Assembly (NCBI RefSeq): GCF_001434255.1
Contig: NZ_AZEY01000068.1
Span: forward strand, 36,592 to 100,591
Direction of reading: 5' to 3'
DNA from: Lentilactobacillus diolivorans DSM 14421
GTDB taxonomy: Bacteria; Bacillota; Bacilli; Lactobacillales; Lactobacillaceae
DNA length: 64,000 nt
Both the position numbers and the translations under genes were made by a program. Below are positions 1-64,000 of the stretch, piece after piece (position 1 is the stretch's first letter; each line of letters starts with the position of its first letter). The notes beneath the pieces were generated by a model. That model did no database searches. It was not told the origin of the DNA and saw nothing but the letters and a program-made list of their open reading frames with translations.

Positions 1-72
1 GGAGGATACAGGGATCGAACCTGTGACCTCCTGCTTGTAAGGCAGATGCTCTCCCAGCTGAGCTAATCCTCC
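1..72 (-). tRNA. tRNA-Val (anticodon TAC), 3' end cut by window edge
   Basis: On the minus strand a full cloverleaf can be drawn: a 7-bp acceptor stem (GGAGGAT with ATCCTCC), a D arm with AGCTGGGA, an anticodon arm with loop CTTACAA and a T arm with TTCGATC. The anticodon at the middle of the loop is TAC, which reads valine GTA/GTG codons. The discriminator base and any encoded CCA lie before base 1, so the gene is incomplete only at its last base(s). Confidence 0.96.
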
Positions 73-613
73 GTGAAACAATATTAATGTTTGTTGGTAG
101 TAACAGTAACAACACAACTATTAAATTGTATCATTACCACTTAATTGAAGTCAAGACTTTTTTATTAAGCAACACCCCAACAGCTTATGTGCAACGTCAT
201 TTTCCGACAAAAAACATTATACCGTATCTTCGAAAACATTACTAGTCCAATTTTGAATTTTTTTGATTTTATTTCTAAAGCGTCGATTTTAACCGATTGT
301 TTCACTAGACATTGAAATTTCCCTTGATTGTCCAACAAATATTATCGAAACACCAGACAGCTAAAAGAAGTATTCCTAATCACTTATTCCTAATGACAGC
401 TTATTTAAGAAGCGACTTTATAATTACTGCTTGGTTCTTTACCACAATTATCAGCCAACAATTCCCCTTCCCCATTAATTTAAGTGATCATACACGCTAG
501 AAACAAGCTGATTTGTATTCAGTCAAATAAAAAAGACGTATCGCAATTGATCTTACCTCGACTCACAATCATGTTTCAAATTGGCCAATTACTTATTTCG
601 ATTCCACTTCCAT

Positions 614-667
614 AAAAAAGGATCCAGTCAAAAACTAAAATTAATTAGTTTCCAACTGGATCTTTTA
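614..667 (-). terminator. likely rho-independent terminator
   Basis: The arms GGATCCAGT and ACTGGATC flank an AT-rich loop. On the minus strand the stem is followed by six T residues, on the plus strand by TTTT, so it could act in both directions. It lies about 160 bp past the serS stop codon and is the best candidate for ending that transcript. Confidence 0.6.
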
Positions 668-742
668 CTAGATATAACCCTTATGAGGGGGTTCGGGGGG
701 GTGATTCTGCTAGAGGAGGGGGGCCTCAGCATTATCAATACT

Positions 743-783
743 GTAACCGCAAGGTCAAAAACAATGACCTTGTTTTTGGTTAC
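743..783. repeat. two-part hairpin just downstream of serS
   Basis: The inner arms CAAGGTCA and TGACCTTG are perfectly complementary around a 7-nt loop, and the outer arms GTAACC and GGTTAC extend the fold. There is no clean T-run, so termination by this hairpin alone is uncertain. Confidence 0.45.
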
Positions 784-826
784 ACTTATTAACTACGCAA
801 AAAAATGCACTTTTTATCGAACATTT

Positions 827-2110
827 TTAATTTTGTTTTTCAATTTTAGTTTTACCATGCATGTATGGTCGAAGAACTTCAGGAATGGTAACAGATCCAT
901 CCTCATTTTGATAATTCTCAAGAATTGCCGCCACAGTTCTGCCCACTGCCAAACCCGATCCATTTAAAGTGTGGACGTACTGTAATTTACCATCTTCATC
1001 CCGATACTGAATATGTGACCGACGGGCTTGAAAATCAGTTGTATTTGAGCAGCTAGAAATTTCCCGATACTTATCTTGTGCCGGGAACCAAACTTCCAAA
1101 TCGTGAGTCATCGCTGCTGTAAAACTCATATCACTCGTTGTTAGCGTAATAACATGATAAGCCAACCCCAATTTTTGCAAGTTAACTTCTGCTTGATGAG
1201 TAATTTCTTCCAATGCAGCCCACGAATCCTCAGGCTTGGTAAACTTCACCATCTCAACCTTATTAAACTGGTGAAGTCGAATCAATCCCTTTGTGTCACG
1301 GCCGGCACTCCCTGCTTCAGAACGAAAGGCTGGTGATAGTGCTGTAAACGAAACCGGTAATTTCTCTTCAGGAATGACTTCATTTCGGTAATAGTTGACT
1401 AATGGGACTTCAGCAGTTGGAATCATTGTTAGGTCTGTGCCAACAAGTTCATAGCCGGCCTTGCTTTCCAAGAACTTAGGGAATTGACCCGTTCCATACA
1501 TAGAATCATCATTAACCATGTATGGTGGGATTACCTCTTGATAACCAGCTGCAGTGTTTTGGTCCAGATAGAAGTTATAGACCGCCCGTTCCAACAACGC
1601 ACCGTCACCGATATAATAGACAAACCGACTACCGGATACCTTAGCTGCCCGTTCGAAATCCAAGATGCCAAGATTCTCACCGATATCCCAATGATGCTTT
1701 GGCTTGAAACCAAATGACGGAATTTTTCCAATTCGTCGTAGTTCAACAGATCCTTCTTCGGTTAAAGATACTGGCACCCCATCGGCAGGAATATTGGGTA
1801 AGTGAGCGGCCAAATCATGTTCCTGCTTTTCAATATCCCGCAATTGCTCATCGAGCTGTTTGATCTGTTGACCAACCTCTTTCATTTGGTTAATTGCTTC
1901 GGAAGCATCCTGCTTGTTGCGTTTTGCTTGTGAAATCTGATCAGAAACATCATTTCTGCGAGCCTTTAGTGACTCGGATTGGACAATTAAGTCACGTCGC
2001 TTGGTATCATACCCTAACAACTCATCAATTGTCTCCGGTTTAATCCCCCGGGTTGCCAATTTTTCTTTTGTAAAATCCGGATCTTTTCTAATCTTTTTAA
2101 TATCTAGCAT
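827..2110 (-). CDS. serS: serine--tRNA ligase
   Basis: This cytoplasmic enzyme charges tRNA-Ser, and is also used by tRNA-Sec, with serine. The 427-residue length is normal for the family. Residues about 30-105 form the long antiparallel coiled-coil arm that grips the tRNA variable arm. The class II core follows: motif 2 is seen as [17 protein letters not shown] with the downstream HQFNKVE stretch, and motif 3 as [18 protein letters not shown]. The gene stands alone behind a T-box leader, so it should be switched on when uncharged tRNA-Ser accumulates. Start chosen at ATG with an AGGAGGA-like site just upstream. Confidence 0.97.
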
Positions 2111-2142
2111 TCGAAATCCTCCTTAGAATATAAAAAAAGACC

Positions 2143-2335
2143 CTATCGTCACTGGGACGAAGGATCCTTTTCGCGGTACCACCCAAGTTCTTGGTATACA
2201 AAGCCAAGCTCTCTAAGTATGGTAACGGCATACGCCCGTGCAGCATTGCCTGCCCGTTTACTTGTGCTGGAATATTCGATGACAATTCACACCAATCATT
2301 GTCTCTCTGAAATCTACTAAATAGGCACAAAACGT
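2143..2335 (-). promoter_or_regulatory. T-box leader of serS
   Basis: The minus strand carries the T-box core GGTGGTACCGCG (2172-2183), followed by a terminator hairpin (GGATCCTTCGTC pairing with GACGATAGGGTC) and seven T residues at about 2143-2150. The AGAGA element of stem I lies near 2300. This is the standard layout of a tRNA-sensing antitermination leader. By position it should read tRNA-Ser, but I could not assign the specifier codon with confidence. An open frame across this region is an artefact. Confidence 0.93.
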
Positions 2336-2381
2336 TTTATCTAAATTGATTATAACCAATTCATTTTTAAATCACAAGCCA

Positions 2382-3020
2382 CTAAATAGCAAGTTGATCA
2401 ATTTTTTGGTCAATTAAATCGATCACAGCATGCTTATCCGCATCCTTTTCGACAAAGTCATATTTATCGCCATCAATTTGAATCTTGGCTGATTTATCAT
2501 AGTGTGCATACCAATCTTGATAACGACTGTTTAAGTCCTTGTAATACTGATACAAGCTTGGGTCGTTATTAATTTGTTCGTATGGTCGACCACGCTTTTG
2601 AATTCTTTCCAACATCGTTTCAAAGGAAATGTTGATGTGAATCAGCAGATCAGGATTCTTACTATGCGGTGTTTTGGGTAACTCCTGCATCATATTTGCT
2701 AACAGAGAATCGTAAATATTAACTTCCGTCTCAGTCGCCCGACCGAGGTCGGCATTAAGATGAAAGAGCAGTGAATCTTCAAATATGGATCGATCCAAAA
2801 CGCTTTCCCCATTCTTCCAAGCCCGTTTAATATCATCCATTCGGCGATTTAAAAAATCGATTTGTAACAGAAAAGCATACTTCTTCGGGTCTTTATAAAA
2901 TAATGGTAAGATCCGATTATGCTCAACGGATTCATAATATGCAGGTGTTCCCAAATGGGTCGCCAACATGTGGGTTAAAGACGTTTTTCCGGCACCAATT
3001 GTTCCAGCCAATACAAGCAT
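2382..3020 (-). CDS. deoxynucleoside kinase (dAdo/dGuo type)
   Basis: This is a cytoplasmic salvage enzyme that phosphorylates deoxynucleosides with ATP. Visible motifs are the P-loop GTIGAGKTS at residues about 6-14, the LDRS motif near residue 75, and the arginine-rich lid RIQKRGRPYEQ near residue 145. The 212-residue length fits the lactobacillal dAK/dGK family, which often occurs as adjacent pairs; only one copy is present here. Start ATG at 3020 has AGGGGA about 9 nt upstream. Exact base preference cannot be read from the sequence. Confidence 0.9.
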   Translation of the reverse strand: MLVLAGTIGAGKTSLTHMLATHLGTPAYYESVEHNRILPLFYKDPKKYAFLLQIDFLNRRMDDIKRAWKNGESVLDRSIFEDSLLFHLNADLGRATETEVNIYDSLLANMMQELPKTPHSKNPDLLIHINISFETMLERIQKRGRPYEQINNDPSLYQYYKDLNSRYQDWYAHYDKSAKIQIDGDKYDFVEKDADKHAVIDLIDQKIDQLAI

Positions 3021-3042
3021 ATGTTAAATTCCCCTAACTTTT

Positions 3043-3070
3043 AAACTAGTACTACATATTGTACTAGTTT
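3043..3070. repeat. perfect 10-bp dyad between aldolase and deoxynucleoside kinase
   Basis: The arms AAACTAGTAC and GTACTAGTTT are perfect inverted repeats around an 8-nt spacer. The dyad sits downstream of the aldolase stop and upstream of the kinase start (both minus strand). It may be a weak terminator or an operator. Confidence 0.45.
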
Positions 3071-3101
3071 TGTCAGGTAGCTTCAACATCTTGTATTGCT
3101 T

Positions 3102-4148
3102 TTATTGAATGTTTGAAATATCAACCACCTGAATATTATCTTTGCCGCCATATGCTTCAAACCAAGGAGTGGCATTATCCGAAAGAATTTGAGTTAATTC
3201 GGTTACATTACGAGTCCCTTTGTGTTTCAACCAATCTACCAATCCATCACGCCCGTCACGGGCAAAAATATCAACGCCTTCAAGCCAAGTTGCCCGGCCA
3301 CTTAAAACACCATTAAATTTAGCACCGGCATCGCCAGCAAGTTTTAATTCACGCTGAAAGACGTTCGTTGGTACCCCGGCACTCAGAAAAATAAATGGCC
3401 GAGTTGCTTCATCGCTTAATTGCTTCAAATAATCTTTGGCCTCGGCTTCGGTATAAGCAGAGTCAGAAGCATCTTTATTCCAGCCGGCAACAAACTTTGG
3501 ATTAAACGGAATTTCCATTTTTAAGACATCAATATGATATTTATCTTGAGTAAATTCCCTCATTGACTTCAAAACAAGTTCCGGCTTTTCCTTGGCAAAT
3601 TCCAACGAACTGCTATCATACCGATCATCATAGGTGACAATTTCCAAGAAAGTTGGTGTCTCGGCAGCAACACCTTCAATCCCATATCGTTGGGCAAAAG
3701 CCTTCTTTTGATCATTAATTTCATCTGGATCATTTGGATTGAAGTAGAGCAACACTTTCAATGCGTCAGCACCACGTTGGACCATAATCTGTGCGGATTG
3801 ATCGGGAATCAAGCTTGGCAATCGACCAGGTTCGTTAGCATCATACCCGGTTTTTTCATATGACATAATTAGTCCGGTATCAACAGACTTGGCTTCAATT
3901 CCTTTGAACCCCATTTGATCATCCAGCAAGATGGCCGAACTATACGGACTCAAGATTTCTGAAACAGTTTGTTTGAAATTATAGACCATATCCATGCTGA
4001 AAAGTTTACCGTATTTGGCGGCTGCTGTTTTCATCCCTTTGACAAGTGATCCACGTTGATCCAACGCCAATGCATCAACAATCCCATCATCAGTGGTTAA
4101 TTTAAGCATCCGCGCGTATTTTCCCTTTGAAAGTAATTTTTTTGACAT
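3102..4148 (-). CDS. lacD: tagatose 1,6-diphosphate aldolase family (LacD-like)
   Basis: This class I, Schiff-base aldolase would split tagatose-1,6-bisphosphate into DHAP and glyceraldehyde-3-phosphate; LacD enzymes also accept other ketohexose bisphosphates. Family landmarks are LALDQRGSL near residues 27-35 and the VLKMEIPFNP segment holding the presumed catalytic lysine. The length (348 aa) is slightly above the usual 325. I chose ATG at 4148 because GAGGTGG lies 6 nt upstream; a GTG three codons earlier lies inside that site. No lacABC or PTS genes are adjacent, so in a heterofermenter without Fba it may serve a general aldolase role (inference). Confidence 0.88.
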   Translation of the reverse strand: MSKKLLSKGKYARMLKLTTDDGIVDALALDQRGSLVKGMKTAAAKYGKLFSMDMVYNFKQTVSEILSPYSSAILLDDQMGFKGIEAKSVDTGLIMSYEKTGYDANEPGRLPSLIPDQSAQIMVQRGADALKVLLYFNPNDPDEINDQKKAFAQRYGIEGVAAETPTFLEIVTYDDRYDSSSLEFAKEKPELVLKSMREFTQDKYHIDVLKMEIPFNPKFVAGWNKDASDSAYTEAEAKDYLKQLSDEATRPFIFLSAGVPTNVFQRELKLAGDAGAKFNGVLSGRATWLEGVDIFARDGRDGLVDWLKHKGTRNVTELTQILSDNATPWFEAYGGKDNIQVVDISNIQ

Positions 4149-4281
4149 AATATCCACCTCGTTAAATTAAATATACCAATCGACAAAATTCTACCAAACA
4201 ATAGTGGTAAATAGCAAGTTTCCAGCCTAAATAAAATAAAAAAGCCTATTCGTTTGAATAGACCAATTCATAATTAATATA

Positions 4282-5763
4282 CTACTTTTCATTTAAATCC
4301 GTTAACTTTTGATCCTTATGGGCGGGGGAAACATCAACCTTATCAAGCGGAATGATTTTCGTATGGTGCTTAATTTTGTAAACAATATAAAGAACCAAAA
4401 CCAACGGCACACTCATGTAGGTCACCAAAATTTGTTTCCAATCAAACGTTGCAAATGACTGAGGGTTTTGACCAACAATGACGATAATACATAAGATCAA
4501 ACACAATACTGGACCAAATGGAAACAGTTTGGCATGATATTTAAGCTCGCTCAGCTGATGTCCCTGCTTAACGAATGCTCGTCGGAATCGATAATGTGAA
4601 ATTGCAATCCCAAACCATGCAATAAATCCGGTTAGTCCAGAAGCAGCCACCAGCCACATATAAATTTGTGGACCGGCAATACTAGAGATAAATGTTAATA
4701 GTGAAACAACCGTTGTCACAATTAACGAGTAATAAGGAATCCCATTGTGGGCAGTTCTGCCAAGTGCTTTTGGTGCATAGCCACTATTTGATAAGGAGTA
4801 AAGCATTCGGGTTGAAGCATACATCCCTGAATTAGCAGACGAAATCACGGAAGTTAAAATGACCGCATTCATAACACTAGCAGCCGCAGCCAAACCAGCT
4901 CGCTGAAAGACCAGGGTAAAAGGGCTAATTGCAATATCAGTGGTACTGGAGCCCAATAATGAATGACTTGTGTAAGGAATAAGGGCAGCAATCACAAAAA
5001 TTGTTAAAATATAGAATAGAATAATTCGCCAAAAGACTTCATTAATTGCCTTAGGAACACTATGTTGTGGGTCCTGAGATTCGCCGGCAGTGATCCCAAC
5101 CAACTCAGTTCCTTGAAACGAGAACCCTGCAACAACAAAGACACTAATAATCGCCGGAACACCGCCAACAAATGGGGCTTGTTTTAAGGTGAAATTACGC
5201 ATACCCACAAAATGGCCACCCATAATTCCAAAAATTGTTAGCGCACCAACAATGAGAAAAATAATGATAGTTGTTACTTTAATTGCTGACATCCAGAATT
5301 CGGTTTCGCCAAATGTTGAAACTGACATCGCATTAATAAAAAATATCAGAACCAGCGCGATTGCACTCCAAATCCAGGCTGGCACGTTTGGCAGCCAAAA
5401 TTTCATGACCAGTGCTGCTGTACTAATGTCAACAGCAACCGTAATCGCCCAATTAAACCAGTAATTCCACCCCATTGCAAAACCAAGCGCCGGATCAACG
5501 TACTTAGCCGAGTATGCGGCAAACGAGCCTGAAATTGGCATGTTGGTTGCCATTTCACCAAGACTTGTCATTAAAAAGTAGACCATTAATCCCATCAAGC
5601 CATAGGCAACCAAGGCCCCACCTGGACCAGCATCACTAATTGTTGATCCACTAGCTACAAACAACCCGGTCCCGATACAGCCACCTAAAGCAATCATCGA
5701 AACGTGGCGGGCCTTTAACCCTCTCTTAACCTGTCCAGGCTGTTCACTTGCTTTTTCGCTCAT
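4282..5763 (-). CDS. lysP: lysine-specific amino acid permease
   Basis: This is a 493-residue APC-superfamily permease with about 12 membrane helices. The N-terminal GGCIGTGLFVASG segment is the substrate and sodium/proton site signature of the AAT family, and the MSVSTFGETEFW stretch is typical of LysP-type proteins. Specificity is supported by the regulation: a lysine riboswitch with a perfect terminator sits directly upstream, so transcription should fall when intracellular lysine is high. It should import lysine across the cytoplasmic membrane. The transcript is probably monocistronic, with a short AT-rich gap before the LacD gene. Confidence 0.92.
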   Translation of the reverse strand: MSEKASEQPGQVKRGLKARHVSMIALGGCIGTGLFVASGSTISDAGPGGALVAYGLMGLMVYFLMTSLGEMATNMPISGSFAAYSAKYVDPALGFAMGWNYWFNWAITVAVDISTAALVMKFWLPNVPAWIWSAIALVLIFFINAMSVSTFGETEFWMSAIKVTTIIIFLIVGALTIFGIMGGHFVGMRNFTLKQAPFVGGVPAIISVFVVAGFSFQGTELVGITAGESQDPQHSVPKAINEVFWRIILFYILTIFVIAALIPYTSHSLLGSSTTDIAISPFTLVFQRAGLAAAASVMNAVILTSVISSANSGMYASTRMLYSLSNSGYAPKALGRTAHNGIPYYSLIVTTVVSLLTFISSIAGPQIYMWLVAASGLTGFIAWFGIAISHYRFRRAFVKQGHQLSELKYHAKLFPFGPVLCLILCIIVIVGQNPQSFATFDWKQILVTYMSVPLVLVLYIVYKIKHHTKIIPLDKVDVSPAHKDQKLTDLNEK

Positions 5764-5811
5764 AAATTTCGTCTCCCATATCGTTTATTTCCAAAATCTA
5801 ATTTGGCCTAC

Positions 5812-5848
5812 AAAAAAGTCTCTTTCAATAACCATATTGAAAGAGACC
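5812..5848 (-). terminator. expression-platform terminator of the lysine riboswitch
   Basis: A perfect 13-bp stem (GTCTCTTTCAATA with TATTGAAAGAGAC) has a 4-nt loop and is followed on the minus strand by six T residues. It lies between the aptamer and lysP and would end transcription when lysine is bound. Confidence 0.92.
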
Positions 5849-5868
5849 GCAGGTGTTTCTCAACATCT

Positions 5869-6040
5869 TGATAGCGCTCCGTAGTATCAAACTACGACAG
5901 TCCTTAATCTCTTAAATTAAGACCCAACAACCAACCAGAAAAAGTGGTTACTCATTTCGGCATTCATCCCTTTTTATTTCAGTCATCACTTCTTTTCAAG
6001 TTCCTGAAATATACTTTTAATAAATGCGCCTCTACTCGAA
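5869..6040 (-). promoter_or_regulatory. lysine riboswitch (L-box) upstream of lysP
   Basis: The minus strand contains the conserved aptamer pieces in order: GTAGAGGCGC opening P1/P2, the GGGATGAATGCCGAAATGAG junction, the GTTGGGTCTT and AAGGACTGTCGT segments of P4/P5, and the closing GGAGCGCTATC. These match the L-box consensus. With the downstream terminator this is a transcriptional OFF switch for lysine uptake. Confidence 0.93.
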
Positions 6041-6123
6041 TATATCGATAAATTAAATTATTTAAATTTCAAACAAGAGAATTGTAACTCAAATCCCCAT
6101 AATTAACAACCGACACGGACTAG

Positions 6124-6633
6124 TTACTCAAGCTGATACTCAAAAACGATTTTAGGTTTACCAACAATCGGATCGATTAATTTAGCAACTGGAATAAAGT
6201 CCAAGCGCTTTAGCAATGCAATCGAATTGACATTGTTCGCAAAAACTTCCGCAGTTATTTTGTGAATCTTTCGCCGGTATTTTAAATCGTTAATAACTGT
6301 TAAACACGCTTCCGTCATAATCCCCTGGTGCCAAAAATGTGGGGCCAGAAAGTAGCTTACCTCAACTTGATTTGGATCAGGCAGCCCATCAAAGCCGACC
6401 TTCGCTAACAGCAAAATAGCCCCAATTAGCTTACCATTCAGCTCAATTGCCAACGACCCTGGCGCCTTAATTTGCCGCTTTAGCAACTCTTCAATCATTG
6501 CAGGATTGCTCATTAGGCCAAACCCGGCTCCCTGCTGAATTTCTGGATGCGAAACCAAGTCATAATAAGCTTGAAAGTCAGCCATTTGTAGTTTACGAAT
6601 ATGAAGACGCGATGTGTGAAGATCGATATCCAT
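6124..6633 (-). CDS. GNAT family N-acetyltransferase (RimJ/RimL-like)
   Basis: This 169-residue protein begins with the DIDLHTSRLHIRKL strand typical of RimJ/RimL type acetyltransferases and carries the acetyl-CoA fold through YFLAPHFWHQGIMTEACLTVI, the motif A region. The C-terminal FANNVNSIALLKRLDF segment is characteristic. It should transfer an acetyl group from acetyl-CoA to an amine, either a protein N-terminus or a small molecule; the acceptor cannot be read. It lies 13 bp after the PAP2 gene on the same strand, so the two are likely co-transcribed. Confidence 0.85.
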   Translation of the reverse strand: MDIDLHTSRLHIRKLQMADFQAYYDLVSHPEIQQGAGFGLMSNPAMIEELLKRQIKAPGSLAIELNGKLIGAILLLAKVGFDGLPDPNQVEVSYFLAPHFWHQGIMTEACLTVINDLKYRRKIHKITAEVFANNVNSIALLKRLDFIPVAKLIDPIVGKPKIVFEYQLE

Positions 6634-6646
6634 GCTGCCTTCCTCC

Positions 6647-7336
6647 TCACACTTTGGTATGTCTAATGAATGGCAATTGTGCCACTTGAGTTGCGTAGTT
6701 AGCGTACAACATCTCAGATACCAGCAACCAACTATATGCGACTAAGCAGGCGCCAATCGTATCGGTAGGATAATGCGCATTCAAATAAATTCTGGAAAAC
6801 ATCACCACTACTAAGACAACTACCATGAGAACTCTCAAAATGACGCGAATCGAAACGTGCTCAATGATTGGCACAACAACAATCCACAACACAGCAATCA
6901 CCAAGAAGATACCAAGCACATGGCCACTGGGAAAGCTATAGCCACTATCGGTTCCAAGGTGCAGCGGTGGCCGATGACGTTTAATCAGATTTTTTATCAA
7001 AAAACCAACAATATCACCACCAGCTAATGTAAATAATGCCCACAGCGCGGGAACCTTGTATTTAAATCCCCACAGAAAAAAGGCAATTACAAATATCCAC
7101 AGAATATCCATTTTCGGGCTTGCCAATAATGACACGGTTCCATAAAATTTTTCCATCACTTCACTTGGAGAGGCCCCCTGAATTGCGGTGGTAAAAACTG
7201 AATCTAAAAATTGTAAATAGTCAAAATTAAATGCCACTGAAAGAGACAGAATAGCGGTAATACATAGACTAACAATGAATTTAACCACTCGATTAGGATC
7301 TCTTTGCATCAGCATGTAATCGTCATTCCCATACAT
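6647..7336 (-). CDS. PAP2 superfamily membrane phosphatase
   Basis: This multi-helix membrane protein has the three-part PAP2 signature: KRHRPPLH (motif 1), SFPSGH (motif 2) and SRIYLNAHYPTD (motif 3) with its catalytic histidine and aspartate. Such enzymes dephosphorylate phosphatidic acid, phosphatidylglycerophosphate or undecaprenyl pyrophosphate at the membrane surface. I set the start at ATG 7336, with AGAGAGGA about 9 nt upstream, rather than at the TTG codons before it. Its relation to the UppP gene at 20.7 kb is of a different family. Substrate is unresolved. Confidence 0.88.
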   Translation of the reverse strand: MYGNDDYMLMQRDPNRVVKFIVSLCITAILSLSVAFNFDYLQFLDSVFTTAIQGASPSEVMEKFYGTVSLLASPKMDILWIFVIAFFLWGFKYKVPALWALFTLAGGDIVGFLIKNLIKRHRPPLHLGTDSGYSFPSGHVLGIFLVIAVLWIVVVPIIEHVSIRVILRVLMVVVLVVVMFSRIYLNAHYPTDTIGACLVAYSWLLVSEMLYANYATQVAQLPFIRHTKV

Positions 7337-7538
7337 GTTCAACAATCCTCTCTAAATTAAAACTCAGAATTGAGTATATCACATTCTAATTAGTGATTTT
7401 TTCATTATGGGAATCTTAGGATTTCTTTTAATCATTAAGATCTTGGGGATAAAGCACATCCAAATTTTAGTTTTAAGCCAAACAAGCATGACTATTTCTG
7501 TACAATAATTGTTTAGTCGTAACCAAGCGCCTTATTTC

Positions 7539-8480
7539 CTACTCAACTGTAATATCACCATCATTTGTATCAAATCGGTACTGAACACCTTTAACATTAT
7601 CGATCCCATAGCTTCGTCGTGACCGACCAAACAAAGTAACATCCGAATCATCACCCTGAGCAATTACTCGAATTGGTTTTTCACGGTTAATATGACCACT
7701 GATATCGCCATCATCGGTTGAGGCCTCAAACCGCTTGTTGATCAATTGATTCCTAAATGTCATATCACCATCACTCGTATTTGTTTTGACACTATCAAAT
7801 GTATTTGAGCTTAACGTCACATCGCCATCATCAGTTGACAACGAACTTTGACCTTTGTTAAAAGTACTTTCGGTAATTGTAACGTCACCATCATCACTGC
7901 TTTGCAAAAGTGCGGGTGCCTTGACGCCTCTGAGAGTGACGTCACCGTCATTTTGTAAGTTAAATGATTTCTTAATATTAGTATCTGTCATTGAGACATC
8001 AGCCTCACCAGTTAAATCAACCTTGTTAATCGTTAATCCTTCTACTTCAACAGAATCTTCGGGATTACCGGTTAAGGACGCTAATTTGGCCTTCTCGGGA
8101 ATGGTGACCGAGATAGGGCTATCATTGTTGTAATCATCCTCAAAGCCGCCAATAATCCAAGAAAAATGCCGGTGATGAGATGCACCACTAATTGTTAATT
8201 TCCCGTCAACTTCATTAACCTGATTTCCGTTTAAATAACGAACAGTGACTTTTGAAACGTTACCCCGGCGAATTGAAATATCGTCATCAGCAGTTAAGTC
8301 AATTTGGTTAATATTACTGAATGATCGTTGTCGATAGTGACGACCTTGAGCTTTTGAGTCAACTGCTTTAAACCCGTTATCCCAGTAAATTCCTTGATTA
8401 CCACCGTGGGCAAATCCAAAACCGGCAAAAAGCAATCCAAGAATCATGATTGAAAAACCAATGATAAACATTTTTTTCAT
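7539..8480 (-). CDS. DUF4097 family beta-repeat membrane-anchored protein
   Basis: One N-terminal helix (residues about 4-24) anchors the protein, and the rest is predicted outside the membrane. From about residue 60 on, short beta repeats recur with a DDGD(V/I)T core every 20-25 residues, as expected for a right-handed beta solenoid of the DUF4097 'putative adhesin' family. In related Firmicutes the family includes LiaX-like envelope sensors; that link is by family only. It is the last gene of a padR-DUF1700-DUF4097 operon and its ATG overlaps the end of the DUF1700 gene by 4 bases. Confidence 0.85.
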   Translation of the reverse strand: MKKMFIIGFSIMILGLLFAGFGFAHGGNQGIYWDNGFKAVDSKAQGRHYRQRSFSNINQIDLTADDDISIRRGNVSKVTVRYLNGNQVNEVDGKLTISGASHHRHFSWIIGGFEDDYNNDSPISVTIPEKAKLASLTGNPEDSVEVEGLTINKVDLTGEADVSMTDTNIKKSFNLQNDGDVTLRGVKAPALLQSSDDGDVTITESTFNKGQSSLSTDDGDVTLSSNTFDSVKTNTSDGDMTFRNQLINKRFEASTDDGDISGHINREKPIRVIAQGDDSDVTLFGRSRRSYGIDNVKGVQYRFDTNDGDITVE

Positions 8481-9103
8481 TTTTGATCGTCCTTTCTCTG
8501 CGCACGATTTTTCGAGGAAATCTTACTGTAAATCCATTTTGAAAACAGAGTAATACCATGAATTAAACCGTCAATTGACCACTTAAAAATCGGTGTCAAC
8601 ATCAGCAAGGCTCCCACCACGGCTAGCCCAATCCCAAAGTAAAAGAGACCAACCCAGAAATGACTAAACAACATACTAATGCCAAGAATGAATGAGCCTA
8701 AACCACCAGCGATGATCGAAACAAAAATGGCAATCACGGACACAATTAATGCAAACGTCACAGCAATGGCAACAACAAACATTGCCGCAACACCGACTGC
8801 CAATGGTATCGTGACTGGTGTGGAAAGTAGCGCCAAGACAATTATCCAAATGGTCTGAACATCGCTTTTGGAACGCTGGGTTCTTGAATCAGATCGTGAT
8901 GGATTTTCTAACGTTTTAATCGAATAGTCCGCCAAGACTTTTCTTGCCAGCTGCCGGGGTGTTCCAAGTTCTGCAACGCAATCACTAAACCTCACAAAAC
9001 CACCATCTTGTAAATACTCGGAATAAAAGTCAACTACTTCGCCACGTTCTTCATCGCTCAATTGGCCAAGCAGGGCTGTAAGCTGTTTAATATAATCATT
9101 CAT
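8477..9103 (-). CDS. DUF1700 family membrane protein
   Basis: The N-terminal 70 residues are soluble and helical (MNDYIKQLTALLGQLSDEERGEVVDFYSEYL), typical of DUF1700 (HAAS-like) domains, and are followed by several membrane helices at about 85-190. The family is linked with PadR regulators and DUF4097 proteins, as here. I chose the ATG at 9103; upstream GTG and ATG codons lie inside the end of padR, and GGGAG lies about 12 nt before the chosen start. The stop overlaps the DUF4097 start, suggesting translational coupling. Function unknown; probably cell-envelope stress related. Confidence 0.82.
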   Translation of the reverse strand: MNDYIKQLTALLGQLSDEERGEVVDFYSEYLQDGGFVRFSDCVAELGTPRQLARKVLADYSIKTLENPSRSDSRTQRSKSDVQTIWIIVLALLSTPVTIPLAVGVAAMFVVAIAVTFALIVSVIAIFVSIIAGGLGSFILGISMLFSHFWVGLFYFGIGLAVVGALLMLTPIFKWSIDGLIHGITLFSKWIYSKISSKNRAQRKDDQK

Positions 9104-9416
9104 GATCCACACCATCTCCCAACATTTTATCGATACTTCCTTTAAAGACCTGCCAGTCCTGTTTAATCATTTCAAACTGACGTTTTCCTTCCGCTGTTAT
9201 CTTGTAATACCGCCGATTGCGGCCCTGATAAGGCTCGTCATAAGTCGACAAGAGATCATTCTTTTTTAATCGCCGAAGAACCGGATACATAGTTGATTCT
9301 GAAACTGAAATTGACTCCTGAACTTTTTGGGTCAACGAGTAACCGTAGTAATCATCATGCAGGAGAATTCCCAGAACACACCCATCAAGTAATTCGGAAC
9401 TGATTTGAATCGCCAT
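9096..9416 (-). CDS. PadR family transcriptional regulator
   Basis: A 106-residue winged-helix protein. LLDGCVLGILLHDDYYGYSLTQKVQ leads into the recognition helix SESTMYPVLRRLKKNDLL, and the wing has YQGRNRRYYKITAEGK; all are PadR hallmarks. It is first in the padR-DUF1700-DUF4097 operon, overlaps the next gene, and most likely represses its own operon in response to a membrane or small-molecule signal. GGAGGTGG lies 5 nt before the ATG. The operator was not identified. Confidence 0.92.
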   Translation of the reverse strand: MAIQISSELLDGCVLGILLHDDYYGYSLTQKVQESISVSESTMYPVLRRLKKNDLLSTYDEPYQGRNRRYYKITAEGKRQFEMIKQDWQVFKGSIDKMLGDGVDHE

Positions 9417-9498
9417 ACTGCCACCTCCACAATACTATATTTCATATAATATAATTTCATTGATATCTTAGACGAAAAAGGAGAGAATGTCAAATGAA

Positions 9499-9735
9499 TA
9501 GAGTGTGGAACCAAGTGCTTATATGGCAGGGGTTTGCTTGGTTTCACACATTTCGGCTAGATGGCCAGTCCAATATTCCAGGTAGAAAATGTTGGATTAG
9601 AGATGCTTATATGGCCAGTATCTGCTTGATTTCACACGTTTCAGCTAGGCAGCCAGTCCAGTATTCCAAGTAGAAAATATTGGACGAGGGACGCCTACAA
9701 GGAGAGGAACTGTTTGGCTTCACACATCTCAAACA
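9499..9735 (+). repeat. degenerate tandem copies of the large palindromic element (copy G)
   Basis: About two and a half imperfect units with an 88-bp period start at 9518, 9606 and 9694. Each unit contains the element's right half: CTTATATGGC, then TGCTTG-TTTCACAC and an ATTTCGGCTAG-like tail. The first is preceded by the left arm AGAGTGTGGAACCAAG, which pairs with CTTGGTTTCACAC, but the inner hairpin is missing. It lies in the 488-bp gap between padR and the ThrE pair; nothing else is seen there. Confidence 0.7.
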
Positions 9736-9904
9736 AGCGGGCCACCCCCTCGTCTTGGGAACAAGCTTCTGAAGTTAAGCTATTCTGGATTGCACCCACC
9801 ATACGCCGTGCTTTCAACCACATTTCGATTCACCATCCCAACTAATGGCAACAAAAAAAGAGACCAAGCAAAGATCATTGCCCGAGTCTCACCGTGATAA
9901 ACCA

Positions 9905-10366
9905 TTAAAATTTCTGGTGTCCCTTAATAAATTCATGTTCAATTCGCAACCGAATTTTATTAACCAATTCCGCTACAATAAACCCTAAAGCAATCGAACC
10001 AGCAATCCAAACAACTTCTGACAAGTAACTAAATGCTGATTCATAACTGCCCATCGCAAAACTCTTAATTGCATTATATGCTTGCCCACCGGGAACCAGT
10101 GGCACAAGTCCCGGAACATCGAACAGAATGCTGGGCATTTTTTTCCATCGGGCAATTAAAACCGAGACAACCCCGATGCAAAGGCCGCCAAAAAAGTTGG
10201 CTGACCCTAAACCACCCCACGCGTTGATAATCACATAGTAGACCAACCAGCCCAGCAAGGCATTAAAGCCAGCAATATTTAATGCTTTATGTGGTAAATT
10301 CACAATTAAGCCGAAGCCCACCCCGGAAAGGTACACACAAAAACACTTAATAATAAATAATTCCAT
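9905..10366 (-). CDS. threonine/serine exporter, C-terminal half (ThrE_2 type)
   Basis: This 153-residue, four- to five-helix membrane protein of the ThrE_2 (DUF3815) family carries the GLVPLVPGGQAYNAI signature. In Corynebacterium ThrE both halves are one polypeptide exporting threonine and serine; in lactobacilli they are often two genes. Here it follows the N-terminal half by 12 bp on the same strand, with GAGAGGGAA upstream of its ATG. A second such pair is found at 34.0-35.2 kb. Substrate is inferred from family only. Confidence 0.88.
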   Translation of the reverse strand: MELFIIKCFCVYLSGVGFGLIVNLPHKALNIAGFNALLGWLVYYVIINAWGGLGSANFFGGLCIGVVSVLIARWKKMPSILFDVPGLVPLVPGGQAYNAIKSFAMGSYESAFSYLSEVVWIAGSIALGFIVAELVNKIRLRIEHEFIKGHQKF

Positions 10367-10378
10367 AGTTGTTCCCTC

Positions 10379-11140
10379 TCACATGAAGTGTAGTGCAATT
10401 GCCACGCCAAATCCTAGTGCACAGGCACTAATGAGCGCTTCAATTCCCCGAGCCGGTCCACTGATCAAATTACCGGATAAGGCATCCCGAACCGCGTTTG
10501 TTAACGGGATCCCCGGAACCAACGGCATCATTCCACCAACAATAATATCATCAGCTTGATGCCCCAAGCCAAATTGAACTGACAGAATGGCTAAAGCAGC
10601 AACGGCAGCCGCCGCTAAAAACTCGCTCAAAAATCTGATTTGGACATAAATATTTAAGAAATAGAGGACTGCCCAACCAACCATACCAACTAAAAAGGTG
10701 ATCCAAAAATCGGCCAAATTATTTCGAAAAACAACCACCAGCGTGCCACTCACAATCCCGGCACCAATTTCTTGAACCCACAGTGGAAAGGTTCCGACGA
10801 TATCGTCAATATGAATTAATTGATCATAGAAGTTTTGGATATCAATCTGTTTGGCAGCAAACGATCGCGAAAGTTCATTGACTTTGGCAACTTTTTCCAA
10901 ATCAAAGGACCGCTTATCAATTGATCCAACTTGAGCGCCAACATCCGAAACACCACCCGACATAATAATCCCAGTGACGGTAACATAAACTTTGGCATCT
11001 TTTAACCCAGCATTATGGGCAATTCTCAGGATTGTATCGTTGACCCGAGTCATTTCAGATCCAGATTCAATCATAATTGTTCCTGCAAGGATGCAGGTAT
11101 CAAGTACCATTTGATCGTACTTACGTTGCTGATCAGCCAT
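10379..11140 (-). CDS. threonine/serine exporter, N-terminal half (ThrE/DUF1212)
   Basis: This 253-residue ThrE-family protein has a soluble N-terminal domain (residues about 1-115, with TIMIESGSEMTRVNDTI) followed by about five membrane helices ending in the MMPLVPGIPLTNAVRDALSGN motif. Together with the adjacent small gene it would form a proton-driven exporter of threonine, serine or small peptides. The pair probably forms a two-gene operon. The second copy in the window (34.0 kb) has the same layout but differs clearly in sequence. Confidence 0.88.
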   Translation of the reverse strand: MADQQRKYDQMVLDTCILAGTIMIESGSEMTRVNDTILRIAHNAGLKDAKVYVTVTGIIMSGGVSDVGAQVGSIDKRSFDLEKVAKVNELSRSFAAKQIDIQNFYDQLIHIDDIVGTFPLWVQEIGAGIVSGTLVVVFRNNLADFWITFLVGMVGWAVLYFLNIYVQIRFLSEFLAAAAVAALAILSVQFGLGHQADDIIVGGMMPLVPGIPLTNAVRDALSGNLISGPARGIEALISACALGFGVAIALHFM

Positions 11141-11231
11141 TCTTTCACCCCATTAAACGCCTCAAACTAACCGATCGGTATCATCCAATACTTCAGATAC
11201 GGACGGCTTGACTTGAGCATAATTAACGATA

Positions 11232-11268
11232 AAAAGACTGGGGTATATTACATTATCCCAGCCTCTCA
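11232..11268 (-). repeat. short hairpin of the second dispersed element family (fragment)
   Basis: ACTGGGG-TATATTACATTAT-CCCAG followed by CCTCT resembles the terminator-like head of the element at 57.1-57.2 kb, also read on the minus strand with a flanking run of A on the left. The conserved core that follows in full copies is absent here. It lies between mntR-type and ThrE genes and could end the mntR transcript. Confidence 0.5.
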
Positions 11269-11349
11269 TCCATTCTTCCTGCCCCAGCGTTACTTTCTTT
11301 CATAAATAGATCAACATTCAATCGTTCAAACCTACTGAAGCTGACACAG

Positions 11350-11997
11350 CTACTTTACAAATACATAATGCGCTGTTTTGTAACCAATTACTAATTTCTT
11401 TTTATCAGTCAAATTTTGAACCGTCACTGATCCCTCAAACGGATCATGAGAAATAATTTTGAGCTTATCACCAATATCAAGCTTAATGTCACCTAACAAA
11501 GTTAATAGATCATGATTATCAATAAATCGATTAACCACAACGGTCTCACCGTCTTTAGCCGCCGTTAGAATTTTATCATGGTCCTTCTCATAATTCCCAT
11601 ACCGATCAGGAATAATGCCACCATGTGGGCAGCGCTTGGGGTGACCCAAAAAATCATCAAGATGATCAATCATTTTGTCACTCGTGACATGTTCCAGCAG
11701 TTCTGCTTCATCATGAACATCTGGTAGATCAAAATGCAAGGTATTGATTAAAAACGTTTCCCAAATTCGATGTTTTCTAACCAGTTCCTCAGCATATTTT
11801 GTTCCTTTGGCTGTTAACTGAACACCCGAATAAGGCTTATGAACAACCAATTTCTCCTCGACCATCTTATTAACCATTTCGGTGACTGAACCAGCTGCAA
11901 TGTTAAGGCTGATGGCAATTTGCTTATTGGTTACTAATTTGTTAGCACCACCAAGCTCAAAAATAATTTTTAAATAGTCCTCTTTCATTGGAGTCAT
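11350..11997 (-). CDS. DtxR/MntR family metal-dependent regulator
   Basis: This 215-residue repressor has an N-terminal winged helix (NKQIAISLNIAAGSVTEMVNKMVEEKLV), a central dimerisation and metal-binding domain with HRIWETFLINTLHF, HDEAELLEHV and the CPHGG element, and a C-terminal FeoA/SH3-like domain from about residue 145. DtxR-type proteins bind DNA when loaded with Mn or Fe. It starts 22 bp after the CDF exporter stop, so it is likely co-transcribed with it and may control export of the same metal. AGGAG lies 12 nt before the ATG. Confidence 0.9.
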   Translation of the reverse strand: MTPMKEDYLKIIFELGGANKLVTNKQIAISLNIAAGSVTEMVNKMVEEKLVVHKPYSGVQLTAKGTKYAEELVRKHRIWETFLINTLHFDLPDVHDEAELLEHVTSDKMIDHLDDFLGHPKRCPHGGIIPDRYGNYEKDHDKILTAAKDGETVVVNRFIDNHDLLTLLGDIKLDIGDKLKIISHDPFEGSVTVQNLTDKKKLVIGYKTAHYVFVK

Positions 11998-12019
11998 TTA
12001 AACAAAAATCTCCTACTTT

Positions 12020-12931
12020 CTATGGAATATCATTACCACGATCATAAATAATATCTTCGTGTTCGCCACGCGTTGTTTCCGCTTGAATCGTGACATGACA
12101 GATATGATATTTTTCTTTCAACAGTTTAGCAATTTCAGAATAAATTGGTTGCGCTTCACTAATCTTCATATCATGCAGATTCACATGGGCTGAAAAAATA
12201 ATGTTAGTTTCATCAATCGACCAAGCATGAACATGATGGACGCTAAAGACCCCATCAATTTCAAGCAAATCACGTTTAATTGCTTCATAATCAATATCCG
12301 GTGCCCCCTGCATCAAAATTCTGAAGGTCTGTCGAACAAGCGGAATCGACTCATAAATAATGTACAAAGCAACTAACATCGTGACAACGGGATCAGCTAA
12401 AGTCCAATTGTATAAATCAATTAGAACCCCACCAATAATGATGGCGATTGAAGACAATGCATCACTCATAATGTGCAGGTAAGTTGCCCGCATATTCAAA
12501 TTACTCTTGGACCCCGCGTTTAAAAGAAAAGCTGACAATAAGTTTGCAACAAGTCCAATAATCGCAACAATTAACATCAATGTCCCGTTAATTGGCTCAG
12601 GATGACTAATCCGCTTAACGGCTTCAACAATTAAAAACACACAAATTAAAACCAACGCAATCGAATTTACAAATGCTGCAATGATCTCTGCACGCTTGTA
12701 GCCAAATGTATTACGGGCATTTTGCTTACGTTTACTAATTTGATTGGCTGCGTAACTGAAAACAATTGAAACCGAATCTCCCAAATTATGAAAAGCATCC
12801 GAAATCAATGATAAACTTCCTGATAACGCCCCACCAATAAACTCTGCAATCGTAATCACCACATTTAAAATTGTGACCCAAAAGAAGCGGTTGCCTGATA
12901 ATTCTTCGTGATTATGATCATGTTCTGGCAT
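12020..12931 (-). CDS. cation diffusion facilitator metal exporter (CzcD/ZnT type)
   Basis: This six-helix membrane protein of about 303 residues has a histidine-bearing N-terminus (PEHDHNHEE) and a cytoplasmic C-terminal domain. The transport-site residues appear as HxxxD in helix 2 (His48, Asp52 in DAFHNLGD) and HxxxD in helix 5 (HIMSDA), the arrangement associated with zinc rather than manganese in this family. Start set at ATG 12931 because GGAG lies 7 nt upstream. The linked DtxR-type regulator is more usual for Mn or Fe, so the true substrate is open. Confidence 0.9.
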   Translation of the reverse strand: MPEHDHNHEELSGNRFFWVTILNVVITIAEFIGGALSGSLSLISDAFHNLGDSVSIVFSYAANQISKRKQNARNTFGYKRAEIIAAFVNSIALVLICVFLIVEAVKRISHPEPINGTLMLIVAIIGLVANLLSAFLLNAGSKSNLNMRATYLHIMSDALSSIAIIIGGVLIDLYNWTLADPVVTMLVALYIIYESIPLVRQTFRILMQGAPDIDYEAIKRDLLEIDGVFSVHHVHAWSIDETNIIFSAHVNLHDMKISEAQPIYSEIAKLLKEKYHICHVTIQAETTRGEHEDIIYDRGNDIP

Positions 12932-13441
12932 CAAATCACTCCAATCCACTTTTCATTATGGCATTACTGAAGTGAAATTTCCATAATTGGTTAACAATTT
13001 TTTTAGGGATGCAGAAAATAAAGATTCACTTCCGAACGAGTGTTCCCATTTTTAACCGGATCGATTCAATGAAAAACATCCTGACAAATGAAAAGGCCTG
13101 ATGAAAGCCCAAATTGTTCGGGTTAACGGTTTTAGTGAAGGATGAGCATACAAAAAAGAAGCTGTCACAAAACAAAATGTCATGTTTCAGCTTCTTCGAG
13201 GGGAATCGGCCACTCTGTTGGTTTTAATCAAATGTCACTTCGTTTATATTCGAATACTGATCCAATTTGTAATTGGATACTCAAAGTGCTTCTATTCGCA
13301 CGATGGAACTCTTTAACTGTCACATCACTTATGCAATCCAACATTCATACAAACGACAATCTAATTAATGTCAATTAAGAGTGCCAATAACCCCTCTATG
13401 GTTAGAATATCATCAGATTTTAAATATAACAACGACTTTGT
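12932..13441. other. intergenic region with one hairpin
   Basis: The arms AAGAAGCTG (13156-13164) and CAGCTTCTT (13188-13196) form a hairpin that may terminate transcription. A 78-codon open frame across it has no ribosome site or motif and is rejected. I see nothing else in this stretch. Confidence 0.5.
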
Positions 13442-13666
13442 TTACAATTGGCAATGTTTAACCAATCTTTTAACATCATCGATTGAGGAACCATTTTCAA
13501 TAAAACAATGCACCATATCAAGCCAATACATGTCATGATCATCCAGTTCCGTTGATGAATCGTCAAGTTGTGGTTTGGATGGGACTAAGCCATTCTTAAT
13601 GTAATCAACAATTACGTCCGGACTAACGTTGAATTTTTCTGCAGATTCAACCAAAGTGAGTTTCAT
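13442..13666 (-). CDS. small MerR-like helix-turn-helix protein
   Basis: A 74-residue protein. LTLVESAEKFNVSPDVIVDYIKNGLV resembles the N-terminal DNA-binding unit of MerR or excisionase proteins, and the DDHDMYWLDMVHCFIENGSSIDDVKRLV half resembles the MerR second helix pair. There is no effector domain. Start placed at the second ATG (13666), 8 nt after AGGAG. It is probably a small regulator of an unknown target; the neighbours are unknown genes, so no target is implied. Confidence 0.7.
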   Translation of the reverse strand: MKLTLVESAEKFNVSPDVIVDYIKNGLVPSKPQLDDSSTELDDHDMYWLDMVHCFIENGSSIDDVKRLVKHCQL

Positions 13667-13801
13667 AATCATTTCTCCTAGTTCATTTAAATTACAATCA
13701 GTCTAACAGTATTCGCAAAGAATGCAAGCGGATTCTTCTAGAGTTGATTAGAAATGCTTAACTATCTTAGTCTGATCAAATTAGTTCAATTTGACAGGTG
13801 A

Positions 13802-14200
13802 CTATTCTGAAACAATTCGCCAATTTCCTTCAGCAGCTTTAGAAATTTGGTTTAAGAAGTGCAAAATCGAAGCGGCCCGATCTTTATTGTGTTTAGTCAG
13901 CAAATTTAGTCCTTTGCCGGTAATCATCGGATTACTTAAGGAAAATTGCTCATCTTTCTTCTCCCCTGTTGAAAAAGCAACGACCGTATTGCCGTCATCA
14001 ATTTGTGTGATGATAAAGAACATACTAAAGTCGTCATTATCCTTCATATAAGCCGGCATTGCCCAAATGCCCTCACTAATTTGAATCAGTTCTTCATTTT
14101 CGTACCGGTAATCACGATGATTCTGTTCGGTAATTCCTTTATCAAGAACAAACATCATCTTATCAAAAACCGGATTGCCGAGTTTAATATTATCTTCCAT
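13802..14200 (-). CDS. hypothetical 132-aa cytoplasmic protein
   Basis: I do not recognise this family. The protein is acidic, without signal or membrane helix, and has an alternating strand pattern (FSMFFIITQIDDGNTVVAFSTGEKK) followed by a helix-rich end (LLTKHNKDRAASILHFLNQISKAAEGNW). Start placed at ATG 14200, with AGAGG about 6 nt upstream. It begins only 13 bp after the stop of a 41-codon hydrophobic peptide gene and shares its promoter. A peptide with a soluble partner could be toxin and antitoxin, bacteriocin and immunity, or a sensor pair; none is demonstrated. Confidence 0.7.
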   Translation of the reverse strand: MEDNIKLGNPVFDKMMFVLDKGITEQNHRDYRYENEELIQISEGIWAMPAYMKDNDDFSMFFIITQIDDGNTVVAFSTGEKKDEQFSLSNPMITGKGLNLLTKHNKDRAASILHFLNQISKAAEGNWRIVSE

Positions 14201-14213
14201 GGTAAGCCTCTTT

Positions 14214-14339
14214 CTATCGATGTTTTTTAGCATTGTTAGTTGTCAACTTTGATATCATGACAGTTGAAACAATTGCGACGATTGTGTTCGCTGCAATGGT
14301 TACACTACTAACAACGGCAAGTGCGGTATTCTTTTTCAT
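14214..14339 (-). CDS. 41-aa single-helix membrane peptide
   Basis: ATG at 14339 opens a 41-codon frame. The peptide has a positive start (MKKNTALAVV), one hydrophobic helix (about residues 6-30) and a basic end (NNAKKHR). GGAG lies about 10 nt upstream, and a promoter-like TTGCAT-16-TATAAT lies at 14384-14411 (minus strand). The frame stops 13 bp before the 132-aa gene. It is too short for most gene finders but the signals are coherent. Function unknown. Confidence 0.6.
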   Translation of the reverse strand: MKKNTALAVVSSVTIAANTIVAIVSTVMISKLTTNNAKKHR

Positions 14340-14383
14340 ATGTTATTGTCTCCAAAGTTGATCAATTTAAGATCCGAAATCCA

Positions 14384-14411
14384 ATTATATCAGACCAACT
14401 TTGAGATGCAA
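14384..14411 (-). promoter_or_regulatory. sigma-A type promoter of the 41-aa/132-aa pair
   Basis: On the minus strand, TTGCAT and TATAAT are separated by 16 bp, with a TGA just before the -10. It lies about 45 bp upstream of the 41-aa gene. Confidence 0.55.
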
Positions 14412-14818
14412 TCAAACTATGAAATTAATTCCGGATTAAGTTGACATAACGAATCAACCGGCTGTTGCCCCGTTCACTTTAAACCAACTCGCAAAATAAT
14501 TTTTCGATTAGGGGGAGTGGTTTTTTTGCTGAATCGGCCAACCATTAAGTCTCCAGATAGATAATTCACTAAAACGAACAATTCAAAAGCGAGCCGGTAC
14601 TCATCACTTAATTTTCAGTTTTTCACCATAACTACCTTAGTCGCATTATCAATCTTTGCTCTTGATAAAGAAATTAACCGTATCATCTGAAGAAGGAAAT
14701 TTAGTAGCCAATTATCATGTCAAAAAACATCGTTATGATTCCCAAGGTTGAGAATGATAGCAATGTTTTTGATAGTTGAAAACAATTGTCAGTGGCAATG
14801 GTGATACAATCCTTCAAC
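14412..14818. other. intergenic region with one imperfect hairpin
   Basis: No gene is apparent. Around 14718-14778 an imperfect inverted repeat (CAAAAAACATCG and ...ATGTTTTTGAT) could terminate the membrane-protein operon ending at 14819. I see nothing else. Confidence 0.45.
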
Positions 14819-15348
14819 TTATTCTCGATACTTTTTAATTTTAAACAAGTCATTTAGGAAATGAACAATTCCCATTACGATCCCAGCGCCCGTTGAACGA
14901 ACAATATAATTCATTGAAGTTGTCGCTGAGGTTAGCTGAATGCCATCGCTCCAATCAAAGATGACATTGATTAGATACATCAGGAGCCCAAATCCAATTC
15001 CAAATTCAATTGCGCGCCAAACACTCTTTCTAATTGCATTTGGATAATCCTGGGCCTCGACTTCCCGATCGATTAAGTGAAGTTTAGTTGTGGCGTAAAA
15101 AACATAAAGATTAACTAAAACAAATGACCCAAGTAAAACAGCAAAGAACAGGAATATAAAAGCCTTCTCAATGCTTTGATCGGCGATAAAGCCCGCAATG
15201 ACAGCTGATAATAGATTACATACTAATAAGATGAAATAGGCATTGCTGGCAATTCGCCCAATCTCCTGTCGCTGCCGTTCATCTAAGACACCGGAAACGC
15301 CATACAAGTGTTTAATGATCCAAATACTGATGTTTTCCTTATTTTCAT
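14819..15348 (-). pseudogene. DUF3278-like membrane protein, frameshifted at its start
   Basis: The open part (to about 15307) encodes a four-helix membrane protein, YGVSGVLDERQRQEIGRIASNAYF followed by hydrophobic segments, related to the next gene upstream. The in-frame sequence continues upstream as ENKENISIWIIKHLYGV, matching the start MKNKES...IKWFYGV of the paralogue. The only ATG with a ribosome site (15348, after AAGAGTGGTG) is one base out of frame: ATGAAAATAAGG has four A residues where the paralogue has five. This is a one-base deletion or a sequencing error. TTG at 15307 may give a shortened product. Confidence 0.65.
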
Positions 15349-15371
15349 AACATTCACCACTCTTAATTAAT

Positions 15372-15911
15372 TCAGTTTGATTTGTGATATTTAATTCGCA
15401 TTACCCGTGGCCCAACCGTTAACAGACCCATTACCAGGCTCCAGATAGCTGCCAAAATTGGATTGGTCAGATCATATAAAAATACTGATAATGACTCGTG
15501 CCCCATTCCGTAATTAATAATAAAATAGGCTAAATATGCACCAGGGAAATAAAAGATCCAGGCTTTAATGAATTGAATCATCTCCCATTTTGCCATTCGA
15601 GCAGCTTGACCGATGGGATATTCTGCGTCTAATAAATGATGATGGTCAACGCCGAATTCAATATACAGCAGGATTCCCCAGGTAATAGCGACGCCATTGG
15701 CTGCCAACCAGATTAATACGGTCTGTCGAGAACCGCCCAATGCTAGGAAAAAACTGCCGATGCTTGAAAAAAAGGAATATAACGCCAAGACGATAAACGC
15801 ATTATTTCCAACCCGATTCAACTCAGAAACAACGTGTTCATCGCCGATTCCCGGAACGCCATAAAACCACTTAATTGCTCTGACACCAAACGATTCTTTA
15901 TTTTTCATCAT
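15372..15911 (-). CDS. DUF3278-like membrane protein
   Basis: A 179-residue protein with a short cytoplasmic start (MKNKESFGVRAIKWFYGVPGIGDEHVVSELNRVGNNAF) and four predicted membrane helices. I associate it with the DUF3278 family of lactobacilli; the family assignment is from memory of the pattern and is not certain. Its ATG overlaps the end of an XRE repressor gene, and GGAGG from within that gene serves as ribosome site, so the two are translationally coupled. A frameshifted paralogue follows 23 bp downstream. Function unknown. Confidence 0.7.
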   Translation of the reverse strand: MMKNKESFGVRAIKWFYGVPGIGDEHVVSELNRVGNNAFIVLALYSFFSSIGSFFLALGGSRQTVLIWLAANGVAITWGILLYIEFGVDHHHLLDAEYPIGQAARMAKWEMIQFIKAWIFYFPGAYLAYFIINYGMGHESLSVFLYDLTNPILAAIWSLVMGLLTVGPRVMRIKYHKSN

Positions 15912-16101
15912 CCTCGACCTCCCAGAATAACGTATTTAAATCTGTGCCCAATTTTTTGGCAATGCTGATACACAAATTCAACGATGGATTGTACTTATCA
16001 TTCTCAATCAAATTAATCGTTTGTCTCGCAACACCAATTTTTTCAGCCAAGCTAAACTGCGATAATTTTTGTTTTTTTCGATATTCTCTGACTCGGTTCA
16101 C
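15898..16101 (-). CDS. XRE family transcriptional regulator (YozG-like)
   Basis: A 67-residue HTH protein in which nearly the whole length is the DNA-binding domain: VREYRKKQKLSQFSLAEKIGVARQTINLIENDKYNPSLNLCISIAKKLGTDLNTLFW. I chose GTG 16101 because AAGGTGG precedes it by 7 nt; the ATG upstream has no ribosome site. It is first in an operon with two DUF3278-like membrane proteins, a pairing common in lactobacilli, and a dyad just upstream probably is its own operator. Confidence 0.88.
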   Translation of the reverse strand: MNRVREYRKKQKLSQFSLAEKIGVARQTINLIENDKYNPSLNLCISIAKKLGTDLNTLFWEVEDDEK

Positions 16102-16138
16102 AGCATAACCACCTTCTTTCAAGATGTTGGAAATGATT

Positions 16139-16165
16139 GTCATATATATATGTCATTTCTATATG
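16139..16165. promoter_or_regulatory. candidate operator of the XRE regulator
   Basis: Perfect 8-bp inverted arms GTCATATA and TATATGAC are separated by 11 bp, about one helical turn between half-sites, directly upstream of the XRE gene. A further TATGTCATT lies between them. Confidence 0.5.
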
Positions 16166-16296
16166 ACTAATATACCCTGATCATTTTATTTTGTCAATTA
16201 TATGTGACAAAAACTGATCTTATCATCTTGTTAATTACTCAACCTAAAAATCCTTTTTGACATCCTTTTTTCAACTAAACACAATGATGACAACAA

Positions 16297-16324
16297 AAAA
16301 ACTGGGACAGCATAATCTGTCCCA
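16297..16324 (-). terminator. terminator-like hairpin after GNAT/XRE intergenic
   Basis: CTGGGACAG and CTGTCCCAG form a 9-bp perfect stem around CATAAT, flanked on the left by a run of A residues (T residues on the minus strand). It resembles the head of the second dispersed element. It could end a minus-strand transcript. Confidence 0.55.
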
Positions 16325-16378
16325 GCAATGAATGTAATCTATTCAATTTAAAATTTATTTTAGTAATTAAATGCCAAA

Positions 16379-16969
16379 TTAAACATATAGTAAGCTCTCT
16401 TGCTTAGCCGGCTTCTGCATATGATGATACAAATGGTCCCCAATCATTTGGGTTCCCACCGTTTTAAAGCCTTTTCGAGCATATAATTTTTCCGCATTTG
16501 GATTTTCATAATCGACGTTCAAACCAACCACTGATTTACCATCATTCAACGCCATTCTTGGGACGGCGTTTAGTAATTTACTACCAATTCCGTGCCCTTG
16601 ATAGCGTGGATCCACGGCAATCGAATCTAAATACCATTCATCGGTATTGGTTTCGGAATCAGGGATATATGGTTCTTTAAAATCGGCACTCTTTTTGGAT
16701 AAATTGATCAGCACCTGATTAATTGCGTCCTCATTTTCGCTGGGGTAACCAAACACCACCCCAACAACTTGACCATCGGCCTCGGCCACCACGGTTGATG
16801 CTTTACTAGACAAATAGGTATCTGTCTGGTAAGCCCTCGTGATGACCTTGGCTAATCCAGGTTCGGGAACGTCTTCTAATTCATCAAGTTCCATTTCATC
16901 AAAAATAATATCAATTAATGGGGCTATCTGGCCCGCATCATCCTGCTGTGCTTCTCTAACGGTTATCAA
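16379..16969 (-). CDS. GNAT family N-acetyltransferase
   Basis: This 196-residue single GNAT domain has the motif A core WYLDSIAVDPRYQGHGIGSKLLNAV, where the Q-G-H-G-I-G loop binds the acetyl-CoA pyrophosphate, and the later LNVDYENPNAEKLYARKGFKTV motif B. It starts with TTG, supported by AGGAGG 6 nt upstream and by the usual ITVREAQQDDAGQIAPL opening strand. The acceptor is unknown. It stands alone. Confidence 0.88.
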   Translation of the reverse strand: MITVREAQQDDAGQIAPLIDIIFDEMELDELEDVPEPGLAKVITRAYQTDTYLSSKASTVVAEADGQVVGVVFGYPSENEDAINQVLINLSKKSADFKEPYIPDSETNTDEWYLDSIAVDPRYQGHGIGSKLLNAVPRMALNDGKSVVGLNVDYENPNAEKLYARKGFKTVGTQMIGDHLYHHMQKPAKQESLLYV

Positions 16970-17058
16970 AAAAATCCTCCTAATAATATTAAACGTATTC
17001 TATGTGTTAATTGATATCTTACTGAAATTTTCATAAATTGTCAAAGGACACCGTTAAA

Positions 17059-17859
17059 TTAGCCTTTTTGTTTAGGAGATTTTTCAAAGTGATTTGTATC
17101 GCTTTCACGAAGGCTTTCATTTTCTTTGGCAGAATCTAAAAACTGGTTCCGCTCGATCGTATCCAATTCATTTCGAATCTGACCTAAAATTTCAATCTCC
17201 AGTTTTTGAATTTCTAATGTATGTGGCAACTGATTTTGTGTAAGATTGTCTAGCTTTGCGTGCAAAATCCGCAACTCGTGTTCTGATTTCAAATTAACAT
17301 GATAGTCATTTTCTGAGTTCATCCGGTCACGATCAGCAGCTCGGTTTTGACTCATCATAATGATTGGGGCTTGAATTGCAGCAATACAGCTCAGTCCTAA
17401 ATTAAGTAAAATGAACGGAAACGGGTCGAAGTGAATACCAAATAATTGAGCACCGTTTAAAATCATCCAAGCAACCAGAACCAGTGTAAAAATACCAATG
17501 AACCCCCAGCTACCACCAAATCGAGCCACTGCATCCGACACCCGTTGACCAAATGTTAACGTTTTTTCCAAATTGTCGTTCACATCGATGATATCGTAAT
17601 CATCACTCTGCATGGCTTTGGTTAGCCGTCGGTTAATCTTGCGGGTCTGTTTGACATCGGAATTAACCATCCCATCCACTCGCATTAATTGATATTTCAG
17701 TAAATCGTGGTCACAAATAAAATCGGTCACTTTTGCCGATGGATACTCACCCTTAATTAAATTACGAGTTGCTGGTTCCAGATCCTTTAAAAATCGACCA
17801 TCAAGGACCATATGACGCTGATGGTCAACTAAGCAAATTGCGGTTTTTTCTTGATCCAT
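17059..17859 (-). CDS. DUF1003 family membrane protein
   Basis: A 266-residue protein. A cytoplasmic N-terminal part of about 110 residues is followed by two membrane helices (FIGIFTLVLVAWMIL and FPFILLNLGLSCIAAIQAPIIMMSQNR) and the DUF1003 signature DRDRMNSENDYHVNLKSEHEL. The end is basic and hydrophilic. Start set at the ATG 9 nt after TTGGAG. The family has no firm function. No operon partner is apparent. Confidence 0.85.
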   Translation of the reverse strand: MDQEKTAICLVDHQRHMVLDGRFLKDLEPATRNLIKGEYPSAKVTDFICDHDLLKYQLMRVDGMVNSDVKQTRKINRRLTKAMQSDDYDIIDVNDNLEKTLTFGQRVSDAVARFGGSWGFIGIFTLVLVAWMILNGAQLFGIHFDPFPFILLNLGLSCIAAIQAPIIMMSQNRAADRDRMNSENDYHVNLKSEHELRILHAKLDNLTQNQLPHTLEIQKLEIEILGQIRNELDTIERNQFLDSAKENESLRESDTNHFEKSPKQKG

Positions 17860-18112
17860 CTTTTTCATCTCCAATTAATCCCGAATTATCTTCCAAAACA
17901 TTTCATGTTAATCATAATTAAAACCTCCGATTCAAACAACCATGACAATTGAAAAATAAACGGACATTTTCTGTTTAGCCTCAAAATAGTATGTAACAAA
18001 AAAACGCCTCACGATATTATTATATCAGTGAGGCGCCCGAGTCATTCATGATTTAGTTTCCAGTCGATTAAAAACTAGTTGTCTAACCAAATAAAACCGA
18101 TGTCAAGAGGGT

Positions 18113-18292
18113 TTATGCTTTGACTAAGTCTTTTTTGGCCTTGGATAAAGCGGCCTTGATCGCACGAATGTGTTCTTGAGCTTCCTTATTATCCTCAGCA
18201 GCTTTTATCCATGAAAGAACAGATACGTTGGCTTCCATTTCAGCAATAATTTTTTGGACAGTCTGGTCAGATGATTCCCCATTGGTAGACAT
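18113..18292 (-). CDS. small 59-aa acidic/helical protein
   Basis: ATG at 18292 follows a strong AAAGGAGGAG site and opens a 59-codon frame encoding a fully helical, charged peptide: MSTNGESSDQTVQKII, then a middle with LSWIKAAEDNKEAQEHI, and a lysine-rich end SKAKKDLVKA. It lacks a signal or membrane segment. It falls just under common length cut-offs but the ribosome site and codon use look real. Family not recognised; it may be a small stress or nucleoid-type protein, but that is a guess. Confidence 0.75.
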   Translation of the reverse strand: MSTNGESSDQTVQKIIAEMEANVSVLSWIKAAEDNKEAQEHIRAIKAALSKAKKDLVKA

Positions 18293-18452
18293 ATTCTAGT
18301 CTCCTCCTTTATTTGATACCGCTATCATAACGTGGTTACTTACTAAACACAACCGGAATACCTCGGTTTTCATCTGATTCTAATGATTGTTTTAAAATAA
18401 TTGTAGTTCATTGATCTAACAACGTTACGAAGTGAGCAATATGAGTAACTCT

Positions 18453-19328
18453 CTAATCTATTAATTGGGTTATATCCTTTGCCAGCGGACTTTTAAACCG
18501 CATTGATTTTCTTGAAAATGGATCAGCAAAATCTAACATCGTGGCGTGAAGTGCCTGGCGGTCAATCCCACGATTCATTGGCCCATGATAAAGTTGATCA
18601 CCAAGTAATGGATGGCCAATTTCCGCAAAATGAACTCGGATTTGATGAGTCCGGCCAGTATGCAAAACAACCTCCACCAGCGTCCTGTCAATCATTTCCT
18701 TAAGCACCCAATACTCAGTGTCAGCCGGCCTGCCATCTTGAGAAATCAGTTGCCCAAAGCCATCGGGATCTTTGGCAATGGCCTTTTCAATATGTCCATG
18801 ACTGGGAAGGCCAATTCCAGAAACAACTGCTTGATAACGTTTGTGGAGTTGCTTACCTGCTAACATTTCATTTGCCAAGCTATTAGCCAACCGATGCTTC
18901 GCAACGAGGACCAATCCACTGGTAAACCGGTCAAGACGGGTAATAATGTGTGGCACCAAATTTTTGGCGCCCTCTTGAATCAAATGGCCTTTGATTCGAT
19001 TAACCAGTGTATCCTCTCGATTTGCCGGGCCAGGAACAACGGTCAGCCCCGCCGGTTTGTTAACAACCAGCCAGTTTTCATCTTCAAAAACAACGTTAAT
19101 CGGCTGGTCACTAACAACCACTTGGGGATCACTTTTTTCGTCCGGCAAAACAACCTCAACTTGATCCCCCGTTTGAATAATGACTTCGCTGGTTGCCGGC
19201 TGACCATTAATATTAAAGTGGCCATCCGTTTTTAACGTTTTATACATTCGATGGCTGATCCCATGACCATTCAAAAATTTTTTTAGTGTTTTAGGTTCAG
19301 TGGCAGTCTTTTGCCATGTAAATTTCAT
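18453..19328 (-). CDS. RluA family rRNA pseudouridine synthase
   Basis: This 291-residue protein has a short S4-like N-terminal region (FNINGQPATSEVIIQTGDQVEVVLP) and the RluA catalytic core with HIITRLDRFTSGLVLVAKH, which contains the essential aspartate of the RLDR motif, and HTGRTHQIRVHFAEIGHPLLGDQLY near the end. It converts uridine in 23S rRNA or tRNA to pseudouridine; lactobacilli have several paralogues, so the exact target site cannot be given. Likely monocistronic. Confidence 0.93.
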   Translation of the reverse strand: MKFTWQKTATEPKTLKKFLNGHGISHRMYKTLKTDGHFNINGQPATSEVIIQTGDQVEVVLPDEKSDPQVVVSDQPINVVFEDENWLVVNKPAGLTVVPGPANREDTLVNRIKGHLIQEGAKNLVPHIITRLDRFTSGLVLVAKHRLANSLANEMLAGKQLHKRYQAVVSGIGLPSHGHIEKAIAKDPDGFGQLISQDGRPADTEYWVLKEMIDRTLVEVVLHTGRTHQIRVHFAEIGHPLLGDQLYHGPMNRGIDRQALHATMLDFADPFSRKSMRFKSPLAKDITQLID

Positions 19329-19406
19329 GTCGATTAATTCTCCAATCTTCTAAATAAAGCCATCCGGCATCGTTACAAATCACGATTGTGTTAAAGCAGC
19401 CCATTA

Positions 19407-19859
19407 TTAAATTTCCCGTTCCAATACCAGCATGTCCAATGCCCGAATGCCATTTTCATAAATTGGATTTTGATACTGTCGGAAAAAATTCGGAATAATT
19501 TGAACGAATCGAAATCCACTCTTTTGGTAGAAAGCAAAGTTATCAATACTTGAGTTGGCAGTTCCCACCATCATCACCTGGCAATCTTGATCAACACAGT
19601 AGTCAATCAACTTCTCCAATGCCTGTGAACCAATTCCTTTTCCCTGCCATTGTTCCTCAAGGCCAATATTTTTAATTTCAGCCACTTTATCGTCAATCAA
19701 AATCACTGCGACACCAATCAATTCATCTTCCGAACAAATTTTAAATAATGTACTAATTTCCAAGTAGCTCTTAATCATATGAACATCGGGATCGGCGAGT
19801 TCTAATAGTGGTAAATAACGTTGCTTATCTGAATGAACTTCCTCAATTCTGATTGCCAT
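19407..19859 (-). CDS. GNAT family N-acetyltransferase
   Basis: This 150-residue GNAT domain has the motif A stretch AEIKNIGLEEQWQGKGIGSQALEKLIDYC (acetyl-CoA loop QGKGIG) and the IDNFAFYQKSGFRFV motif near residue 105. The opening AIRIEEVHSDKQRYLPLLELAD is typical. It acetylates an unknown amine. It is unrelated in operon terms to the two other GNATs in the window. Confidence 0.87.
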   Translation of the reverse strand: MAIRIEEVHSDKQRYLPLLELADPDVHMIKSYLEISTLFKICSEDELIGVAVILIDDKVAEIKNIGLEEQWQGKGIGSQALEKLIDYCVDQDCQVMMVGTANSSIDNFAFYQKSGFRFVQIIPNFFRQYQNPIYENGIRALDMLVLEREI

Positions 19860-20017
19860 TTACTTGTCCTCATTTTATTCATTAATGCTGTTTTAAAGCC
19901 TTTATATTCTAACCCAACTTATTTTAAAAACCAATTCAAATTCTGATGAATGATCTTTTAAACAGAACAATCGGCCAACTCAACCAATTTCTTATACAAC
20001 GGTAACACCAAATGATT

Positions 20018-20046
20018 TTGTAACCAATTCTGATCTACGTTATAAT
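20018..20046 (+). promoter_or_regulatory. strong sigma-A promoter of a candidate small RNA
   Basis: TTGTAA and a perfect TATAAT are separated by exactly 17 bp. No open frame of note follows, but a strong terminator appears about 95 bp downstream. Confidence 0.75.
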
Positions 20047-20052
20047 AAGTGT

Positions 20053-20148
20053 GCATGAAGTGATGACGACTCTTCTAAACCACATGAGACGTCTCATAAG
20101 TGCATGGGGGAAGGGGTGAGAACATGTTCTTACTACCTCCCCTTTTTT
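20053..20148 (+). ncRNA. candidate small RNA of about 95 nt
   Basis: The unit consists of a textbook promoter, about 60 nt with a perfect GAGACGTCTC palindrome, and a GC-rich terminator hairpin (GTGAGAAC with GTTCTTAC, extended by GGGGGAAGG with CCTCCCC) ending in TTTTTT. A possible 22-codon frame inside lacks a ribosome site. It does not match 6S, SRP, RNase P or tmRNA as I know them. An Fst-type toxin was considered and is not encoded on either strand. Confidence 0.6.
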
Positions 20149-20259
20149 CATTATAACTTTCTGCATATTGGCAATTGCTGGCAGTTAGCTGGTAATTTAC
20201 GGTATCATTAGGCAAGTAGCAATTAGTTTTGTTGGCTAAAATATGTGGAGGTAATGATA

Positions 20260-20586
20260 ATGGCAGACAATAAATTTATCATCAGCACAACGGAACATAT
20301 TCCGGGTAAAGAATACGAGGTTCTCGGTGAAGTCTTCGGCCTGACGACTCAATCTAAAAACGTTGTTCGAAATATCGGTGCCGGCTTTAAAAATTTAGTT
20401 GGTGGCGAAATTAAAGATTACACAAAAATGCTCGATGAAGCGCGGGACATTTCTGTTCAACGCCTTCGGGAAAACGCTCAAAAAATGGGTGCGGATGCCG
20501 TCGTGATGATGCGATTTGATTCAGGCTCAATTGGAACCGACATGCAATCAGTAGCAGCATATGGAACGGCAGTTAAGTTCAAGTAA
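20260..20586 (+). CDS. YbjQ/UPF0145 family protein
   Basis: A 108-residue protein with the family's conserved core: [22 protein letters not shown] near the start and [27 protein letters not shown] in the second half. The family forms pentamers and has been called heavy-metal binding on structural grounds, but no firm function is known. Start chosen at ATG 20260, 8 nt after GGAGG; two earlier start codons overlap that site. A palindromic element begins right after its stop. Confidence 0.88.
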
Positions 20587-20595
20587 AACACATAA

Positions 20596-20697
20596 TTATA
20601 AGTAAACATCGGCTAATACCCCTGGCCTTTAGGGATATTAGCCGATGTTTACTTATATGGCCGGGGTTGTTTAATGTACCACGTTTTGGCTTGGTTG
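20596..20697 (+). repeat. large palindromic element, copy A (5' truncated)
   Basis: A stem of about 20 bp begins ATAAGTAAACATCGGC and is mirrored by GCCGATGTTTACTTAT (around a GGCCTTT loop). It is followed by the family's fixed ATGGCC, the outer right arm GGGGTTGTTTAATGTACCAC, and the tail GTTTTGGCTTGG. The outer left arm is missing, so the element starts only about 10 bp after the YbjQ-like gene's stop. It may act as its terminator. Confidence 0.75.
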
Positions 20698-20718
20698 CCA
20701 CAAATTATTTAATCATAA

Positions 20719-21549
20719 TTACTTGCTCATAAAGCCGAAATATACAATCACAATCAAACTCAACACAATTCGATACCAGCCAAATACTTTGAAGTTATTA
20801 TTTTTAATGTAGTTCAATAAGAATCTGATTGCCAAGTAGGCGACCACGAACGAAACGATCATCCCGGTTGCCAAAATCATCGTTTGTAATCCTGTGAATA
20901 CCCCACCATGGGCAAAGTACTTATAAACTTTTAACAAAGAGGCGCCAAACATCGTCGGAATTGCTAAGAAAAATGAAAATTCAGTTGCGACATATCTCGA
21001 TGCTCCGATCAAAATTGCACCTAAGATTGTTGCACCTGATCTTGAGGTCCCAGGAACCAATGACAATAGTTGAAACATCCCAATGATCAATGCAGTTTGA
21101 TACGGAAGCGTATTTAAATCAGTAAATCTGGGACGGCGATTCGCGTTCCAATTTTCAATGACGATAAACAGAACCCCATACACTAGTAGCATAGCGGCAA
21201 CAACGGCCCAATTCATTAGATGTGCATCCATCCAGTCATTTAATAGTAGCCCCAGAACAACTGAGGGTAATACCGCAACAATCACTTTAAACCACAGAAC
21301 CCAAGTCCGATTCTTTTCAATCGCTGTTTTTCTCGGCGATAGTGGATTAAGTTTGTGAAAATACAGGACAACCACCGCCATGATGGCACCCAGCTGAATC
21401 ACAACGTTAAACATATCAGTAAATTGAGTTGACTGCGACATCTTAATAAACTCATTAACCAAGATCAGATGACCAGTCGAGCTAATCGGCAAGAATTCAG
21501 TAATACCTTCAACAATTCCTAAAATAATCGCTTTTATCACATCTAACAT
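20719..21549 (-). CDS. uppP: undecaprenyl-diphosphatase (BacA type)
   Basis: This 276-residue membrane enzyme has about eight helices. It removes phosphate from undecaprenyl pyrophosphate, recycling the lipid carrier for peptidoglycan and wall polymers and conferring basal bacitracin resistance. Both catalytic motifs are intact: [15 protein letters not shown] near residues 14-28 and [11 protein letters not shown] near residue 165. The gene has its own upstream region and no operon partner. Confidence 0.95.
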
Positions 21550-21767
21550 AGAAAGACTCCTCGTATTGATAAATCATTTAATTTATCATTAGCATGCCAT
21601 AAAAGATGCCATGAAAGTTACCATTTACCAATAAATTACAGAATAAATACCAAACATTTACATTGGTTACCTGATATTAGTTTCAATTTTGATCAGGAAT
21701 ACGGAGATAATTTCCAGCTGGCTATTCGACATTGTTTTTTAATCAACCATTATGAGCTGGCGAACAA

Positions 21768-21955
21768 ATTCCGACCATATCAGCCCGCCAACCAATATTC
21801 AAACTCGAATATTGGTACTGGTTTCGGCTACTAAGCCGAAACGTGGTGAAAGTAGCAGCTTCCGGCCATATAAGCCCGCCAACCAATATTCAAACTCGAA
21901 TATTGGTTGGCGGGCTTATATTCTGGAAGCTAAGCGCTACTTTCACCACTCTGGT
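21768..21955 (-). repeat. large palindromic element, copy B plus partial copy B'
   Basis: The full copy (about 21822-21955) reads on the minus strand: CAGAGTGGTGAAAGTAGC, bulge GCTT, AGCTTCC, AGA, ATATAAG, inner stem CCCGCCAACCAATATTC, loop, and the mirrored right half ...CTTATATGGCCGGAAGCTGC. Helices outside and inside are perfectly paired. A partial copy B' (21768-21835) shares the same CCAATATTC hairpin in the opposite orientation, and the two tails form a further inverted repeat (GTTTCGGC, GCCGAAAC). This lies between divergent uppP and the 711-aa surface gene. Confidence 0.8.
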
Positions 21956-22075
21956 CTGTAAACTTTCCGTAAATCCTCTGTAAAAGTTTTGCCAATGCCC
22001 GTTAAATCGTTCCTTTGTACGATATTATAAAACCATGCCGGCAGCAAATTTTACAGAATCTGGAGATGAATTTTC

Positions 22076-24211
22076 ATGACTTTGATATGGAAACAGCCGC
22101 TCTTCTTGACCGCCGTTGCCCTCGGAACCGCCGTCAGTTTCAGTGTTTTCACCGCATCTACTGCCCAAGCCAGCAGCAAACCCATTCACATAACATCAAA
22201 TAAGAAATTGACTAGTAATCCACAAACTCGCAATGTAACGTTCACGGGAAAAAGCGCCCTCTACACAAAACCTGATTTCGAAAATAGTTCAATTATGATC
22301 GCTGACAAAAAGCAATTATCCCAACTTGCCAAGTCAAATTCTTCGGCAGATAACTTTATTGCTTCCAAAGTAGCAACCACCAACAAAGGTACTGTTTACT
22401 ACAAAGTTAAATCATATAGTGGCAGTTACAGTGGTTGGATTTACGGTGGAAAAACGATTGGTAAATTTAATGGTGGTCTCAGCACCTTTCAAACATTTAC
22501 CACCACTCAACCATCACCCGATCTCACACAATACAACTACACAATTGCTGCACCAGGCTTGAGTAACGACGGCAAAACCATCACTTATCAATCACCTATT
22601 AATACACAATATGGGATTGGTAAGGCCATTGGGGATTCTGTTACATACAAAAATGCCAGCTTTAAAATTGATCAAACCGGAACTCGAACCCGTGAAGGCG
22701 ACACTTGGGTGCATATTACCGCAATTGATCCTGCCAATAGCAAAGCCAACGGATGGATTTCCTACAAAGGATTGGCCCAGGCAGAATCCCCGATTCCTGA
22801 CAACGCGGTTCGAATTGACCTTGTCAACACTGATGGAAAGCTAATCCGCTACATCAATTACACAAAATCCGGTGCCCAAAAGGGACAGCCCCTTGGTGTT
22901 AGTGATAATCTCTCTTATTTACTCAACTTAGACGATCAGGCAAACATTCAAGCTAAAATTAGAGACGCACTAAAGGGAACCGGCTACTCTTTAGAGGCTC
23001 TGACAGCCAATCAAACCGGTTACCTAGCAGCAGCAACTTTTGGCAGCAAAACAAGCCTCACGCTGACTAAATCAGATCCAATCGCTAGTGACGCAATTCG
23101 GGTAAACATCACCAATGATAACAACGCTGTGGTTGCTTCCTTTGACTACCAAAAAGCCGGTGAGCAACCAGGCCAATCACTTGGAAGCATTACCAGTGGC
23201 AGTAATCAGCTTTCTCAGGATGACCAATCTGCCCTACAAACCAATATTAATACCGCCTTAAATAAATCAAATTACCAATTAAGTAAACTTTCAGCTGACC
23301 AATTGAGTGACCTCGCTAATGCCAGGTTTGGCGATTCTGTCTATCTAAAAGCAACAACCGGTTCTGGTGCGATTGCCGATAATGCTGTTCGAATCAACTT
23401 TGTCGATGCAGCCAGCAAAAAAGTCATCAAATCAGTGGATTATGTGAATACGGATGCCGATGATCCTGCAAAAAAGGGCGCTACTTTAGGCACTCAATCA
23501 AATGGTGCTTGGGTGCTTGCTGATGAAGACGTTACCGGGATCACAGCGCTGGCAAAAACCAATTTATCAGGAACGGGTTACGGCCTGACAGGTGATAAAT
23601 TATCAGCAACGCAACAAGCAACTTTGGGCGCAGCAAAATTTGGTTCTTCTGTTAATATCGATGTCAATAGTACCAATAGTGGCAAAGGAAGTTCACTCGT
23701 TCCATACGGTTATAACAGTAATGCTGCCAGCAGTGATTCCCGCCAGATGGCTGCGACAACTGACCAATACGTTAACGCGAGTTGGGAGTTCACCGGTACT
23801 GACAACGACGAGCCTTATTACAGTAAGTTAAGTGCAACCCAGATCGCCAACTTAAATGATTCCGACAAAGCCAAACTAACCAGTTCGCTTAGTCAGGCAA
23901 GCGATGCTGACCTGACAAAAATCAACGATGAATTTAGATCGGCAGCAACGCTTCAGTATATTAATCCTGGCAGTCTCACGCTCAGTAATGACAGCCAAAA
24001 TGGCACAAATTTAACAGCCGAAACTATTATGGCTTATCTAAATGGAAAAACTGAACTAGCCACACTTCAATCGCCTAAATACCCAGTCTTCCAAAAGAAT
24101 AATGACGGCACCGTTACGATTAACTGGCAAACCATTCAATACCACGCTAGTCACGCGGATAATGGCATATCCGGTAACCGGGTAAAGGTTTATTACACGT
24201 ATAGTGACTAG
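22076..24211 (+). CDS. large secreted surface protein with three repeats
   Basis: A signal peptide (residues about 1-32, LFLTAVALGTAVSFSVFTASTAQA) is followed by an SH3/GW-like module (about 50-140; ALYTKPDF, YYKVKSYSGSYSGWIYGG). Three repeats of roughly 90-100 residues then begin AVRIDLVNTDGK, AIRVNITNDNN and AVRINFVDAASK, each with a GQPLG/GATLG element and a closing A(A/R/K)FG. The C-terminal third is unique. No LPXTG, lipobox or membrane tail is seen, so the protein is secreted or wall-associated non-covalently, perhaps by the GW-like part. I do not recognise a named family. Confidence 0.8.
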   Translation: MTLIWKQPLFLTAVALGTAVSFSVFTASTAQASSKPIHITSNKKLTSNPQTRNVTFTGKSALYTKPDFENSSIMIADKKQLSQLAKSNSSADNFIASKVATTNKGTVYYKVKSYSGSYSGWIYGGKTIGKFNGGLSTFQTFTTTQPSPDLTQYNYTIAAPGLSNDGKTITYQSPINTQYGIGKAIGDSVTYKNASFKIDQTGTRTREGDTWVHITAIDPANSKANGWISYKGLAQAESPIPDNAVRIDLVNTDGKLIRYINYTKSGAQKGQPLGVSDNLSYLLNLDDQANIQAKIRDALKGTGYSLEALTANQTGYLAAATFGSKTSLTLTKSDPIASDAIRVNITNDNNAVVASFDYQKAGEQPGQSLGSITSGSNQLSQDDQSALQTNINTALNKSNYQLSKLSADQLSDLANARFGDSVYLKATTGSGAIADNAVRINFVDAASKKVIKSVDYVNTDADDPAKKGATLGTQSNGAWVLADEDVTGITALAKTNLSGTGYGLTGDKLSATQQATLGAAKFGSSVNIDVNSTNSGKGSSLVPYGYNSNAASSDSRQMAATTDQYVNASWEFTGTDNDEPYYSKLSATQIANLNDSDKAKLTSSLSQASDADLTKINDEFRSAATLQYINPGSLTLSNDSQNGTNLTAETIMAYLNGKTELATLQSPKYPVFQKNNDGTVTINWQTIQYHASHADNGISGNRVKVYYTYSD

Positions 24212-24376
24212 CTGTTAATTGAATAATCCAGTGATCTGCCGATATAGCTTGGCGATACTTATCATCAAATACCGCAGCCAATATCACAATCATTTTTTAT
24301 CACAGACGCTTTGCTAAATTGTCAGTTGTATCTTAAAAGATAAACTAAATTTATAGAAAAACGAGGATTTCAGATT

Positions 24377-25888
24377 ATGAAAGGACATTTTAAATTACTA
24401 TTAACGGCTGGGTTAATCGTGGCAGCCTTATGTTTTACGGTCAGCCCCGGCAATGCTCAGGCTGATGTGATTGAGACGCCGGCTCCTGCAACTAATATCA
24501 AACAAATTAATGCCGGCAATGTCTTAACCGATTATACTCAAAAGAAATTGAATGCAGTTGATAACCAGTCCCCCATCGCCAACATGGATCGAAAATATAA
24601 TCAGACAACGATTGATCCCACCTCAACAAATCCAGGAGATACCTTTTCAACAATCAACGGCAGTACATCATCGAATAGTTTTAAAACCAAATGGTACTTA
24701 CCCGATGGTTTTAACGTTACCAATTATCAGCATGGTAATTTTCAAAGTGTGGCGGTTGATGATGCCGGCAATGTTTACTTTGTTGAATCCAACGGCAGCG
24801 ATACCAATCTAGGTGTCATTATTAAATTTAACATCGCCGAACTCCAACAACTCGGTGCTGATAAAGATGTCATGGCTCTCTGGAATGCATTTAACTACTT
24901 TAACCCCTATACTGATGAAGGAGTTGCCCACAATCAACAATATGAAAATGACTATCAGCAAATGAAAGGGCCATTTGACCAAATTAAATTACTGAACCAA
25001 AGCCTTGATCAAGAAAAGTCATCAATGAACACAGTACTTAATAACGAAAAAAACGCCCAAAAATGGGCCAAGCATTGGAAAAGACGAGCTCAAAAATCAG
25101 ATAAACCAGCAAAAGCCAAATTGGCTAAATGGCAGGCAGCTTACAAGACTGCTAGCCAAAAAGTAACCGGTTATCAAAAGCTAATTAAACAGACCAGCGC
25201 CAAAATTGCCGGTTATGAAAAACAAGTTTCAACCGTTAAACAACAAGATCCTCAACTCTTCAAATATGCGGATATCGCCCAGGCAGCCCAAATCAGTCCA
25301 CAAGTCGACATTGGTCACGGACAAACCTTAACCTTTAATCCTCAAAATAAACATCTTTACATGGTTGAGGATAATACGCTAACTGATTTGCGAAACCGTG
25401 ATGAAAATAACACGGTACTTGAACTGGATCCTGAAACGATGAATCCAATTCGTCAATATAACTTTAAAATGTTCCATGGCGATTCAGCCAATTTACAATT
25501 GCATACCCTCGCCTTTGATAAAGACGGTAATGCTTATTGGGGTCGAAAAAATGGCATGGGCTACATGTTCTTCTTTGGCCGCCTAGATGAACATTCCGTT
25601 CACTTCCAAGCATCCCCATCCTATGTCAAAACCCGCGGAAGTTCACCTAATCAGGGAACCAGTGCCAATCCTGCCAATGATCGACTATACTTTGTCTCTG
25701 ACGATATCTTAACTTCCATCCCAACTGGAGAAATTCGTGACGGCAGTTTTACGCCAAGCGATATTCATTACTCAGTTTTCAATTCAAAAAAGGAATGGGA
25801 AAGCTTATCGTTTGACCAAAATGGTCGCGGCTATCTGTTAGCGTTGTGGCCGGCACAGTTGATGACGTCAACGGGGGAATTAGATTAG
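24377..25888 (+). CDS. secreted protein with beta-propeller-like halves and coiled coil
   Basis: The signal peptide MKGHFKLLLTAGLIVAALCF...NAQA ends near residue 29. Two stretches resemble NHL/SMP-30 blades (SVAVDDAGNVYFVES near 130 and LHTLAFDKDGNAYWGRKN near 375), with FDQNGRGYLLALWP at the end. A lysine-rich coiled coil lies between them (about residues 195-290). No sorting signal is seen. The family is unknown to me but occurs in lactobacilli. It follows the 711-aa secreted gene at 165 bp, with its own upstream region. A palindromic element overlaps its stop codon. Confidence 0.75.
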   Translation: MKGHFKLLLTAGLIVAALCFTVSPGNAQADVIETPAPATNIKQINAGNVLTDYTQKKLNAVDNQSPIANMDRKYNQTTIDPTSTNPGDTFSTINGSTSSNSFKTKWYLPDGFNVTNYQHGNFQSVAVDDAGNVYFVESNGSDTNLGVIIKFNIAELQQLGADKDVMALWNAFNYFNPYTDEGVAHNQQYENDYQQMKGPFDQIKLLNQSLDQEKSSMNTVLNNEKNAQKWAKHWKRRAQKSDKPAKAKLAKWQAAYKTASQKVTGYQKLIKQTSAKIAGYEKQVSTVKQQDPQLFKYADIAQAAQISPQVDIGHGQTLTFNPQNKHLYMVEDNTLTDLRNRDENNTVLELDPETMNPIRQYNFKMFHGDSANLQLHTLAFDKDGNAYWGRKNGMGYMFFFGRLDEHSVHFQASPSYVKTRGSSPNQGTSANPANDRLYFVSDDILTSIPTGEIRDGSFTPSDIHYSVFNSKKEWESLSFDQNGRGYLLALWPAQLMTSTGELD

Positions 25889-26014
25889 AGTGTGAAAACG
25901 AGCGCTTAGATCTCAGAATATAACACCTCTAACCCCAATATTCCGGGTTTTGGGATATGGGGTTAGAGGTGTTATATGGCCGAGATCTGCTCGTTTTCAC
26001 ACGTTTTGGCTTAG
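25887..26014 (+). repeat. large palindromic element, copy C
   Basis: Complete copy. The left arm AGAGTGTGAAAACGAGC is followed by bulge GCTT, AGATCTC, AGA, ATATAA and the inner stem CACCTCTAACCCC. The right half is TTATAT, GGCC, GAGATCT, GCTCGTTTTCACAC and tail GTTTTGGCTTAG. Outer and middle helices differ from copies B and F but pair fully. The first bases overlap the TAG stop of the secreted-protein gene. Confidence 0.85.
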
Positions 26015-26133
26015 TAGAATTTACCCACATCTCCAATTACACGGAACCAAAACATTTTGATGCGGCAACGTACCCACCACCAATCATCTCTACCATAAGA
26101 ATCCCCCAAAAAGTGGCTGCGTAAAGTCAATAA

Positions 26134-26181
26134 AAGATCCCGTAAAATCAGTTTACAAAAACGCTGATTTTACGGGATCTT
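26134..26181. terminator. perfect 18-bp hairpin
   Basis: AAGATCCCGTAAAATCAG and CTGATTTTACGGGATCTT are perfectly complementary around a 12-nt loop. It lies between the secreted-protein gene (+) and argD (-), convergent, and may stop either transcript, although neither side has a long T-run. Confidence 0.6.
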
Positions 26182-26189
26182 CACTTTGG

Positions 26190-26310
26190 AGCTGAGGCGC
26201 TATCATATAAATTTTTGATTATTGCCTCAGCCTCTTTTTTGCATAATTACAATGATTACCGAGTGAAAAAGTGGAGCGAAAGGCAACTTTCTGCCGCCTT
26301 CATCCACTCT
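26190..26310 (+). repeat. second dispersed element (hairpin head plus conserved core), copy 3
   Basis: The head GAGCTGAGGC...GCCTCAGCCTCTTTTTT is a terminator-type hairpin. It is followed by the core TTACAATGATTACCGAGTG and AAAGGCAACTTTCTGCCG, shared with copies near 30.9, 37.3 and 57.1 kb. It sits downstream of argD and reads towards it. Confidence 0.7.
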
Positions 26311-26332
26311 TTCTTTTTTAATTCCCCAGCAA

Positions 26333-27493
26333 CTACGCTAACGTCTCCACCTTTACCGAAGCAGTTTTCAAAACACTTGCGATCACGTCAATTCCTTTCA
26401 GCAAATCTGCCTGACTCATTACAAGCGGTGGCAATAATCGCAACGTATTATGTTCTGCCGGCAACGTCAACATTCCTTGTTCCTGCAATTTTGCAATCAC
26501 ATCGGCAACTTTTACTTTTGAGTCCAAATGGATACCAATCATTAAACCTAGACCGCTGATCTTAGTCACAATTGGTAAATCAGCAATTGTCTGATCAATT
26601 TGATGAAACACAGCTTGGCTCTTACTGGCTACCATTTGTAAGAAATCTGGTGTTAATTGCTGTAAAACTGCCTTTGCAGAAGAAAGCGCGATTTTGTTGC
26701 CGCCAAAGGTCGTGCCGTGTGAACCAGGGCCAAACGCCTCAGCAAGTTGTTGCTTACCAAGCATCGCTCCAATTGGTAACCCGTTCCCTAATGCTTTAGC
26801 ACAGGTAATGATGTCTGGATCCATATCAAAATGTTCATAGGCAAATTGAGTGCCCGTTCGGCCAATTCCAGTCTGAACTTCATCGATAATTAGCAGAACA
26901 CCCTGATCGTGACACTTTTTAGAAATCGCATGTAACCAGTCCCCATGACCAGAATTAACGCCACCTTCACCCTGAATAACTTCTAAAATCACGGCCGCGT
27001 AATCACTTGTGATTTGATCGACAGCGCTCGAATCATTATAGTCGGCAAAATCAATTCCTGGCACTAATGGTGCAAATCCAGATTGAATATTAGGATTCCC
27101 GGTTAACGACATTGATCCATACGTCCGACCGTGAAACCCATCATTGAAGGCAAGAATTTTCGCTTTGCCTGTATACTTACGGGCTAATTTAAAAGCTGCC
27201 TCGTTGGCTTCAGTACCTGAATTACAGAAAAATGCCAACATCCCCTGTGGGCACAACATCTTAGCAACCTCGTCCTGCAAAGCACTTGGATATAAATTGG
27301 AAGTGTGCCAAACCTTTCCAAGCTGATTCAGGACACTTTGTTCAATCCAATCATTGCTGTAACCAAAGCTGCAGACACCAATGCCACTTGTAAAATCCAA
27401 ATATTGCTTGCCATTCTCATCGGTTAGATGCCAATCATGGCCTGAAACGATCTCCATCGGATATTGCTTATATGTTGGAAAAATATGTTTCAT
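26333..27493 (-). CDS. argD: acetylornithine aminotransferase
   Basis: This 386-residue PLP enzyme converts N-acetylglutamate semialdehyde and glutamate to N-acetylornithine and 2-oxoglutarate, the fourth step of arginine synthesis. It has the class III aminotransferase features: NSGTEANEAAFKLAR, the LLIIDEVQTGIGRTG segment with the PLP-ring aspartate, and the CAKALGNGLPIGAML lysine that forms the Schiff base. Last gene of argC-argJ-argB-argD, 48 bp after argB. Confidence 0.95.
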   Translation of the reverse strand: MKHIFPTYKQYPMEIVSGHDWHLTDENGKQYLDFTSGIGVCSFGYSNDWIEQSVLNQLGKVWHTSNLYPSALQDEVAKMLCPQGMLAFFCNSGTEANEAAFKLARKYTGKAKILAFNDGFHGRTYGSMSLTGNPNIQSGFAPLVPGIDFADYNDSSAVDQITSDYAAVILEVIQGEGGVNSGHGDWLHAISKKCHDQGVLLIIDEVQTGIGRTGTQFAYEHFDMDPDIITCAKALGNGLPIGAMLGKQQLAEAFGPGSHGTTFGGNKIALSSAKAVLQQLTPDFLQMVASKSQAVFHQIDQTIADLPIVTKISGLGLMIGIHLDSKVKVADVIAKLQEQGMLTLPAEHNTLRLLPPLVMSQADLLKGIDVIASVLKTASVKVETLA

Positions 27494-27541
27494 TATCTTT
27501 TTCTCCTATCTTTTAAAACGCGTTCTGATCATCAACATGCG

Positions 27542-28291
27542 TTAACAGACAATTTGTTTTGCCATCAAATGTGTTCCGGCGTGTTTAATTTCATTTGTAA
27601 TTTCAACTTTTTTGACGCCATTTTGAATGGCCTCAAACGCTGCTAAAATTTTGGGCTTCATGCCTGCTTTAATCACATTATTAGCAAGCAACTTTTGTGC
27701 CTTATACTGTGTCAAACTGTCAACAATGTGATCGGCAACCATGACACCGGGAACATCAGTCAATAGAATTAATTTATCAGCACCAATTAATCGAGCGATT
27801 CCAGCAGCGGCAGCATCACCATTAACATTTAAGAATTTGCCCGCTTTAGTGACAACCAACGGTGCGCAGACGCCAATCTGCTGCTGTAGAACTTCAGTTA
27901 TGTACTTTTGATTGATGCTGGTGACTTTACCAACCTCACCATAAACATTTTGATCAAGATAATCACCAAAGACCACTGGATGACCAGTTGCGTTTAGGCC
28001 CATAACCGGCAGTTCATTAGCAGTGAGATGCTGACACAATGCTGGTTGCACTAACCCAAGGAGAACCGCTTGAGTCACTTTAATTGTTTCTAAATCGGTC
28101 ACTCGAATTCCGTCAATCTTTTTAACAGGTAAATTTAATTTTGAACTCCAGTTGGAAATTTGGGGACCACCACCATGAACAATCAAAATTTGATCGCCCT
28201 TTTGATGCCACTGATGTAGCTGTTGATAAAATTCCGTTGAAAGATGATCGGTTGCGTTACCACCGATTTTGATCACAATCGTCTGACTCAT
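27542..28291 (-). CDS. argB: acetylglutamate kinase
   Basis: This 249-residue amino acid kinase phosphorylates N-acetylglutamate. It has the N-terminal nucleotide loop VIKIGGNA, the substrate loop IVHGGGPQIS near residue 40, and the NVNGDAAAAGIARLIGADKLILLTDVPGV block near residue 165. The absence of the long N-terminal helix found in arginine-inhibited kinases suggests a feedback-insensitive form, consistent with ArgJ carrying the control (inference). Third gene of the arg operon. Confidence 0.95.
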   Translation of the reverse strand: MSQTIVIKIGGNATDHLSTEFYQQLHQWHQKGDQILIVHGGGPQISNWSSKLNLPVKKIDGIRVTDLETIKVTQAVLLGLVQPALCQHLTANELPVMGLNATGHPVVFGDYLDQNVYGEVGKVTSINQKYITEVLQQQIGVCAPLVVTKAGKFLNVNGDAAAAGIARLIGADKLILLTDVPGVMVADHIVDSLTQYKAQKLLANNVIKAGMKPKILAAFEAIQNGVKKVEITNEIKHAGTHLMAKQIVC

Positions 28292-28416
28292 AAAAGGTCA
28301 CCTCGTTAAATTTAAATAATGGCATAATAGTTATCTATTCAATCGCTGCGACTGAAGAATCGGTCACTATGATCAGTCTAATTTTGAAAAGGACACTAAG
28401 TTCCTTCATCAAACCT

Positions 28417-29625
28417 TTAGCTCCGGTAGGCCGCATTAATTTGAACATATTTATAAGTCAAATCACAACCCCAAGCAGTGCCAAATGCATCACCAACATT
28501 CAGATCAACATCAATCGTCACCTTTTTGGCCTTTAAGCTTTCAGCAATCTTATCCTCATTAAAGCCGGTTCCCATACTATTTTTTACGAGTTGGATGCCA
28601 TTTACTGATACGCTGACCCCATCCACATCCAAATGAACGTTGGTTTGTCCCAATGCTTGCATAATCCGGCCCCAATTGGCATCTTCGCCAAAGATCATTG
28701 CTTTCACTAAATTTGAACCAACAATTTCTTTAGCCGCCTGTTGCGCCTCATTGCGATTAGCAGCGCCAGAGACGTTAACCTCAACCAACTTGGAAGCCCC
28801 CTCACCATCACCGGCAATGGCCTGTGCTAATTTAGTTAAGACAGTTTTAAAAGCTGAAACAAAGGTTGGATAATCCGGATGATTTGTTGTCAGCGGTTGG
28901 TTTTGAGCCATCCCATTAGCCATCACAATCACCATATCATTAGTTGATGTATCGCCATCCACTGTGATTTGATTAAACGTCTGATCAACTGTCGTACTTA
29001 ATAATGATTGTAGTTGGTCACCGGCAATCGCCGCATCCGTGGTCACAAAGCCCAACATCGTCGCCATATTCGGATGAATCATTCCGGAGCCTTTGCAAAA
29101 ACCAGTCAATGTGACCGGCTGATTGTCAATTAAACACTTAACGGTAATTGTTTTAGGATGGGTGTCTGTTGTTAAAACTGCCTTCGTCACCGCATCTGTT
29201 TTAGTCAAATCCAGTTTGGAAATGCCATTCTCAATCTTGACCATTGGCAGTAATTCACCAATCACACCTGTTGAAGCAACACCAACCAGCTTGGGATTAA
29301 TGTCTAATTTTTCAGCTGCTAACTGTTGCATCGTTTCTGCATCAGTCATCCCCTGGTCACCATTACATGAATTTGCATTTCCCGCGTTCATTACCATTGC
29401 CTGTAAACAGTGGTCAAGATTAATGGTTTGTTTAGTCAAAGTCGTCGGGGCAGCTTGAAATTGATTAGTGGTATAAACCCCAGCGGCTGATGCCGGCACC
29501 TTGGAATAAAGCCATCCCAAGTCATCGCCAGTCGCCTTTAAACCCGAGTGAGCCGCGTCCGAATAAAAACCATTTGGCCACTCAAATTTACTAATTTCAA
29601 TTGAATTTTCACTTTCCATCTGCAT
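28417..29625 (-). CDS. argJ: bifunctional ornithine acetyltransferase / N-acetylglutamate synthase
   Basis: ArgJ moves the acetyl group from N-acetylornithine to glutamate and, when bifunctional, also makes N-acetylglutamate from acetyl-CoA. The self-cleavage site is present as KGSGMIHPNMATMLGFVTTDA, where the bond before Thr in ATML is cut to give alpha and beta chains. The 402-residue length is normal. ATG at 29625 follows AGAGGAAGAG. It is second in the operon and 28 bp after argC. Confidence 0.95.
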   Translation of the reverse strand: MQMESENSIEISKFEWPNGFYSDAAHSGLKATGDDLGWLYSKVPASAAGVYTTNQFQAAPTTLTKQTINLDHCLQAMVMNAGNANSCNGDQGMTDAETMQQLAAEKLDINPKLVGVASTGVIGELLPMVKIENGISKLDLTKTDAVTKAVLTTDTHPKTITVKCLIDNQPVTLTGFCKGSGMIHPNMATMLGFVTTDAAIAGDQLQSLLSTTVDQTFNQITVDGDTSTNDMVIVMANGMAQNQPLTTNHPDYPTFVSAFKTVLTKLAQAIAGDGEGASKLVEVNVSGAANRNEAQQAAKEIVGSNLVKAMIFGEDANWGRIMQALGQTNVHLDVDGVSVSVNGIQLVKNSMGTGFNEDKIAESLKAKKVTIDVDLNVGDAFGTAWGCDLTYKYVQINAAYRS

Positions 29626-29653
29626 GTCAATCTCTTCCTCTCAAAATGAAATG

Positions 29654-30679
29654 TTAAGGTAAAAACGTTTGTAAGTTCAGGCCACTTGATTCTGGATAGT
29701 CAAACAGCTGATTAAAGTTCTGGATTGCCTGGCCGGCTGCCCCCTTTAATAAGTTATCAATCACACTATCAATTGTTACAGTGTTCGTTGCTGGATTATA
29801 GATGGCACCAATATCGCAGTTATTAGTCCCAACCACTTGTTTGATATCCGGTAAAGCTTCGCCCAGAAAATGGACAAATGGTTTATCATTATAAGTTTGA
29901 GAAAATGCTTTATCGATCATAATTCCGTCAACCCCCGGTTTAGCCTTCGCGTAGATTGTTGCCATGATTCCCCGCGTAATTGGAATTAGCGTCGTCATGA
30001 ATTGAATGGCCGAAACATTAATATCCCAACTTTGCAGTTCATTGACAATTTCAGGAATATGCTGATGCGTATTAGGTTTATAGATCTGCAAATTATCATT
30101 AACTTGAGTGAAATGTGTCAGAGGCGATAAAGCCTTTCCTGCCCCGGATGTTCCTGACTTGGCATCAACAATGATCGAGTTGAGTTCAATTAGATGCTGT
30201 TGGATTAAGGGTGCCAATCCCAACAAGGTCGCTGTCGCGTAACATCCCGGATTGGCGATGTATGAATGGCCGCTTGCTAATTCAAACTCCGCCAACCCAT
30301 ATTGGGCTTGATCAAGATCGCGCTGAGACGCTGCCGGCTTATGATACCAGTGTTCATAGTCACTCTGGTTGAGCCGCATATCACCGGATAAATCAATAAC
30401 CGGAAAGTTTGCTTCTATATAATCAGATGCAATTTTTGAAGTCACACCAGCTGGAGTTGCAAAAAAAGCGACTTGATTATCGTTAACGATATCAGAGTCT
30501 TCATATGGAAGAACTTCAGTGTGATCATCGTGGAAAATTGGTAGGATTGTATTTAATTCGGTTGGTTCATTTAAGTTATGATCGTAAATATGAATTTTGG
30601 TCACGTTGGGGTGATTTTGCAGTAATTGGTACAGTACCATTCCTGCATATCCCGTAATCCCCACTAATGCTACTTCCAT
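29654..30679 (-). CDS. argC: N-acetyl-gamma-glutamyl-phosphate reductase
   Basis: This 341-residue NADPH-dependent enzyme reduces N-acetylglutamyl phosphate to the semialdehyde. It has the Rossmann start EVALVGITGYAGMVLYQLL, the catalytic cysteine in IANPGCYATATLLGL near residue 148 and GTSGAGKAL after it. First gene of argCJBD. ATG (30679) is preferred over the TTG before it because AGAGG lies 7 nt upstream. No argR, argF or argGH is found nearby. Confidence 0.95.
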   Translation of the reverse strand: MEVALVGITGYAGMVLYQLLQNHPNVTKIHIYDHNLNEPTELNTILPIFHDDHTEVLPYEDSDIVNDNQVAFFATPAGVTSKIASDYIEANFPVIDLSGDMRLNQSDYEHWYHKPAASQRDLDQAQYGLAEFELASGHSYIANPGCYATATLLGLAPLIQQHLIELNSIIVDAKSGTSGAGKALSPLTHFTQVNDNLQIYKPNTHQHIPEIVNELQSWDINVSAIQFMTTLIPITRGIMATIYAKAKPGVDGIMIDKAFSQTYNDKPFVHFLGEALPDIKQVVGTNNCDIGAIYNPATNTVTIDSVIDNLLKGAAGQAIQNFNQLFDYPESSGLNLQTFLP

Positions 30680-30708
30680 CAAATCGCCTCTGGTTTATTC
30701 GTTATTTT

Positions 30709-30722
30709 CGTATATTAATGAA
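30709..30722 (-). promoter_or_regulatory. possible ARG box upstream of argC
   Basis: TTCATTAATATACG, about 30 bp upstream of the argC start, resembles the AT-rich ARG-box half operator recognised by ArgR/AhrC, and a partly similar stretch (TTATTCGTTATTTTCG) lies next to it. The match is only approximate. Confidence 0.3.
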
Positions 30723-30889
30723 TTGAAAACAGCTTACAACGGGATAGCATAAAATGCAAGTCTTTTTAGATTTATTCATTAATTTATTTTCAAATCAATA
30801 TTTATACATCTTTATGATGATTATTCACCTAGTTACGTTAAAGACGATTATCGAAATAACGAATATTTATGTACTGATCAGCAACAAAA

Positions 30890-31003
30890 GGGGCTGGGAC
30901 AAATGTAATTTTGTCCCAGCCTCTGTTCGTGTAAACACGATTGTTACCGAGCGAAAACGCGGGACAAAAGGCAACTTCCGGCCGTGTAACCGAATTATCC
31001 AAA
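30890..31003 (+). repeat. second dispersed element, copy 1
   Basis: Head hairpin GGCTGGGACAAA...TTTGTCCCAGCC, then CTCTGTTCGTGTAAACACG and the core GTTACCGAGCG...AAAGGCAACTTCCGGCCGTGTAACCG. It lies 35 bp from palindromic copy D and faces it. An open frame across this region is not a gene. Confidence 0.7.
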
Positions 31004-31037
31004 TATCCAAGTTCAGAATATCTCGCTTAACTTGTTA

Positions 31038-31173
31038 CTTAGTAAAAACGTGGGCCAGCAAGCAGACCCCAGAATATAAGCCCCCTAACTTAACATTCCA
31101 AAATCGGGAATATCAAGTTAGGGGGCTTATATTCTGGGGTCTAACCGCTTGCTGGCCCACTCTGTTTACTAAG
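31038..31173 (-). repeat. large palindromic element, copy D (fully paired)
   Basis: The copy folds along nearly its whole 136 bp, from CTTAGTAAA (31038) to TTTACTAAG (31173). On the minus strand the left half is CAGAGTGGGCCAGCAAGC, GGTT, AGACCCC, AGA, ATATAAG; the right half has TCT in place of GGCC, so the usual internal loop is closed. The inner stem is CCCCCTAACTT with AAGTTAGGGGG on the plus strand. It lies about 135 bp downstream of metY in the same orientation. Confidence 0.85.
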
Positions 31174-31308
31174 AAGGGGTCCAAAATATATCTTTAGCAA
31201 AATTAAGGTTGATTTATTCGGTCACTAAGTCTAAATTAAATCGCTTTTATCAATAATATGCACTCAAGCAATGCACATCATTAATCCACAATCGCCATCG
31301 CAACAAAA

Positions 31309-32649
31309 CTAATCACGATCTTTTGGTGCCCCCACTTTTTCATCAACTTCTTCGACTGCCGGAATTTTATCTAATGCTTGACTTAAATCAGCGATCAAGT
31401 CATCTGCATTTTCAACCCCAACTGAAACCCGAATTAAGTCTGGGGTAATGCCAGCCTCTTTAAGCTCTTCTTCATTAAGTTGCGCGTGAGTCGTTGAAGC
31501 CGGGTGAATAATTAATGATTTGGCATCGGCAACGTTAGCCAACAGTGAGAATAATTTCAAGTTCTGAATCAATTCCTTGCCGGCTTTTTCGCCGCCTTTG
31601 AGTCCAAGAGTGAAGATTGAACCAACTCCCTTTGGGAAATACTTCTTAGCCAAATCATGATACTTACTATCCTCAAGTCCCGGATAATTAATCCAAGCCA
31701 CCTTGGGATTGTTATGAAGAAAGTTAACAATCTTCTTAGTATTCTCAACATGGCGTTCAACCCGTAACGATAGTGATTCCAATCCTTGAAGTAATAAGAA
31801 GGAATTAAATGGGCTGATGGTTGCCCCAAGATCCCGGAGTGATTCTGCCCGAACCTTGGTCGTAAAGGCAGCCCCGCCAAGATCAGCAAAGACCAATCCA
31901 TTATATTGGGCATTCGGCTCAGTGAAGCCTGGATATCTGCCACTGGCTTTCCAATCAAATTTACCATTCTCCACAATAACACCACCCATTGTGGTTCCGT
32001 GACCACCGATAAATTTAGTTGCGGAGTGAACCACAACATCGGCACCATGGTCAAGTGGCCGAACCAGATAAGGAGTTCCAAATGTATTGTCAACAATCAA
32101 GATAATCCCATATTTGTGAGCTACAGCCGCGATGGCTTCAAAGTCAACCAGGTTGATGCCCGGGTTACCAATACTTTCAACGTAAAGTGCCTTAGTATGT
32201 TCGTTAATTGGTGCTTCAAAATTCTCCGGGTCATCTGGATCAACAAAGTGAGTCTTAATTCCCAGTTTTGGCAAAGTCACATTAAATAAATTGAACGTCC
32301 CGCCATATAAAGTACTTGCCGAAACAATTTCATCACCTTTGCCGGCGATGTTCAAAATTGCGGCAGTGATGGCAGCTGATCCGGTTGCCAAGGTCACACC
32401 ACCAGTCCCATTCTCAAGTGCAGCAACCCGTTTGTCCACAACATCGGTCGTTGGGTTGGTTAACCGGGTATAAATATTACCGGGATCGGTCAATCCAAAG
32501 CGACCGGCAGCTTGTTCCGGACTGTCAAAAACATAGGATGTTGTCTGATAAATCGGCACTGCTCGTGACCCGGTTTCGTCAACGGTTTGACCAGCATGGA
32601 CTTGTAATGTTTCAAAATGTAAGTTTTTGTCTAAATTTTCTTCTGTCAT
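31309..32649 (-). CDS. metY: O-acetylhomoserine aminocarboxypropyltransferase (sulfhydrylase)
   Basis: This PLP enzyme of the Cys/Met metabolism family makes homocysteine from O-acetylhomoserine and sulfide. The 446-residue length fits MetY rather than the shorter MetB/MetC. Landmarks are [11 protein letters not shown] at the start, [12 protein letters not shown], and the Schiff-base lysine in [19 protein letters not shown]. The ATG at 32649 overlaps the metA stop as ATGA, so the two are coupled; the open frame extends further upstream but inside metA. Likely controlled by the Met T-box ahead of metA. Confidence 0.93.
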
Positions 32650-33521
32650 ATTGATAATCTCACTTTCGTATCTACTAAAAGTTGCGTCCAATTTTGATAA
32701 AATTGCTGACTGGCATCCTTCCAGGAATATCGAACCTCGGTTGCATCAGAATTTGTAAAGTAATCGATAGGTAGTTGAATTGGCAGATTCTTCTGAAGAT
32801 CACGATGATATTCCTCGGCAAGGGTCTGTTCCTGATATTCAGGATGACCGGTCACATATGTGGTGTGATATTTCGGTGCTGATAAAATGATTGGCCCGGA
32901 TTGCGGTGCAGAGGCAATCACGGTTAAACCGGTTGGAACCACCGTTTCATCAAGCACGATTTCAGTATGTCGAGATTGTGGCATTTTTAGAAGCCCCCCT
33001 GCCCCAAAGCCGCGTGCCAACGGTGATTCATGGGCGACTTTGGTTGCGGTAAAGATCCCAAATAATTTAGTTGGCAACAATCGTTTTTGAATTCCAAAAT
33101 CATGATACAAACCTGCTTGAGCAGCCCAGCACTCATCTAATTCTTCGGTCACATGCGTGCGACCCCATTCAATAATTGTTTGAACTTCATCCCAATAATC
33201 AACTTGATCAAATGGCAGGGTTTCAACAGGCGCACCGGTGATAATCAAGCCATCAAAATGCTGATCGCGTATCTCATCGAAGCTAGCATAATCTTGCTGA
33301 ATCTTATTACGCGGAGTGCCATGGAAATGATGGCTGACAGGATACATAAATGTCAGTACAGCATCTGAATCCAATTGATTAAATCGTGATAAAAATTGTC
33401 GTTCTGTATTTTTTCTGGTCGGCATTAAATTCAAAATTAAAATTGATAGTGGTTGATGTAAATCCTGATTAGGCCATTCACCGGCCGCATGTAGAAATCC
33501 ATTTGTTGCATTTGCTGTCAT
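32646..33521 (-). CDS. metA: homoserine O-acetyltransferase (MetA family)
   Basis: MetA-family acyltransferase that activates homoserine for methionine synthesis. Cys131 in [16 protein letters not shown] is the acyl-accepting nucleophile and [19 protein letters not shown] holds the catalytic His and Glu. At the position that sets acyl-donor choice the sequence is GAPVE (Glu100), the form linked to acetyl-CoA rather than succinyl-CoA, which agrees with the MetY partner. I start at ATG 33521, 9 nt after AAGGAG; the open frame's extra 29 codons overlap the T-box terminator hairpin and are not coding. Confidence 0.93.
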
Positions 33522-33582
33522 CCAGATCATCTCCTTAATGGGTAACGCGCTAAGAGCAATCTTTTTAATTGCGTCATTAATT

Positions 33583-33870
33583 AAAAGCAAAAAAGCTTCC
33601 GTCCACATAGCGATAACTAAATATCGCTACGGGACGAAAGCTTCGTGATGCCACCCTGATTTGTTGTCATTTCACAATAACAACCTCGACAGGTACTCCC
33701 TTTAAGTTGGAATACCCCGCAATGTATCGGTCGCTACCGGACACCCTAGCCTTTGAACCGGATGTCAGACTCAGAGCTCATCTTCACGTCGCTGCAAATT
33801 GCTTCTTTCACCAAACAAAGCTCTCTGTCAAATTCGCATAAACGCTACTCTTCTCTTCAACGTCTAATGT
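33583..33870 (-). promoter_or_regulatory. T-box leader of metA-metY
   Basis: The minus strand shows the T-box core AGGGTGGCATCACG (33644-33657) and a terminator (AAGCTTTCGTCC with GGACGGAAGCTTTTTT, 33589-33643). The stem I region contains AGAGAG near 33810. An ATG at 33779-33781 lies in the expected specifier region (GTGAAGATGAGCTC), which would fit tRNA-Met. It should allow metA-metY expression when methionyl-tRNA runs low. Confidence 0.9.
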
Positions 33871-34000
33871 TTCTTTAATAATTGTCATTACTTTATCATC
33901 GTTAATCCAGGCTGTCAAGCTCTTACCAAAAAAAGTTTTCTATTTTTCTGCTATCAATTTCGCCTATAATAAATAAAAAGAGAGAACCGAGGAGCGAACC

Positions 34001-34777
34001 ATGTCTAATTCAATTTCAGAAGATGAATTAATTGCCGTTTGCGGCAAAATCGGTAAAATTTTACTGACCAGTGGTGCCGAAACGGCCCGGGTTGAAAGCA
34101 CCGTCGAATATATCGGCCGAGCTGCCCATTTTGAGATTACATGTCATGCCACCATCACAGCCTTGTTTGTCGGCGTTAAAAATCAAACCAAGACGCATTT
34201 GGTAAAGGCCCGTTTAGGAGACTTCAATTTACAAAAAGTTGATGAGATCAATACCACCTCTCGCAAATTTGTAACCGGAAAAATCGACTTCACGACCCTT
34301 GAAGAAAAGATCGACCAAATTGATCGGAAAGTGATCGACTTCAATTGGCCGTTAAAGATTTTGGGAGCAGGCATGGTGTCGGTTGCGCCGATGCTGCTGT
34401 TTAAAGCAACCTGGGCCGATTTATCATTAGCTTTTTTTGTTGGGATCATTGGCTACCTTATTGCTGTTTGGGCGGGCAAACATATCATGACCCCTTACGT
34501 TGCAGCCGGTTGTGGGGGATTTATCATTGGCTTCTTGGCAGCATTATTGGAGACACTTAGCATTGCCACGAGCGCCGGTAATATCATTGTCAGCGCACTG
34601 ATGCCACTTGTCCCGGGAGTAGCCATCACCAATTCGTTTCGCGAAATTATTGATCGGAATACCATTTCTGGACTTGTTCGGGCAGTCGATGCCATCATCA
34701 TCGCTGGTTCAATTGGCGCCGGCGTCGTCATCGGCATGTCACTATGTTCAATGATCACAGGGATAATTGGAGGTTAG
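34001..34777 (+). CDS. threonine/serine exporter, N-terminal half (second copy)
   Basis: This 258-residue ThrE-family protein has a soluble N-terminal domain (GKILLTSGAETARVESTVEYI) and five helices ending in the ALMPLVPGVAITNSFREIIDRN motif. It is the same family as the gene at 10.4 kb but diverged. GAGGAGCGAACC precedes the ATG. With the following ThrE_2 gene it would form a split exporter; the substrate could be an amino acid or dipeptide. Confidence 0.88.
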   Translation: MSNSISEDELIAVCGKIGKILLTSGAETARVESTVEYIGRAAHFEITCHATITALFVGVKNQTKTHLVKARLGDFNLQKVDEINTTSRKFVTGKIDFTTLEEKIDQIDRKVIDFNWPLKILGAGMVSVAPMLLFKATWADLSLAFFVGIIGYLIAVWAGKHIMTPYVAAGCGGFIIGFLAALLETLSIATSAGNIIVSALMPLVPGVAITNSFREIIDRNTISGLVRAVDAIIIAGSIGAGVVIGMSLCSMITGIIGG

Positions 34778-34779
34778 TC

Positions 34780-35244
34780 ATGGACGTTTTAATCGAATTT
34801 ATCGTGAGCTTTGCGTCTTCAGTTGGATTTGGCCTGATTACAAACGTTCCCCGTCGATCACTCCCGGCAGCCGGGATTACGGGCTCGGTTGCCTGGGTTG
34901 CCTATTATTTAGTTTTACAGGTGAACCACGGGCTAATATTACCCAATTTCACGGCCGCAATCGTGATCGGAATTCTTGGCAATATTTCAGCCGTTCTTTT
35001 TCGAGTTCCGGTTAATATTATCTATGTTCCCAGCCTCGTTTCACTGGTGCCTGGCGGCATTATGTATTTAGGAATGCGCAGCTTTACGTTGGGAAAAGAA
35101 TCAAGCACATCACAATACATGTTTAATTCCCTGACAATCGCGATCTCATTAGCTGTCGGGTTTGTAGTAGCGGAAGTTGTTTTTTATCGAATCAAGCCAC
35201 TACTTACCAGGCTCATCAATCATGCAAAAAAGTTTGAATCTTAA
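34780..35244 (+). CDS. threonine/serine exporter, C-terminal half (second copy)
   Basis: This 154-residue ThrE_2-type membrane protein has the motif SLVSLVPGGIMYLGMRSF. The ATG at 34780 lies 2 bp after the stop of the N-terminal half, with GGAGG inside the previous gene's end as ribosome site, so expression is coupled. An earlier in-frame ATG lies inside the upstream gene and is not needed. Confidence 0.88.
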   Translation: MDVLIEFIVSFASSVGFGLITNVPRRSLPAAGITGSVAWVAYYLVLQVNHGLILPNFTAAIVIGILGNISAVLFRVPVNIIYVPSLVSLVPGGIMYLGMRSFTLGKESSTSQYMFNSLTIAISLAVGFVVAEVVFYRIKPLLTRLINHAKKFES

Positions 35245-35250
35245 AGGTGA

Positions 35251-35517
35251 ATAGCCCTAAAATTTACTCATCAAGTTGTTGAAGCCATCAGGACCGCTAA
35301 AATTTTGGAAATTACCGACTTTGGTCCTCAAGACCCATCCGAAGACTTTGCCTATTTTGCGCAGAAACGACCCAGTTCATTTCTATACGTCGGCTGCGAC
35401 GTTGCTGACGGTCAAACTCACCCACATCACAGTCCTGACTTTTTGATGGATGAACGTTGTCTTTTAATTGCAGCAAAAGCAATGGGAGCCACTGTCTTAC
35501 AATATTTGGACAACTAA
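35251..35517 (+). pseudogene. C-terminal remnant of an M20 family amidohydrolase
   Basis: The frame encodes the C-terminal end of an M20 peptidase: LEITDFGPQDPSEDFAYFAQ, then PSSFLYVGC and HHSPDFLMDERCLLIAAKAM. The GxEDF and HHSxxFxxDE motifs, including the last metal-binding histidine, are clear. The N-terminal 300 or so residues with the other metal ligands are absent; a TGA precedes the remnant 6 bp after the ThrE_2 stop. It is likely a decayed gene once linked to the exporter. Confidence 0.75.
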
Positions 35518-35727
35518 TGTAATGATCCGTGACGACGGCTTAATCACAAATCTTTTCTGTCCGTTTTTTATTAAAAATAATTCTAATTATTCGAATCCAG
35601 GGAATATAAATAATTCACAAGAACTTTTTCTCGACGATTGAGATTCATTGCTGAATTGACAGTATTTAAATTCCCGAACAATAACTTTTTATTGATTTTT
35701 ATGACCATTTAAAATGAATTTTTTCGT

Positions 35728-35752
35728 CTAATTTAGAATAATTCTAAATTAG
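35728..35752. promoter_or_regulatory. perfect 25-bp palindrome resembling a PerR/Fur box
   Basis: The arms CTAATTTAGAAT and ATTCTAAATTAG flank a single A. The central 15 bp, TTAGAATAATTCTAA, differ at two symmetric positions from the PerR consensus TTATAATNATTATAA. It lies about 140 bp upstream of the NADH oxidase. A related half-conserved site is present at ahpC. Confidence 0.65.
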
Positions 35753-35890
35753 TGCCCAATCTTAGCTTGATATATGTTAAAGTAAATACAGAGGAGTCAC
35801 TCAGATCTTTACCTGGTACTCCCTAACACATATTAGAACTGTCAATTTCAATTCAGTAATTGATACATTATTCGAAAGGTGGAAATAAAC

Positions 35891-37249
35891 ATGAAAGTTA
35901 TTGTTGTTGGTTCATCACACGGGGGATTCGAAACGGTTCGCGGCCTTTTAGCTGAAAAGCCGGACACCGAGATTCAATGGTACGAAAAAGGTGACTTCAT
36001 TTCTTTTCTGTCATGTGGGATGCAACTTTATCTCGAAGGTGTCGTCAAGAATGTTAACAGTGTTCGTTACGCAACAGCAAAGGGTATGCGAGCTAAAGGC
36101 GTTAACGTGTTCGTTCATCAGGAGGTCACCCATGTCGACCCTGATAAACATCAGGTCACCGTTCATAATTTAGATGACGATTCTACCAGGACAGAAAACT
36201 ACGACAAGTTGGTCTTATCAGCGGGTGCCGTCCCAGCAACCATTCCGGTTCCCGGCAATGATTTGCAAAATGTTTATGCAATGCGTGGCCGTGACTGGGC
36301 AATTAAGCTTAAAGCAAAAACAGTTGACCCGGATGTTGAAAATGTCACCGTTATTGGTGCGGGTTACATCGGCGTTGAAGCTGCTGAAGTCTTTGCTAAG
36401 GCTGGCAAGCATGTCACTTTGATTGATATGTTGCCACGGCCGCTTGCCCTTTATCTTGACCAGGAATTCACTGATATTTTGACAGAGACGCTTAAAGCTC
36501 ACAATATCTATCCGGCATCTGGTCAGGCAGTGAAGGAATTTGTTGGCCAAAATGGTAAAGTAACAGCGGTTAAAACCGATCAAGCAGAATACCCAAGTGA
36601 TTTGGTTATTCAAGCTGCCGGTCTTAAAGCAAATACCGATTGGTTGAAGGGAACCCTTGAATTAGGTAAAAAAGGTCTGGTTAACGTTAACGACCATTTG
36701 GAAACCAATCAACCAGATGTTTACGCTGTTGGTGATAGTACCGAGGTGCCGTTTGCCCCAACTGGCAAAAAGCGTCAAATCGCATTAGCCACCAATGCAC
36801 GTCGTCAAGGCCGGGTTGTTGCCAAAAACATTCTGGGCCACGACATGACAATGCCTGCTATTTCAGGATCATCAGCCCTCTCAGTCTTTGATTATCACTT
36901 CGCCTCAACTGGTGTTAAGCAGGGAACTGCTGATGCATTGGGCGTCAAATCTGCCTCAGTCTTTGTTACGGACACGACGCAACCACCATTTGTGCCGGAA
37001 ACAGCTGGTAATACAAAGGTTTACTTTAAATTAACTTATGATCCAAGTAACAAGCGAATCTTAGGTGCTCAGATCATGTCCAAGCGCGATGTAACGGCCA
37101 ATATTAATGCCATTAGTCTTGCAATTCAAGGTAAAATGACCTTAAATGACTTGGCATATGCTGACTTCTTCTTCCAACCAGGATTCGATCGTCCTTGGAA
37201 CATTATGAATGTGGCAGCCCAAAAAGCACTGAAGAATGAACAAGCTAAA
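35891..37249 (+). CDS. FAD-dependent NADH oxidase/peroxidase family (Nox)
   Basis: A 453-residue flavoprotein of the NADH oxidase / NADH peroxidase / CoA-disulfide reductase group. It has the FAD loop VVGSSHGGFE at the start, the redox-active Cys42 in SFLSCGM, an NADH loop VIGAGYIGVEAAEVF near residue 160 and the YAVGDSTEV FAD segment near 285, followed by the dimerisation domain. It would reduce oxygen to water (or peroxide) with NADH, helping NAD+ regeneration. ATG at 35891 has AAGGTGG 8 nt upstream. The stop codon lies at 37250-37252. Confidence 0.88.
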
Positions 37250-37298
37250 TAAATTACCATCACTAACCTGGGAGTAATTAAATATAATTGATGTCACA

Positions 37299-37411
37299 AA
37301 CGCGTGGCCGAGACAGAAGTAATTTTGTCTCAGCCACGCGTTTTGTATGCTTACAATGATTACCAAGTAAAGGTATGAAAAAAGAACAACTTTCTGCCGC
37401 GTAATCACCTT
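37299..37411 (+). repeat. second dispersed element, copy 2
   Basis: A long head hairpin (AACGCGTGGC-GAGACA with TTGTCTCAGCCACGCGTT) is followed by TTACAATGATTACCAAGTAAAG and ACAACTTTCTGCCGCGTAATC. It is placed 47 bp after the NADH oxidase stop and probably ends its transcript; the convergent cadD-like gene ends about 100 bp beyond. Confidence 0.7.
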
Positions 37412-37510
37412 TTGCCCCCCATTGAACTTGATTCATTTGCGACCAGACCAGCGGTTTTCGCCACCAGTTTAAATCGGCGCTTTGACGGCGGCGACCAGAT
37501 CGAAATGCCA

Positions 37511-38173
37511 TCAAATAATCCCACTGTCGACTAAAATGTAAATGCCTAAAACAATAAAGATAACCGGTATCAAAACATGCTTATACTGATTAAGCCGCTT
37601 TTTAATCACTGGGAAATTAGCAATTCTAAAGCCTAAATAACACCATGCAGCCGTCATCAAAGTGAAGATGATGACGGTGACGATTAATTCCGGCACCGTA
37701 TAGCGGGTAAACAACGGAATATAAACGGTTAAGTTCCCAGCCCCGTTTGAAATGGTGACTAACGAGACCCCCAAGACTTGGGGACGAATTAATTTAGTCA
37801 CCCATTTTCCTTTTGGCCGGTCATCTTTTTCTCGGCTGATGGTCCGTTTGACCTCGTCCTCTTCAGGATCACGACGGGGCTGCAACCGGTACTGAAGCCA
37901 ACGTTTAATTCCCAAGAAAATTGGTACAACCCCAAGCCAGCCAACCTTATCCGTTGGAATAAAGCTTAGGCTATAGGCCGCTAAGACACTGACTAAGACT
38001 AAAAATTCAAATCCTAAAAATTGCCCCAAAACGATGTCTTTAGTTCTTAATAGGGAGTCAACCTGGGAAAACCAAATTGCCAGTACAAAAGTATCATCAA
38101 CATTAGTCCCAACAAATGAGACAAATCCGGTAATGATTGTCGTAAAAATGATTATCCGCCCCCTGACTGCCAA
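37511..38173 (-). CDS. CadD family cadmium resistance transporter
   Basis: This membrane protein of about 210-220 residues opens with TTIITGFVSFVGTNVDDTFVLAIWFSQ, the CadD/LysE-like signature with the conserved NVDD, and has five to six helices with a charged central loop (RRDPEEDEVKRTISREKDDRPKGKW). It would export Cd or another divalent metal. The start is unclear: TTG at 38173 has no ribosome site, while an ATT codon at about 38149 lies just behind AGGGGGCGG and would give a more typical N-terminus. Confidence 0.8.
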   Translation of the reverse strand: MAVRGRIIIFTTIITGFVSFVGTNVDDTFVLAIWFSQVDSLLRTKDIVLGQFLGFEFLVLVSVLAAYSLSFIPTDKVGWLGVVPIFLGIKRWLQYRLQPRRDPEEDEVKRTISREKDDRPKGKWVTKLIRPQVLGVSLVTISNGAGNLTVYIPLFTRYTVPELIVTVIIFTLMTAAWCYLGFRIANFPVIKKRLNQYKHVLIPVIFIVLGIYILVDSGII

Positions 38174-38392
38174 ATTCGATGCACCCTGCGATCAATGAAT
38201 TTTAACTCACTTGTTAATCTTTGAACAATTAATGCCAACTTTAGTATAACCCATTTGGCGTCCCGCTTTACGAAAGACTACTTAAGGTCAATATAGAATT
38301 ATTCAATCCGAATGTTTCAATACCTGTACTGTTTTGCGTTATAGTGTAGTTGGAATCTATTTGCGGATTTATAATGATGAGGAGGAATTTAA

Positions 38393-39034
38393 TTGAAAAC
38401 AGTCTTAATTCTTGGAGCAGCTGGTCAAATTTCCAGTTATCTCGTTTCCGAACTACTGAAAGAAACTGATTTTAAACTAAAGTTATTTGCTCGAAATGCC
38501 ACCAAGCGAATCAACGTCACTGATCCCAGTCGTGAAACAGTGATCGATGGTGATTTTAATGATACCCAAACTTTGACTATCGCAATGAAGGGTGTCGATG
38601 CCGTTTACTTAAACGAAATGCGTGATCTGCCATCTGTCAAAAAGATCGTCTCGGCAATGGATGATAACGGAGTCAAACAATTTATCGGCGCAACCGTCCT
38701 TGGTATTGAAGATGAAGTTAAGGGTGCCTTTGGTAATTGGAACACCAGCATGATTGAAAGTTCCATTACTCGACGTAAAAAAACGGCAGCCGTGATCAAG
38801 GATTCCGATTTGGACTACACCATCTTACGACTTGCTTGGTTATTTAACGATGACAAGAACACGGCCTACGAAATCACCGATAGTGGTCAACCCTTTGGTG
38901 GGACTGAGGTTAGTCGCCAAGCAGTTGCTAAGTTAATTACCGCCATTCTTAAAGACGAAACCGGTAAGTATGCCCGTCAAAGTTTGGGAGTTAACGAACC
39001 AAATACCAACTTTGACAAACCGTCATTTTATTAA
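38393..39034 (+). CDS. NAD(P)-binding NmrA/SDR-like oxidoreductase
   Basis: A 213-residue protein of the atypical short-chain family. The dinucleotide loop is VLILGAAGQISSYLVSELL, with the basic LFARNATKR after strand 2 suggesting NADP, then a DAVYLNEM strand and the DLDYTILRLAWLFND region. The usual YxxxK catalytic pair is not evident, as in NmrA-like sensors. TTG start supported by AGGAGG 7 nt upstream. Substrate unknown. Confidence 0.82.
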   Translation: MKTVLILGAAGQISSYLVSELLKETDFKLKLFARNATKRINVTDPSRETVIDGDFNDTQTLTIAMKGVDAVYLNEMRDLPSVKKIVSAMDDNGVKQFIGATVLGIEDEVKGAFGNWNTSMIESSITRRKKTAAVIKDSDLDYTILRLAWLFNDDKNTAYEITDSGQPFGGTEVSRQAVAKLITAILKDETGKYARQSLGVNEPNTNFDKPSFY

Positions 39035-39104
39035 TTTTGTTTCGTGAAATAACGCTAAAGGATTTGTGTTTAACAATCAGTTACAATAAAATAGCATTAA
39101 TAAC

Positions 39105-39152
39105 AAGATCCGAATATAAAATGAATTCAACATCTTATTTATTCGGATCTTT
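39105..39152 (+). terminator. terminator after the NmrA-like gene
   Basis: AAGATCCGAATA and TATTCGGATCTTT form a 12-bp stem with an AT-rich loop. It lies 70 bp after the upstream gene's stop. Confidence 0.6.
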
Positions 39153-39188
39153 ACTTATGCGGCAATATTTTTTATGGGAGAAAATATG

Positions 39189-39958
39189 ATGGTTGATAAA
39201 TTAGCTTTCTTTGACTTGGACGGCACTCTCTGTGATAACGGTCCCCTCTCCGTTACTCAGGCGACCTTTGCTGCCATTCAAAAACTAAAACATGAAAATG
39301 TATTACCGGTGATTGCAACTGGTCGCAGTTATTATGAAGTTCACGATTTGCTAAAAATGTTGGACTTGCATACTTTCATTTTGGCTAACGGCTGCTACAT
39401 TGTTCATGATGACCAAGTAATTCAGAATTACCATTTCCAATTAACCGAATTAAAGAAGTCCTGACACTAGCAGATCAAAATGATGACGTGGTCGGTTATT
39501 TTAACCAACAAGGATTTGCAATTTCTGGTATGAATCCAGTCACCCGTGGACATGTCGATCGAATGCGACTCACTCATGTCCCGATCAAGCACGATTTCTT
39601 CATTCAGCAACCAGTCAACTTCCTCAATCTATTCATTACGAACACCCATGAAAGAATGTATCAAACTGCATTCAAAAATCAACTCAGTATTTTGCGATAT
39701 GCGCCCGACGCTGTCGATGTGATGCCAATTGAAATTTCAAAAGCACAAGGCATTCAAAAGATCAAAAAACTAGTCGGTCATTCCAACATTGAAACGTTTG
39801 CCTTCGGTGATCAAAACAATGATCTTAGTATGTTTTCGTTGGCTGATTACGGTATCGCAATGAAACAGGCAACGCTGGGATTGAAACAACGGGCTACCTA
39901 TGTGGCCCAGAGTGATCATGGCGTCCTGGAGGGATTGAAGCATTATGGGTTAATTTAG
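39189..39958 (+). pseudogene. HAD family (Cof-type) hydrolase with a one-base frameshift
   Basis: The first part encodes LAFFDLDGTLCDNG (the DxDGT nucleophile motif) and VLPVIATGRSYYEV, the second the Cof-type cap and the IETFAFGDQNNDLSMF motif IV with DHGVLEGL at the end. Together they make a normal HAD phosphatase of about 257 residues. At about 39450-39455 the sequence GAATTAAAGAAGTCC has three A residues; four would join the halves in frame (ELKEVLTLADQ). Either a recent pseudogene or a sequencing error. Substrate would be a sugar phosphate or flavin phosphate. Confidence 0.8.
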
Positions 39959-40167
39959 ACTTTGACCTTTGTTTTGTGAATTCCTTAACCAAACATATTA
40001 CAACAACTAAAAAGATCACTATCTTTTAGCCTACAATGATGATCAGGTTAACAGACAGTGATCTTTTGTTATCATTTAAAAGTTATTCATAAGGGACGTC
40101 CAAACGACTGAAAATTACTAACCCTAAAATTCATGGGAAGATTTTCTATTGTTTGCTTGGGTTCTCA

Positions 40168-40734
40168 CTAAATCTTACCAACCAACGCCGTACCTGGTTT
40201 CAACGTCTTTTCACCCGGCTTCCAATTGGCTGGACAAACCCGATCGCCATGTTCGGCAACAAATTGGGCAGCTTCAAGGGTTCGTAATACTTCGCTGGCA
40301 TTACGGCCAATGCTCATGTCATTAATGGTGTATGACCGAACTTTGCCCTCAGGGTCAATAATAAAGACACCACGGTAGGCTTGACCGGCATCTTCATCTA
40401 GGACTTCAAAGAACCGAGCAAGTTTGCCTGCAGGATCAGCAATCATCGGATACTGAACCTTGCCAACTTCCTCACTCTTTTCATGCCATGCTTGATGAAC
40501 GAACTCAGTGTCCTCTGAAACCGAATAGATCTCGGCACCAATCTTCTTGAATGATTGATATAAATCAGCCAAATCACCCAATTCAGTTGGACAAACGAAT
40601 GAAAAATCGGCGGGGTAAAAGAACATGATTGACCAATGGCCTAATAAATCCTTCTTGGTAACCTGCTTAACGTCACCATCTTGAAATGCGTTTACATTAA
40701 AATCTTCAACTTCTTTGCCAATAAAATTTATCAT
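40168..40734 (-). CDS. ahpC: 2-Cys peroxiredoxin, AhpC type
   Basis: A 188-residue cytoplasmic peroxidase. The peroxidatic Cys48 lies in ADFSFVCPTE and the resolving Cys167 in DRVCPANW, both typical of AhpC. It reduces hydrogen peroxide and organic peroxides. No ahpF is adjacent, so the electron donor must come from elsewhere (thioredoxin system or a distant reductase). A PerR-like site lies about 65 bp upstream. Confidence 0.95.
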   Translation of the reverse strand: MINFIGKEVEDFNVNAFQDGDVKQVTKKDLLGHWSIMFFYPADFSFVCPTELGDLADLYQSFKKIGAEIYSVSEDTEFVHQAWHEKSEEVGKVQYPMIADPAGKLARFFEVLDEDAGQAYRGVFIIDPEGKVRSYTINDMSIGRNASEVLRTLEAAQFVAEHGDRVCPANWKPGEKTLKPGTALVGKI

Positions 40735-40795
40735 CGATAAGCCTCCAATTAATTTTTAAATCTATATTTAGTGTAAAACAAATTTAGGCTGCTTT

Positions 40796-40810
40796 CAATA
40801 ATGATTCTAA
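40796..40810 (-). promoter_or_regulatory. PerR/Fur-like box upstream of ahpC
   Basis: TTAGAATCATTATTG on the minus strand matches the PerR consensus TTATAATNATTATAA at 12 of 14 defined positions or thereabouts, and shares TTAGAATNATT with the palindrome upstream of the NADH oxidase. Confidence 0.55.
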
Positions 40811-40822
40811 TTTAATATTCAT

Positions 40823-40849
40823 TATTAATTACATTCCATGTAATTAATA
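40823..40849. promoter_or_regulatory. perfect 12-bp dyad in the ahpC/TSUP divergent region
   Basis: TATTAATTACAT and ATGTAATTAATA are perfect inverted arms around TCC. The dyad sits in the divergent intergenic region about 50 bp before the TSUP start, separate from the PerR-like site, and looks like an operator for an unidentified regulator. Confidence 0.55.
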
Positions 40850-40900
40850 TTGGGCAGACGTGTATAATAACTTTATGACATATTTTAAGGGGGCTTTTAG

Positions 40901-41638
40901 TTGGCAGCATTATTAATATTCTTAGGCTTTTTAGTTGGGGCGTTCATCATTAGTATGGGCGGTGGTGGCGGTGCCTTTTACCTTGGTATTTTGGTCAGCA
41001 TTGCGCATCTGTCACCTTCAAGCGCTGCGGCAACATCCCTTTTTACCGCACTGCCTGCCCTAATCGTCGGTACATATAGTCATTATCGAACTGGCAATAT
41101 GAGATTCAGTTACGGCAACAAATTATTAATCACGGCGTTACCAGCAACGATTATTGGGAGTCTGTCATCTCAATATATTCCAGTCATCATTTATACATGG
41201 GCAATCGCTATTATTTTATTTATTTTAGGAATCCAGACGATTCGTCAATCATTTTTGAAAGGTTCTAAAAAGAGCCGTTTGAAGCCTTGGACTGTCTATT
41301 TGTTTGGCGCGCTGAGCGGCTTAATGGTCGGGATCGCCGGGATGAGTGGCGGCGGCCCAGTTATGGCAGGGTTATTGTTACTGGGATTAAACATGCCCCA
41401 ATCTGCAGCCACTTCCTCATACGTGCTAATTGCGCTATCAATCATCGGCCTGTTTTTCCACTCCACTCAGGGAAATATTGATTGGCAGGTTGGTCTCCTT
41501 GTAATGGCTGGATCACTAGTTGGTGCCGCAATTATGCCACGGATTCTGGCCCACTTTGATCCGCGCAAAGTAACTGCAATTCTCCGCCCAATTATGGGAA
41601 TTATCATGGTCATCATGGCAATTCAATTCGTCATTTAA
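40901..41638 (+). CDS. TSUP family (TauE/SafE) transporter
   Basis: This 245-residue protein has about eight membrane helices. The paired signatures GFLVGAFIISMGGGGGAFYLG and LSGLMVGIAGMSGGGPVMAGLLL mark the two inverted halves of the sulfite/organosulfur exporter family. It starts with TTG, with AAGGGGG 8 nt upstream. Substrate is unknown: sulfite, sulfoacetate or another small anion. A second TSUP gene lies at 48.4 kb. Confidence 0.87.
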   Translation: MAALLIFLGFLVGAFIISMGGGGGAFYLGILVSIAHLSPSSAAATSLFTALPALIVGTYSHYRTGNMRFSYGNKLLITALPATIIGSLSSQYIPVIIYTWAIAIILFILGIQTIRQSFLKGSKKSRLKPWTVYLFGALSGLMVGIAGMSGGGPVMAGLLLLGLNMPQSAATSSYVLIALSIIGLFFHSTQGNIDWQVGLLVMAGSLVGAAIMPRILAHFDPRKVTAILRPIMGIIMVIMAIQFVI

Positions 41639-41639
41639 A

Positions 41640-41710
41640 AGTAATCATTCTAAAAAGCGTTATCAACGACTCTAACCCATTCGAGTCATCGATAACGCTT
41701 TTTTTAGAAT
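41640..41710. terminator. long near-perfect hairpin after the TSUP gene
   Basis: AATCATTCTAAAAAGCG-TTATC and GATAACGC-TTTTTTAGAATGATT pair over about 30 bp with few mismatches, the inner part being GACTC with GAGTC. It lies between convergent TSUP and merR genes and can serve as a bidirectional terminator. Confidence 0.7.
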
Positions 41711-41768
41711 GATTGCATGCTATCCGGGATCGACCACTGCAACGTTAGTTATCTTTGGCTGTTCTCAC

Positions 41769-42168
41769 CTATTTCGTAACTGTTGCTCGGTAACTCAGCT
41801 TTTCATTCTCAAATGTCAGCATGTGATCATCAAAATGTTCAATTTTAAAGTTTAAATAATTCAGTGACTTTTGAATTTCCTGTTGCTGTGCTTCAAGCCG
41901 TTTCTTTTGTTCCATCAGTAATGATTTTCTGGCAGCTTTAGTGTTCTCGGGCTCACGATACAGTTTAACAAAATCAATTAATGACTCAATTGACATCCCA
42001 GCCCTTCGCAATGCTTTAATGTACAACACCCAGTTCATATCACTCTCTGAATAATCACGATAACCGCTGTCATTACGTTGAACTTCGGGGAAGTAGCCCG
42101 ATCCTTTCCCAATACCGCAATGTATCCTTGGAAACAGCCATTTCTTCACTTACTTTATTAATGTTCAT
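41769..42168 (-). pseudogene. MerR family regulator with a one-base frameshift
   Basis: From ATG 42168 (GAGGT 7 nt upstream) the frame reads MNINKVSEEMAVSKDTLRYW and ERIGLLP, the MerR helix-turn-helix. It then shifts at GGGG (42087-42090; CCCC in the coding strand); with CCC it would continue EVQRNDSGYRDYSESDMNW into the rest of a roughly 132-residue protein (effector coiled coil at the end). It follows the FMN oxidoreductase by 13 bp and shares its MerR-type promoter. One extra C: mutation or sequencing error. Confidence 0.8.
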
Positions 42169-42181
42169 TTATTTTACCTCG

Positions 42182-42631
42182 CTAATCGATTTGAATTGAT
42201 TTTGCCTGTTTGGAATCAGTAACAGCCCCGCTAAAGACCATGCCATACCTTTGAGAAACGTGTTCCCAAACATGCGTCACGCTTGGAATAGCATCTTGAG
42301 GAGCCGTTCCCGTGATGATTAAATATAATTTTTTCCCATTAAACGGATTAATAGTTAACCTAACATCGGTCATTCGATCAATAAATGCTTTCATGTAACC
42401 CGTCATATCCGACCAATAAATCGGTGTCCCCATGACTAACATGTCAGCATCCGCAATCCGATCACAAACCCGTTTGAAATCGTCTTGGCCATCAGTTTCC
42501 TGGCCAATTTGCGCAATATGATAATTAACTAAGTTTAACGTTTGGTAGTCTTGATCACCAAACAATTCAGCTGCCAGCCTTGCCGTTTGTCCATCCGGTT
42601 CACTGCTGGCATTAATGAATAATCGCTTCAT
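42182..42631 (-). CDS. NAD(P)H-dependent FMN oxidoreductase (flavodoxin-like)
   Basis: A 149-residue flavodoxin-fold protein. The N-terminal FMN phosphate loop is FINASSEPDGQTARLA, and MLVMGTPIYWSDMTGYMKAFIDRM forms the second flavin contact region. It would reduce quinones, azo or nitro compounds. It is first in an operon with a MerR-type regulator and transcribed from a promoter with a 19-bp spacer. ATG at 42631 follows GAGGTGAG. Confidence 0.86.
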   Translation of the reverse strand: MKRLFINASSEPDGQTARLAAELFGDQDYQTLNLVNYHIAQIGQETDGQDDFKRVCDRIADADMLVMGTPIYWSDMTGYMKAFIDRMTDVRLTINPFNGKKLYLIITGTAPQDAIPSVTHVWEHVSQRYGMVFSGAVTDSKQAKSIQID

Positions 42632-42651
42632 TTGTCTCACCTCTGATGTCT

Positions 42652-42682
42652 ACTATAAACATTGAAGTGCACTTCAACGCAA
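42652..42682 (-). promoter_or_regulatory. MerR-type promoter of the FMN oxidoreductase operon
   Basis: TTGCGT and TATAGT are separated by 19 bp. The spacer and -35 edge hold the perfect dyad TTGAAGTGCACTTCAA (42662-42677). The overlong spacer with a centred dyad is the hallmark of MerR-activated promoters. Confidence 0.75.
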
Positions 42683-42778
42683 GCAAAACTAATAAGTACC
42701 GAAATAATAGTTTCTTCGACCAAACTGTTATAATTAACATAATCAATTTTCAATTTTTCAAGAGGGATGGGGATTAAT

Positions 42779-44686
42779 ATGCGGGGAAAACAAGTCATCA
42801 TTGCCGCGTTAAGCGGACTACTAGTTATCGGCGCCGGCAGTACCGTTAACGCCAAGTCAAAGGTAAAAAAGCCTGATAACCGAACAACTATTGCCAATGT
42901 TGTTTTTAAGCCAACTAATGAAACGGATCTCACAAACTATGTTTATGATACCGTTAATCCATCGGCCGCAGATTATCATAAATACCTAACGCCGAACGAA
43001 TTTGCATCAAAATTTGGTCAGTCTGACGGTTACATCAATTCGTTTAAACAATATCTATCAAAATATCATCTTAAGACAACCACATTTTCTGGCAATTTGG
43101 CTATTCAAGTTAAAGGCCACCGCGTCAATATGAACAAAGCGTTTAAAGCCAAATATATTAAAGAAAAGGGTAAAGAATCCCGAACACAATATCAGTTACC
43201 CGGTAAGCTATCCGATCAAGTCGTTGCGGTAATCGGTGTTTACGCTGAAAAGCCGACAACTAAAAAGGTAACTGGCAAGAAAAAGGTAGTAAAAAAATCA
43301 ACTACTAAGAAACACCTAGTGGCCAGCGCCGACCTGCCAACCAGCGGTGAAAAGCCTGATACTGCTTTGTCTGATAATCAATTTTCCAACAAATATGGTG
43401 CCGGTAAGTTTGCCAAACAGTACCAATTGAATCGCCTTTACAATAAAGGATTAACTGGTCAAGGTCAACGAATCGGTATTGTTTCTTACGGTGACTTTAA
43501 AACTGGGGATCTGCAAAAATATTGGCAACAAGCCGGGGTTAACGACTCTTTAGACCGAATCCATAAGATTTATACCGTCGACAATGCAAAGACATCAACG
43601 AACAATATGAATAAAATGCTAACCGAATACCAAATGGAGGCTTCACTGGATATTCAATCCGCAAGTGCGGTGGCTCCAAATGCCAATATTGATTTCTACA
43701 TCGGCAATTCCGCAAACAACGCGACGACATCGCCAGCTATTTACTTTTCAACCTTTGCCAAAGCAATTTCTGATAATCTGGATTCGCAAATTTCAACCAG
43801 TTTTGCCCCCACCGTTGAATTAACTCGTCAATGGTCCGATCATAGTTCATCACTCAAACAATATAACCATGCCTTTAACCTGCTTCTCCAACAAGCGGCC
43901 ACTCAAGGGATTACCGTCTTCAAAGCCAGTGGTGATTACGGGCCGCGTGATACCCCTCAAAAACGGGAAAACCATTCCGTAACCTCTTCGCCATATCAAG
44001 TCATTGTTGGCGGTACCACCCTTCCTTATCAAAAAATCATTAACAATAAACTTGTCACGGTAAACAAAGAACGGGCCTGGGGCGACACCTACACGGCTTC
44101 TGCTGCCGAAATCAAACAGGGTGTCTTTCCAGGAAGTGGCGGTGGTTTTTCCGCTCTTAACCCCACACCTCGCTATCAACAAGGTTTCTCCGGTGTCAAC
44201 ACGTTTAGAGCAGTTGACGTTCTGAAATACGCAAAGGGTAAGATGGTGATTAACAAACATCCCCGAATTATTTTTGGCACTGGGAATTCCAGAAATCTAC
44301 CAGACATCTCCGGAAATGCCGATATTCGAACCGGCTATGCCACTTATTTTTCAGGTAATCGAATCGCGATCAATATGAAGAAGAAAAAGATCACCCGAAT
44401 CCCTTCTAAAATTTGGATGATTGGCGGCGGCACAAGTTATACTTCGCCACAAATGGCAGCGGCAAATGCAGTCATGAATAGCGGTCGGCAAACTCGAATT
44501 GGGTTCTGGAATCCGCAGATTTATAAATTTGCTGCTCAACCGAATACCCCATTTAACGTCCTCGATGATGCTGATAATAACAACAACTTATACTACACCG
44601 GCCAACCTGGCAAGCTTTATAATCAAGCAACCGGATTAGGCACAATTAATTTCGATAAATTATATACTAAGTTTAATAACGAATAA
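42779..44686 (+). CDS. secreted S53 family (sedolisin/kumamolisin) peptidase
   Basis: A signal peptide (MRGKQVIIAALSGLLVIGAG...NAKS) is followed by an activation domain to about residue 165 and a lysine-rich linker. The catalytic domain follows: Glu287 and Asp291 in MEASLDI, the oxyanion Asp386 in KASGDYG, and the nucleophile Ser553 in GGGTSYTSPQMAA. All four S53 residues are present. Near the C-terminus DDADNNNN may be the calcium site. These acid-active endopeptidases work outside the cell. Start at ATG 42779 after GATGGGG. A palindromic element follows the stop. Confidence 0.92.
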   Translation: MRGKQVIIAALSGLLVIGAGSTVNAKSKVKKPDNRTTIANVVFKPTNETDLTNYVYDTVNPSAADYHKYLTPNEFASKFGQSDGYINSFKQYLSKYHLKTTTFSGNLAIQVKGHRVNMNKAFKAKYIKEKGKESRTQYQLPGKLSDQVVAVIGVYAEKPTTKKVTGKKKVVKKSTTKKHLVASADLPTSGEKPDTALSDNQFSNKYGAGKFAKQYQLNRLYNKGLTGQGQRIGIVSYGDFKTGDLQKYWQQAGVNDSLDRIHKIYTVDNAKTSTNNMNKMLTEYQMEASLDIQSASAVAPNANIDFYIGNSANNATTSPAIYFSTFAKAISDNLDSQISTSFAPTVELTRQWSDHSSSLKQYNHAFNLLLQQAATQGITVFKASGDYGPRDTPQKRENHSVTSSPYQVIVGGTTLPYQKIINNKLVTVNKERAWGDTYTASAAEIKQGVFPGSGGGFSALNPTPRYQQGFSGVNTFRAVDVLKYAKGKMVINKHPRIIFGTGNSRNLPDISGNADIRTGYATYFSGNRIAINMKKKKITRIPSKIWMIGGGTSYTSPQMAAANAVMNSGRQTRIGFWNPQIYKFAAQPNTPFNVLDDADNNNNLYYTGQPGKLYNQATGLGTINFDKLYTKFNNE

Positions 44687-44697
44687 TCGATAAAAAA

Positions 44698-44784
44698 ACG
44701 ATTAGCTTCCAGAATATAAGCGGTTTTAGCCACATTCCTGAACTTGGGAATATTGGCTAAAGCTGCTTTTTTCAGCCGCTTTTG
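44698..44784 (+). repeat. large palindromic element, copy E (3' decayed)
   Basis: The left half ACGATTAGCTTCC, AGA, ATATAAG and inner stem GCGGTTTTAGCC are followed by loop, GGAATATTGGCTAAAGCTGC and TTTTTT. The right outer arm is lost. It starts about 10 bp after the S53 peptidase stop and, with its T-run, would work as that gene's terminator. The rest of the 340-bp gap to 45029 holds nothing I recognise. Confidence 0.7.
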
Positions 44785-45029
44785 ACGAAAAAATCAGGAC
44801 TAGGTTTAACCGACTGATTAAAACTTGTTTTAGGCGGCCTCGTATCAGAAATCATATTTTTATCAATCCTGCAAGCACCTTAAACAATTTTTTATCCTTA
44901 TAAACAAAGCTTTAACACTATTTCAGACTGACATCTTCCGTCAACAGATCACAAATTTTCTGTAACCTCATTGAAAAAATGATCGGGTATCATGGCCTTG
45001 AATCAAATAAAAATTAATGAGGTGTTCTT

Positions 45030-45635
45030 TTGAAATTTAGCAAATCACTTTTAGCTTTAGCATTTGCTGGTACCATTTTTGGCATTTCAACAACGAGTAC
45101 CAACGCCGATACCTATACCAGTCATAACTCCGCTTATTCAGCAAATTACCAAACACCAAAAACTAACCAGACTAATTATAGTCAGAAAACAAATTCCAAC
45201 CAAACAAACACTAACTATGCAGCTAATAGCGCCAACACTACTGCTGCTCAAGCCGACGCAACATCATCAAAGGCAACCGCAGTCATCAATTTAGCTAAAC
45301 AGTTAGCTGGGCAAAACATCCCTTATGTGTGGGGTGGCGAATCCCTTAAAGGAATGGATTGCTCCGGCTTAACCGACTATGTTTACCAACAAGCCGCTGG
45401 TATTAGTTTGGGACACTACACGGTTACCCAGGAAAGCCATGTCACTAAGGAAACTGTTTCGAATGCCCAACCTGGTGATTTACTTTTCTGGGGTAATCAA
45501 GGTGCTAGTTATCACGTTGCTATTTATATTGGAAATAACCAATACGTTGCTGCACCACAACCTGGTCAAAACGTCGAAATCCAAACCATCAATAGCGCAT
45601 TTATGCCAAGCTTCGCCGGTCATGTTAACGGCTAA
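45030..45635 (+). CDS. secreted NlpC/P60 family peptidoglycan hydrolase
   Basis: A signal peptide (KFSKSLLALAFAGTIFGISTTSTNA) is followed by a Thr/Asn/Gln-rich linker to about residue 85 and a C-terminal NlpC/P60 domain. The catalytic Cys is in LKGMDCSGLTDYVYQQ, the His in ASYHVAIYIGNN, and the third polar residue is probably in the following strand. It should cut gamma-D-glutamyl-diamino acid bonds in the wall. TTG start with GAGGTG 7 nt upstream. Confidence 0.92.
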   Translation: MKFSKSLLALAFAGTIFGISTTSTNADTYTSHNSAYSANYQTPKTNQTNYSQKTNSNQTNTNYAANSANTTAAQADATSSKATAVINLAKQLAGQNIPYVWGGESLKGMDCSGLTDYVYQQAAGISLGHYTVTQESHVTKETVSNAQPGDLLFWGNQGASYHVAIYIGNNQYVAAPQPGQNVEIQTINSAFMPSFAGHVNG

Positions 45636-45744
45636 AATAACGTTTTTCCAATTGACGTTTCCAAGCACTTTTCTCCCAAGTTGCTCTCAAACAATGTTTC
45701 CTGAGTAACTAGCTAAACCAAATCAATTATCAACAATTCAACCC

Positions 45745-45795
45745 AAAAGGGAATCCACCGCACATTAAGTCGTGAGGTAATGGATTCCCTTTTTT
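45745..45795. terminator. bidirectional terminator
   Basis: AAAAGGGAATCCA and TGGATTCCCTTTTTT form a 13-bp stem with A-run and T-run flanks, between convergent NlpC/P60 and CMD genes. Confidence 0.8.
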
Positions 45796-45802
45796 AATCA
45801 AT

Positions 45803-46126
45803 TCATTTATCAGCGTAAATTTTTTTAGCAAGCCCAAACGCAGACCATGCTTTTGGCCACCCAGCATAAAATGCAAGATGAGTAATCAACTCAACCATTT
45901 CATCCTTGGAAATCCCGTTTTGTTTCGCCATCTTCATATGAGCTTCCAACTGTGGAAACAGCCCTTGCGACATCAAGCTTGCACAAGTAATCATGCTTCG
46001 ATCCCGAGCTGATAATTCCTTCTCACGTGACCAAACTTCACCAAATAAAACATCATCATTTAATTCCGCAAATTTGGGTGCAAAATCACCCAAATTATTG
46101 CGACCAGCAGTTTGTTTTTTTGCCAT
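45803..46126 (-). CDS. carboxymuconolactone decarboxylase (CMD/AhpD-like) family protein
   Basis: A 107-residue all-helical protein. ELSARDRSMITCASLMSQGLFPQLEAHMKMAKQNGISKDEMVELITHLAFYAGWP matches the CMD family, including the helix with the conserved His and the YAGWP turn. Members act as decarboxylases or peroxidase-type enzymes; the CxxC of true AhpD is absent. It is the last gene of SDR-cupin-CMD, 2 bp after the cupin gene. Confidence 0.88.
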   Translation of the reverse strand: MAKKQTAGRNNLGDFAPKFAELNDDVLFGEVWSREKELSARDRSMITCASLMSQGLFPQLEAHMKMAKQNGISKDEMVELITHLAFYAGWPKAWSAFGLAKKIYADK

Positions 46127-46128
46127 AA

Positions 46129-46545
46129 TTACTTTACCTCCAATTGATTATAGTCATCGTCAGATACCGGTTCCAACCATTCAGGCGTCCCAGCCGTAAT
46201 GGCAATGTGTTCAAACCAACTATCTTTAGTGGCACCATGCCAGTTTTTAACCCCATCGTGAGTGACAACAACATCACCGGGTACTAAGTGTTGCGCGGGC
46301 TTACCAGCTTCTTGGTACCAGCCTTCACCACCAGTTACCAGCAAGATTTGGTAACCATTATGATGAATATGCCAATTGTTTCGGCAGCCGGGTTCAAAGG
46401 TCACGTTACCAACATTGACATTAACGTTAGGATCATTAACCAGTCCTTGTAAATAACTTTGGCCAACAAAATATTTCGCAAATGCGTCATTCTTAGGTCC
46501 TGCCGGGAAAATAACCCCGTTTTTTACTGATTCATTTTTTACCAT
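46129..46545 (-). CDS. cupin domain protein
   Basis: A 138-residue single-domain cupin with motif 1 NNWHIHHNGYQILLVTGGEGWY (two His and the later Glu) and motif 2 PGDVVVTHDGVKNWHG. Metal binding is therefore likely; the reaction is unknown. The true start is the ATG at 46545 after GAGGAG; the longer open frame runs through the SDR gene in another frame. Cupin plus CMD pairs are common in lactobacilli and are thought to act on reactive carbonyl or aromatic compounds (inference). Confidence 0.87.
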   Translation of the reverse strand: MVKNESVKNGVIFPAGPKNDAFAKYFVGQSYLQGLVNDPNVNVNVGNVTFEPGCRNNWHIHHNGYQILLVTGGEGWYQEAGKPAQHLVPGDVVVTHDGVKNWHGATKDSWFEHIAITAGTPEWLEPVSDDDYNQLEVK

Positions 46546-46567
46546 TATTATTTCTCCTCGTTTTTCG

Positions 46568-47311
46568 TTATCCTTGCTTTGTTGGATACACGGTAAATTC
46601 ACTGACATCAACATCTTCCGGCTGGTCGACGGCAAAATTAACGACCCGAGCCACGGCATCCGGCCCAACACCAACGGATTGATATAACTGATCCATTCCA
46701 GAACGCGTTTGTTGATCACTAATTGTCTTTAATAATTCTGTGTTAATTGCGCCAGGATAAAGCGTGACTGTCCGAATGTTGGTCTTTTCCTGAGCACTCT
46801 CCATCCGAATGACTTCCATCAAGTTACGGACGGCAAACTTGGTCGCCCCATAAACACCGGCACCAGGAAATGATTTTAAGCCGGCAACCGACGATGTCGT
46901 AATAATCTGACCGTGCTTCTGACTGGTAAAATCAGGCATTACGGCCGCAATCCCGTTCAAAACACCTTTTAAATTAATATCAATCATCGCATTCCACTCA
47001 TCAATGTGAAGTGCACTGACTGGGGAACTTGGCATAATACCAGCGTTATTGAAAATGACGTCAATGCCGCCAAATTCACTTTTAGCTAACTGAACCAATG
47101 CCTTAACCTCAGCAGGGTTGGTAACATCAGTTGTCTGATAGGCTGCTTGACCACCGTTGGCTTTTATTTGCGACACAATTTCTTTTAATCGTGAGTCACG
47201 TCGGGCACCTAAAACAACTTTGGCGCCATTTTGAGCTAACAATTTTGCACTGGCTTCCCCAATTCCTGACGAAGCACCAGTAATCACAACAACTTTATTT
47301 TTAACTGTCAT
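46568..47311 (-). CDS. short-chain dehydrogenase/reductase
   Basis: A 247-residue classical SDR: nucleotide loop VVVITGASSGIGEASA, NNAGIMPSSP, the catalytic Ser in TTSSVAGLKSFPG, and Tyr and Lys in VYGATKFAVRN. RRDSR after strand 2 suggests NADP. First gene of SDR-cupin-CMD, with its own MerR-type promoter and a divergent merR. Start ATG 47311 after AAAGGAAA. Confidence 0.93.
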   Translation of the reverse strand: MTVKNKVVVITGASSGIGEASAKLLAQNGAKVVLGARRDSRLKEIVSQIKANGGQAAYQTTDVTNPAEVKALVQLAKSEFGGIDVIFNNAGIMPSSPVSALHIDEWNAMIDINLKGVLNGIAAVMPDFTSQKHGQIITTSSVAGLKSFPGAGVYGATKFAVRNLMEVIRMESAQEKTNIRTVTLYPGAINTELLKTISDQQTRSGMDQLYQSVGVGPDAVARVVNFAVDQPEDVDVSEFTVYPTKQG

Positions 47312-47356
47312 CAGATTTTTCCTTTCTTTAACGCTATAAATATCTTTACAAAAATC

Positions 47357-47387
47357 ACTGTACATCTTAAAGTGGACTTTAAGTCAA
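47357..47387 (-). promoter_or_regulatory. MerR-type promoter of the SDR-cupin-CMD operon
   Basis: TTGACT and TACAGT are separated by 19 bp. The spacer region contains the perfect dyad CTTAAAG-TGGA-CTTTAAG (47366-47383), matching the CTTAAAG-N4-CTTTAAG operator reported for the aldehyde-responsive AdhR of Bacillus subtilis. Confidence 0.8.
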
Positions 47388-47414
47388 TGATAAATTCAAA
47401 GAAATGGAGAAAAA

Positions 47415-47852
47415 ATGCAAACCTTAAAGAAAAGAACGACTTATTCAATCGGTGAATTCGCGTCTTTAGTCGGATTAAGCGCCCCAACCATCAGATATTA
47501 CGAACGCGAGGGCCTTTTAAAAGCCCACCGGGATTCCAGTGAGCGCCGAGTTTTTACTGATGTTGATATTAAATGGGTAAAATTCCTACTACATTTAAAA
47601 GGAACTGGAATGAGCATTAACGATCTTAAACAGTACGTGACTTGGCGGGCAATGGGCGACGAAACTATCCCTAACCGACTGGCATTGCTCAAAAATACCA
47701 AGACAGATTTTATGAATCAGTATCGCGAGGTCCAACATCACTTACAAATTTTGAATGATAAAATTAATTGGTATGAAGCAAAAGAAACGGGTAATAATCA
47801 GGATAGCGAGGCCTTTGCCGATTATTTAAAACGATTGGGACACACGGAATAG
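47415..47852 (+). CDS. MerR family regulator (AdhR-like)
   Basis: A 145-residue protein with the N-terminal winged helix TYSIGEFASLVGLSAPTIRYYEREGLL and KWVKFLLHLKGTGMSINDLKQYV, then a coiled-coil dimer helix. Divergent from the SDR-cupin-CMD operon, with an AdhR-like operator between them, so it most likely activates that operon when reactive electrophiles are present. No Cys is present in the effector part except none obvious, so the signal-sensing residue is unclear. Confidence 0.88.
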   Translation: MQTLKKRTTYSIGEFASLVGLSAPTIRYYEREGLLKAHRDSSERRVFTDVDIKWVKFLLHLKGTGMSINDLKQYVTWRAMGDETIPNRLALLKNTKTDFMNQYREVQHHLQILNDKINWYEAKETGNNQDSEAFADYLKRLGHTE

Positions 47853-47907
47853 GTCGTTGCAATAAATGAGCTAAATTTTTATGCTTGGCAACCACTGGTT
47901 AAGTCAA

Positions 47908-47954
47908 AATAAGCGCGGCGGTTTTTCCCAATGGAAAGAACCGCCGCGCTTATT
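47908..47954. terminator. strong GC-rich hairpin after the AdhR-like gene
   Basis: AATAAGCGCGGCGGTT and AACCGCCGCGCTTATT form a perfect 16-bp stem with a 15-nt loop, between convergent genes. No T-run, but high stability. Confidence 0.6.
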
Positions 47955-48031
47955 GAAAGTGGATCACTAATCATTTTGCCAAACCAACTTTTGTATCATC
48001 ACAAGGATTGCTTCACTCTGTCTTTTTTTGA

Positions 48032-48241
48032 CTACATCTTTTTATGGTTTGCTTCATCGACAGCTCGCATCCCTAAATAGACGATCGCGATCACAGCAGC
48101 AACCCCAATAACGATAACCAACCACCAGCCAATACTATACATTGGTGGCGTTACGATAAAAGCAGCTGCTAAATTTACCATCAGAATTACAACTACCAAC
48201 CAGAACCCATAGGACTTATAGAAATTTTTATTAAATGTCAT
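48032..48241 (-). CDS. small two-helix membrane protein
   Basis: A 69-residue protein with two hydrophobic helices (about 12-30 and 38-58), a basic loop start and a short basic tail (DEANHKKM). No family recognised. Ribosome site GAGGG lies upstream of ATG 48241. Probably a hypothetical inner-membrane protein; no operon partner is evident. Confidence 0.65.
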   Translation of the reverse strand: MTFNKNFYKSYGFWLVVVILMVNLAAAFIVTPPMYSIGWWLVIVIGVAAVIAIVYLGMRAVDEANHKKM

Positions 48242-48372
48242 GCCATCACCCTCTTGAAATTCCAGTAGACAATCATCTTACAGTTTAATTATACCTTGAG
48301 GACTAGCGAATGGGGCATCATAAGCTCGCCTTTTCAGACTAGGTTATCGAAAATAAAGCCAGCCAAACAAGC

Positions 48373-49116
48373 TTAGAGATAAGCCTGATACCCCAGTCCA
48401 ATTCCCAAGATAATTGCGAAAATTCCCACCGCACCTTCAATTATTTTTGAAGGAATATAACGAACAATAATCGGCCCAATGTAGCCGCCAATCGTGAGTC
48501 CCAACAATAAAGGAATGATCGCTGCCCATTCAATTGATAGCATAAAAATGAACATCAATGCCGCACAAATATTATTAATAAATGAAGAAAAGTTACGCAT
48601 GGCATTATAGGTCGCATAATCTTCATGGACAATTTTGGAAAGAACCGCGACCATTAACAGGCCCGATGCGGCACCAAAATAGCCGTTATAAATACCAACC
48701 AGCAAGACGCCACCCCAGCTAAGATACGTTCCCCACTGATAGGTTCTGGCCGGGTTATTTTTTCTTTTTGGCGTTAAAATCATCACACCGGCAAGAAAAA
48801 TAAAAATTGGCACAACCTTCTTGAATCCAGCATTGGAACTATGAATCAGAATGACTGCCCCGAAGATACTACCAGTCGTACTTAATGCTGCGATCTGCAG
48901 CGCCTGCTTCCAATGATGATGGAGTTCTCTTAAAGACGACAAAACAGTGCTGAGGCCAGCGCCAACTTGAGCAACTGTAATGGTGGCATTTGCCGTAATG
49001 GGCGGTATGCCAATCGAAAGTAACACCGGGTACAATGTCAGTGAAGCCATTCCGACAATCCCCGTAAGGATGCCAGCAAATAAACTCATTAGGATCAAGT
49101 AAATCATTGATAACAT
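48373..49116 (-). CDS. TSUP family (TauE/SafE) transporter, second copy
   Basis: A 247-residue TSUP membrane protein: MSLFAGILTGIVGMASLTLYPVLLSIGIPPITANATITVAQ in the first half and VLLVGIYNGYFGAASGLLMVAVLSK in the second. It differs clearly from the TSUP at 40.9 kb, so this is not a recent duplication. Substrate not predictable. Start at ATG 49116 after AAAGGAT. Confidence 0.85.
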   Translation of the reverse strand: MLSMIYLILMSLFAGILTGIVGMASLTLYPVLLSIGIPPITANATITVAQVGAGLSTVLSSLRELHHHWKQALQIAALSTTGSIFGAVILIHSSNAGFKKVVPIFIFLAGVMILTPKRKNNPARTYQWGTYLSWGGVLLVGIYNGYFGAASGLLMVAVLSKIVHEDYATYNAMRNFSSFINNICAALMFIFMLSIEWAAIIPLLLGLTIGGYIGPIIVRYIPSKIIEGAVGIFAIILGIGLGYQAYL

Positions 49117-49511
49117 CGTTACTATCCTTTCACATCAATGGCACCATTGGACTACACCTGCAATTAACAATCATCGATCATATTATAGCATGGTAGAAAA
49201 ACGGTGATTTTCATCGTTTGATAATCATATCTTGACTAATCATAAGTCGCTTACGCAAATTTATGTTTCGTAGCGAGTCTTTCTTCAGTCTAAAATAAAC
49301 CAATGAGGTACAATGATTTGGGGAAGAAAATGCAATCAATTGTCGACTTATCCGGGTAATTATTGAATTGATTTTTTCCATATTCAATTTACCGGAGTTA
49401 CTAAAAAATTTGAGGCAGCTTTTAAGAGCGTATAAAATCACTTCTAAGATCCAAAGGAAATCGAATTACAGTTTTGATTGAAGCAGATAGTTCATTATAA
49501 AGAGGGAGAAT
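49117..49511. other. intergenic stretch
   Basis: No gene, tandem repeat or strong hairpin is apparent. Two open frames of 68-76 codons on the minus strand lack ribosome sites and motifs. The stretch presumably holds the divergent promoters of the TSUP and TMEM175 genes. Confidence 0.5.
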
Positions 49512-50105
49512 ATGAATAAAGGACGCGTTGAAGCATTCACAGACGGAGTAGTCGCAATTATCCTCACCATTATGATTCTGGAATTTAAAACACCGGAAAC
49601 CGCGAAATGGGAGGGAATCATCACCCAATTACCTTACTTTTTTGCTTATGTTGTTAGCTTTCTTTTTGTTGGCGTGGCTTGGTACAATCATCACTACATG
49701 TTTGCATTAGCCATTAGAATCTCTAAAAAAGTATACTGGGTGAATAATCTGTGGCTTTTTAGCATGTCTTTATTACCGGTTGCAACTGGTTGGGTCGGAA
49801 AATTTTCACAATACTCCGGGCCGGAATATCTATATTTATTTGTATTTGTTTTTTGGAGTTTATCTTATCTGTGGCTTTCAAGTTCAATTAGAAAAATGCC
49901 GGAACATATTAATACTTCCGTTAGTAAAAAGATTGGCAGAATGTTTCCTTTTAGATTCTTAGCATCAATCTTTTTCCCATTGTCGGTTGGCGCCACTGCC
50001 TTTGGAATCTATTTTTATCCGATACTTGGCATTACAATAACTTTTGTCGGGTTGATAATTCTAAGCTTCTTAACGCCTCCGGATAGTGACAAATTAAACA
50101 AATAG
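49512..50105 (+). CDS. TMEM175 family potassium channel (DUF1211)
   Basis: A 197-residue protein with six helices. The first helix carries the family signature as RVEAFTDGVVAIILTIMILEFKTPE (canonical RxxxFSD; here RVEAFTD, a Ser to Thr change), which lines the filter region of bacterial TMEM175 tetramers. WYNHHYMF follows near residue 58. It should conduct potassium across the cell membrane. AGAGGGAGA lies upstream of the ATG. Confidence 0.88.
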   Translation: MNKGRVEAFTDGVVAIILTIMILEFKTPETAKWEGIITQLPYFFAYVVSFLFVGVAWYNHHYMFALAIRISKKVYWVNNLWLFSMSLLPVATGWVGKFSQYSGPEYLYLFVFVFWSLSYLWLSSSIRKMPEHINTSVSKKIGRMFPFRFLASIFFPLSVGATAFGIYFYPILGITITFVGLIILSFLTPPDSDKLNK

Positions 50106-50190
50106 AACACACACATTTATCGTGTATATCCAAATACAAAAGAACTGTTGGAAGATGGTTCTACCAATCATTCACAATGAAGTACCAAGA

Positions 50191-50232
50191 AAAGACCTCA
50201 CAGTGCCAAGAACATGGCTCTATAAGGTCTTA
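50191..50232. terminator. terminator-like hairpin
   Basis: AAGACCT...AGGTCTT with an inner GTGCCA...TGGC pairing, flanked by A-run on the left. It lies between convergent TMEM175 and Nudix genes. Confidence 0.5.
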
Positions 50233-50285
50233 ATATTCTCAAATCATTCAATTATTTATCCAATGTGAGAAGTTAGTGGCAATCC

Positions 50286-50846
50286 TTATTCCTTCCCCTT
50301 CAAAAACAACAGATAATACCCCACTGAAGAAACCGATTGTGCCGTATTGACCTTACCTGTCTTAATCCAATCAACTACCTGATCAATTGGCACCAAGGCA
50401 CTTGAGACAAATTCATCCTTATCGAAATGTTGGCGGACGCGGTCAACCGGGTCAAATCTAATTAACATCAAATCAGCAAATTGATCCATAAAACCTTCTG
50501 ATGACGTAATCCGAGTCATCTTTTGGACCGATTTGGCAATATAACCTGTTTCCTCTTTGAGTTCCCGAGCAGCCGCCTGTTCGCTGGTTTCACCAGGATT
50601 CACAATTCCGGCAGGTAGTGAAACCGAATCACGATTGACCCCCACCCGATATTCATTGGTCATGACAACCTGGTCATCAGCCGTCATTGCCAAAATGGTA
50701 ACCGTTGGATCCGTTCGAATTAAATCCCGTTCAACTTTCAAGCCATCCGGTGTTTGCACGTGTAACTGATCAACATCATACACTCTGCCTGAATAAACAT
50801 TTTTTTGTTCAATAATTTTACCTGGCCGACGCCACGTTTTAAACAT
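50286..50846 (-). CDS. Nudix hydrolase (ADP-ribose pyrophosphatase-like)
   Basis: A 186-residue Nudix protein with a full Nudix box, GIVNPGETSEQAAARELKEETG, preceded by the N-terminal strand domain (KIIEQKNVYSGRVYDVDQL) typical of ADP-ribose pyrophosphatases. It would hydrolyse ADP-ribose or similar nucleoside diphosphates. Start taken at ATG 50846, with AGGGGA 7 nt upstream, rather than earlier codons. Confidence 0.88.
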   Translation of the reverse strand: MFKTWRRPGKIIEQKNVYSGRVYDVDQLHVQTPDGLKVERDLIRTDPTVTILAMTADDQVVMTNEYRVGVNRDSVSLPAGIVNPGETSEQAAARELKEETGYIAKSVQKMTRITSSEGFMDQFADLMLIRFDPVDRVRQHFDKDEFVSSALVPIDQVVDWIKTGKVNTAQSVSSVGYYLLFLKGKE

Positions 50847-50916
50847 GTCAATATCCCCTTCATCCATTCGTTTAAGTCGATGATAGCATATTTACCATGC
50901 CAGAAAACGGTTAAAA

Positions 50917-51768
50917 TTAATCATGAATCTTCATCCCTGCCAGCATTTCGATAAACTTAGGATCTTGATGATTCACAATTTCACTATGGCCAATATCCAA
51001 AGTGGCAATTTCTTTCATATCATCAGCCGACAATTGAAAATCAAAGACATCCAGGTTTTGAATCAACCGATTTTCATGAGTAGACTTGGGAATCGCAACC
51101 ACATGCCGCTGTAATAACCATCTCAGTGCCACTTGGGAAGGCGTCTTACCGTATTTATCGCCAATGTTCTTCAATAGTGGCTGAGTAAAAATATGATGTT
51201 TGCCTTCCGCAAAAGGCGCCCAGGCTTCTGGTTGAACACCCTTGTTTCGCATATAGTCAATTGCCTCAGGCTTTTGGTTGAAAACGTGAAGCTCAACTTG
51301 ATTAACGGCTGGGGCCACCTCGTTAAATGCAATCAAGTTTGCCAGTTGCGCTGAATCGAAGTTTGATACCCCAATTGCCCGAATCTTACCGGCTTGATAA
51401 AGTTCTTCCAATGCCCGCCAAGCACCAAACGTATCGCCAACCGGTTGATGGAGCAAATACAAATCAATATAATCCAAACCCAAGTTATCTAAGGACGTCT
51501 GAAACCCCTGCTTGGCACCTTCATAGCTCATATCTTGAACCCAAAGCTTGGAGGTCACAAATAACTTCTTGCGGTCAATACCACTTTCTTGAATTACGGC
51601 ACCAACGGCCGATTCATTTCGATAAGCTGCGGCGGTATCAATTAGTCGATAACCATTCTTAATCCCGTCTAAAACCGATTGCTTAGCAACATCGTAATCC
51701 GAAATTTGAAAAACGCCCAAGCCTAATTGTGGCATTTTAACGCCATTATTTAATGTGACTGTATCCAT
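50917..51768 (-). CDS. aldo/keto reductase
   Basis: A 283-residue AKR with TVTLNNGVKMPQLGLGVFQ at the start, Asp and Tyr of the tetrad in RLIDTAAAYRNESAVG, Lys in LFVTSKLW and His in YLLHQPVGD; IPKSTHENRLIQN binds the NADPH phosphate. It would reduce aldehydes such as methylglyoxal. ATG 51768 after GGAGG. Its MerR-type promoter matches those of the FMN oxidoreductase and SDR operons, but it has no merR neighbour. Confidence 0.94.
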   Translation of the reverse strand: MDTVTLNNGVKMPQLGLGVFQISDYDVAKQSVLDGIKNGYRLIDTAAAYRNESAVGAVIQESGIDRKKLFVTSKLWVQDMSYEGAKQGFQTSLDNLGLDYIDLYLLHQPVGDTFGAWRALEELYQAGKIRAIGVSNFDSAQLANLIAFNEVAPAVNQVELHVFNQKPEAIDYMRNKGVQPEAWAPFAEGKHHIFTQPLLKNIGDKYGKTPSQVALRWLLQRHVVAIPKSTHENRLIQNLDVFDFQLSADDMKEIATLDIGHSEIVNHQDPKFIEMLAGMKIHD

Positions 51769-51817
51769 ATTTTTTCCTCCATTTTTCCTCATCCACGTTA
51801 TTTCTTAATCCACCTCT

Positions 51818-51848
51818 ACTCTACAACCTTGAAGTGCACTTAAAGCAA
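51818..51848 (-). promoter_or_regulatory. MerR-type promoter of the aldo/keto reductase
   Basis: TTGCTT and TAGAGT are separated by 19 bp, with the dyad CTTTAAGTGCACTTCAAGG within. The centre AGTGCACT is identical to the site at 42.66 kb. Confidence 0.72.
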
Positions 51849-52007
51849 GGATTATTCTCAAAAATTTTAACAACAGCCTCAATCAAGTTGGTTTAACAGC
51901 GCTCAAGCCTACTCATAATATTGATAATGGCTTAAAATAAAGATAAAAATATCGCTAACTAATATTTCAATCGGAACTAACAAAAGCACAGAAAGCTGGG
52001 TGATAGA

Positions 52008-52280
52008 ATGTCAAACGATCAAACCAGTCAGGTCAGCTATCCGATTATTTTACATCCCGAAAGAATTGGATACAGTGTCGAGATTCCTGACATTAATTGC
52101 GGTACATGGACCCAGGGCGATATAAAAGCAGAAGCATTAGCGATGGCCAGGGACTTGATTATCACAATGTTAACCGGCGAATTGCAGTATCCATCCCCCA
52201 CCCCACTCGAACAACTTAAGTTTTCACCAGCCGCTGGTGACATTCCCAAGCTCGTGTCAGTCATGCTGGATCGACATTAA
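52008..52280 (+). CDS. HicB-like protein without HicA partner
   Basis: A 90-residue protein. YPIILHPERIGYSVEIPDINCGTWTQGDIKAEALAMARDLIITML matches the partial RNase H fold of HicB antitoxins. No HicA (double-stranded RNA-binding toxin) gene is found on either side, and there is no extra DNA-binding C-terminal domain. It may be an orphan antitoxin or have another role. A strong terminator follows. Confidence 0.8.
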   Translation: MSNDQTSQVSYPIILHPERIGYSVEIPDINCGTWTQGDIKAEALAMARDLIITMLTGELQYPSPTPLEQLKFSPAAGDIPKLVSVMLDRH

Positions 52281-52315
52281 TATCAAGCCAAAAGCAATAT
52301 TAAATTTGAGCACAC

Positions 52316-52367
52316 AAAAAGCACAGCTAGCAAAACAAGATTTACTTGTTTTGCTAGCTGTGCTTTT
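52316..52367. terminator. perfect terminator after HicB-like gene
   Basis: AAAAGCACAGCTAGCAAAAC and GTTTTGCTAGCTGTGCTTTT are perfectly complementary; the stem extends to over 20 bp with a 5-nt loop, and both strands have A/T flanks. Confidence 0.85.
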
Positions 52368-52450
52368 ACTTTGACTTACATTATCGGTTAGCGGCCGTTC
52401 GAAAAAACGATCTCAACATTTGAAAACATGCCTTTTAAAATAAGTCCAAA

Positions 52451-53632
52451 TTAGTCCTCTTCTTTATAAACATACTGTCTGGTCATTGGTAGATCAGTAC
52501 CACTCGGTGCATTTGTCAGTAAGAACTGCATGACATCAATGTTGCCAGCCTCAAACGAAGCTGCGGCGCCTTGGAGATACAATGACCACATTCTTGAGAA
52601 TGGCTCACCATACTTTTCTTTAACCTGATCGATAACCTTAACATAGTTGGCGTACCAGATTTCCAAAGTTTTTTTGTAATGACGACGCAATGGTTCCAAA
52701 TCGGTAAGCTGCAAACCAGCGTCCATAATATGAGTCAGGTTTTCAGCCACATTGGGAATATAACCACCCGGGAAAATGTACTTATTCAAGAATGGATCAA
52801 CCCCAGCACCTTCGTGTTGGCCGGTAATCCCATGAATCAAAGCGCGGCCATCAGGGGCCAGGAACTTCTTGATTTCTTTAAAGTAGAGGCCCAAATTCTC
52901 TTTACCAACGTGTTCAAACATCCCCACCGAAGTCACATAGTCAAATTGGTCATTGACTTCACGATAATCAGTCAATAAGACGTCCACTTTATCTTCCAAG
53001 TGACGGTCCTTGATTTGCTGCTTAGTGTATTTATATTGTTCCTCACTGAGGGTAATTCCGGTGGCGTGCAGGCCGAACTCTTCAGCAGCCATAATAATTA
53101 AGGTTCCCCAGCCACTGCCGACATCAAGAAGTCGTTTGCCGGCCACCGGCTTCAATTTATGCAAAATATGACGATCCTTATTAATCTGGGCCTGCTCCAA
53201 AGTGTCAGTATCATGCTCAAAATAAGCGCACGAATAAGTCATTGATTTATCCAGCCATAATTGGTAAAAATCATTACCAATATCATAGTGACTTTGAACA
53301 TCCTTCTCACTCTCTTTTTCAGAATGAGAAATCTTTGGTAAATGTTTTAGGAAAGGATTGTTGGTCAAAAAACTCCCGGCTTGACGGTAAGCTGATGCCA
53401 CCAATTCTTGGATACTACCAGTAATTTCGATATCACCGTTCATGTATGCTTCCCCCAAAACAAGCGTTGGTTTGGAAGTCATCTCTTTCAACGGAATTTC
53501 TTTTCTGATTTCAATTTTTACTTGTGGCTCTCCGTCACCGTATGTTTCAGTCTTGCCATTCCAATATGTCACCTGTACTGGAATATCAAACGCGCGACTC
53601 AATAGTTCACGATAAACCGTTTTCTCTAACAT
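52451..53632 (-). CDS. cfa: cyclopropane-fatty-acyl-phospholipid synthase
   Basis: A 393-residue SAM-dependent enzyme that adds a methylene bridge across double bonds of membrane lipids, important for acid and ethanol tolerance. A short N-terminal lipid-binding domain precedes KDVQSHYDIGNDFYQLWLDKSMTYSCAYFE, the SAM loop LLDVGSGWGTLIIMAAE and the YDYVTSVGMFEHVG region (here FDYVTSVGMFEHVG). PGGYIPN lies near the C-terminal third. Monocistronic. Confidence 0.96.
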   Translation of the reverse strand: MLEKTVYRELLSRAFDIPVQVTYWNGKTETYGDGEPQVKIEIRKEIPLKEMTSKPTLVLGEAYMNGDIEITGSIQELVASAYRQAGSFLTNNPFLKHLPKISHSEKESEKDVQSHYDIGNDFYQLWLDKSMTYSCAYFEHDTDTLEQAQINKDRHILHKLKPVAGKRLLDVGSGWGTLIIMAAEEFGLHATGITLSEEQYKYTKQQIKDRHLEDKVDVLLTDYREVNDQFDYVTSVGMFEHVGKENLGLYFKEIKKFLAPDGRALIHGITGQHEGAGVDPFLNKYIFPGGYIPNVAENLTHIMDAGLQLTDLEPLRRHYKKTLEIWYANYVKVIDQVKEKYGEPFSRMWSLYLQGAAASFEAGNIDVMQFLLTNAPSGTDLPMTRQYVYKEED

Positions 53633-53807
53633 TTCAAAACCTCCATCAATAAATTGGTAATAGTAACAGTTTAACTCTTTTTACCCATTAAAATGCAAGC
53701 CTTAATTTCAAAAAAATGAAAAGTAATTGATTAAGGTGCTGGATCAATCAAAACAAAAAGAGACCCACTACAGTCTCATAGCCAATCTCTCGATCATTGT
53801 TAAAAGA

Positions 53808-54044
53808 TTAGTTGGTATAGGTGCCAACCTTGGGTAACTTGGCCAACACCGACTTCTTATGCGGTGCCTTGGTAATTGCATCACTCAAATCCTTGCCCGC
53901 TACATGGCCATGATGCTTGCCATTAATCCATGCATCGACGTTAGTCACGTCATAAACAATTCCGTCGACGGCGACAAACGCTTTGCGACCGTCTTGACCA
54001 TCAAACTTTGCTAACTGTGCTTTGGTAAAATGAATTTCTGCCAT
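53808..54044 (-). CDS. cytochrome b5-like heme/steroid-binding domain protein
   Basis: A 78-residue single domain: FTKAQLAKFDGQDGRKAFVAVDGIVYDVT and WINGKHHGHVAGKDLSDAI. The usual HPGG heme loop is replaced by HHGHVAG, so one axial His is plausible but heme binding is not certain. It lies 31 bp after the MerR-type gene on the same strand and is probably co-transcribed with it. Confidence 0.82.
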   Translation of the reverse strand: MAEIHFTKAQLAKFDGQDGRKAFVAVDGIVYDVTNVDAWINGKHHGHVAGKDLSDAITKAPHKKSVLAKLPKVGTYTN

Positions 54045-54075
54045 TATTAATCTCTCCTCATTTATTTAATCAATA

Positions 54076-54534
54076 TTATCCTTCTTGGTTGTTCGGATTA
54101 CCCGCTGCAACCAATTTAAAATCAGTTTTCTTATCCTTAACAACTGCGTAGAGAATTTGATCATTCTGATCATCAAAATAACCTAAATTAATTGCGGGAT
54201 AACCATCAATCGTTTCCACTCCTTCAAAGCGATCAAAAATAAATTGTTGGACTAAATGGGCAATTTCCCCTTTCTCCTCAGCTTTTTGAGCGGCAACCGC
54301 CAATGTATAACCCTGATCCAACAACATCTTCATTTGATAAACTTTCATCAATGTACTATATTTAAACTTTCGATTTTGGCCCTTGCCTTGGTCACTCGTA
54401 ATATAGCCCTTGCGTTCCCAATACCTTAACTTTGTTTGGGAAACACCGGTCGCGTTTTCGACATCGCCGATGCCAAGATGCCAGTCATTTTTTTGGAGGA
54501 TTTTGGCAAGCTTTTGTTGAAATTCCTTGTCCAC
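54076..54534 (-). CDS. MerR family regulator
   Basis: A 152-residue protein. LGIGDVENATGVSQTKLRYWERKGYITSDQGKGQNRKF is the MerR winged helix, followed by LMKVYQMKMLLDQGYTLAVAAQKAEE, and an unusual C-terminal beta-rich tail (YPAINLGYFDDQNDQILYAVVKDKKTDFKLVA). I prefer GTG 54534 with GAGG 7 nt upstream. It is divergent from a DHA2 efflux pump and the shared region has one dyad, so it likely controls both. Confidence 0.85.
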   Translation of the reverse strand: MDKEFQQKLAKILQKNDWHLGIGDVENATGVSQTKLRYWERKGYITSDQGKGQNRKFKYSTLMKVYQMKMLLDQGYTLAVAAQKAEEKGEIAHLVQQFIFDRFEGVETIDGYPAINLGYFDDQNDQILYAVVKDKKTDFKLVAAGNPNNQEG

Positions 54535-54665
54535 ACTGAGGCCTCGTTTCTCATTTCTTGAATTTTGTAACAGTTTCCATTGCCGATGCAATCACGTTTC
54601 AATTATTAAATTGTCTGATATGCGAAGCGCATTTCTTAACATTTAGTATATATTTTTAAATACAG

Positions 54666-54706
54666 TTGTCAAGATAATTGACAATAATCACAAATGAGTT
54701 TATATT
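54666..54706. promoter_or_regulatory. divergent promoters around a TTGTCAA dyad
   Basis: TTGTCAA-GATAA-TTGACAA (54666-54684) is a perfect 7-bp dyad. Its right arm supplies the -35 TTGACA of a plus-strand promoter (17-bp spacer, TATATT at 54701-54706) for the efflux pump; its left arm supplies the -35 of a minus-strand promoter for merR. One bound protein would affect both. Confidence 0.7.
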
Positions 54707-54763
54707 AGTCAAGAATCGTTTTTGAAAGACGAAATTATTTAGAGAAAAAGAAGGTAGTAAATC

Positions 54764-56236
54764 GTGGCTAAAGCGCAAGATATTAACGGGAAAGCTTATA
54801 ACCGTGGGATGATGATTGTCATTCTTCTGATTGGAACATTTTGTACGGTTTTAAATCAGACCATCCTATCAACTGCATTTCCAACTATTATGAAGGCATT
54901 TGATGTTTCAACATCAACGGTCCAATGGCTCACAACCGGATTCATGATGGTAAACGGAATTATGATTCCGATTAGTGCATGGTTAAGTACCCGTTTCAAC
55001 ACAAAAATGTTGTACATCAGTGCAATGTCGATTTTCCTAGCCGGAACAGTTGTCAGCTACATTGCCCCCACATTCGGCGTTTTACTAGCTGGCCGTTTAA
55101 TTCAGGCTGTTGGTGTTGGAGTGACAATGCCGTTACTTCAAACAATTATGTTATCAATCTTTCCACCCGCTAAACGTGGTACTGCAATGGGACTTGCCGG
55201 AATCGTGATTGGTCTGGCACCTGCCATTGGTCCTACCTTATCCGGATGGGTCATTGATAACTGGACTTGGCGTGACTTATTTGGGATGATCGTTCCTTTG
55301 ATGATCCTAGTCATTGCGGCCAGCTTCTGGTTCGTTAAACCCGTCCTGCCAACCAAGAAGGAAGCAATTGATGTCTTATCAGTTGTTCTCTCAACCGTTG
55401 GATTTGGAAGTGCCCTTTATGGGTTCTCATCAGTAGGTGATGACGGTTGGGGCAGTGCCACAGTGATTTCAACCTTAATTATTGGGGCAGTCTTCATTGC
55501 CTTATTCATCTGGCGTCAATTAACAATGAAAGAACCTTTCTTGGAATTCCGAGTTTACCGTTCAACACCTTTTACTATCTCAGCTATTTTGAGTTCCGTT
55601 ACGATGATGGCTATGGTTGGAGTTGAAATGGTTATTCCATTGTATCTCCAGATTGTTAAAGGAATGTCAGCCTTTGAATCCGGATTAACATTATTGGCCG
55701 GAGCTGTGATGATGGGAATTATGAGTCCAATTACCGGACGAGCCGTGGATCAGTATGGTGCTAAACGACTTTCGATTATCGGAATGTTCCTGCTTACTCT
55801 TGGCTCCATTCCATTTATCTTTATTACTAAAGATACTTCAACCATCTATATTGTCTTCTTCTATGCGGTACGGATGTTCGGAATTTCAATGGCTATGATG
55901 CCAGCAACGACAGTGGGAATGAACTCGCTACCAGTTAACTTACTAAGCCACGGAACTGCCGTCAACAACACCCAACGACAGATTGCCAGTTCAGTTGGAA
56001 CGGCCATCTTAATCAGTATTTTAACAAATGTCACGAATAACAATATGCCGGGTAAGCATCTATTGAAGTCAAATCCTTTGGGATATCAGACAAGTGCCAT
56101 TAACGCAACCTTAACTGGTTATCATGCTGCTTTCTTAATTTCATTTATCTTCTGTCTACTTGCATTGGTAACGGCCTTCTTCTTGAAGAACCGGGCACAA
56201 TCAAGAGATTATACGAAAGGACATGGTGAAAAATAA
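54764..56236 (+). CDS. DHA2 family (14-helix) MFS drug efflux transporter
   Basis: A 490-residue, 14-helix proton antiporter. LNQTILSTAFPTIMKAFDVSTSTVQWLTTGFMM is the family opening, RLIQAVGVGVTMPLLQTIML is motif C-like and GLAPAIGPTLSGWVID follows. It would export drugs or membrane-active compounds. GTG start with AAGAAGGTAG upstream. It overlaps the DUF4811 gene start by one base (TAATG) and is divergent from a MerR regulator. Confidence 0.92.
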   Translation: MAKAQDINGKAYNRGMMIVILLIGTFCTVLNQTILSTAFPTIMKAFDVSTSTVQWLTTGFMMVNGIMIPISAWLSTRFNTKMLYISAMSIFLAGTVVSYIAPTFGVLLAGRLIQAVGVGVTMPLLQTIMLSIFPPAKRGTAMGLAGIVIGLAPAIGPTLSGWVIDNWTWRDLFGMIVPLMILVIAASFWFVKPVLPTKKEAIDVLSVVLSTVGFGSALYGFSSVGDDGWGSATVISTLIIGAVFIALFIWRQLTMKEPFLEFRVYRSTPFTISAILSSVTMMAMVGVEMVIPLYLQIVKGMSAFESGLTLLAGAVMMGIMSPITGRAVDQYGAKRLSIIGMFLLTLGSIPFIFITKDTSTIYIVFFYAVRMFGISMAMMPATTVGMNSLPVNLLSHGTAVNNTQRQIASSVGTAILISILTNVTNNNMPGKHLLKSNPLGYQTSAINATLTGYHAAFLISFIFCLLALVTAFFLKNRAQSRDYTKGHGEK

Positions 56237-56958
56237 TGATTTTACTCACATTAGCAATTAGCGTTGTCCTCTCGTTTATCTTTTTCGTCTATATCGAAAA
56301 CAAGCCGTTGAGTAACATCTTAACGGTCATTGCCATTCTAGGTGCCGTTGCTTCGACATTCTTCATCGTTAGAAATGACCGGGATCACTTCGGTATGGAA
56401 AAGGCTACGACAACAACAAGCCAACAACTTTATTCAGTTGGTAAGTCAAAGCAAATGCAGATGTTATTGTATCAACCAATTGGAACAGCTAATAAGAAAC
56501 AGGTTTATATTTATCAAACGTCCGCAAATGCTAAGAAAAAGTCGCATACCCAAGCTAAGGATACGACTCATAACAAAGTTATCCGCACAAATGCAACGAC
56601 CCATATGGTCACGAAAACGACCCGTTGGCAATACAAAAACAATGCCTCTAAGCTATGGTTTGGCATCGCTGATGAAGGTCACAAATTAGTTAAGCGTCAA
56701 AACACACTTTACGTTAATAAAAACTGGTTAGTCCTTTCAACTACTCAAGCCAAGGCTTTGCAAAAGAAGATGGCAAATAAAACTTACCAAGCGCAATTAA
56801 AGGCTCAAGGTAAAGCATTTGTCACTAAACAAGTCATGGCTGCGATGAAGAAAAACCCAACCATGTCAAAAGCTGCTCAAGCTAAGATTGCTAAACAAGC
56901 TCAAGCTGAATTTCAGGCTCAGGCTTTGAAAAAAGTAATTGATGATATTCAAAAATAA
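56236..56958 (+). CDS. DUF4811 family membrane protein
   Basis: A 240-residue protein with two N-terminal helices (about 2-22 and 27-47), an extracellular beta-rich domain with KQMQMLLYQPIGTANKKQVYIYQT, and a lysine/alanine/glutamine-rich helical tail. The DUF4811 family is regularly encoded right after a DHA2 transporter in lactobacilli, so it may be an accessory subunit. Translation is coupled via TAATG. A palindromic element starts immediately after its stop. Confidence 0.87.
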   Translation: MILLTLAISVVLSFIFFVYIENKPLSNILTVIAILGAVASTFFIVRNDRDHFGMEKATTTTSQQLYSVGKSKQMQMLLYQPIGTANKKQVYIYQTSANAKKKSHTQAKDTTHNKVIRTNATTHMVTKTTRWQYKNNASKLWFGIADEGHKLVKRQNTLYVNKNWLVLSTTQAKALQKKMANKTYQAQLKAQGKAFVTKQVMAAMKKNPTMSKAAQAKIAKQAQAEFQAQALKKVIDDIQK

Positions 56959-57090
56959 ACAGAGTGGACCAGCAAGCGTTTAGACTCCAGAATATAAGTC
57001 CCCTAACCTTAATGTTCCTGGTTTTGGAATATTAAGGTTAGGGGACTTATATGGCCGGAGTCTGCTTGCTGGGCCACGTTTCAACTATAG
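56959..57090 (+). repeat. large palindromic element, copy F (type example)
   Basis: Complete copy. Left: CAGAGTGGACCAGCAAGC, bulge GTTT, AGACTCC, AGA, ATATAAG, inner TCCCCTAACCTTAA. Right: TTAAGGTTAGGGGA, CTTATAT, GGCC, GGAGTCT, GCTTGCTGGGCCAC, tail GTTTCAACTATAG. It begins at the first base after the DUF4811 stop codon. Confidence 0.87.
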
Positions 57091-57111
57091 AAAAAGTTCA
57101 ACAAGGTATCC

Positions 57112-57225
57112 CGGGCTTTAATATTGAATAACTCGGTTACACGACCGGAAGTTGCTTTTTGCCTTCGCTCTGTAGTAAATCGCGTTTACAAAAAAAGACT
57201 GGGCAAAATGATTATTATCCCAGCC
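57112..57225 (-). repeat. second dispersed element, copy 4
   Basis: On the minus strand: head GAGGCTGGGATAAT...ATTTTGCCCAGTC with TTTTTTT, then GTAAACGCGATTTACTACAGAGCGAAGGC and AAAGCAACTTCCGGTCGTGTAACCGAG. It faces palindromic copy F at a distance of 22 bp, as copy 1 faces copy D. Confidence 0.7.
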
Positions 57226-57228
57226 TCT

Positions 57229-57274
57229 AAGGATTCAGTCAGGATCGGTATCAGATCTGACTGAATCCTTTTTT
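57229..57274. terminator. terminator between DUF4811 and hisC
   Basis: AAGGATTCAGTCAG and CTGACTGAATCCTTTTTT make a 14-bp stem with a T-run on the plus strand and an A-rich left flank for the minus strand (hisC). Confidence 0.75.
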
Positions 57275-57305
57275 GTTATCTTCAAGAACAACTTAATTAT
57301 TATAC

Positions 57306-58415
57306 TCACTGAATGAGGGCTCTGAATTTCTCCAAGAAGTACTCCAAATCATCATGTTTACCAATTGTAATCCGGATGTACCTTGGAAAACCCCAAGGTG
57401 TCCCATCCCGAATAATGACCCCTTGTTCCATCAACCGCTGAGAAACGATCGTGGCATTTGGTGCATCATCCGGTAACTTTGCAAACACAAAGTTCGCTTC
57501 TGACGGGGCAACTTGGCAGCCCAACAATCCCAGTGCCTCAACTAACATCGCTCGATCGCCGCGAATCTTAGCCAACGCTTTATCAGATTGTGCCTGATCA
57601 AATTTAATCGCTGCTTCAGCACCAGCTAAAACGGTTCGGTTGGTATTAAATGGCTCTGTCACCGTATTATAGGCTTGAATTGCCTGTGGGTCCGCCAAAA
57701 TATACCCCAGACGGGCACCAGCCAGTCCATAAAACTTGGAAAATGTTCGCATGACAATGACGCGTTTTTTGCCAATGTATGGGACAAAATTAAACAGTTT
57801 GTCTTTGTCAGCGAAGTTGGCGTACGCTTCATCAACTACGACCCAAACGTCATCTGGAAGATCATCCATAAACTGCTTTAATTTAGTTTTATCCGTTAAC
57901 GTTGAAGTCGGATTATTAGGATTACAAATCCAAATTAACTTGGTTTTGCTGGTGAACTTTGCCTTGAAAGTATCCAAATCAAATTGGAAGTCATCAGTCA
58001 ATGGGATTTCGATCACCTTAGCCCCCATCAACTTTGATACTTCACGATAAAGTCGATATGACTGTTGGGCAATTAAGACCTCATCACCTGTATTTAAAAA
58101 CATTTTCGAAATGGTTTCAATAATGTTACCAGCACCACTGCCGATCGCAACATTCTCAGGTTTTAATTTAAATTGGTCAGCCAACAACTTTTCCATATTG
58201 ACAAAGTCATCTTCCGGGTATCGATTTAGTGAATCAATACTGCGGATCATGGCTTTTTTTGCATGGTAATAGGGACCATATGGATTTTCATTAGATCCCA
58301 ATTTAACCACTTTATTCAAATGATATTTCCGCCGAACCATATCCTCAGTATCGCCCTGAATATATGGTTGGACAATATTAACTTCTTTTCTAAACGTTTG
58401 ATCAAACTTTGCCAA
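57306..58415 (-). CDS. hisC: histidinol-phosphate aminotransferase family
   Basis: A class I/II PLP aminotransferase of about 369 residues: VVKLGSNENPYGP, IWICNPNNPTSTL, VVDEAYANFAD and the Schiff-base lysine in VMRTFSKFYGLAGARLGY. No other his genes are near, so it may act on aromatic amino acids or serve several pathways. The start is uncertain: TTG 58415 lies 10 nt after GGGGA; GTG and TTG codons further upstream are closer to or inside that site. Confidence 0.88.
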   Translation of the reverse strand: MAKFDQTFRKEVNIVQPYIQGDTEDMVRRKYHLNKVVKLGSNENPYGPYYHAKKAMIRSIDSLNRYPEDDFVNMEKLLADQFKLKPENVAIGSGAGNIIETISKMFLNTGDEVLIAQQSYRLYREVSKLMGAKVIEIPLTDDFQFDLDTFKAKFTSKTKLIWICNPNNPTSTLTDKTKLKQFMDDLPDDVWVVVDEAYANFADKDKLFNFVPYIGKKRVIVMRTFSKFYGLAGARLGYILADPQAIQAYNTVTEPFNTNRTVLAGAEAAIKFDQAQSDKALAKIRGDRAMLVEALGLLGCQVAPSEANFVFAKLPDDAPNATIVSQRLMEQGVIIRDGTPWGFPRYIRITIGKHDDLEYFLEKFRALIQ

Positions 58416-58504
58416 AACAATCACCGTCCCCAATCAAATAATTAAAATTGACTCACTCATATTATTGTAACGTTCTTATTCGGTTTCCGGTCATTTAATG
58501 CCCA

Positions 58505-59401
58505 TTATTGCCGAATCCACTTTGCAACGCTTGGCCAACTACTATTATTAATAATGACCCGGGGCGTAACTTTCAAATCACTCTGATTGGTCACGATGCC
58601 ATTGTTTAAAGTCAAAATAGCTTTCAAACCAGGCTGCTCAGCTAAAAACTTCTGAACCTGAGGCGTCCCACTCCCATATGGATAAGTAAAAATAGGTGAT
58701 CGATAGCCAATTTTGCGCTTTAAAACCGTTTGACTGGTTGCATAATCATGCTTAAATCTTACCAAATTGCCTGGCAGATTGAAGACCGGCGTGCCGTTAT
58801 CAACCAAATAATGCATTCGGTTCGTATGAACAGCAAAGGTTGCCAAACGGCCGGCCTTTTTTTGCATTCGTTGAATTGCCGGCCACGTTGCTAATTTCTC
58901 ACCAGCTTTGTACCAGCCTGTGTTGCCAGTAATAATTGAATCCGTAAATGGATAATGGTACTTCAGCAGCACTGGGAATGCGTTGTTGATCACCGTACGG
59001 TCGATATCGTCAAACGTAATCACAACGTAGCGACCATGAATGGGCTGGCGGTTGGTGACCATATGAATCAATGTTGGCAATGAAATCACCCGAATATGGT
59101 GAGTTTGTAAATAGGCCATCTGGTGCTTAAAACTCGATAAATTCACGTTAAAATCGTGAAATTGACTATTAGGTGACACTTCTTCATCAAATTTAACGAT
59201 ATCATTATCGGTATCATCAAGAACCCGGTGATAGCAGAAAACCATCACACCGTTTTTAATCCGTTCATCGTACTTGGAAATGGCATAACTGGGGCGATTG
59301 CCGAGTTGATATTTAATGTTGTGACGGACAGTGACCGCCAGTAATGCCAAGAAAACAAGAATAAACGTGGTCAAAATCCACTTTCGTTTTGTTTTACTCA
59401 T
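58505..59401 (-). CDS. pgaB: poly-N-acetylglucosamine deacetylase (IcaB/PgaB type)
   Basis: A 298-residue membrane-anchored polysaccharide deacetylase: one N-terminal helix (WILTTFILVFLALLAVTV), then VMVFCYHRVL, VITFDDID with the metal and base aspartates, AVHTNRMHYL (the HxxxxH metal pair seen in PgaB/IcaB) and FTYPYGSG. It would remove some acetyl groups from PNAG outside the membrane. Last gene of the pga-like operon; its start overlaps the previous gene by 8 bases. Confidence 0.87.
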   Translation of the reverse strand: MSKTKRKWILTTFILVFLALLAVTVRHNIKYQLGNRPSYAISKYDERIKNGVMVFCYHRVLDDTDNDIVKFDEEVSPNSQFHDFNVNLSSFKHQMAYLQTHHIRVISLPTLIHMVTNRQPIHGRYVVITFDDIDRTVINNAFPVLLKYHYPFTDSIITGNTGWYKAGEKLATWPAIQRMQKKAGRLATFAVHTNRMHYLVDNGTPVFNLPGNLVRFKHDYATSQTVLKRKIGYRSPIFTYPYGSGTPQVQKFLAEQPGLKAILTLNNGIVTNQSDLKVTPRVIINNSSWPSVAKWIRQ

Positions 59402-59699
59402 CTTTTTTCGCCTGCCGTTCCAACTTTTTGATCCGCCACCAACCAAAAGTGATCATGATACTGGCAACAACCAAGACGAGAATCGCAAAGACAAAATATG
59501 AGTGAAACGACAGGTTGAGCACCAGGTAATCCGAAACTAACGAATCAGAATAAGCATTAAATAAAAAGCAAAAATTAATATAAATAATATAGCCGGTAAT
59601 TAGCCAAAGACCAATTAAAATCACCGCACGTCGAAACATCGTTAATAATGAAGAATGCTTCCGGATAATCAAATCTGATGGAATTCTTGTCTTTTTCAT
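59394..59699 (-). CDS. PgaD/IcaD-like small membrane subunit
   Basis: A 101-residue protein with two membrane helices (RAVILIGLWLITGYIIYINFCFLF and YFVFAILVLVVASIMITFGWW) and a basic tail. Position between the PNAG synthase and deacetylase genes, topology and size match PgaD/IcaD, which stimulates the synthase. Sequence similarity alone would be weak. ATG 59699 lies 2 bp after the synthase stop. Confidence 0.75.
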   Translation of the reverse strand: MKKTRIPSDLIIRKHSSLLTMFRRAVILIGLWLITGYIIYINFCFLFNAYSDSLVSDYLVLNLSFHSYFVFAILVLVVASIMITFGWWRIKKLERQAKKDE

Positions 59700-59701
59700 C
59701 T

Positions 59702-60916
59702 TCAAAGCCCCCGATCCGGACTGCTCCAACTACCAACATGTTTTGGATCCAAGAAAAATGATCCCAAAGCAGTTAGACAGCTAACGAGATTAATAAACCA
59801 ATAGAAAACAACATACAATGGCAGTAACAGCAAATCCTGCCAGCTAATAAAATCCGACTTCCGCGAATCAGCGAATCCAATTAAGAATTGAACCAGACTG
59901 ATCAATAATAGTAGGAAAAGAATGACCCCATCCATAATCAAATCACCAGTAAAGGCAACGGTAATCAAATAAAACAGGGTCACGAATGAACAACTGATTG
60001 CCCACAAATCACTCAAAATCATGTCTAAGAGCAACCACTGTTCACTCAGTCGACCAGTGATTAACATGCCACGATTTCGAAATAATACTTCAAAACCGCC
60101 CCGGGCCCAACGCCGGCGTTGATGAATTAAATCCTTAATGTGTTCAGGAACCAAAATCCAGGCGACCGATTGTGGGCAATAAATGACCCGCCAGTGGTGA
60201 TGATAAAGTCGCCAAGTGACATCGATATCCTCAGTAATCGCGTCAGCATTCCACCAGCCAACATCGGCCAAAGCTGCCTTGCGATATGCGACAACCACCC
60301 CAGAAACAGTCGTAATATGGCCAGTTACAAAAGCTTGACCGCGCTTAATAATATCGATAACGCCAACATATTCCAACAATTCCAGTCGGCCAAAAATACT
60401 GGTTCGATTTCTAACAATCGGTTTGCCAGCAACCGCCCCAACTCTGGGATGATCATAAAATCTCGCCAACATCGGCTCAAGAACGTGAGAGTCAACGTAA
60501 CAATCAGCATCCAAGCAAAGCAAGTAAGTTCCCTGGGCTGCTTTGGCGCCAACATTTAACGCGTTCGCCTTCCCCTGATTAGGTTCAACGTCAATGATTT
60601 TAACGGGAAATTGTCCGCTGAATTTAGCGGCTAACTCATGCATGACTGTTAAAGTCTTATCGTCGCTCCCATCATTAATCAAGATAAGTTCAATCTTAGA
60701 ATAGGTTAAGTTGGCAACTGATTGAACGACTTGATCCAAAGTTTCGGCTTCATTATGAGCTGGAATCAATACTGAAACCAGATCAGCCGGTTGCCCCGCA
60801 TGTAAATTTCGAAGTGGCACTTTTCGTTGTTGAATGGCAAAGAAAACTGATCCAATAATCCAAACCAGTGAAACAATCACTGGATATAAAATAACAAATG
60901 AACTAAGCGTCTGCAT
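59702..60916 (-). CDS. pgaC: poly-beta-1,6-N-acetyl-D-glucosamine synthase
   Basis: A 404-residue GT2 processive glycosyltransferase with helices at the N-terminus and C-terminus. SVLIPAHNEAETLDQVV and LINDGSDDKT bind UDP, LLCLDADCYVD is the DxD, AITEDIDVTWRL the TED and HQRRRWARGGFEVL the QxxRW motif. It would polymerise UDP-GlcNAc and move PNAG across the membrane. ATG 60916 after AAGGGGGG. It follows the GH20 lipoprotein gene by about 100 bp on the same strand. Confidence 0.92.
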   Translation of the reverse strand: MQTLSSFVILYPVIVSLVWIIGSVFFAIQQRKVPLRNLHAGQPADLVSVLIPAHNEAETLDQVVQSVANLTYSKIELILINDGSDDKTLTVMHELAAKFSGQFPVKIIDVEPNQGKANALNVGAKAAQGTYLLCLDADCYVDSHVLEPMLARFYDHPRVGAVAGKPIVRNRTSIFGRLELLEYVGVIDIIKRGQAFVTGHITTVSGVVVAYRKAALADVGWWNADAITEDIDVTWRLYHHHWRVIYCPQSVAWILVPEHIKDLIHQRRRWARGGFEVLFRNRGMLITGRLSEQWLLLDMILSDLWAISCSFVTLFYLITVAFTGDLIMDGVILFLLLLISLVQFLIGFADSRKSDFISWQDLLLLPLYVVFYWFINLVSCLTALGSFFLDPKHVGSWSSPDRGL

Positions 60917-61017
60917 CTTAAATCCCCCCTTATGAATCATAAAAATGATCTGTTTTTCCCTTCAGACCTCCAAGATCATTCGCAGCCATCGTCAAAAGAA
61001 ATAATAATTTCCATTTT

Positions 61018-62166
61018 CTAAGATAGCGGCTTTTGTGCCAACCTTAAAAAGGTTTCGATAAACTTATTCCCCGCTCGATAGATCTGTTTATCGGTAATTG
61101 AACCTGCAGAATCGGCCCAAAACGACACACTGCTGCCAACAATACCATGCAATGATTTTAGTTTGGTAGCAGAATCATTATCCCACAAAGTTGGTTTCCA
61201 GTAGCGCTTCATATCGTTACTCATATAGGCCACATCCCTTTTCGAAATTCCCTTTTTCGTAATATTGAAATACAGATAGTAGTCGTTGTAATTCAGCACC
61301 TTAAAGTGATTGGCAATCAACCTGGGCATCGATGCCCAAGTCTTACGCCGTTGCTTTCCCAGTGTTCCAAACTGATCGGCGGTCCAATTCCAATACGTCA
61401 CCTGAATGTGGTGATTAATCGCCTTCAAACTGGTATTCAGGAAGCCATCATTCCAAGCTTCCGGGATGAACCCAAGCTGCTCAACATTCATACTGGTTGC
61501 ATTTAAGTATTTAATATAAGCAGTATTCTTGGTCATTTTATCCGTAAATTCATCACCGCCCAAATGAAATCTCGCATTCCGTTGGCCAGCAAAGTCATCA
61601 GCTACTTCATGATCTATCCGTTTAACAAAGTTGATACTGGCTTGATTAAGATGCAGTTCATCGCCATAACTATTTGAATGCCAACTTAGCTTTTTGGCCA
61701 ACGCAGCTTTCCCGGACGCTTTGAGTGTGTTAACCAAACCGGTAACATGGGCCGGTGTATCAATCTCTGGAATTAACGTAACTCCCCGCTGCTTCGCTAA
61801 CCTCAGTAACTGCTGAATTTGCTGATTGCTATAAAAGGCTTGATGCGTCCGATTATTCCGCCAAATACCGTTTTTTTTCGTTGCCCGGCTAATCGTTTGA
61901 CCAACGACAGCGTTCTCAATTGCAAAGTCCTTATCGTCGGTAAAATGAAGTTGCACGAAACTGCCATGATGATCAGCTACGAATGTGATAAATTTTTCCA
62001 ATGTACTAACTTGATAATGATGTCTTGATACATCTAATGTGATGCCATTGAACTGACCATTTTTGACACGATCGGCTTTTTGGGCCGTGGTTGCCGTTGA
62101 ATGACAGCCCATTAATAATAAGATAACTGGTATAACTAGTAACCAACGTTTTCGTAACATTGGCAT
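61018..62166 (-). CDS. GH20 hexosaminidase lipoprotein (dispersin B-like)
   Basis: A 382-residue protein with a lipoprotein signal (KRWLLVIPVILLLMGC; Cys is the lipidation site) and a GH20 barrel: GITLDVSRHHYQV, FVQLHFTDDKDF, VTLIPEIDTPAHV and the catalytic Asp-Glu in FHLGGDEF. This is the domain type of dispersin B, which cuts beta-1,6-PNAG. It stands first, upstream of pgaC-pgaD-pgaB, and would trim or release the polymer at the cell surface. Confidence 0.9.
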   Translation of the reverse strand: MPMLRKRWLLVIPVILLLMGCHSTATTAQKADRVKNGQFNGITLDVSRHHYQVSTLEKFITFVADHHGSFVQLHFTDDKDFAIENAVVGQTISRATKKNGIWRNNRTHQAFYSNQQIQQLLRLAKQRGVTLIPEIDTPAHVTGLVNTLKASGKAALAKKLSWHSNSYGDELHLNQASINFVKRIDHEVADDFAGQRNARFHLGGDEFTDKMTKNTAYIKYLNATSMNVEQLGFIPEAWNDGFLNTSLKAINHHIQVTYWNWTADQFGTLGKQRRKTWASMPRLIANHFKVLNYNDYYLYFNITKKGISKRDVAYMSNDMKRYWKPTLWDNDSATKLKSLHGIVGSSVSFWADSAGSITDKQIYRAGNKFIETFLRLAQKPLS

Positions 62167-62415
62167 CCCCTTCTTTAATTCATTATATTTTGAACAATTA
62201 CAATTGATTTAAAAGCTGAACCTATCGTAACAAAACTAAGTCATAATGCTAGTAACGATATCTAAAACACCGAAATTATTAGAAAGCTTTAAGAAACGTT
62301 TTAAAAAGTTTGTAAAATACTCAGATATATATTAACCCACATGACAAAATATAAGCATTTTAACAGCGCGGTATGTTGAACTGAGTCATCAAATAGTAAA
62401 AATTGATGTGTGACC

Positions 62416-62460
62416 AAAAAAGACCTGTCAGCAAAAATTAGATTCTGCTAACAGGTCTTT
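62416..62460 (-). terminator. terminator after the cyclophilin gene
   Basis: AAAGACCTGT-CAGCA and TGCT-ACAGGTCTTT form a stem with six A residues (T on the minus strand) on the left. It lies just past the cyclophilin stop. The rest of the 62167-62490 gap holds no gene I can see. Confidence 0.75.
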
Positions 62461-62490
62461 GATCACATATTTGATTCTAATTATCGGAAA

Positions 62491-63078
62491 TTACTGGTTA
62501 TTAATTTCAACTGATTCCATCACAACAGCCTTGGTTGGCTTGTCTTGAGAATCACGGTCAACTTTACTAATTTCTTTAACAATATCCATGCCATTAATAA
62601 CCTGGCCAAAAACCGTATGCCGAAAATCCAACCAAGGAGTTCCACCATTCTTGTAAGTTTCAACAATGTCATCAGGATAACCGGCCGCCTTCATTTGACC
62701 AACCATGCCATCATCGACATGCTCGTTAGATACGATGAAGAACTGGCTGCCATTAGTATTCGGACCAGCATTAGCCATGGACAAGGCGCCGTTAATATTA
62801 AATAATTCTTGTGAAAATTCATCTTCAAAATTATGACCGAAACTGCTCTCACCACCAGCTCCCGTTCCAGTCGGATCCCCGCCTTGAATCATGAAGTCGG
62901 GAATAACCCGATGAAAAGTCACGCCGTTGTAATAGCCTTTTTGAGCTAAGGCCACAAAGTTCTCAACAGTTTTGGGTGCTTGTTCTGGAAATAATTGGAC
63001 AATGATATCTCCGTAATTTGTTTTGATAGTGGCCTTTGGACCAGTTGCATTTGCTAAATCAAGTTGTGGTAACGTCAT
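62491..63078 (-). CDS. cyclophilin-type peptidyl-prolyl cis-trans isomerase
   Basis: A 195-residue cyclophilin without a signal peptide, so cytoplasmic. [24 protein letters not shown] and [19 protein letters not shown] hold the active-site Arg, Phe, Met and Gln residues. It speeds proline isomerisation during protein folding. ATG 63078 is preferred because AAGGAG lies upstream; the longer frame starts 8 codons earlier. Confidence 0.95.
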
Positions 63079-63310
63079 TTTATTTTTCTCCTTAACATTC
63101 AAGTGTAAAGTGCATCAATTAATTCGGGTTAATCTTCTCAGTTATGATAACAAATATCCCCTAGTTACGACGCTCACGTAAACTTAAGATTACCACACCC
63201 AGTGCAAAAAGTCAGCAACAATCCCCGATTGTTAAATCACACAAATTCATTCAAATAAGGTAAAATAGTTGTGATTCTTTTGTTGTGAATCTTCTAACGA
63301 GGTATTGAAT

Positions 63311-64000
63311 ATGGATAATAATTTGTCTCACTGGCAGAAAAATACGTTTTTATTTCTGACCAGCCAATTTTTAACCGGGATCACTAGTATGATCGTCCAA
63401 TACGCAATCATCTGGTATTTAACCAAGGCTACGGGTTCGGCAACTGTCCTTAGCTTTGCAACTATTCTGGGAATGCTGCCAATGGTTTTACTTAGCCCAT
63501 TTGTTGGCCCATTAGTTGACCGCTGGAATAAAAAAGCCCTTTTAATCGTCCCTGATCTCGTGGCGGCCTTATTTGCAATTATCTTATCGATCTCTGGAAC
63601 GATCTTTCATGAATTTCCACTTTGGCTGATTTTCGTTTCATTACTCATGCGATCAATTGCCCAAACGTTCCAAATGCCGACAATTCAAGCCATTATTCCA
63701 ACAATGGTTCCTGAAAAACAGTTAACCAAAACCAATGGTCAATTGGGAATGGTTCAATCTGCCAATATGATCATTGCTCCGGCCGTTGGCGCCTTTCTAT
63801 TTTCAATTATCCCGATGAAAGCCTTAATCTTGCTCGATGTGCTGGGAGCAGCTATCGGGACGATCATGATTTGGTTGTGGGTAACAATTCCCGAACACAA
63901 GATTATCGACGGCGCCCTCCATGTTCTGCACAATACTAAATTGGGCGTCCAACAGCTTGTTAACAATAAGGGACTTTGGTACATCACAATCATCGGCGCG
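63311..64000 (+). CDS. MFS transporter (partial, runs off window)
   Basis: ATG 63311 with GAGG 8 nt upstream opens a frame to the window end (230 codons seen). Seven or so helices are visible: FLFLTSQFLTGITSMIVQYAIIWYL, LSPFVGPLVDRWNKK (the MFS motif A region) and ANMIIAPAVGAFLF. It resembles macrolide/multidrug MFS exporters of the EntS/MefA type. The upstream region has a TAAAAT -10 box at about 63262. The C-terminal half is outside. Confidence 0.85.
   Translation, partial: MDNNLSHWQKNTFLFLTSQFLTGITSMIVQYAIIWYLTKATGSATVLSFATILGMLPMVLLSPFVGPLVDRWNKKALLIVPDLVAALFAIILSISGTIFHEFPLWLIFVSLLMRSIAQTFQMPTIQAIIPTMVPEKQLTKTNGQLGMVQSANMIIAPAVGAFLFSIIPMKALILLDVLGAAIGTIMIWLWVTIPEHKIIDGALHVLHNTKLGVQQLVNNKGLWYITIIGA

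Follow-up and report, generated by a model that had tools for sequence, protein, structure and literature searches.

How can the two arms of a palindrome change from copy to copy and still match each other, and why should such a palindrome begin at the stop codon of a gene? Both questions are raised by copy F of Lentilactobacillus diolivorans DSM 14421, an imperfect palindrome of ~124 nt. It lies in a window of 64,000 nucleotides (contig NZ_AZEY01000068.1, positions 36,592 to 100,591), the whole stretch of DNA analysed here, in which a first-pass annotation had listed seven related copies, A to G. These elements are probably non-autonomous interspersed palindromic repeats of Lactobacillales, of the MITE, BOX, or EFAR type, acting as a 3'-UTR hairpin, the arms of which are matched by copying together with selection. 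Because this one folded design appears to close some sixty or more genes in a single genome, the element could set mRNA 3' ends or stability genome-wide in lactic acid bacteria.

Copies of the Element in the Window

Copy F and the sequence that follows it display these features:

56956..57081, + strand: copy F, full element (covariance model R1, 133.6 bits; fold; hairpin AGAGTG ... CACGTTT)
56956-56958, + strand: TAA stop codon of the gene upstream of copy F
56961-56966, + strand: AGAGTG motif
56961..56977, + strand: AGA and left outer arm, GTGGACCAGCAAGC (partner strand 57064-57077)
56978..56981, + strand: left-only bulge GTTT (family consensus G-N-T-T)
56982..56988, + strand: left arm of the middle helix, AGACTCC (partner GGAGTCT, 57057-57063)
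56989..56997, + strand: AGA of the internal loop, then ATATAA
56998..57046, + strand: variable inner hairpin with apical loop (from the fold)
57047..57056, + strand: TTATAT, then GGCC of the internal loop, facing AGA
57057..57081, + strand: right middle and outer arms, CACGTTT end
57110..57180, + strand: further right-half unit of the R2 subfamily, second in order and degenerate, CGGTTACACGACCGGAAGTTGC (approximate limits; by eye against locus L046)
57196..57229, + strand: tail hairpin, GACTGGGCAAAA..ATCCCAGCCTC (by eye; the pattern search missed copy F)
57230..57275, + strand: second terminator-like hairpin, GGATTCAGTC..GACTGAATCCTTTTTT (read from the sequence)

The layout that the annotation had given for copy F is found in every part: stop codon, outer helix, GTTT bulge, 7-bp middle helix (AGACTCC/GGAGTCT), AGA opposite GGCC, ATATAA with TTATAT, inner hairpin, and CACGTTT. 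The hairpin at 57230..57275 is read as the gene's own terminator, located outside the element. The remaining copies are as follows:

25882..26006, + strand: copy C, full (125.3 bits)
21839..21957, - strand: copy B, full, with an extra right-half unit, between divergent ORFs (114.9 bits)
31046..31168, - strand: copy D, full, GGCC loop converted to TCT (137 bits)
20569..20686, + strand: copy A, left outer arm decayed (29.3 bits)
44679..44792, + strand: copy E, without its right half, left half and inner hairpin present (22.6 bits)
9495..9730, + strand: copy G, an array of right-half units behind a truncated left half (30.5 bits)

All seven had been credited with one plan on one strand. By a covariance model built on copies of the same genome, the window harbors four full copies (D, F, C, and B); in copy A the left outer arm has decayed, E is without its right half, and the left half of G is truncated. 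Five of the seven share a strand, but B and D read on the minus strand, and the AGA of copy D faces TCT instead of GGCC. A position near a stop codon, claimed for four copies, was confirmed for A, C, E, and F; at copy C, the TAG stop of the ORF at 24377-25888 is formed by a T and the AG of the element itself. The right-half units of copy G are spaced by 88 bp, two of them 88 nt long and a third common over 20 nt.

Family Size and Distribution

A BLAST search with copy F hits 97 sites in the draft genome (3.26 Mb), a number that covers both strands and includes partial units. Covariance model R1, built from 22 copies of this genome, gives 131 matches there, some sites being counted on both strands; this is a lower limit because just 150 of 1695 first-look candidates were scored. 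The fetched loci yielded 172 distinct sequences, 115 of them from the own genome (one a cut duplicate), which thus holds ~115 copies, more than half of them at the stop codon of a gene. Thirty-four of these, classed by CCAGCAAGC or CTTGCTGG, form a subfamily that looks like a recent burst of copying; the others are referred to below as the diverse class. A tail hairpin like that of copy F is found by pattern behind 20 of the 34 burst copies. A second subfamily (AGAGCGGGACAAAAGGC..) is represented at L046:308-430 (- strand) and L285:5072-5193 (+ strand), and its right half and tail hairpin stand behind many burst copies.

The annotation had proposed a search of related lactobacillal genomes with a covariance model. 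Matches were obtained in 16 of 24 Lentilactobacillus genomes (none in the other eight), in 90 of 301 genomes and 19 of 40 sampled genera at the family level, in 47 of 395 genomes and 20 of 80 genera at the order level, and in 1 of 398 genomes of a phylum sample, the own genome alone; these counts are lower limits, since in the large scans stricter filters applied and only a small number of candidates from each genome were scored. Fifteen matches from outside the family were inspected: GNTTAG is present in all 15 and the GTTT end in 12, their inner loops differ, and they score 37-78 bits. A common origin with the element is likely rather than proven, because these scores are low and the model itself favours the GNTTAG and GTTT motifs. 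Pattern hits in Pelagibacteraceae, Hellea, Chitinophagia, Lachnospiraceae, Ignavibacteriae, and one viral contig gave no covariance-model match at E 0.1 and were rejected, and BLAST gave no match to the element in phages.

Three elements stand head to tail with a 125-bp spacing in a genome from a different family of the order (L293:502-875). Segments of ~3-6 kb that are 96-99% identical across species or genera pass through or stop within elements (L285/L253, L282/L259, L283/L284, L281/L242), which suggests recent horizontal transfer.

A Covarying Hairpin with Fixed Unpaired Loops

Covariation was measured on 95 non-redundant sequences, burst copies excluded, that had been aligned without structure. 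Over 45 pairs, 95.1% of cells are paired, compared with a shuffled mean of 67.9%; double changes occur in 44 of the 45 pairs, with 1084 double-change cells against 274 after shuffling. The covariation score is 0.706, against 0.181 for shuffled alignments and at most 0.145 for slid controls, a level reached in none of 500 shuffles and in no slid control. These figures are not to be read as probabilities, because the tested structure was the consensus of the same alignment and the shuffling did not preserve relatedness. Together with the 131 model matches in the genome, they place the observation well past what chance would give.

The loops stay unpaired in most copies. Among the 115 own copies, AGAGTG is exact in 106, GNTT is kept in 110, and CACGTTT in 98, and the strict motif of AGA with GGCC is found in 92; judged by motif, loops have been "corrected" into a perfect palindrome in six. 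A general second conserved hairpin behind CACGTTT was also considered and rejected, the small stem being perfect in 9 of 135 sequences.

Position at Stop Codons

Among the 85 own copies with an upstream ORF on the same strand, the stop codon ends between 23 nt inside the element and 5 nt before it (-23..+5 relative to AGAGTG) in 64. Of all 115 own copies, 22 have their nearest upstream ORF on the opposite strand, some of these ORFs being possibly spurious, and for eight none was found. When restricted to ORFs with codon-usage support, which is lacking for 37 of 81 diverse-class and 17 of 34 burst copies, the stop lies at the element in 38 of 44 diverse-class and 8 of 17 burst-class copies, compared with 2.4% of 500 random positions (limits -42..+5); the remaining nine supported burst copies are located 28-76 bp beyond the stop. 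The position recurs in relatives, as checked on 50 elements of named contigs: it is found in 14 of 21 elements with an ORF in other Lentilactobacillus (27 inspected) and in 7 of 13 in Secundilactobacillus (21 inspected), compared with 7 of 94 random positions with such an ORF.

Orthologues of the genes at copies F and C display the stop codon with and without the element. Fourteen close orthologues of the F gene (63-74% identical) were compared, 13 of which end at the equivalent codon with no element at the stop, two of these sequences extending just ~50 bases past it. In one orthologue (L203), an R2-like remnant is seen by eye further downstream, in the opposite direction. The fourteenth (genome G004, L199) has, by eye, a left half 3 bases past its stop, to which the covariance model gives no match. 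By eye, stem-loops are visible some 10-90 nt past the stop of the element-free orthologues, and a terminator-like stem-loop is still present downstream of the element at F. In all 21 relatives read, ..PLN* is the end of the C gene and its paralogue, one further relative (L174) having given a wrong ORF. Four of the 21 carry an element at this stop (L177, L185, L187, and L188), and in L177 the stop is rebuilt from T and AGAGTG, as here. The stop-rebuilding junctions observed are T + AGAGTG, T + AGAGCG, and TA + AGAGTG. Left junctions are readable; no pair with a clean right junction, no target duplication, and no mobiliser were found. Anchoring at stop codons would require a new mode of target choice or a sharp selective filter.

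Strand Preference of the Fold

Isolated mispairs, defined as those flanked by two standard pairs on each side, comprise 153 G.T and 21 A.C (94:16 in own copies, 59:5 in relatives), the strand of each copy being that assigned by the covariance model, itself trained on such pairs. The strand on which G.T is favoured bears AGAGTG...CACGTTT and is the sense strand of the upstream ORF in 85 of the 107 copies having one nearby. The fold of this strand, which reads mostly with the upstream gene, seems to be under selection, because the isolated mispairs are G.T and not A.C.

The burst subfamily points the same way: relative to the most frequent Watson-Crick pair, its changes amount to 38 A>G, 27 C>T, 8 G>A, and 1 T>C; counted by columns, they are 10, 11, 8, and 1, the bias of C>T over G>A being weaker than that of A>G over T>C. 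A mutation bias on the AGAGTG...CACGTTT strand is not likely to explain the G.T excess. In an unrestricted count, compensated changes included, A>G plus C>T stand against T>C plus G>A at 22:55 in first units and 7:41 in later units, a difference that is not significant (Fisher P 0.08); this count speaks to mutation bias only, because compensated and subfamily differences are mixed in it. Deamination of C to T is thus unlikely to lie behind the excess: A>G is favoured too, and the unrestricted count has no bias towards A>G and C>T.

Right-Half Arrays and Apparent Rewriting of the Left Half

Up to four further right-half units of ~90 bp follow the first hairpin, the spacing being 85-100 bp in most cases. 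Sequence was sufficient at 111 own loci; 51 of them have one unit and 60 have two to five, at a score threshold that misses diverged units. In 56 of the 60 multi-unit loci, the first unit is the best partner of the left half. Arrays vary between otherwise similar loci: behind fabI, three units are found here, compared with one in a contig of Secundilactobacillus malefermentans that matches brewery plasmids, with flanks ~99% identical.

Locus L119 and a contig of Lactobacillus kefiranofaciens, 96-98% identical over ~5.5 kb, display one clear switch of the left half. The left half here pairs at 49 of 50 positions with its own first unit. That of kefiranofaciens pairs 46/49 (score 71) with the second unit found here, compared with 41/45 (score 40) for the first unit. 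In the kefiranofaciens array, a unit of that second kind stands first and again third. A different unit of the array thus seems to have served as the template for the left half. This is the one strong case. Between L. rapi and L. dabitei (flanks about 90% identical), the whole inner-hairpin block differs and is paired in both, a change that fits rewriting, its donor not having been found.

Because a left half has switched between two species with flanks 96-98% identical, much of the apparent compensation is block copying, and coordinated change of the arms seems in good part to result from copying, probably by template switching on the hairpin. When both arms change in step, the usual interpretation is natural selection alone. 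Rewriting templated by an array is a caution for RNA discovery, since copying can generate covariation. The G.T:A.C ratio of isolated mispairs on each strand and the fate of the loops help separate copying from selection, and both can be reused elsewhere.

Proposed Function and Alternative Explanations

Each element consists of a left half and one to five right-half units, the left half and the first unit forming the ~124-nt hairpin with its fixed unpaired motifs AGAGTG, GNTT, AGA/GGCC, and GTTT. In the proposed mechanism, since the element is found mostly at the stop and in the sense of the gene, the mRNA would carry a stable hairpin right after its coding sequence, and the molecule that folds would be the mRNA 3'-UTR. 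The fixed loops may be read by an RNA-binding or RNA-cutting protein, e.g., RNase III, or the hairpin may block 3'-5' decay. Its arms would stay matched largely by template switching, the left half being recopied from a right-half unit, whereas selection would keep the loops unpaired and purge A.C mispairs. The element would spread by means of an enzyme supplied in trans.

Alternatively, the element may be a parasite acting at the DNA level, with no RNA role: a transposase or recombinase would act on the hairpin as single-stranded DNA and recognise the unpaired bases of one strand, in the manner of IS200/IS605, RAYT, or attC systems, and the position at stop codons would reflect tolerated or targeted insertion. 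This is possible, if on the unlikely side. It accommodates a fold specific to one strand, in which extra-helical bases are fixed and the helix sequence is free, interspersed copies with a recent-looking burst of 34, left halves found by BLAST on two plasmids, and the full copy that a brewery plasmid carries behind fabI; a hairpin of the same single DNA strand would likewise favour G.T over A.C. However, transposition alone would not require the first hairpin to be kept where later units have decayed, as is observed. Y1 transposase genes are present in just 6 of 16 element-bearing genomes of the genus (and in 1 of 8 element-free ones), which makes Y1 transposases or RAYTs unlikely as the mobiliser, and the fetched surroundings of three own Y1 genes gave no covariance-model match. 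Own contig C22 has an IS605-type pair (L011:1482-3071), in which a TnpB-like gene, named by eye, comes after the gene of a Y1 transposase, likewise with no match in the fetched surroundings.

A further reading takes the stop-codon position as the target itself. The element would be mobile and RNA-structured and would integrate at stop codons, its targeting being linked to translation or to the mRNA; a store of right halves within it would serve to rewrite its left half, yielding a hairpin that evolves while always paired, with fixed loops read by a protein. This is considered unlikely.

That covariation is purely mutational, quasi-palindrome correction and gene conversion matching the arms of an unselected fold, is improbable. 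Both arms do change blockwise at once, the left half switches units, loops are sometimes corrected, and the unrestricted change count has no excess in first units. Such a process, however, predicts erased loops and equal numbers of G.T and A.C, as opposed to the GNTT retained in 110 of 115 copies and the isolated mispairs of 153:21; unpaired loops and G.T bias need selection. The annotation had taken compensated change with fixed unpaired bases as the mark of selection and not of recent copying. These last two observations uphold the first half of that statement; the second half is not supported, as whole blocks have changed on both arms at once in two locus pairs with close flanks, and in one of these the left half now matches another array unit.

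An elaborate intrinsic transcription terminator would account for a hairpin directly after the stop codon and for the terminator-like tail hairpin that the pattern search detects behind 20 of the 34 burst copies. This is very improbable: at least five T in the 8 nt after the hairpin are found in just 9 of 112 copies, which bears out the earlier view that this is not a plain terminator, downstream terminator-like sites are equally common on the opposite strand (61 vs. 59 of 112), and at F a second terminator-like hairpin comes after the element. Descent of the copies, through decay, from a single insertion sequence bounded by terminal inverted repeats is scarcely credible. It would fit copies that are palindromic, interspersed, and often degenerate, but a short apical loop joins the halves of full copies, helix sequences vary between loci whereas loops do not, and the ISL3-family insertion sequences beside split halves read as later insertions into the hairpin.

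The left halves on plasmids were also considered as ends of an autonomous element. This was rejected: they are cut by other sequence, with an ISL3-family transposase at the break in brewery plasmids. In three plasmid records (L278, L279, and L280), ISL3-family transposase genes adjoin the element behind fabI; two of these records, L279 and L280, have the hairpin split close to its middle, and insertions may thus favour the palindrome as a hot spot.

Comparison with Known Repeats and RNA Families

The layout of the repeat had been said to match no named family known to the annotation, and a comparison with Rfam had been suggested. In Rfam 15, no family reaches its gathering score over the window elements or 20 further loci. 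A permissive scan of copy F has as its best hit a miRNA-family hairpin (35.5 bits vs. a gathering score of 89), the rest being weaker, and is read as chance. A literature search gave no title or abstract opening that describes this repeat family in lactobacilli. The absence of a named family is nevertheless not safe to assert, as enterococcal EFAR (Efa-1) may be a relative. Going by descriptions, EFAR may be the closest candidate relative and BOX the closest in modularity.

EFAR elements are assembled from many sequence types and are said to insert into stem-loops, retaining part of the target stem, whereas the present element starts at stop codons. Weak relatives of the latter occur in other families of the order. 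EFAR and Efa-1 are presumably one family. EFAR is listed among enterococcal MITEs (PMC3733652), and Efa-1 of Enterococcus faecalis is described as 163 bp long, with 65 copies, 18 of them complete, and a pair of adjacent stem-loops (PMC2267715). As far as these descriptions go, the likeness lies in palindromic, intergenic sequences of similar size; as to the two adjacent stem-loops, the first hairpin is strong here, and the second small stem is the one rarely perfect (9/135). The element also shares terminal inverted repeats and a strong fold with MITEs in general.

BOX elements of Streptococcus pneumoniae are described as small, modular, parasitic repeats with a variable number of modules and a strong predicted RNA fold, which can be co-transcribed (PMC3049150). 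Small size, modularity, a module repeated in variable number, and a strong fold are common to both, within the scope of that description. In BOX, however, boxB is repeated between the outer modules, whereas here the right half is repeated downstream of the hairpin, and stop-codon anchoring does not figure in the description of BOX drawn on here. REPs are 20-40 bp long and GTAG- or CGTC-tagged (PMC3733652). REPs or BIMEs with RAYTs are likewise extragenic imperfect palindromes of high copy number; going by that account of REPs, the present element differs in its ~124 bp and its AGAGTG start, and Y1 genes do not track it.

Integron attC sites are recognised as a folded single strand with conserved extra-helical bases and free helix sequence, just after a stop codon, and carry the core boxes RYYYAAC/GTTRRRY. 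The element resembles them in the folded single strand, the extra-helical bases, the free helices, and the position after the stop codon; it differs in that its consensus, by eye, lacks these boxes and in that its copies are dispersed and not in a cassette array.

Elsewhere in the window, a tRNA match at 1-72 (- strand) is cut by the window start, ARAGORN reporting no tRNA in the window, and a lysine riboswitch is located at 5864-6042 (- strand), with 122.5 bits against a gathering score of 30.
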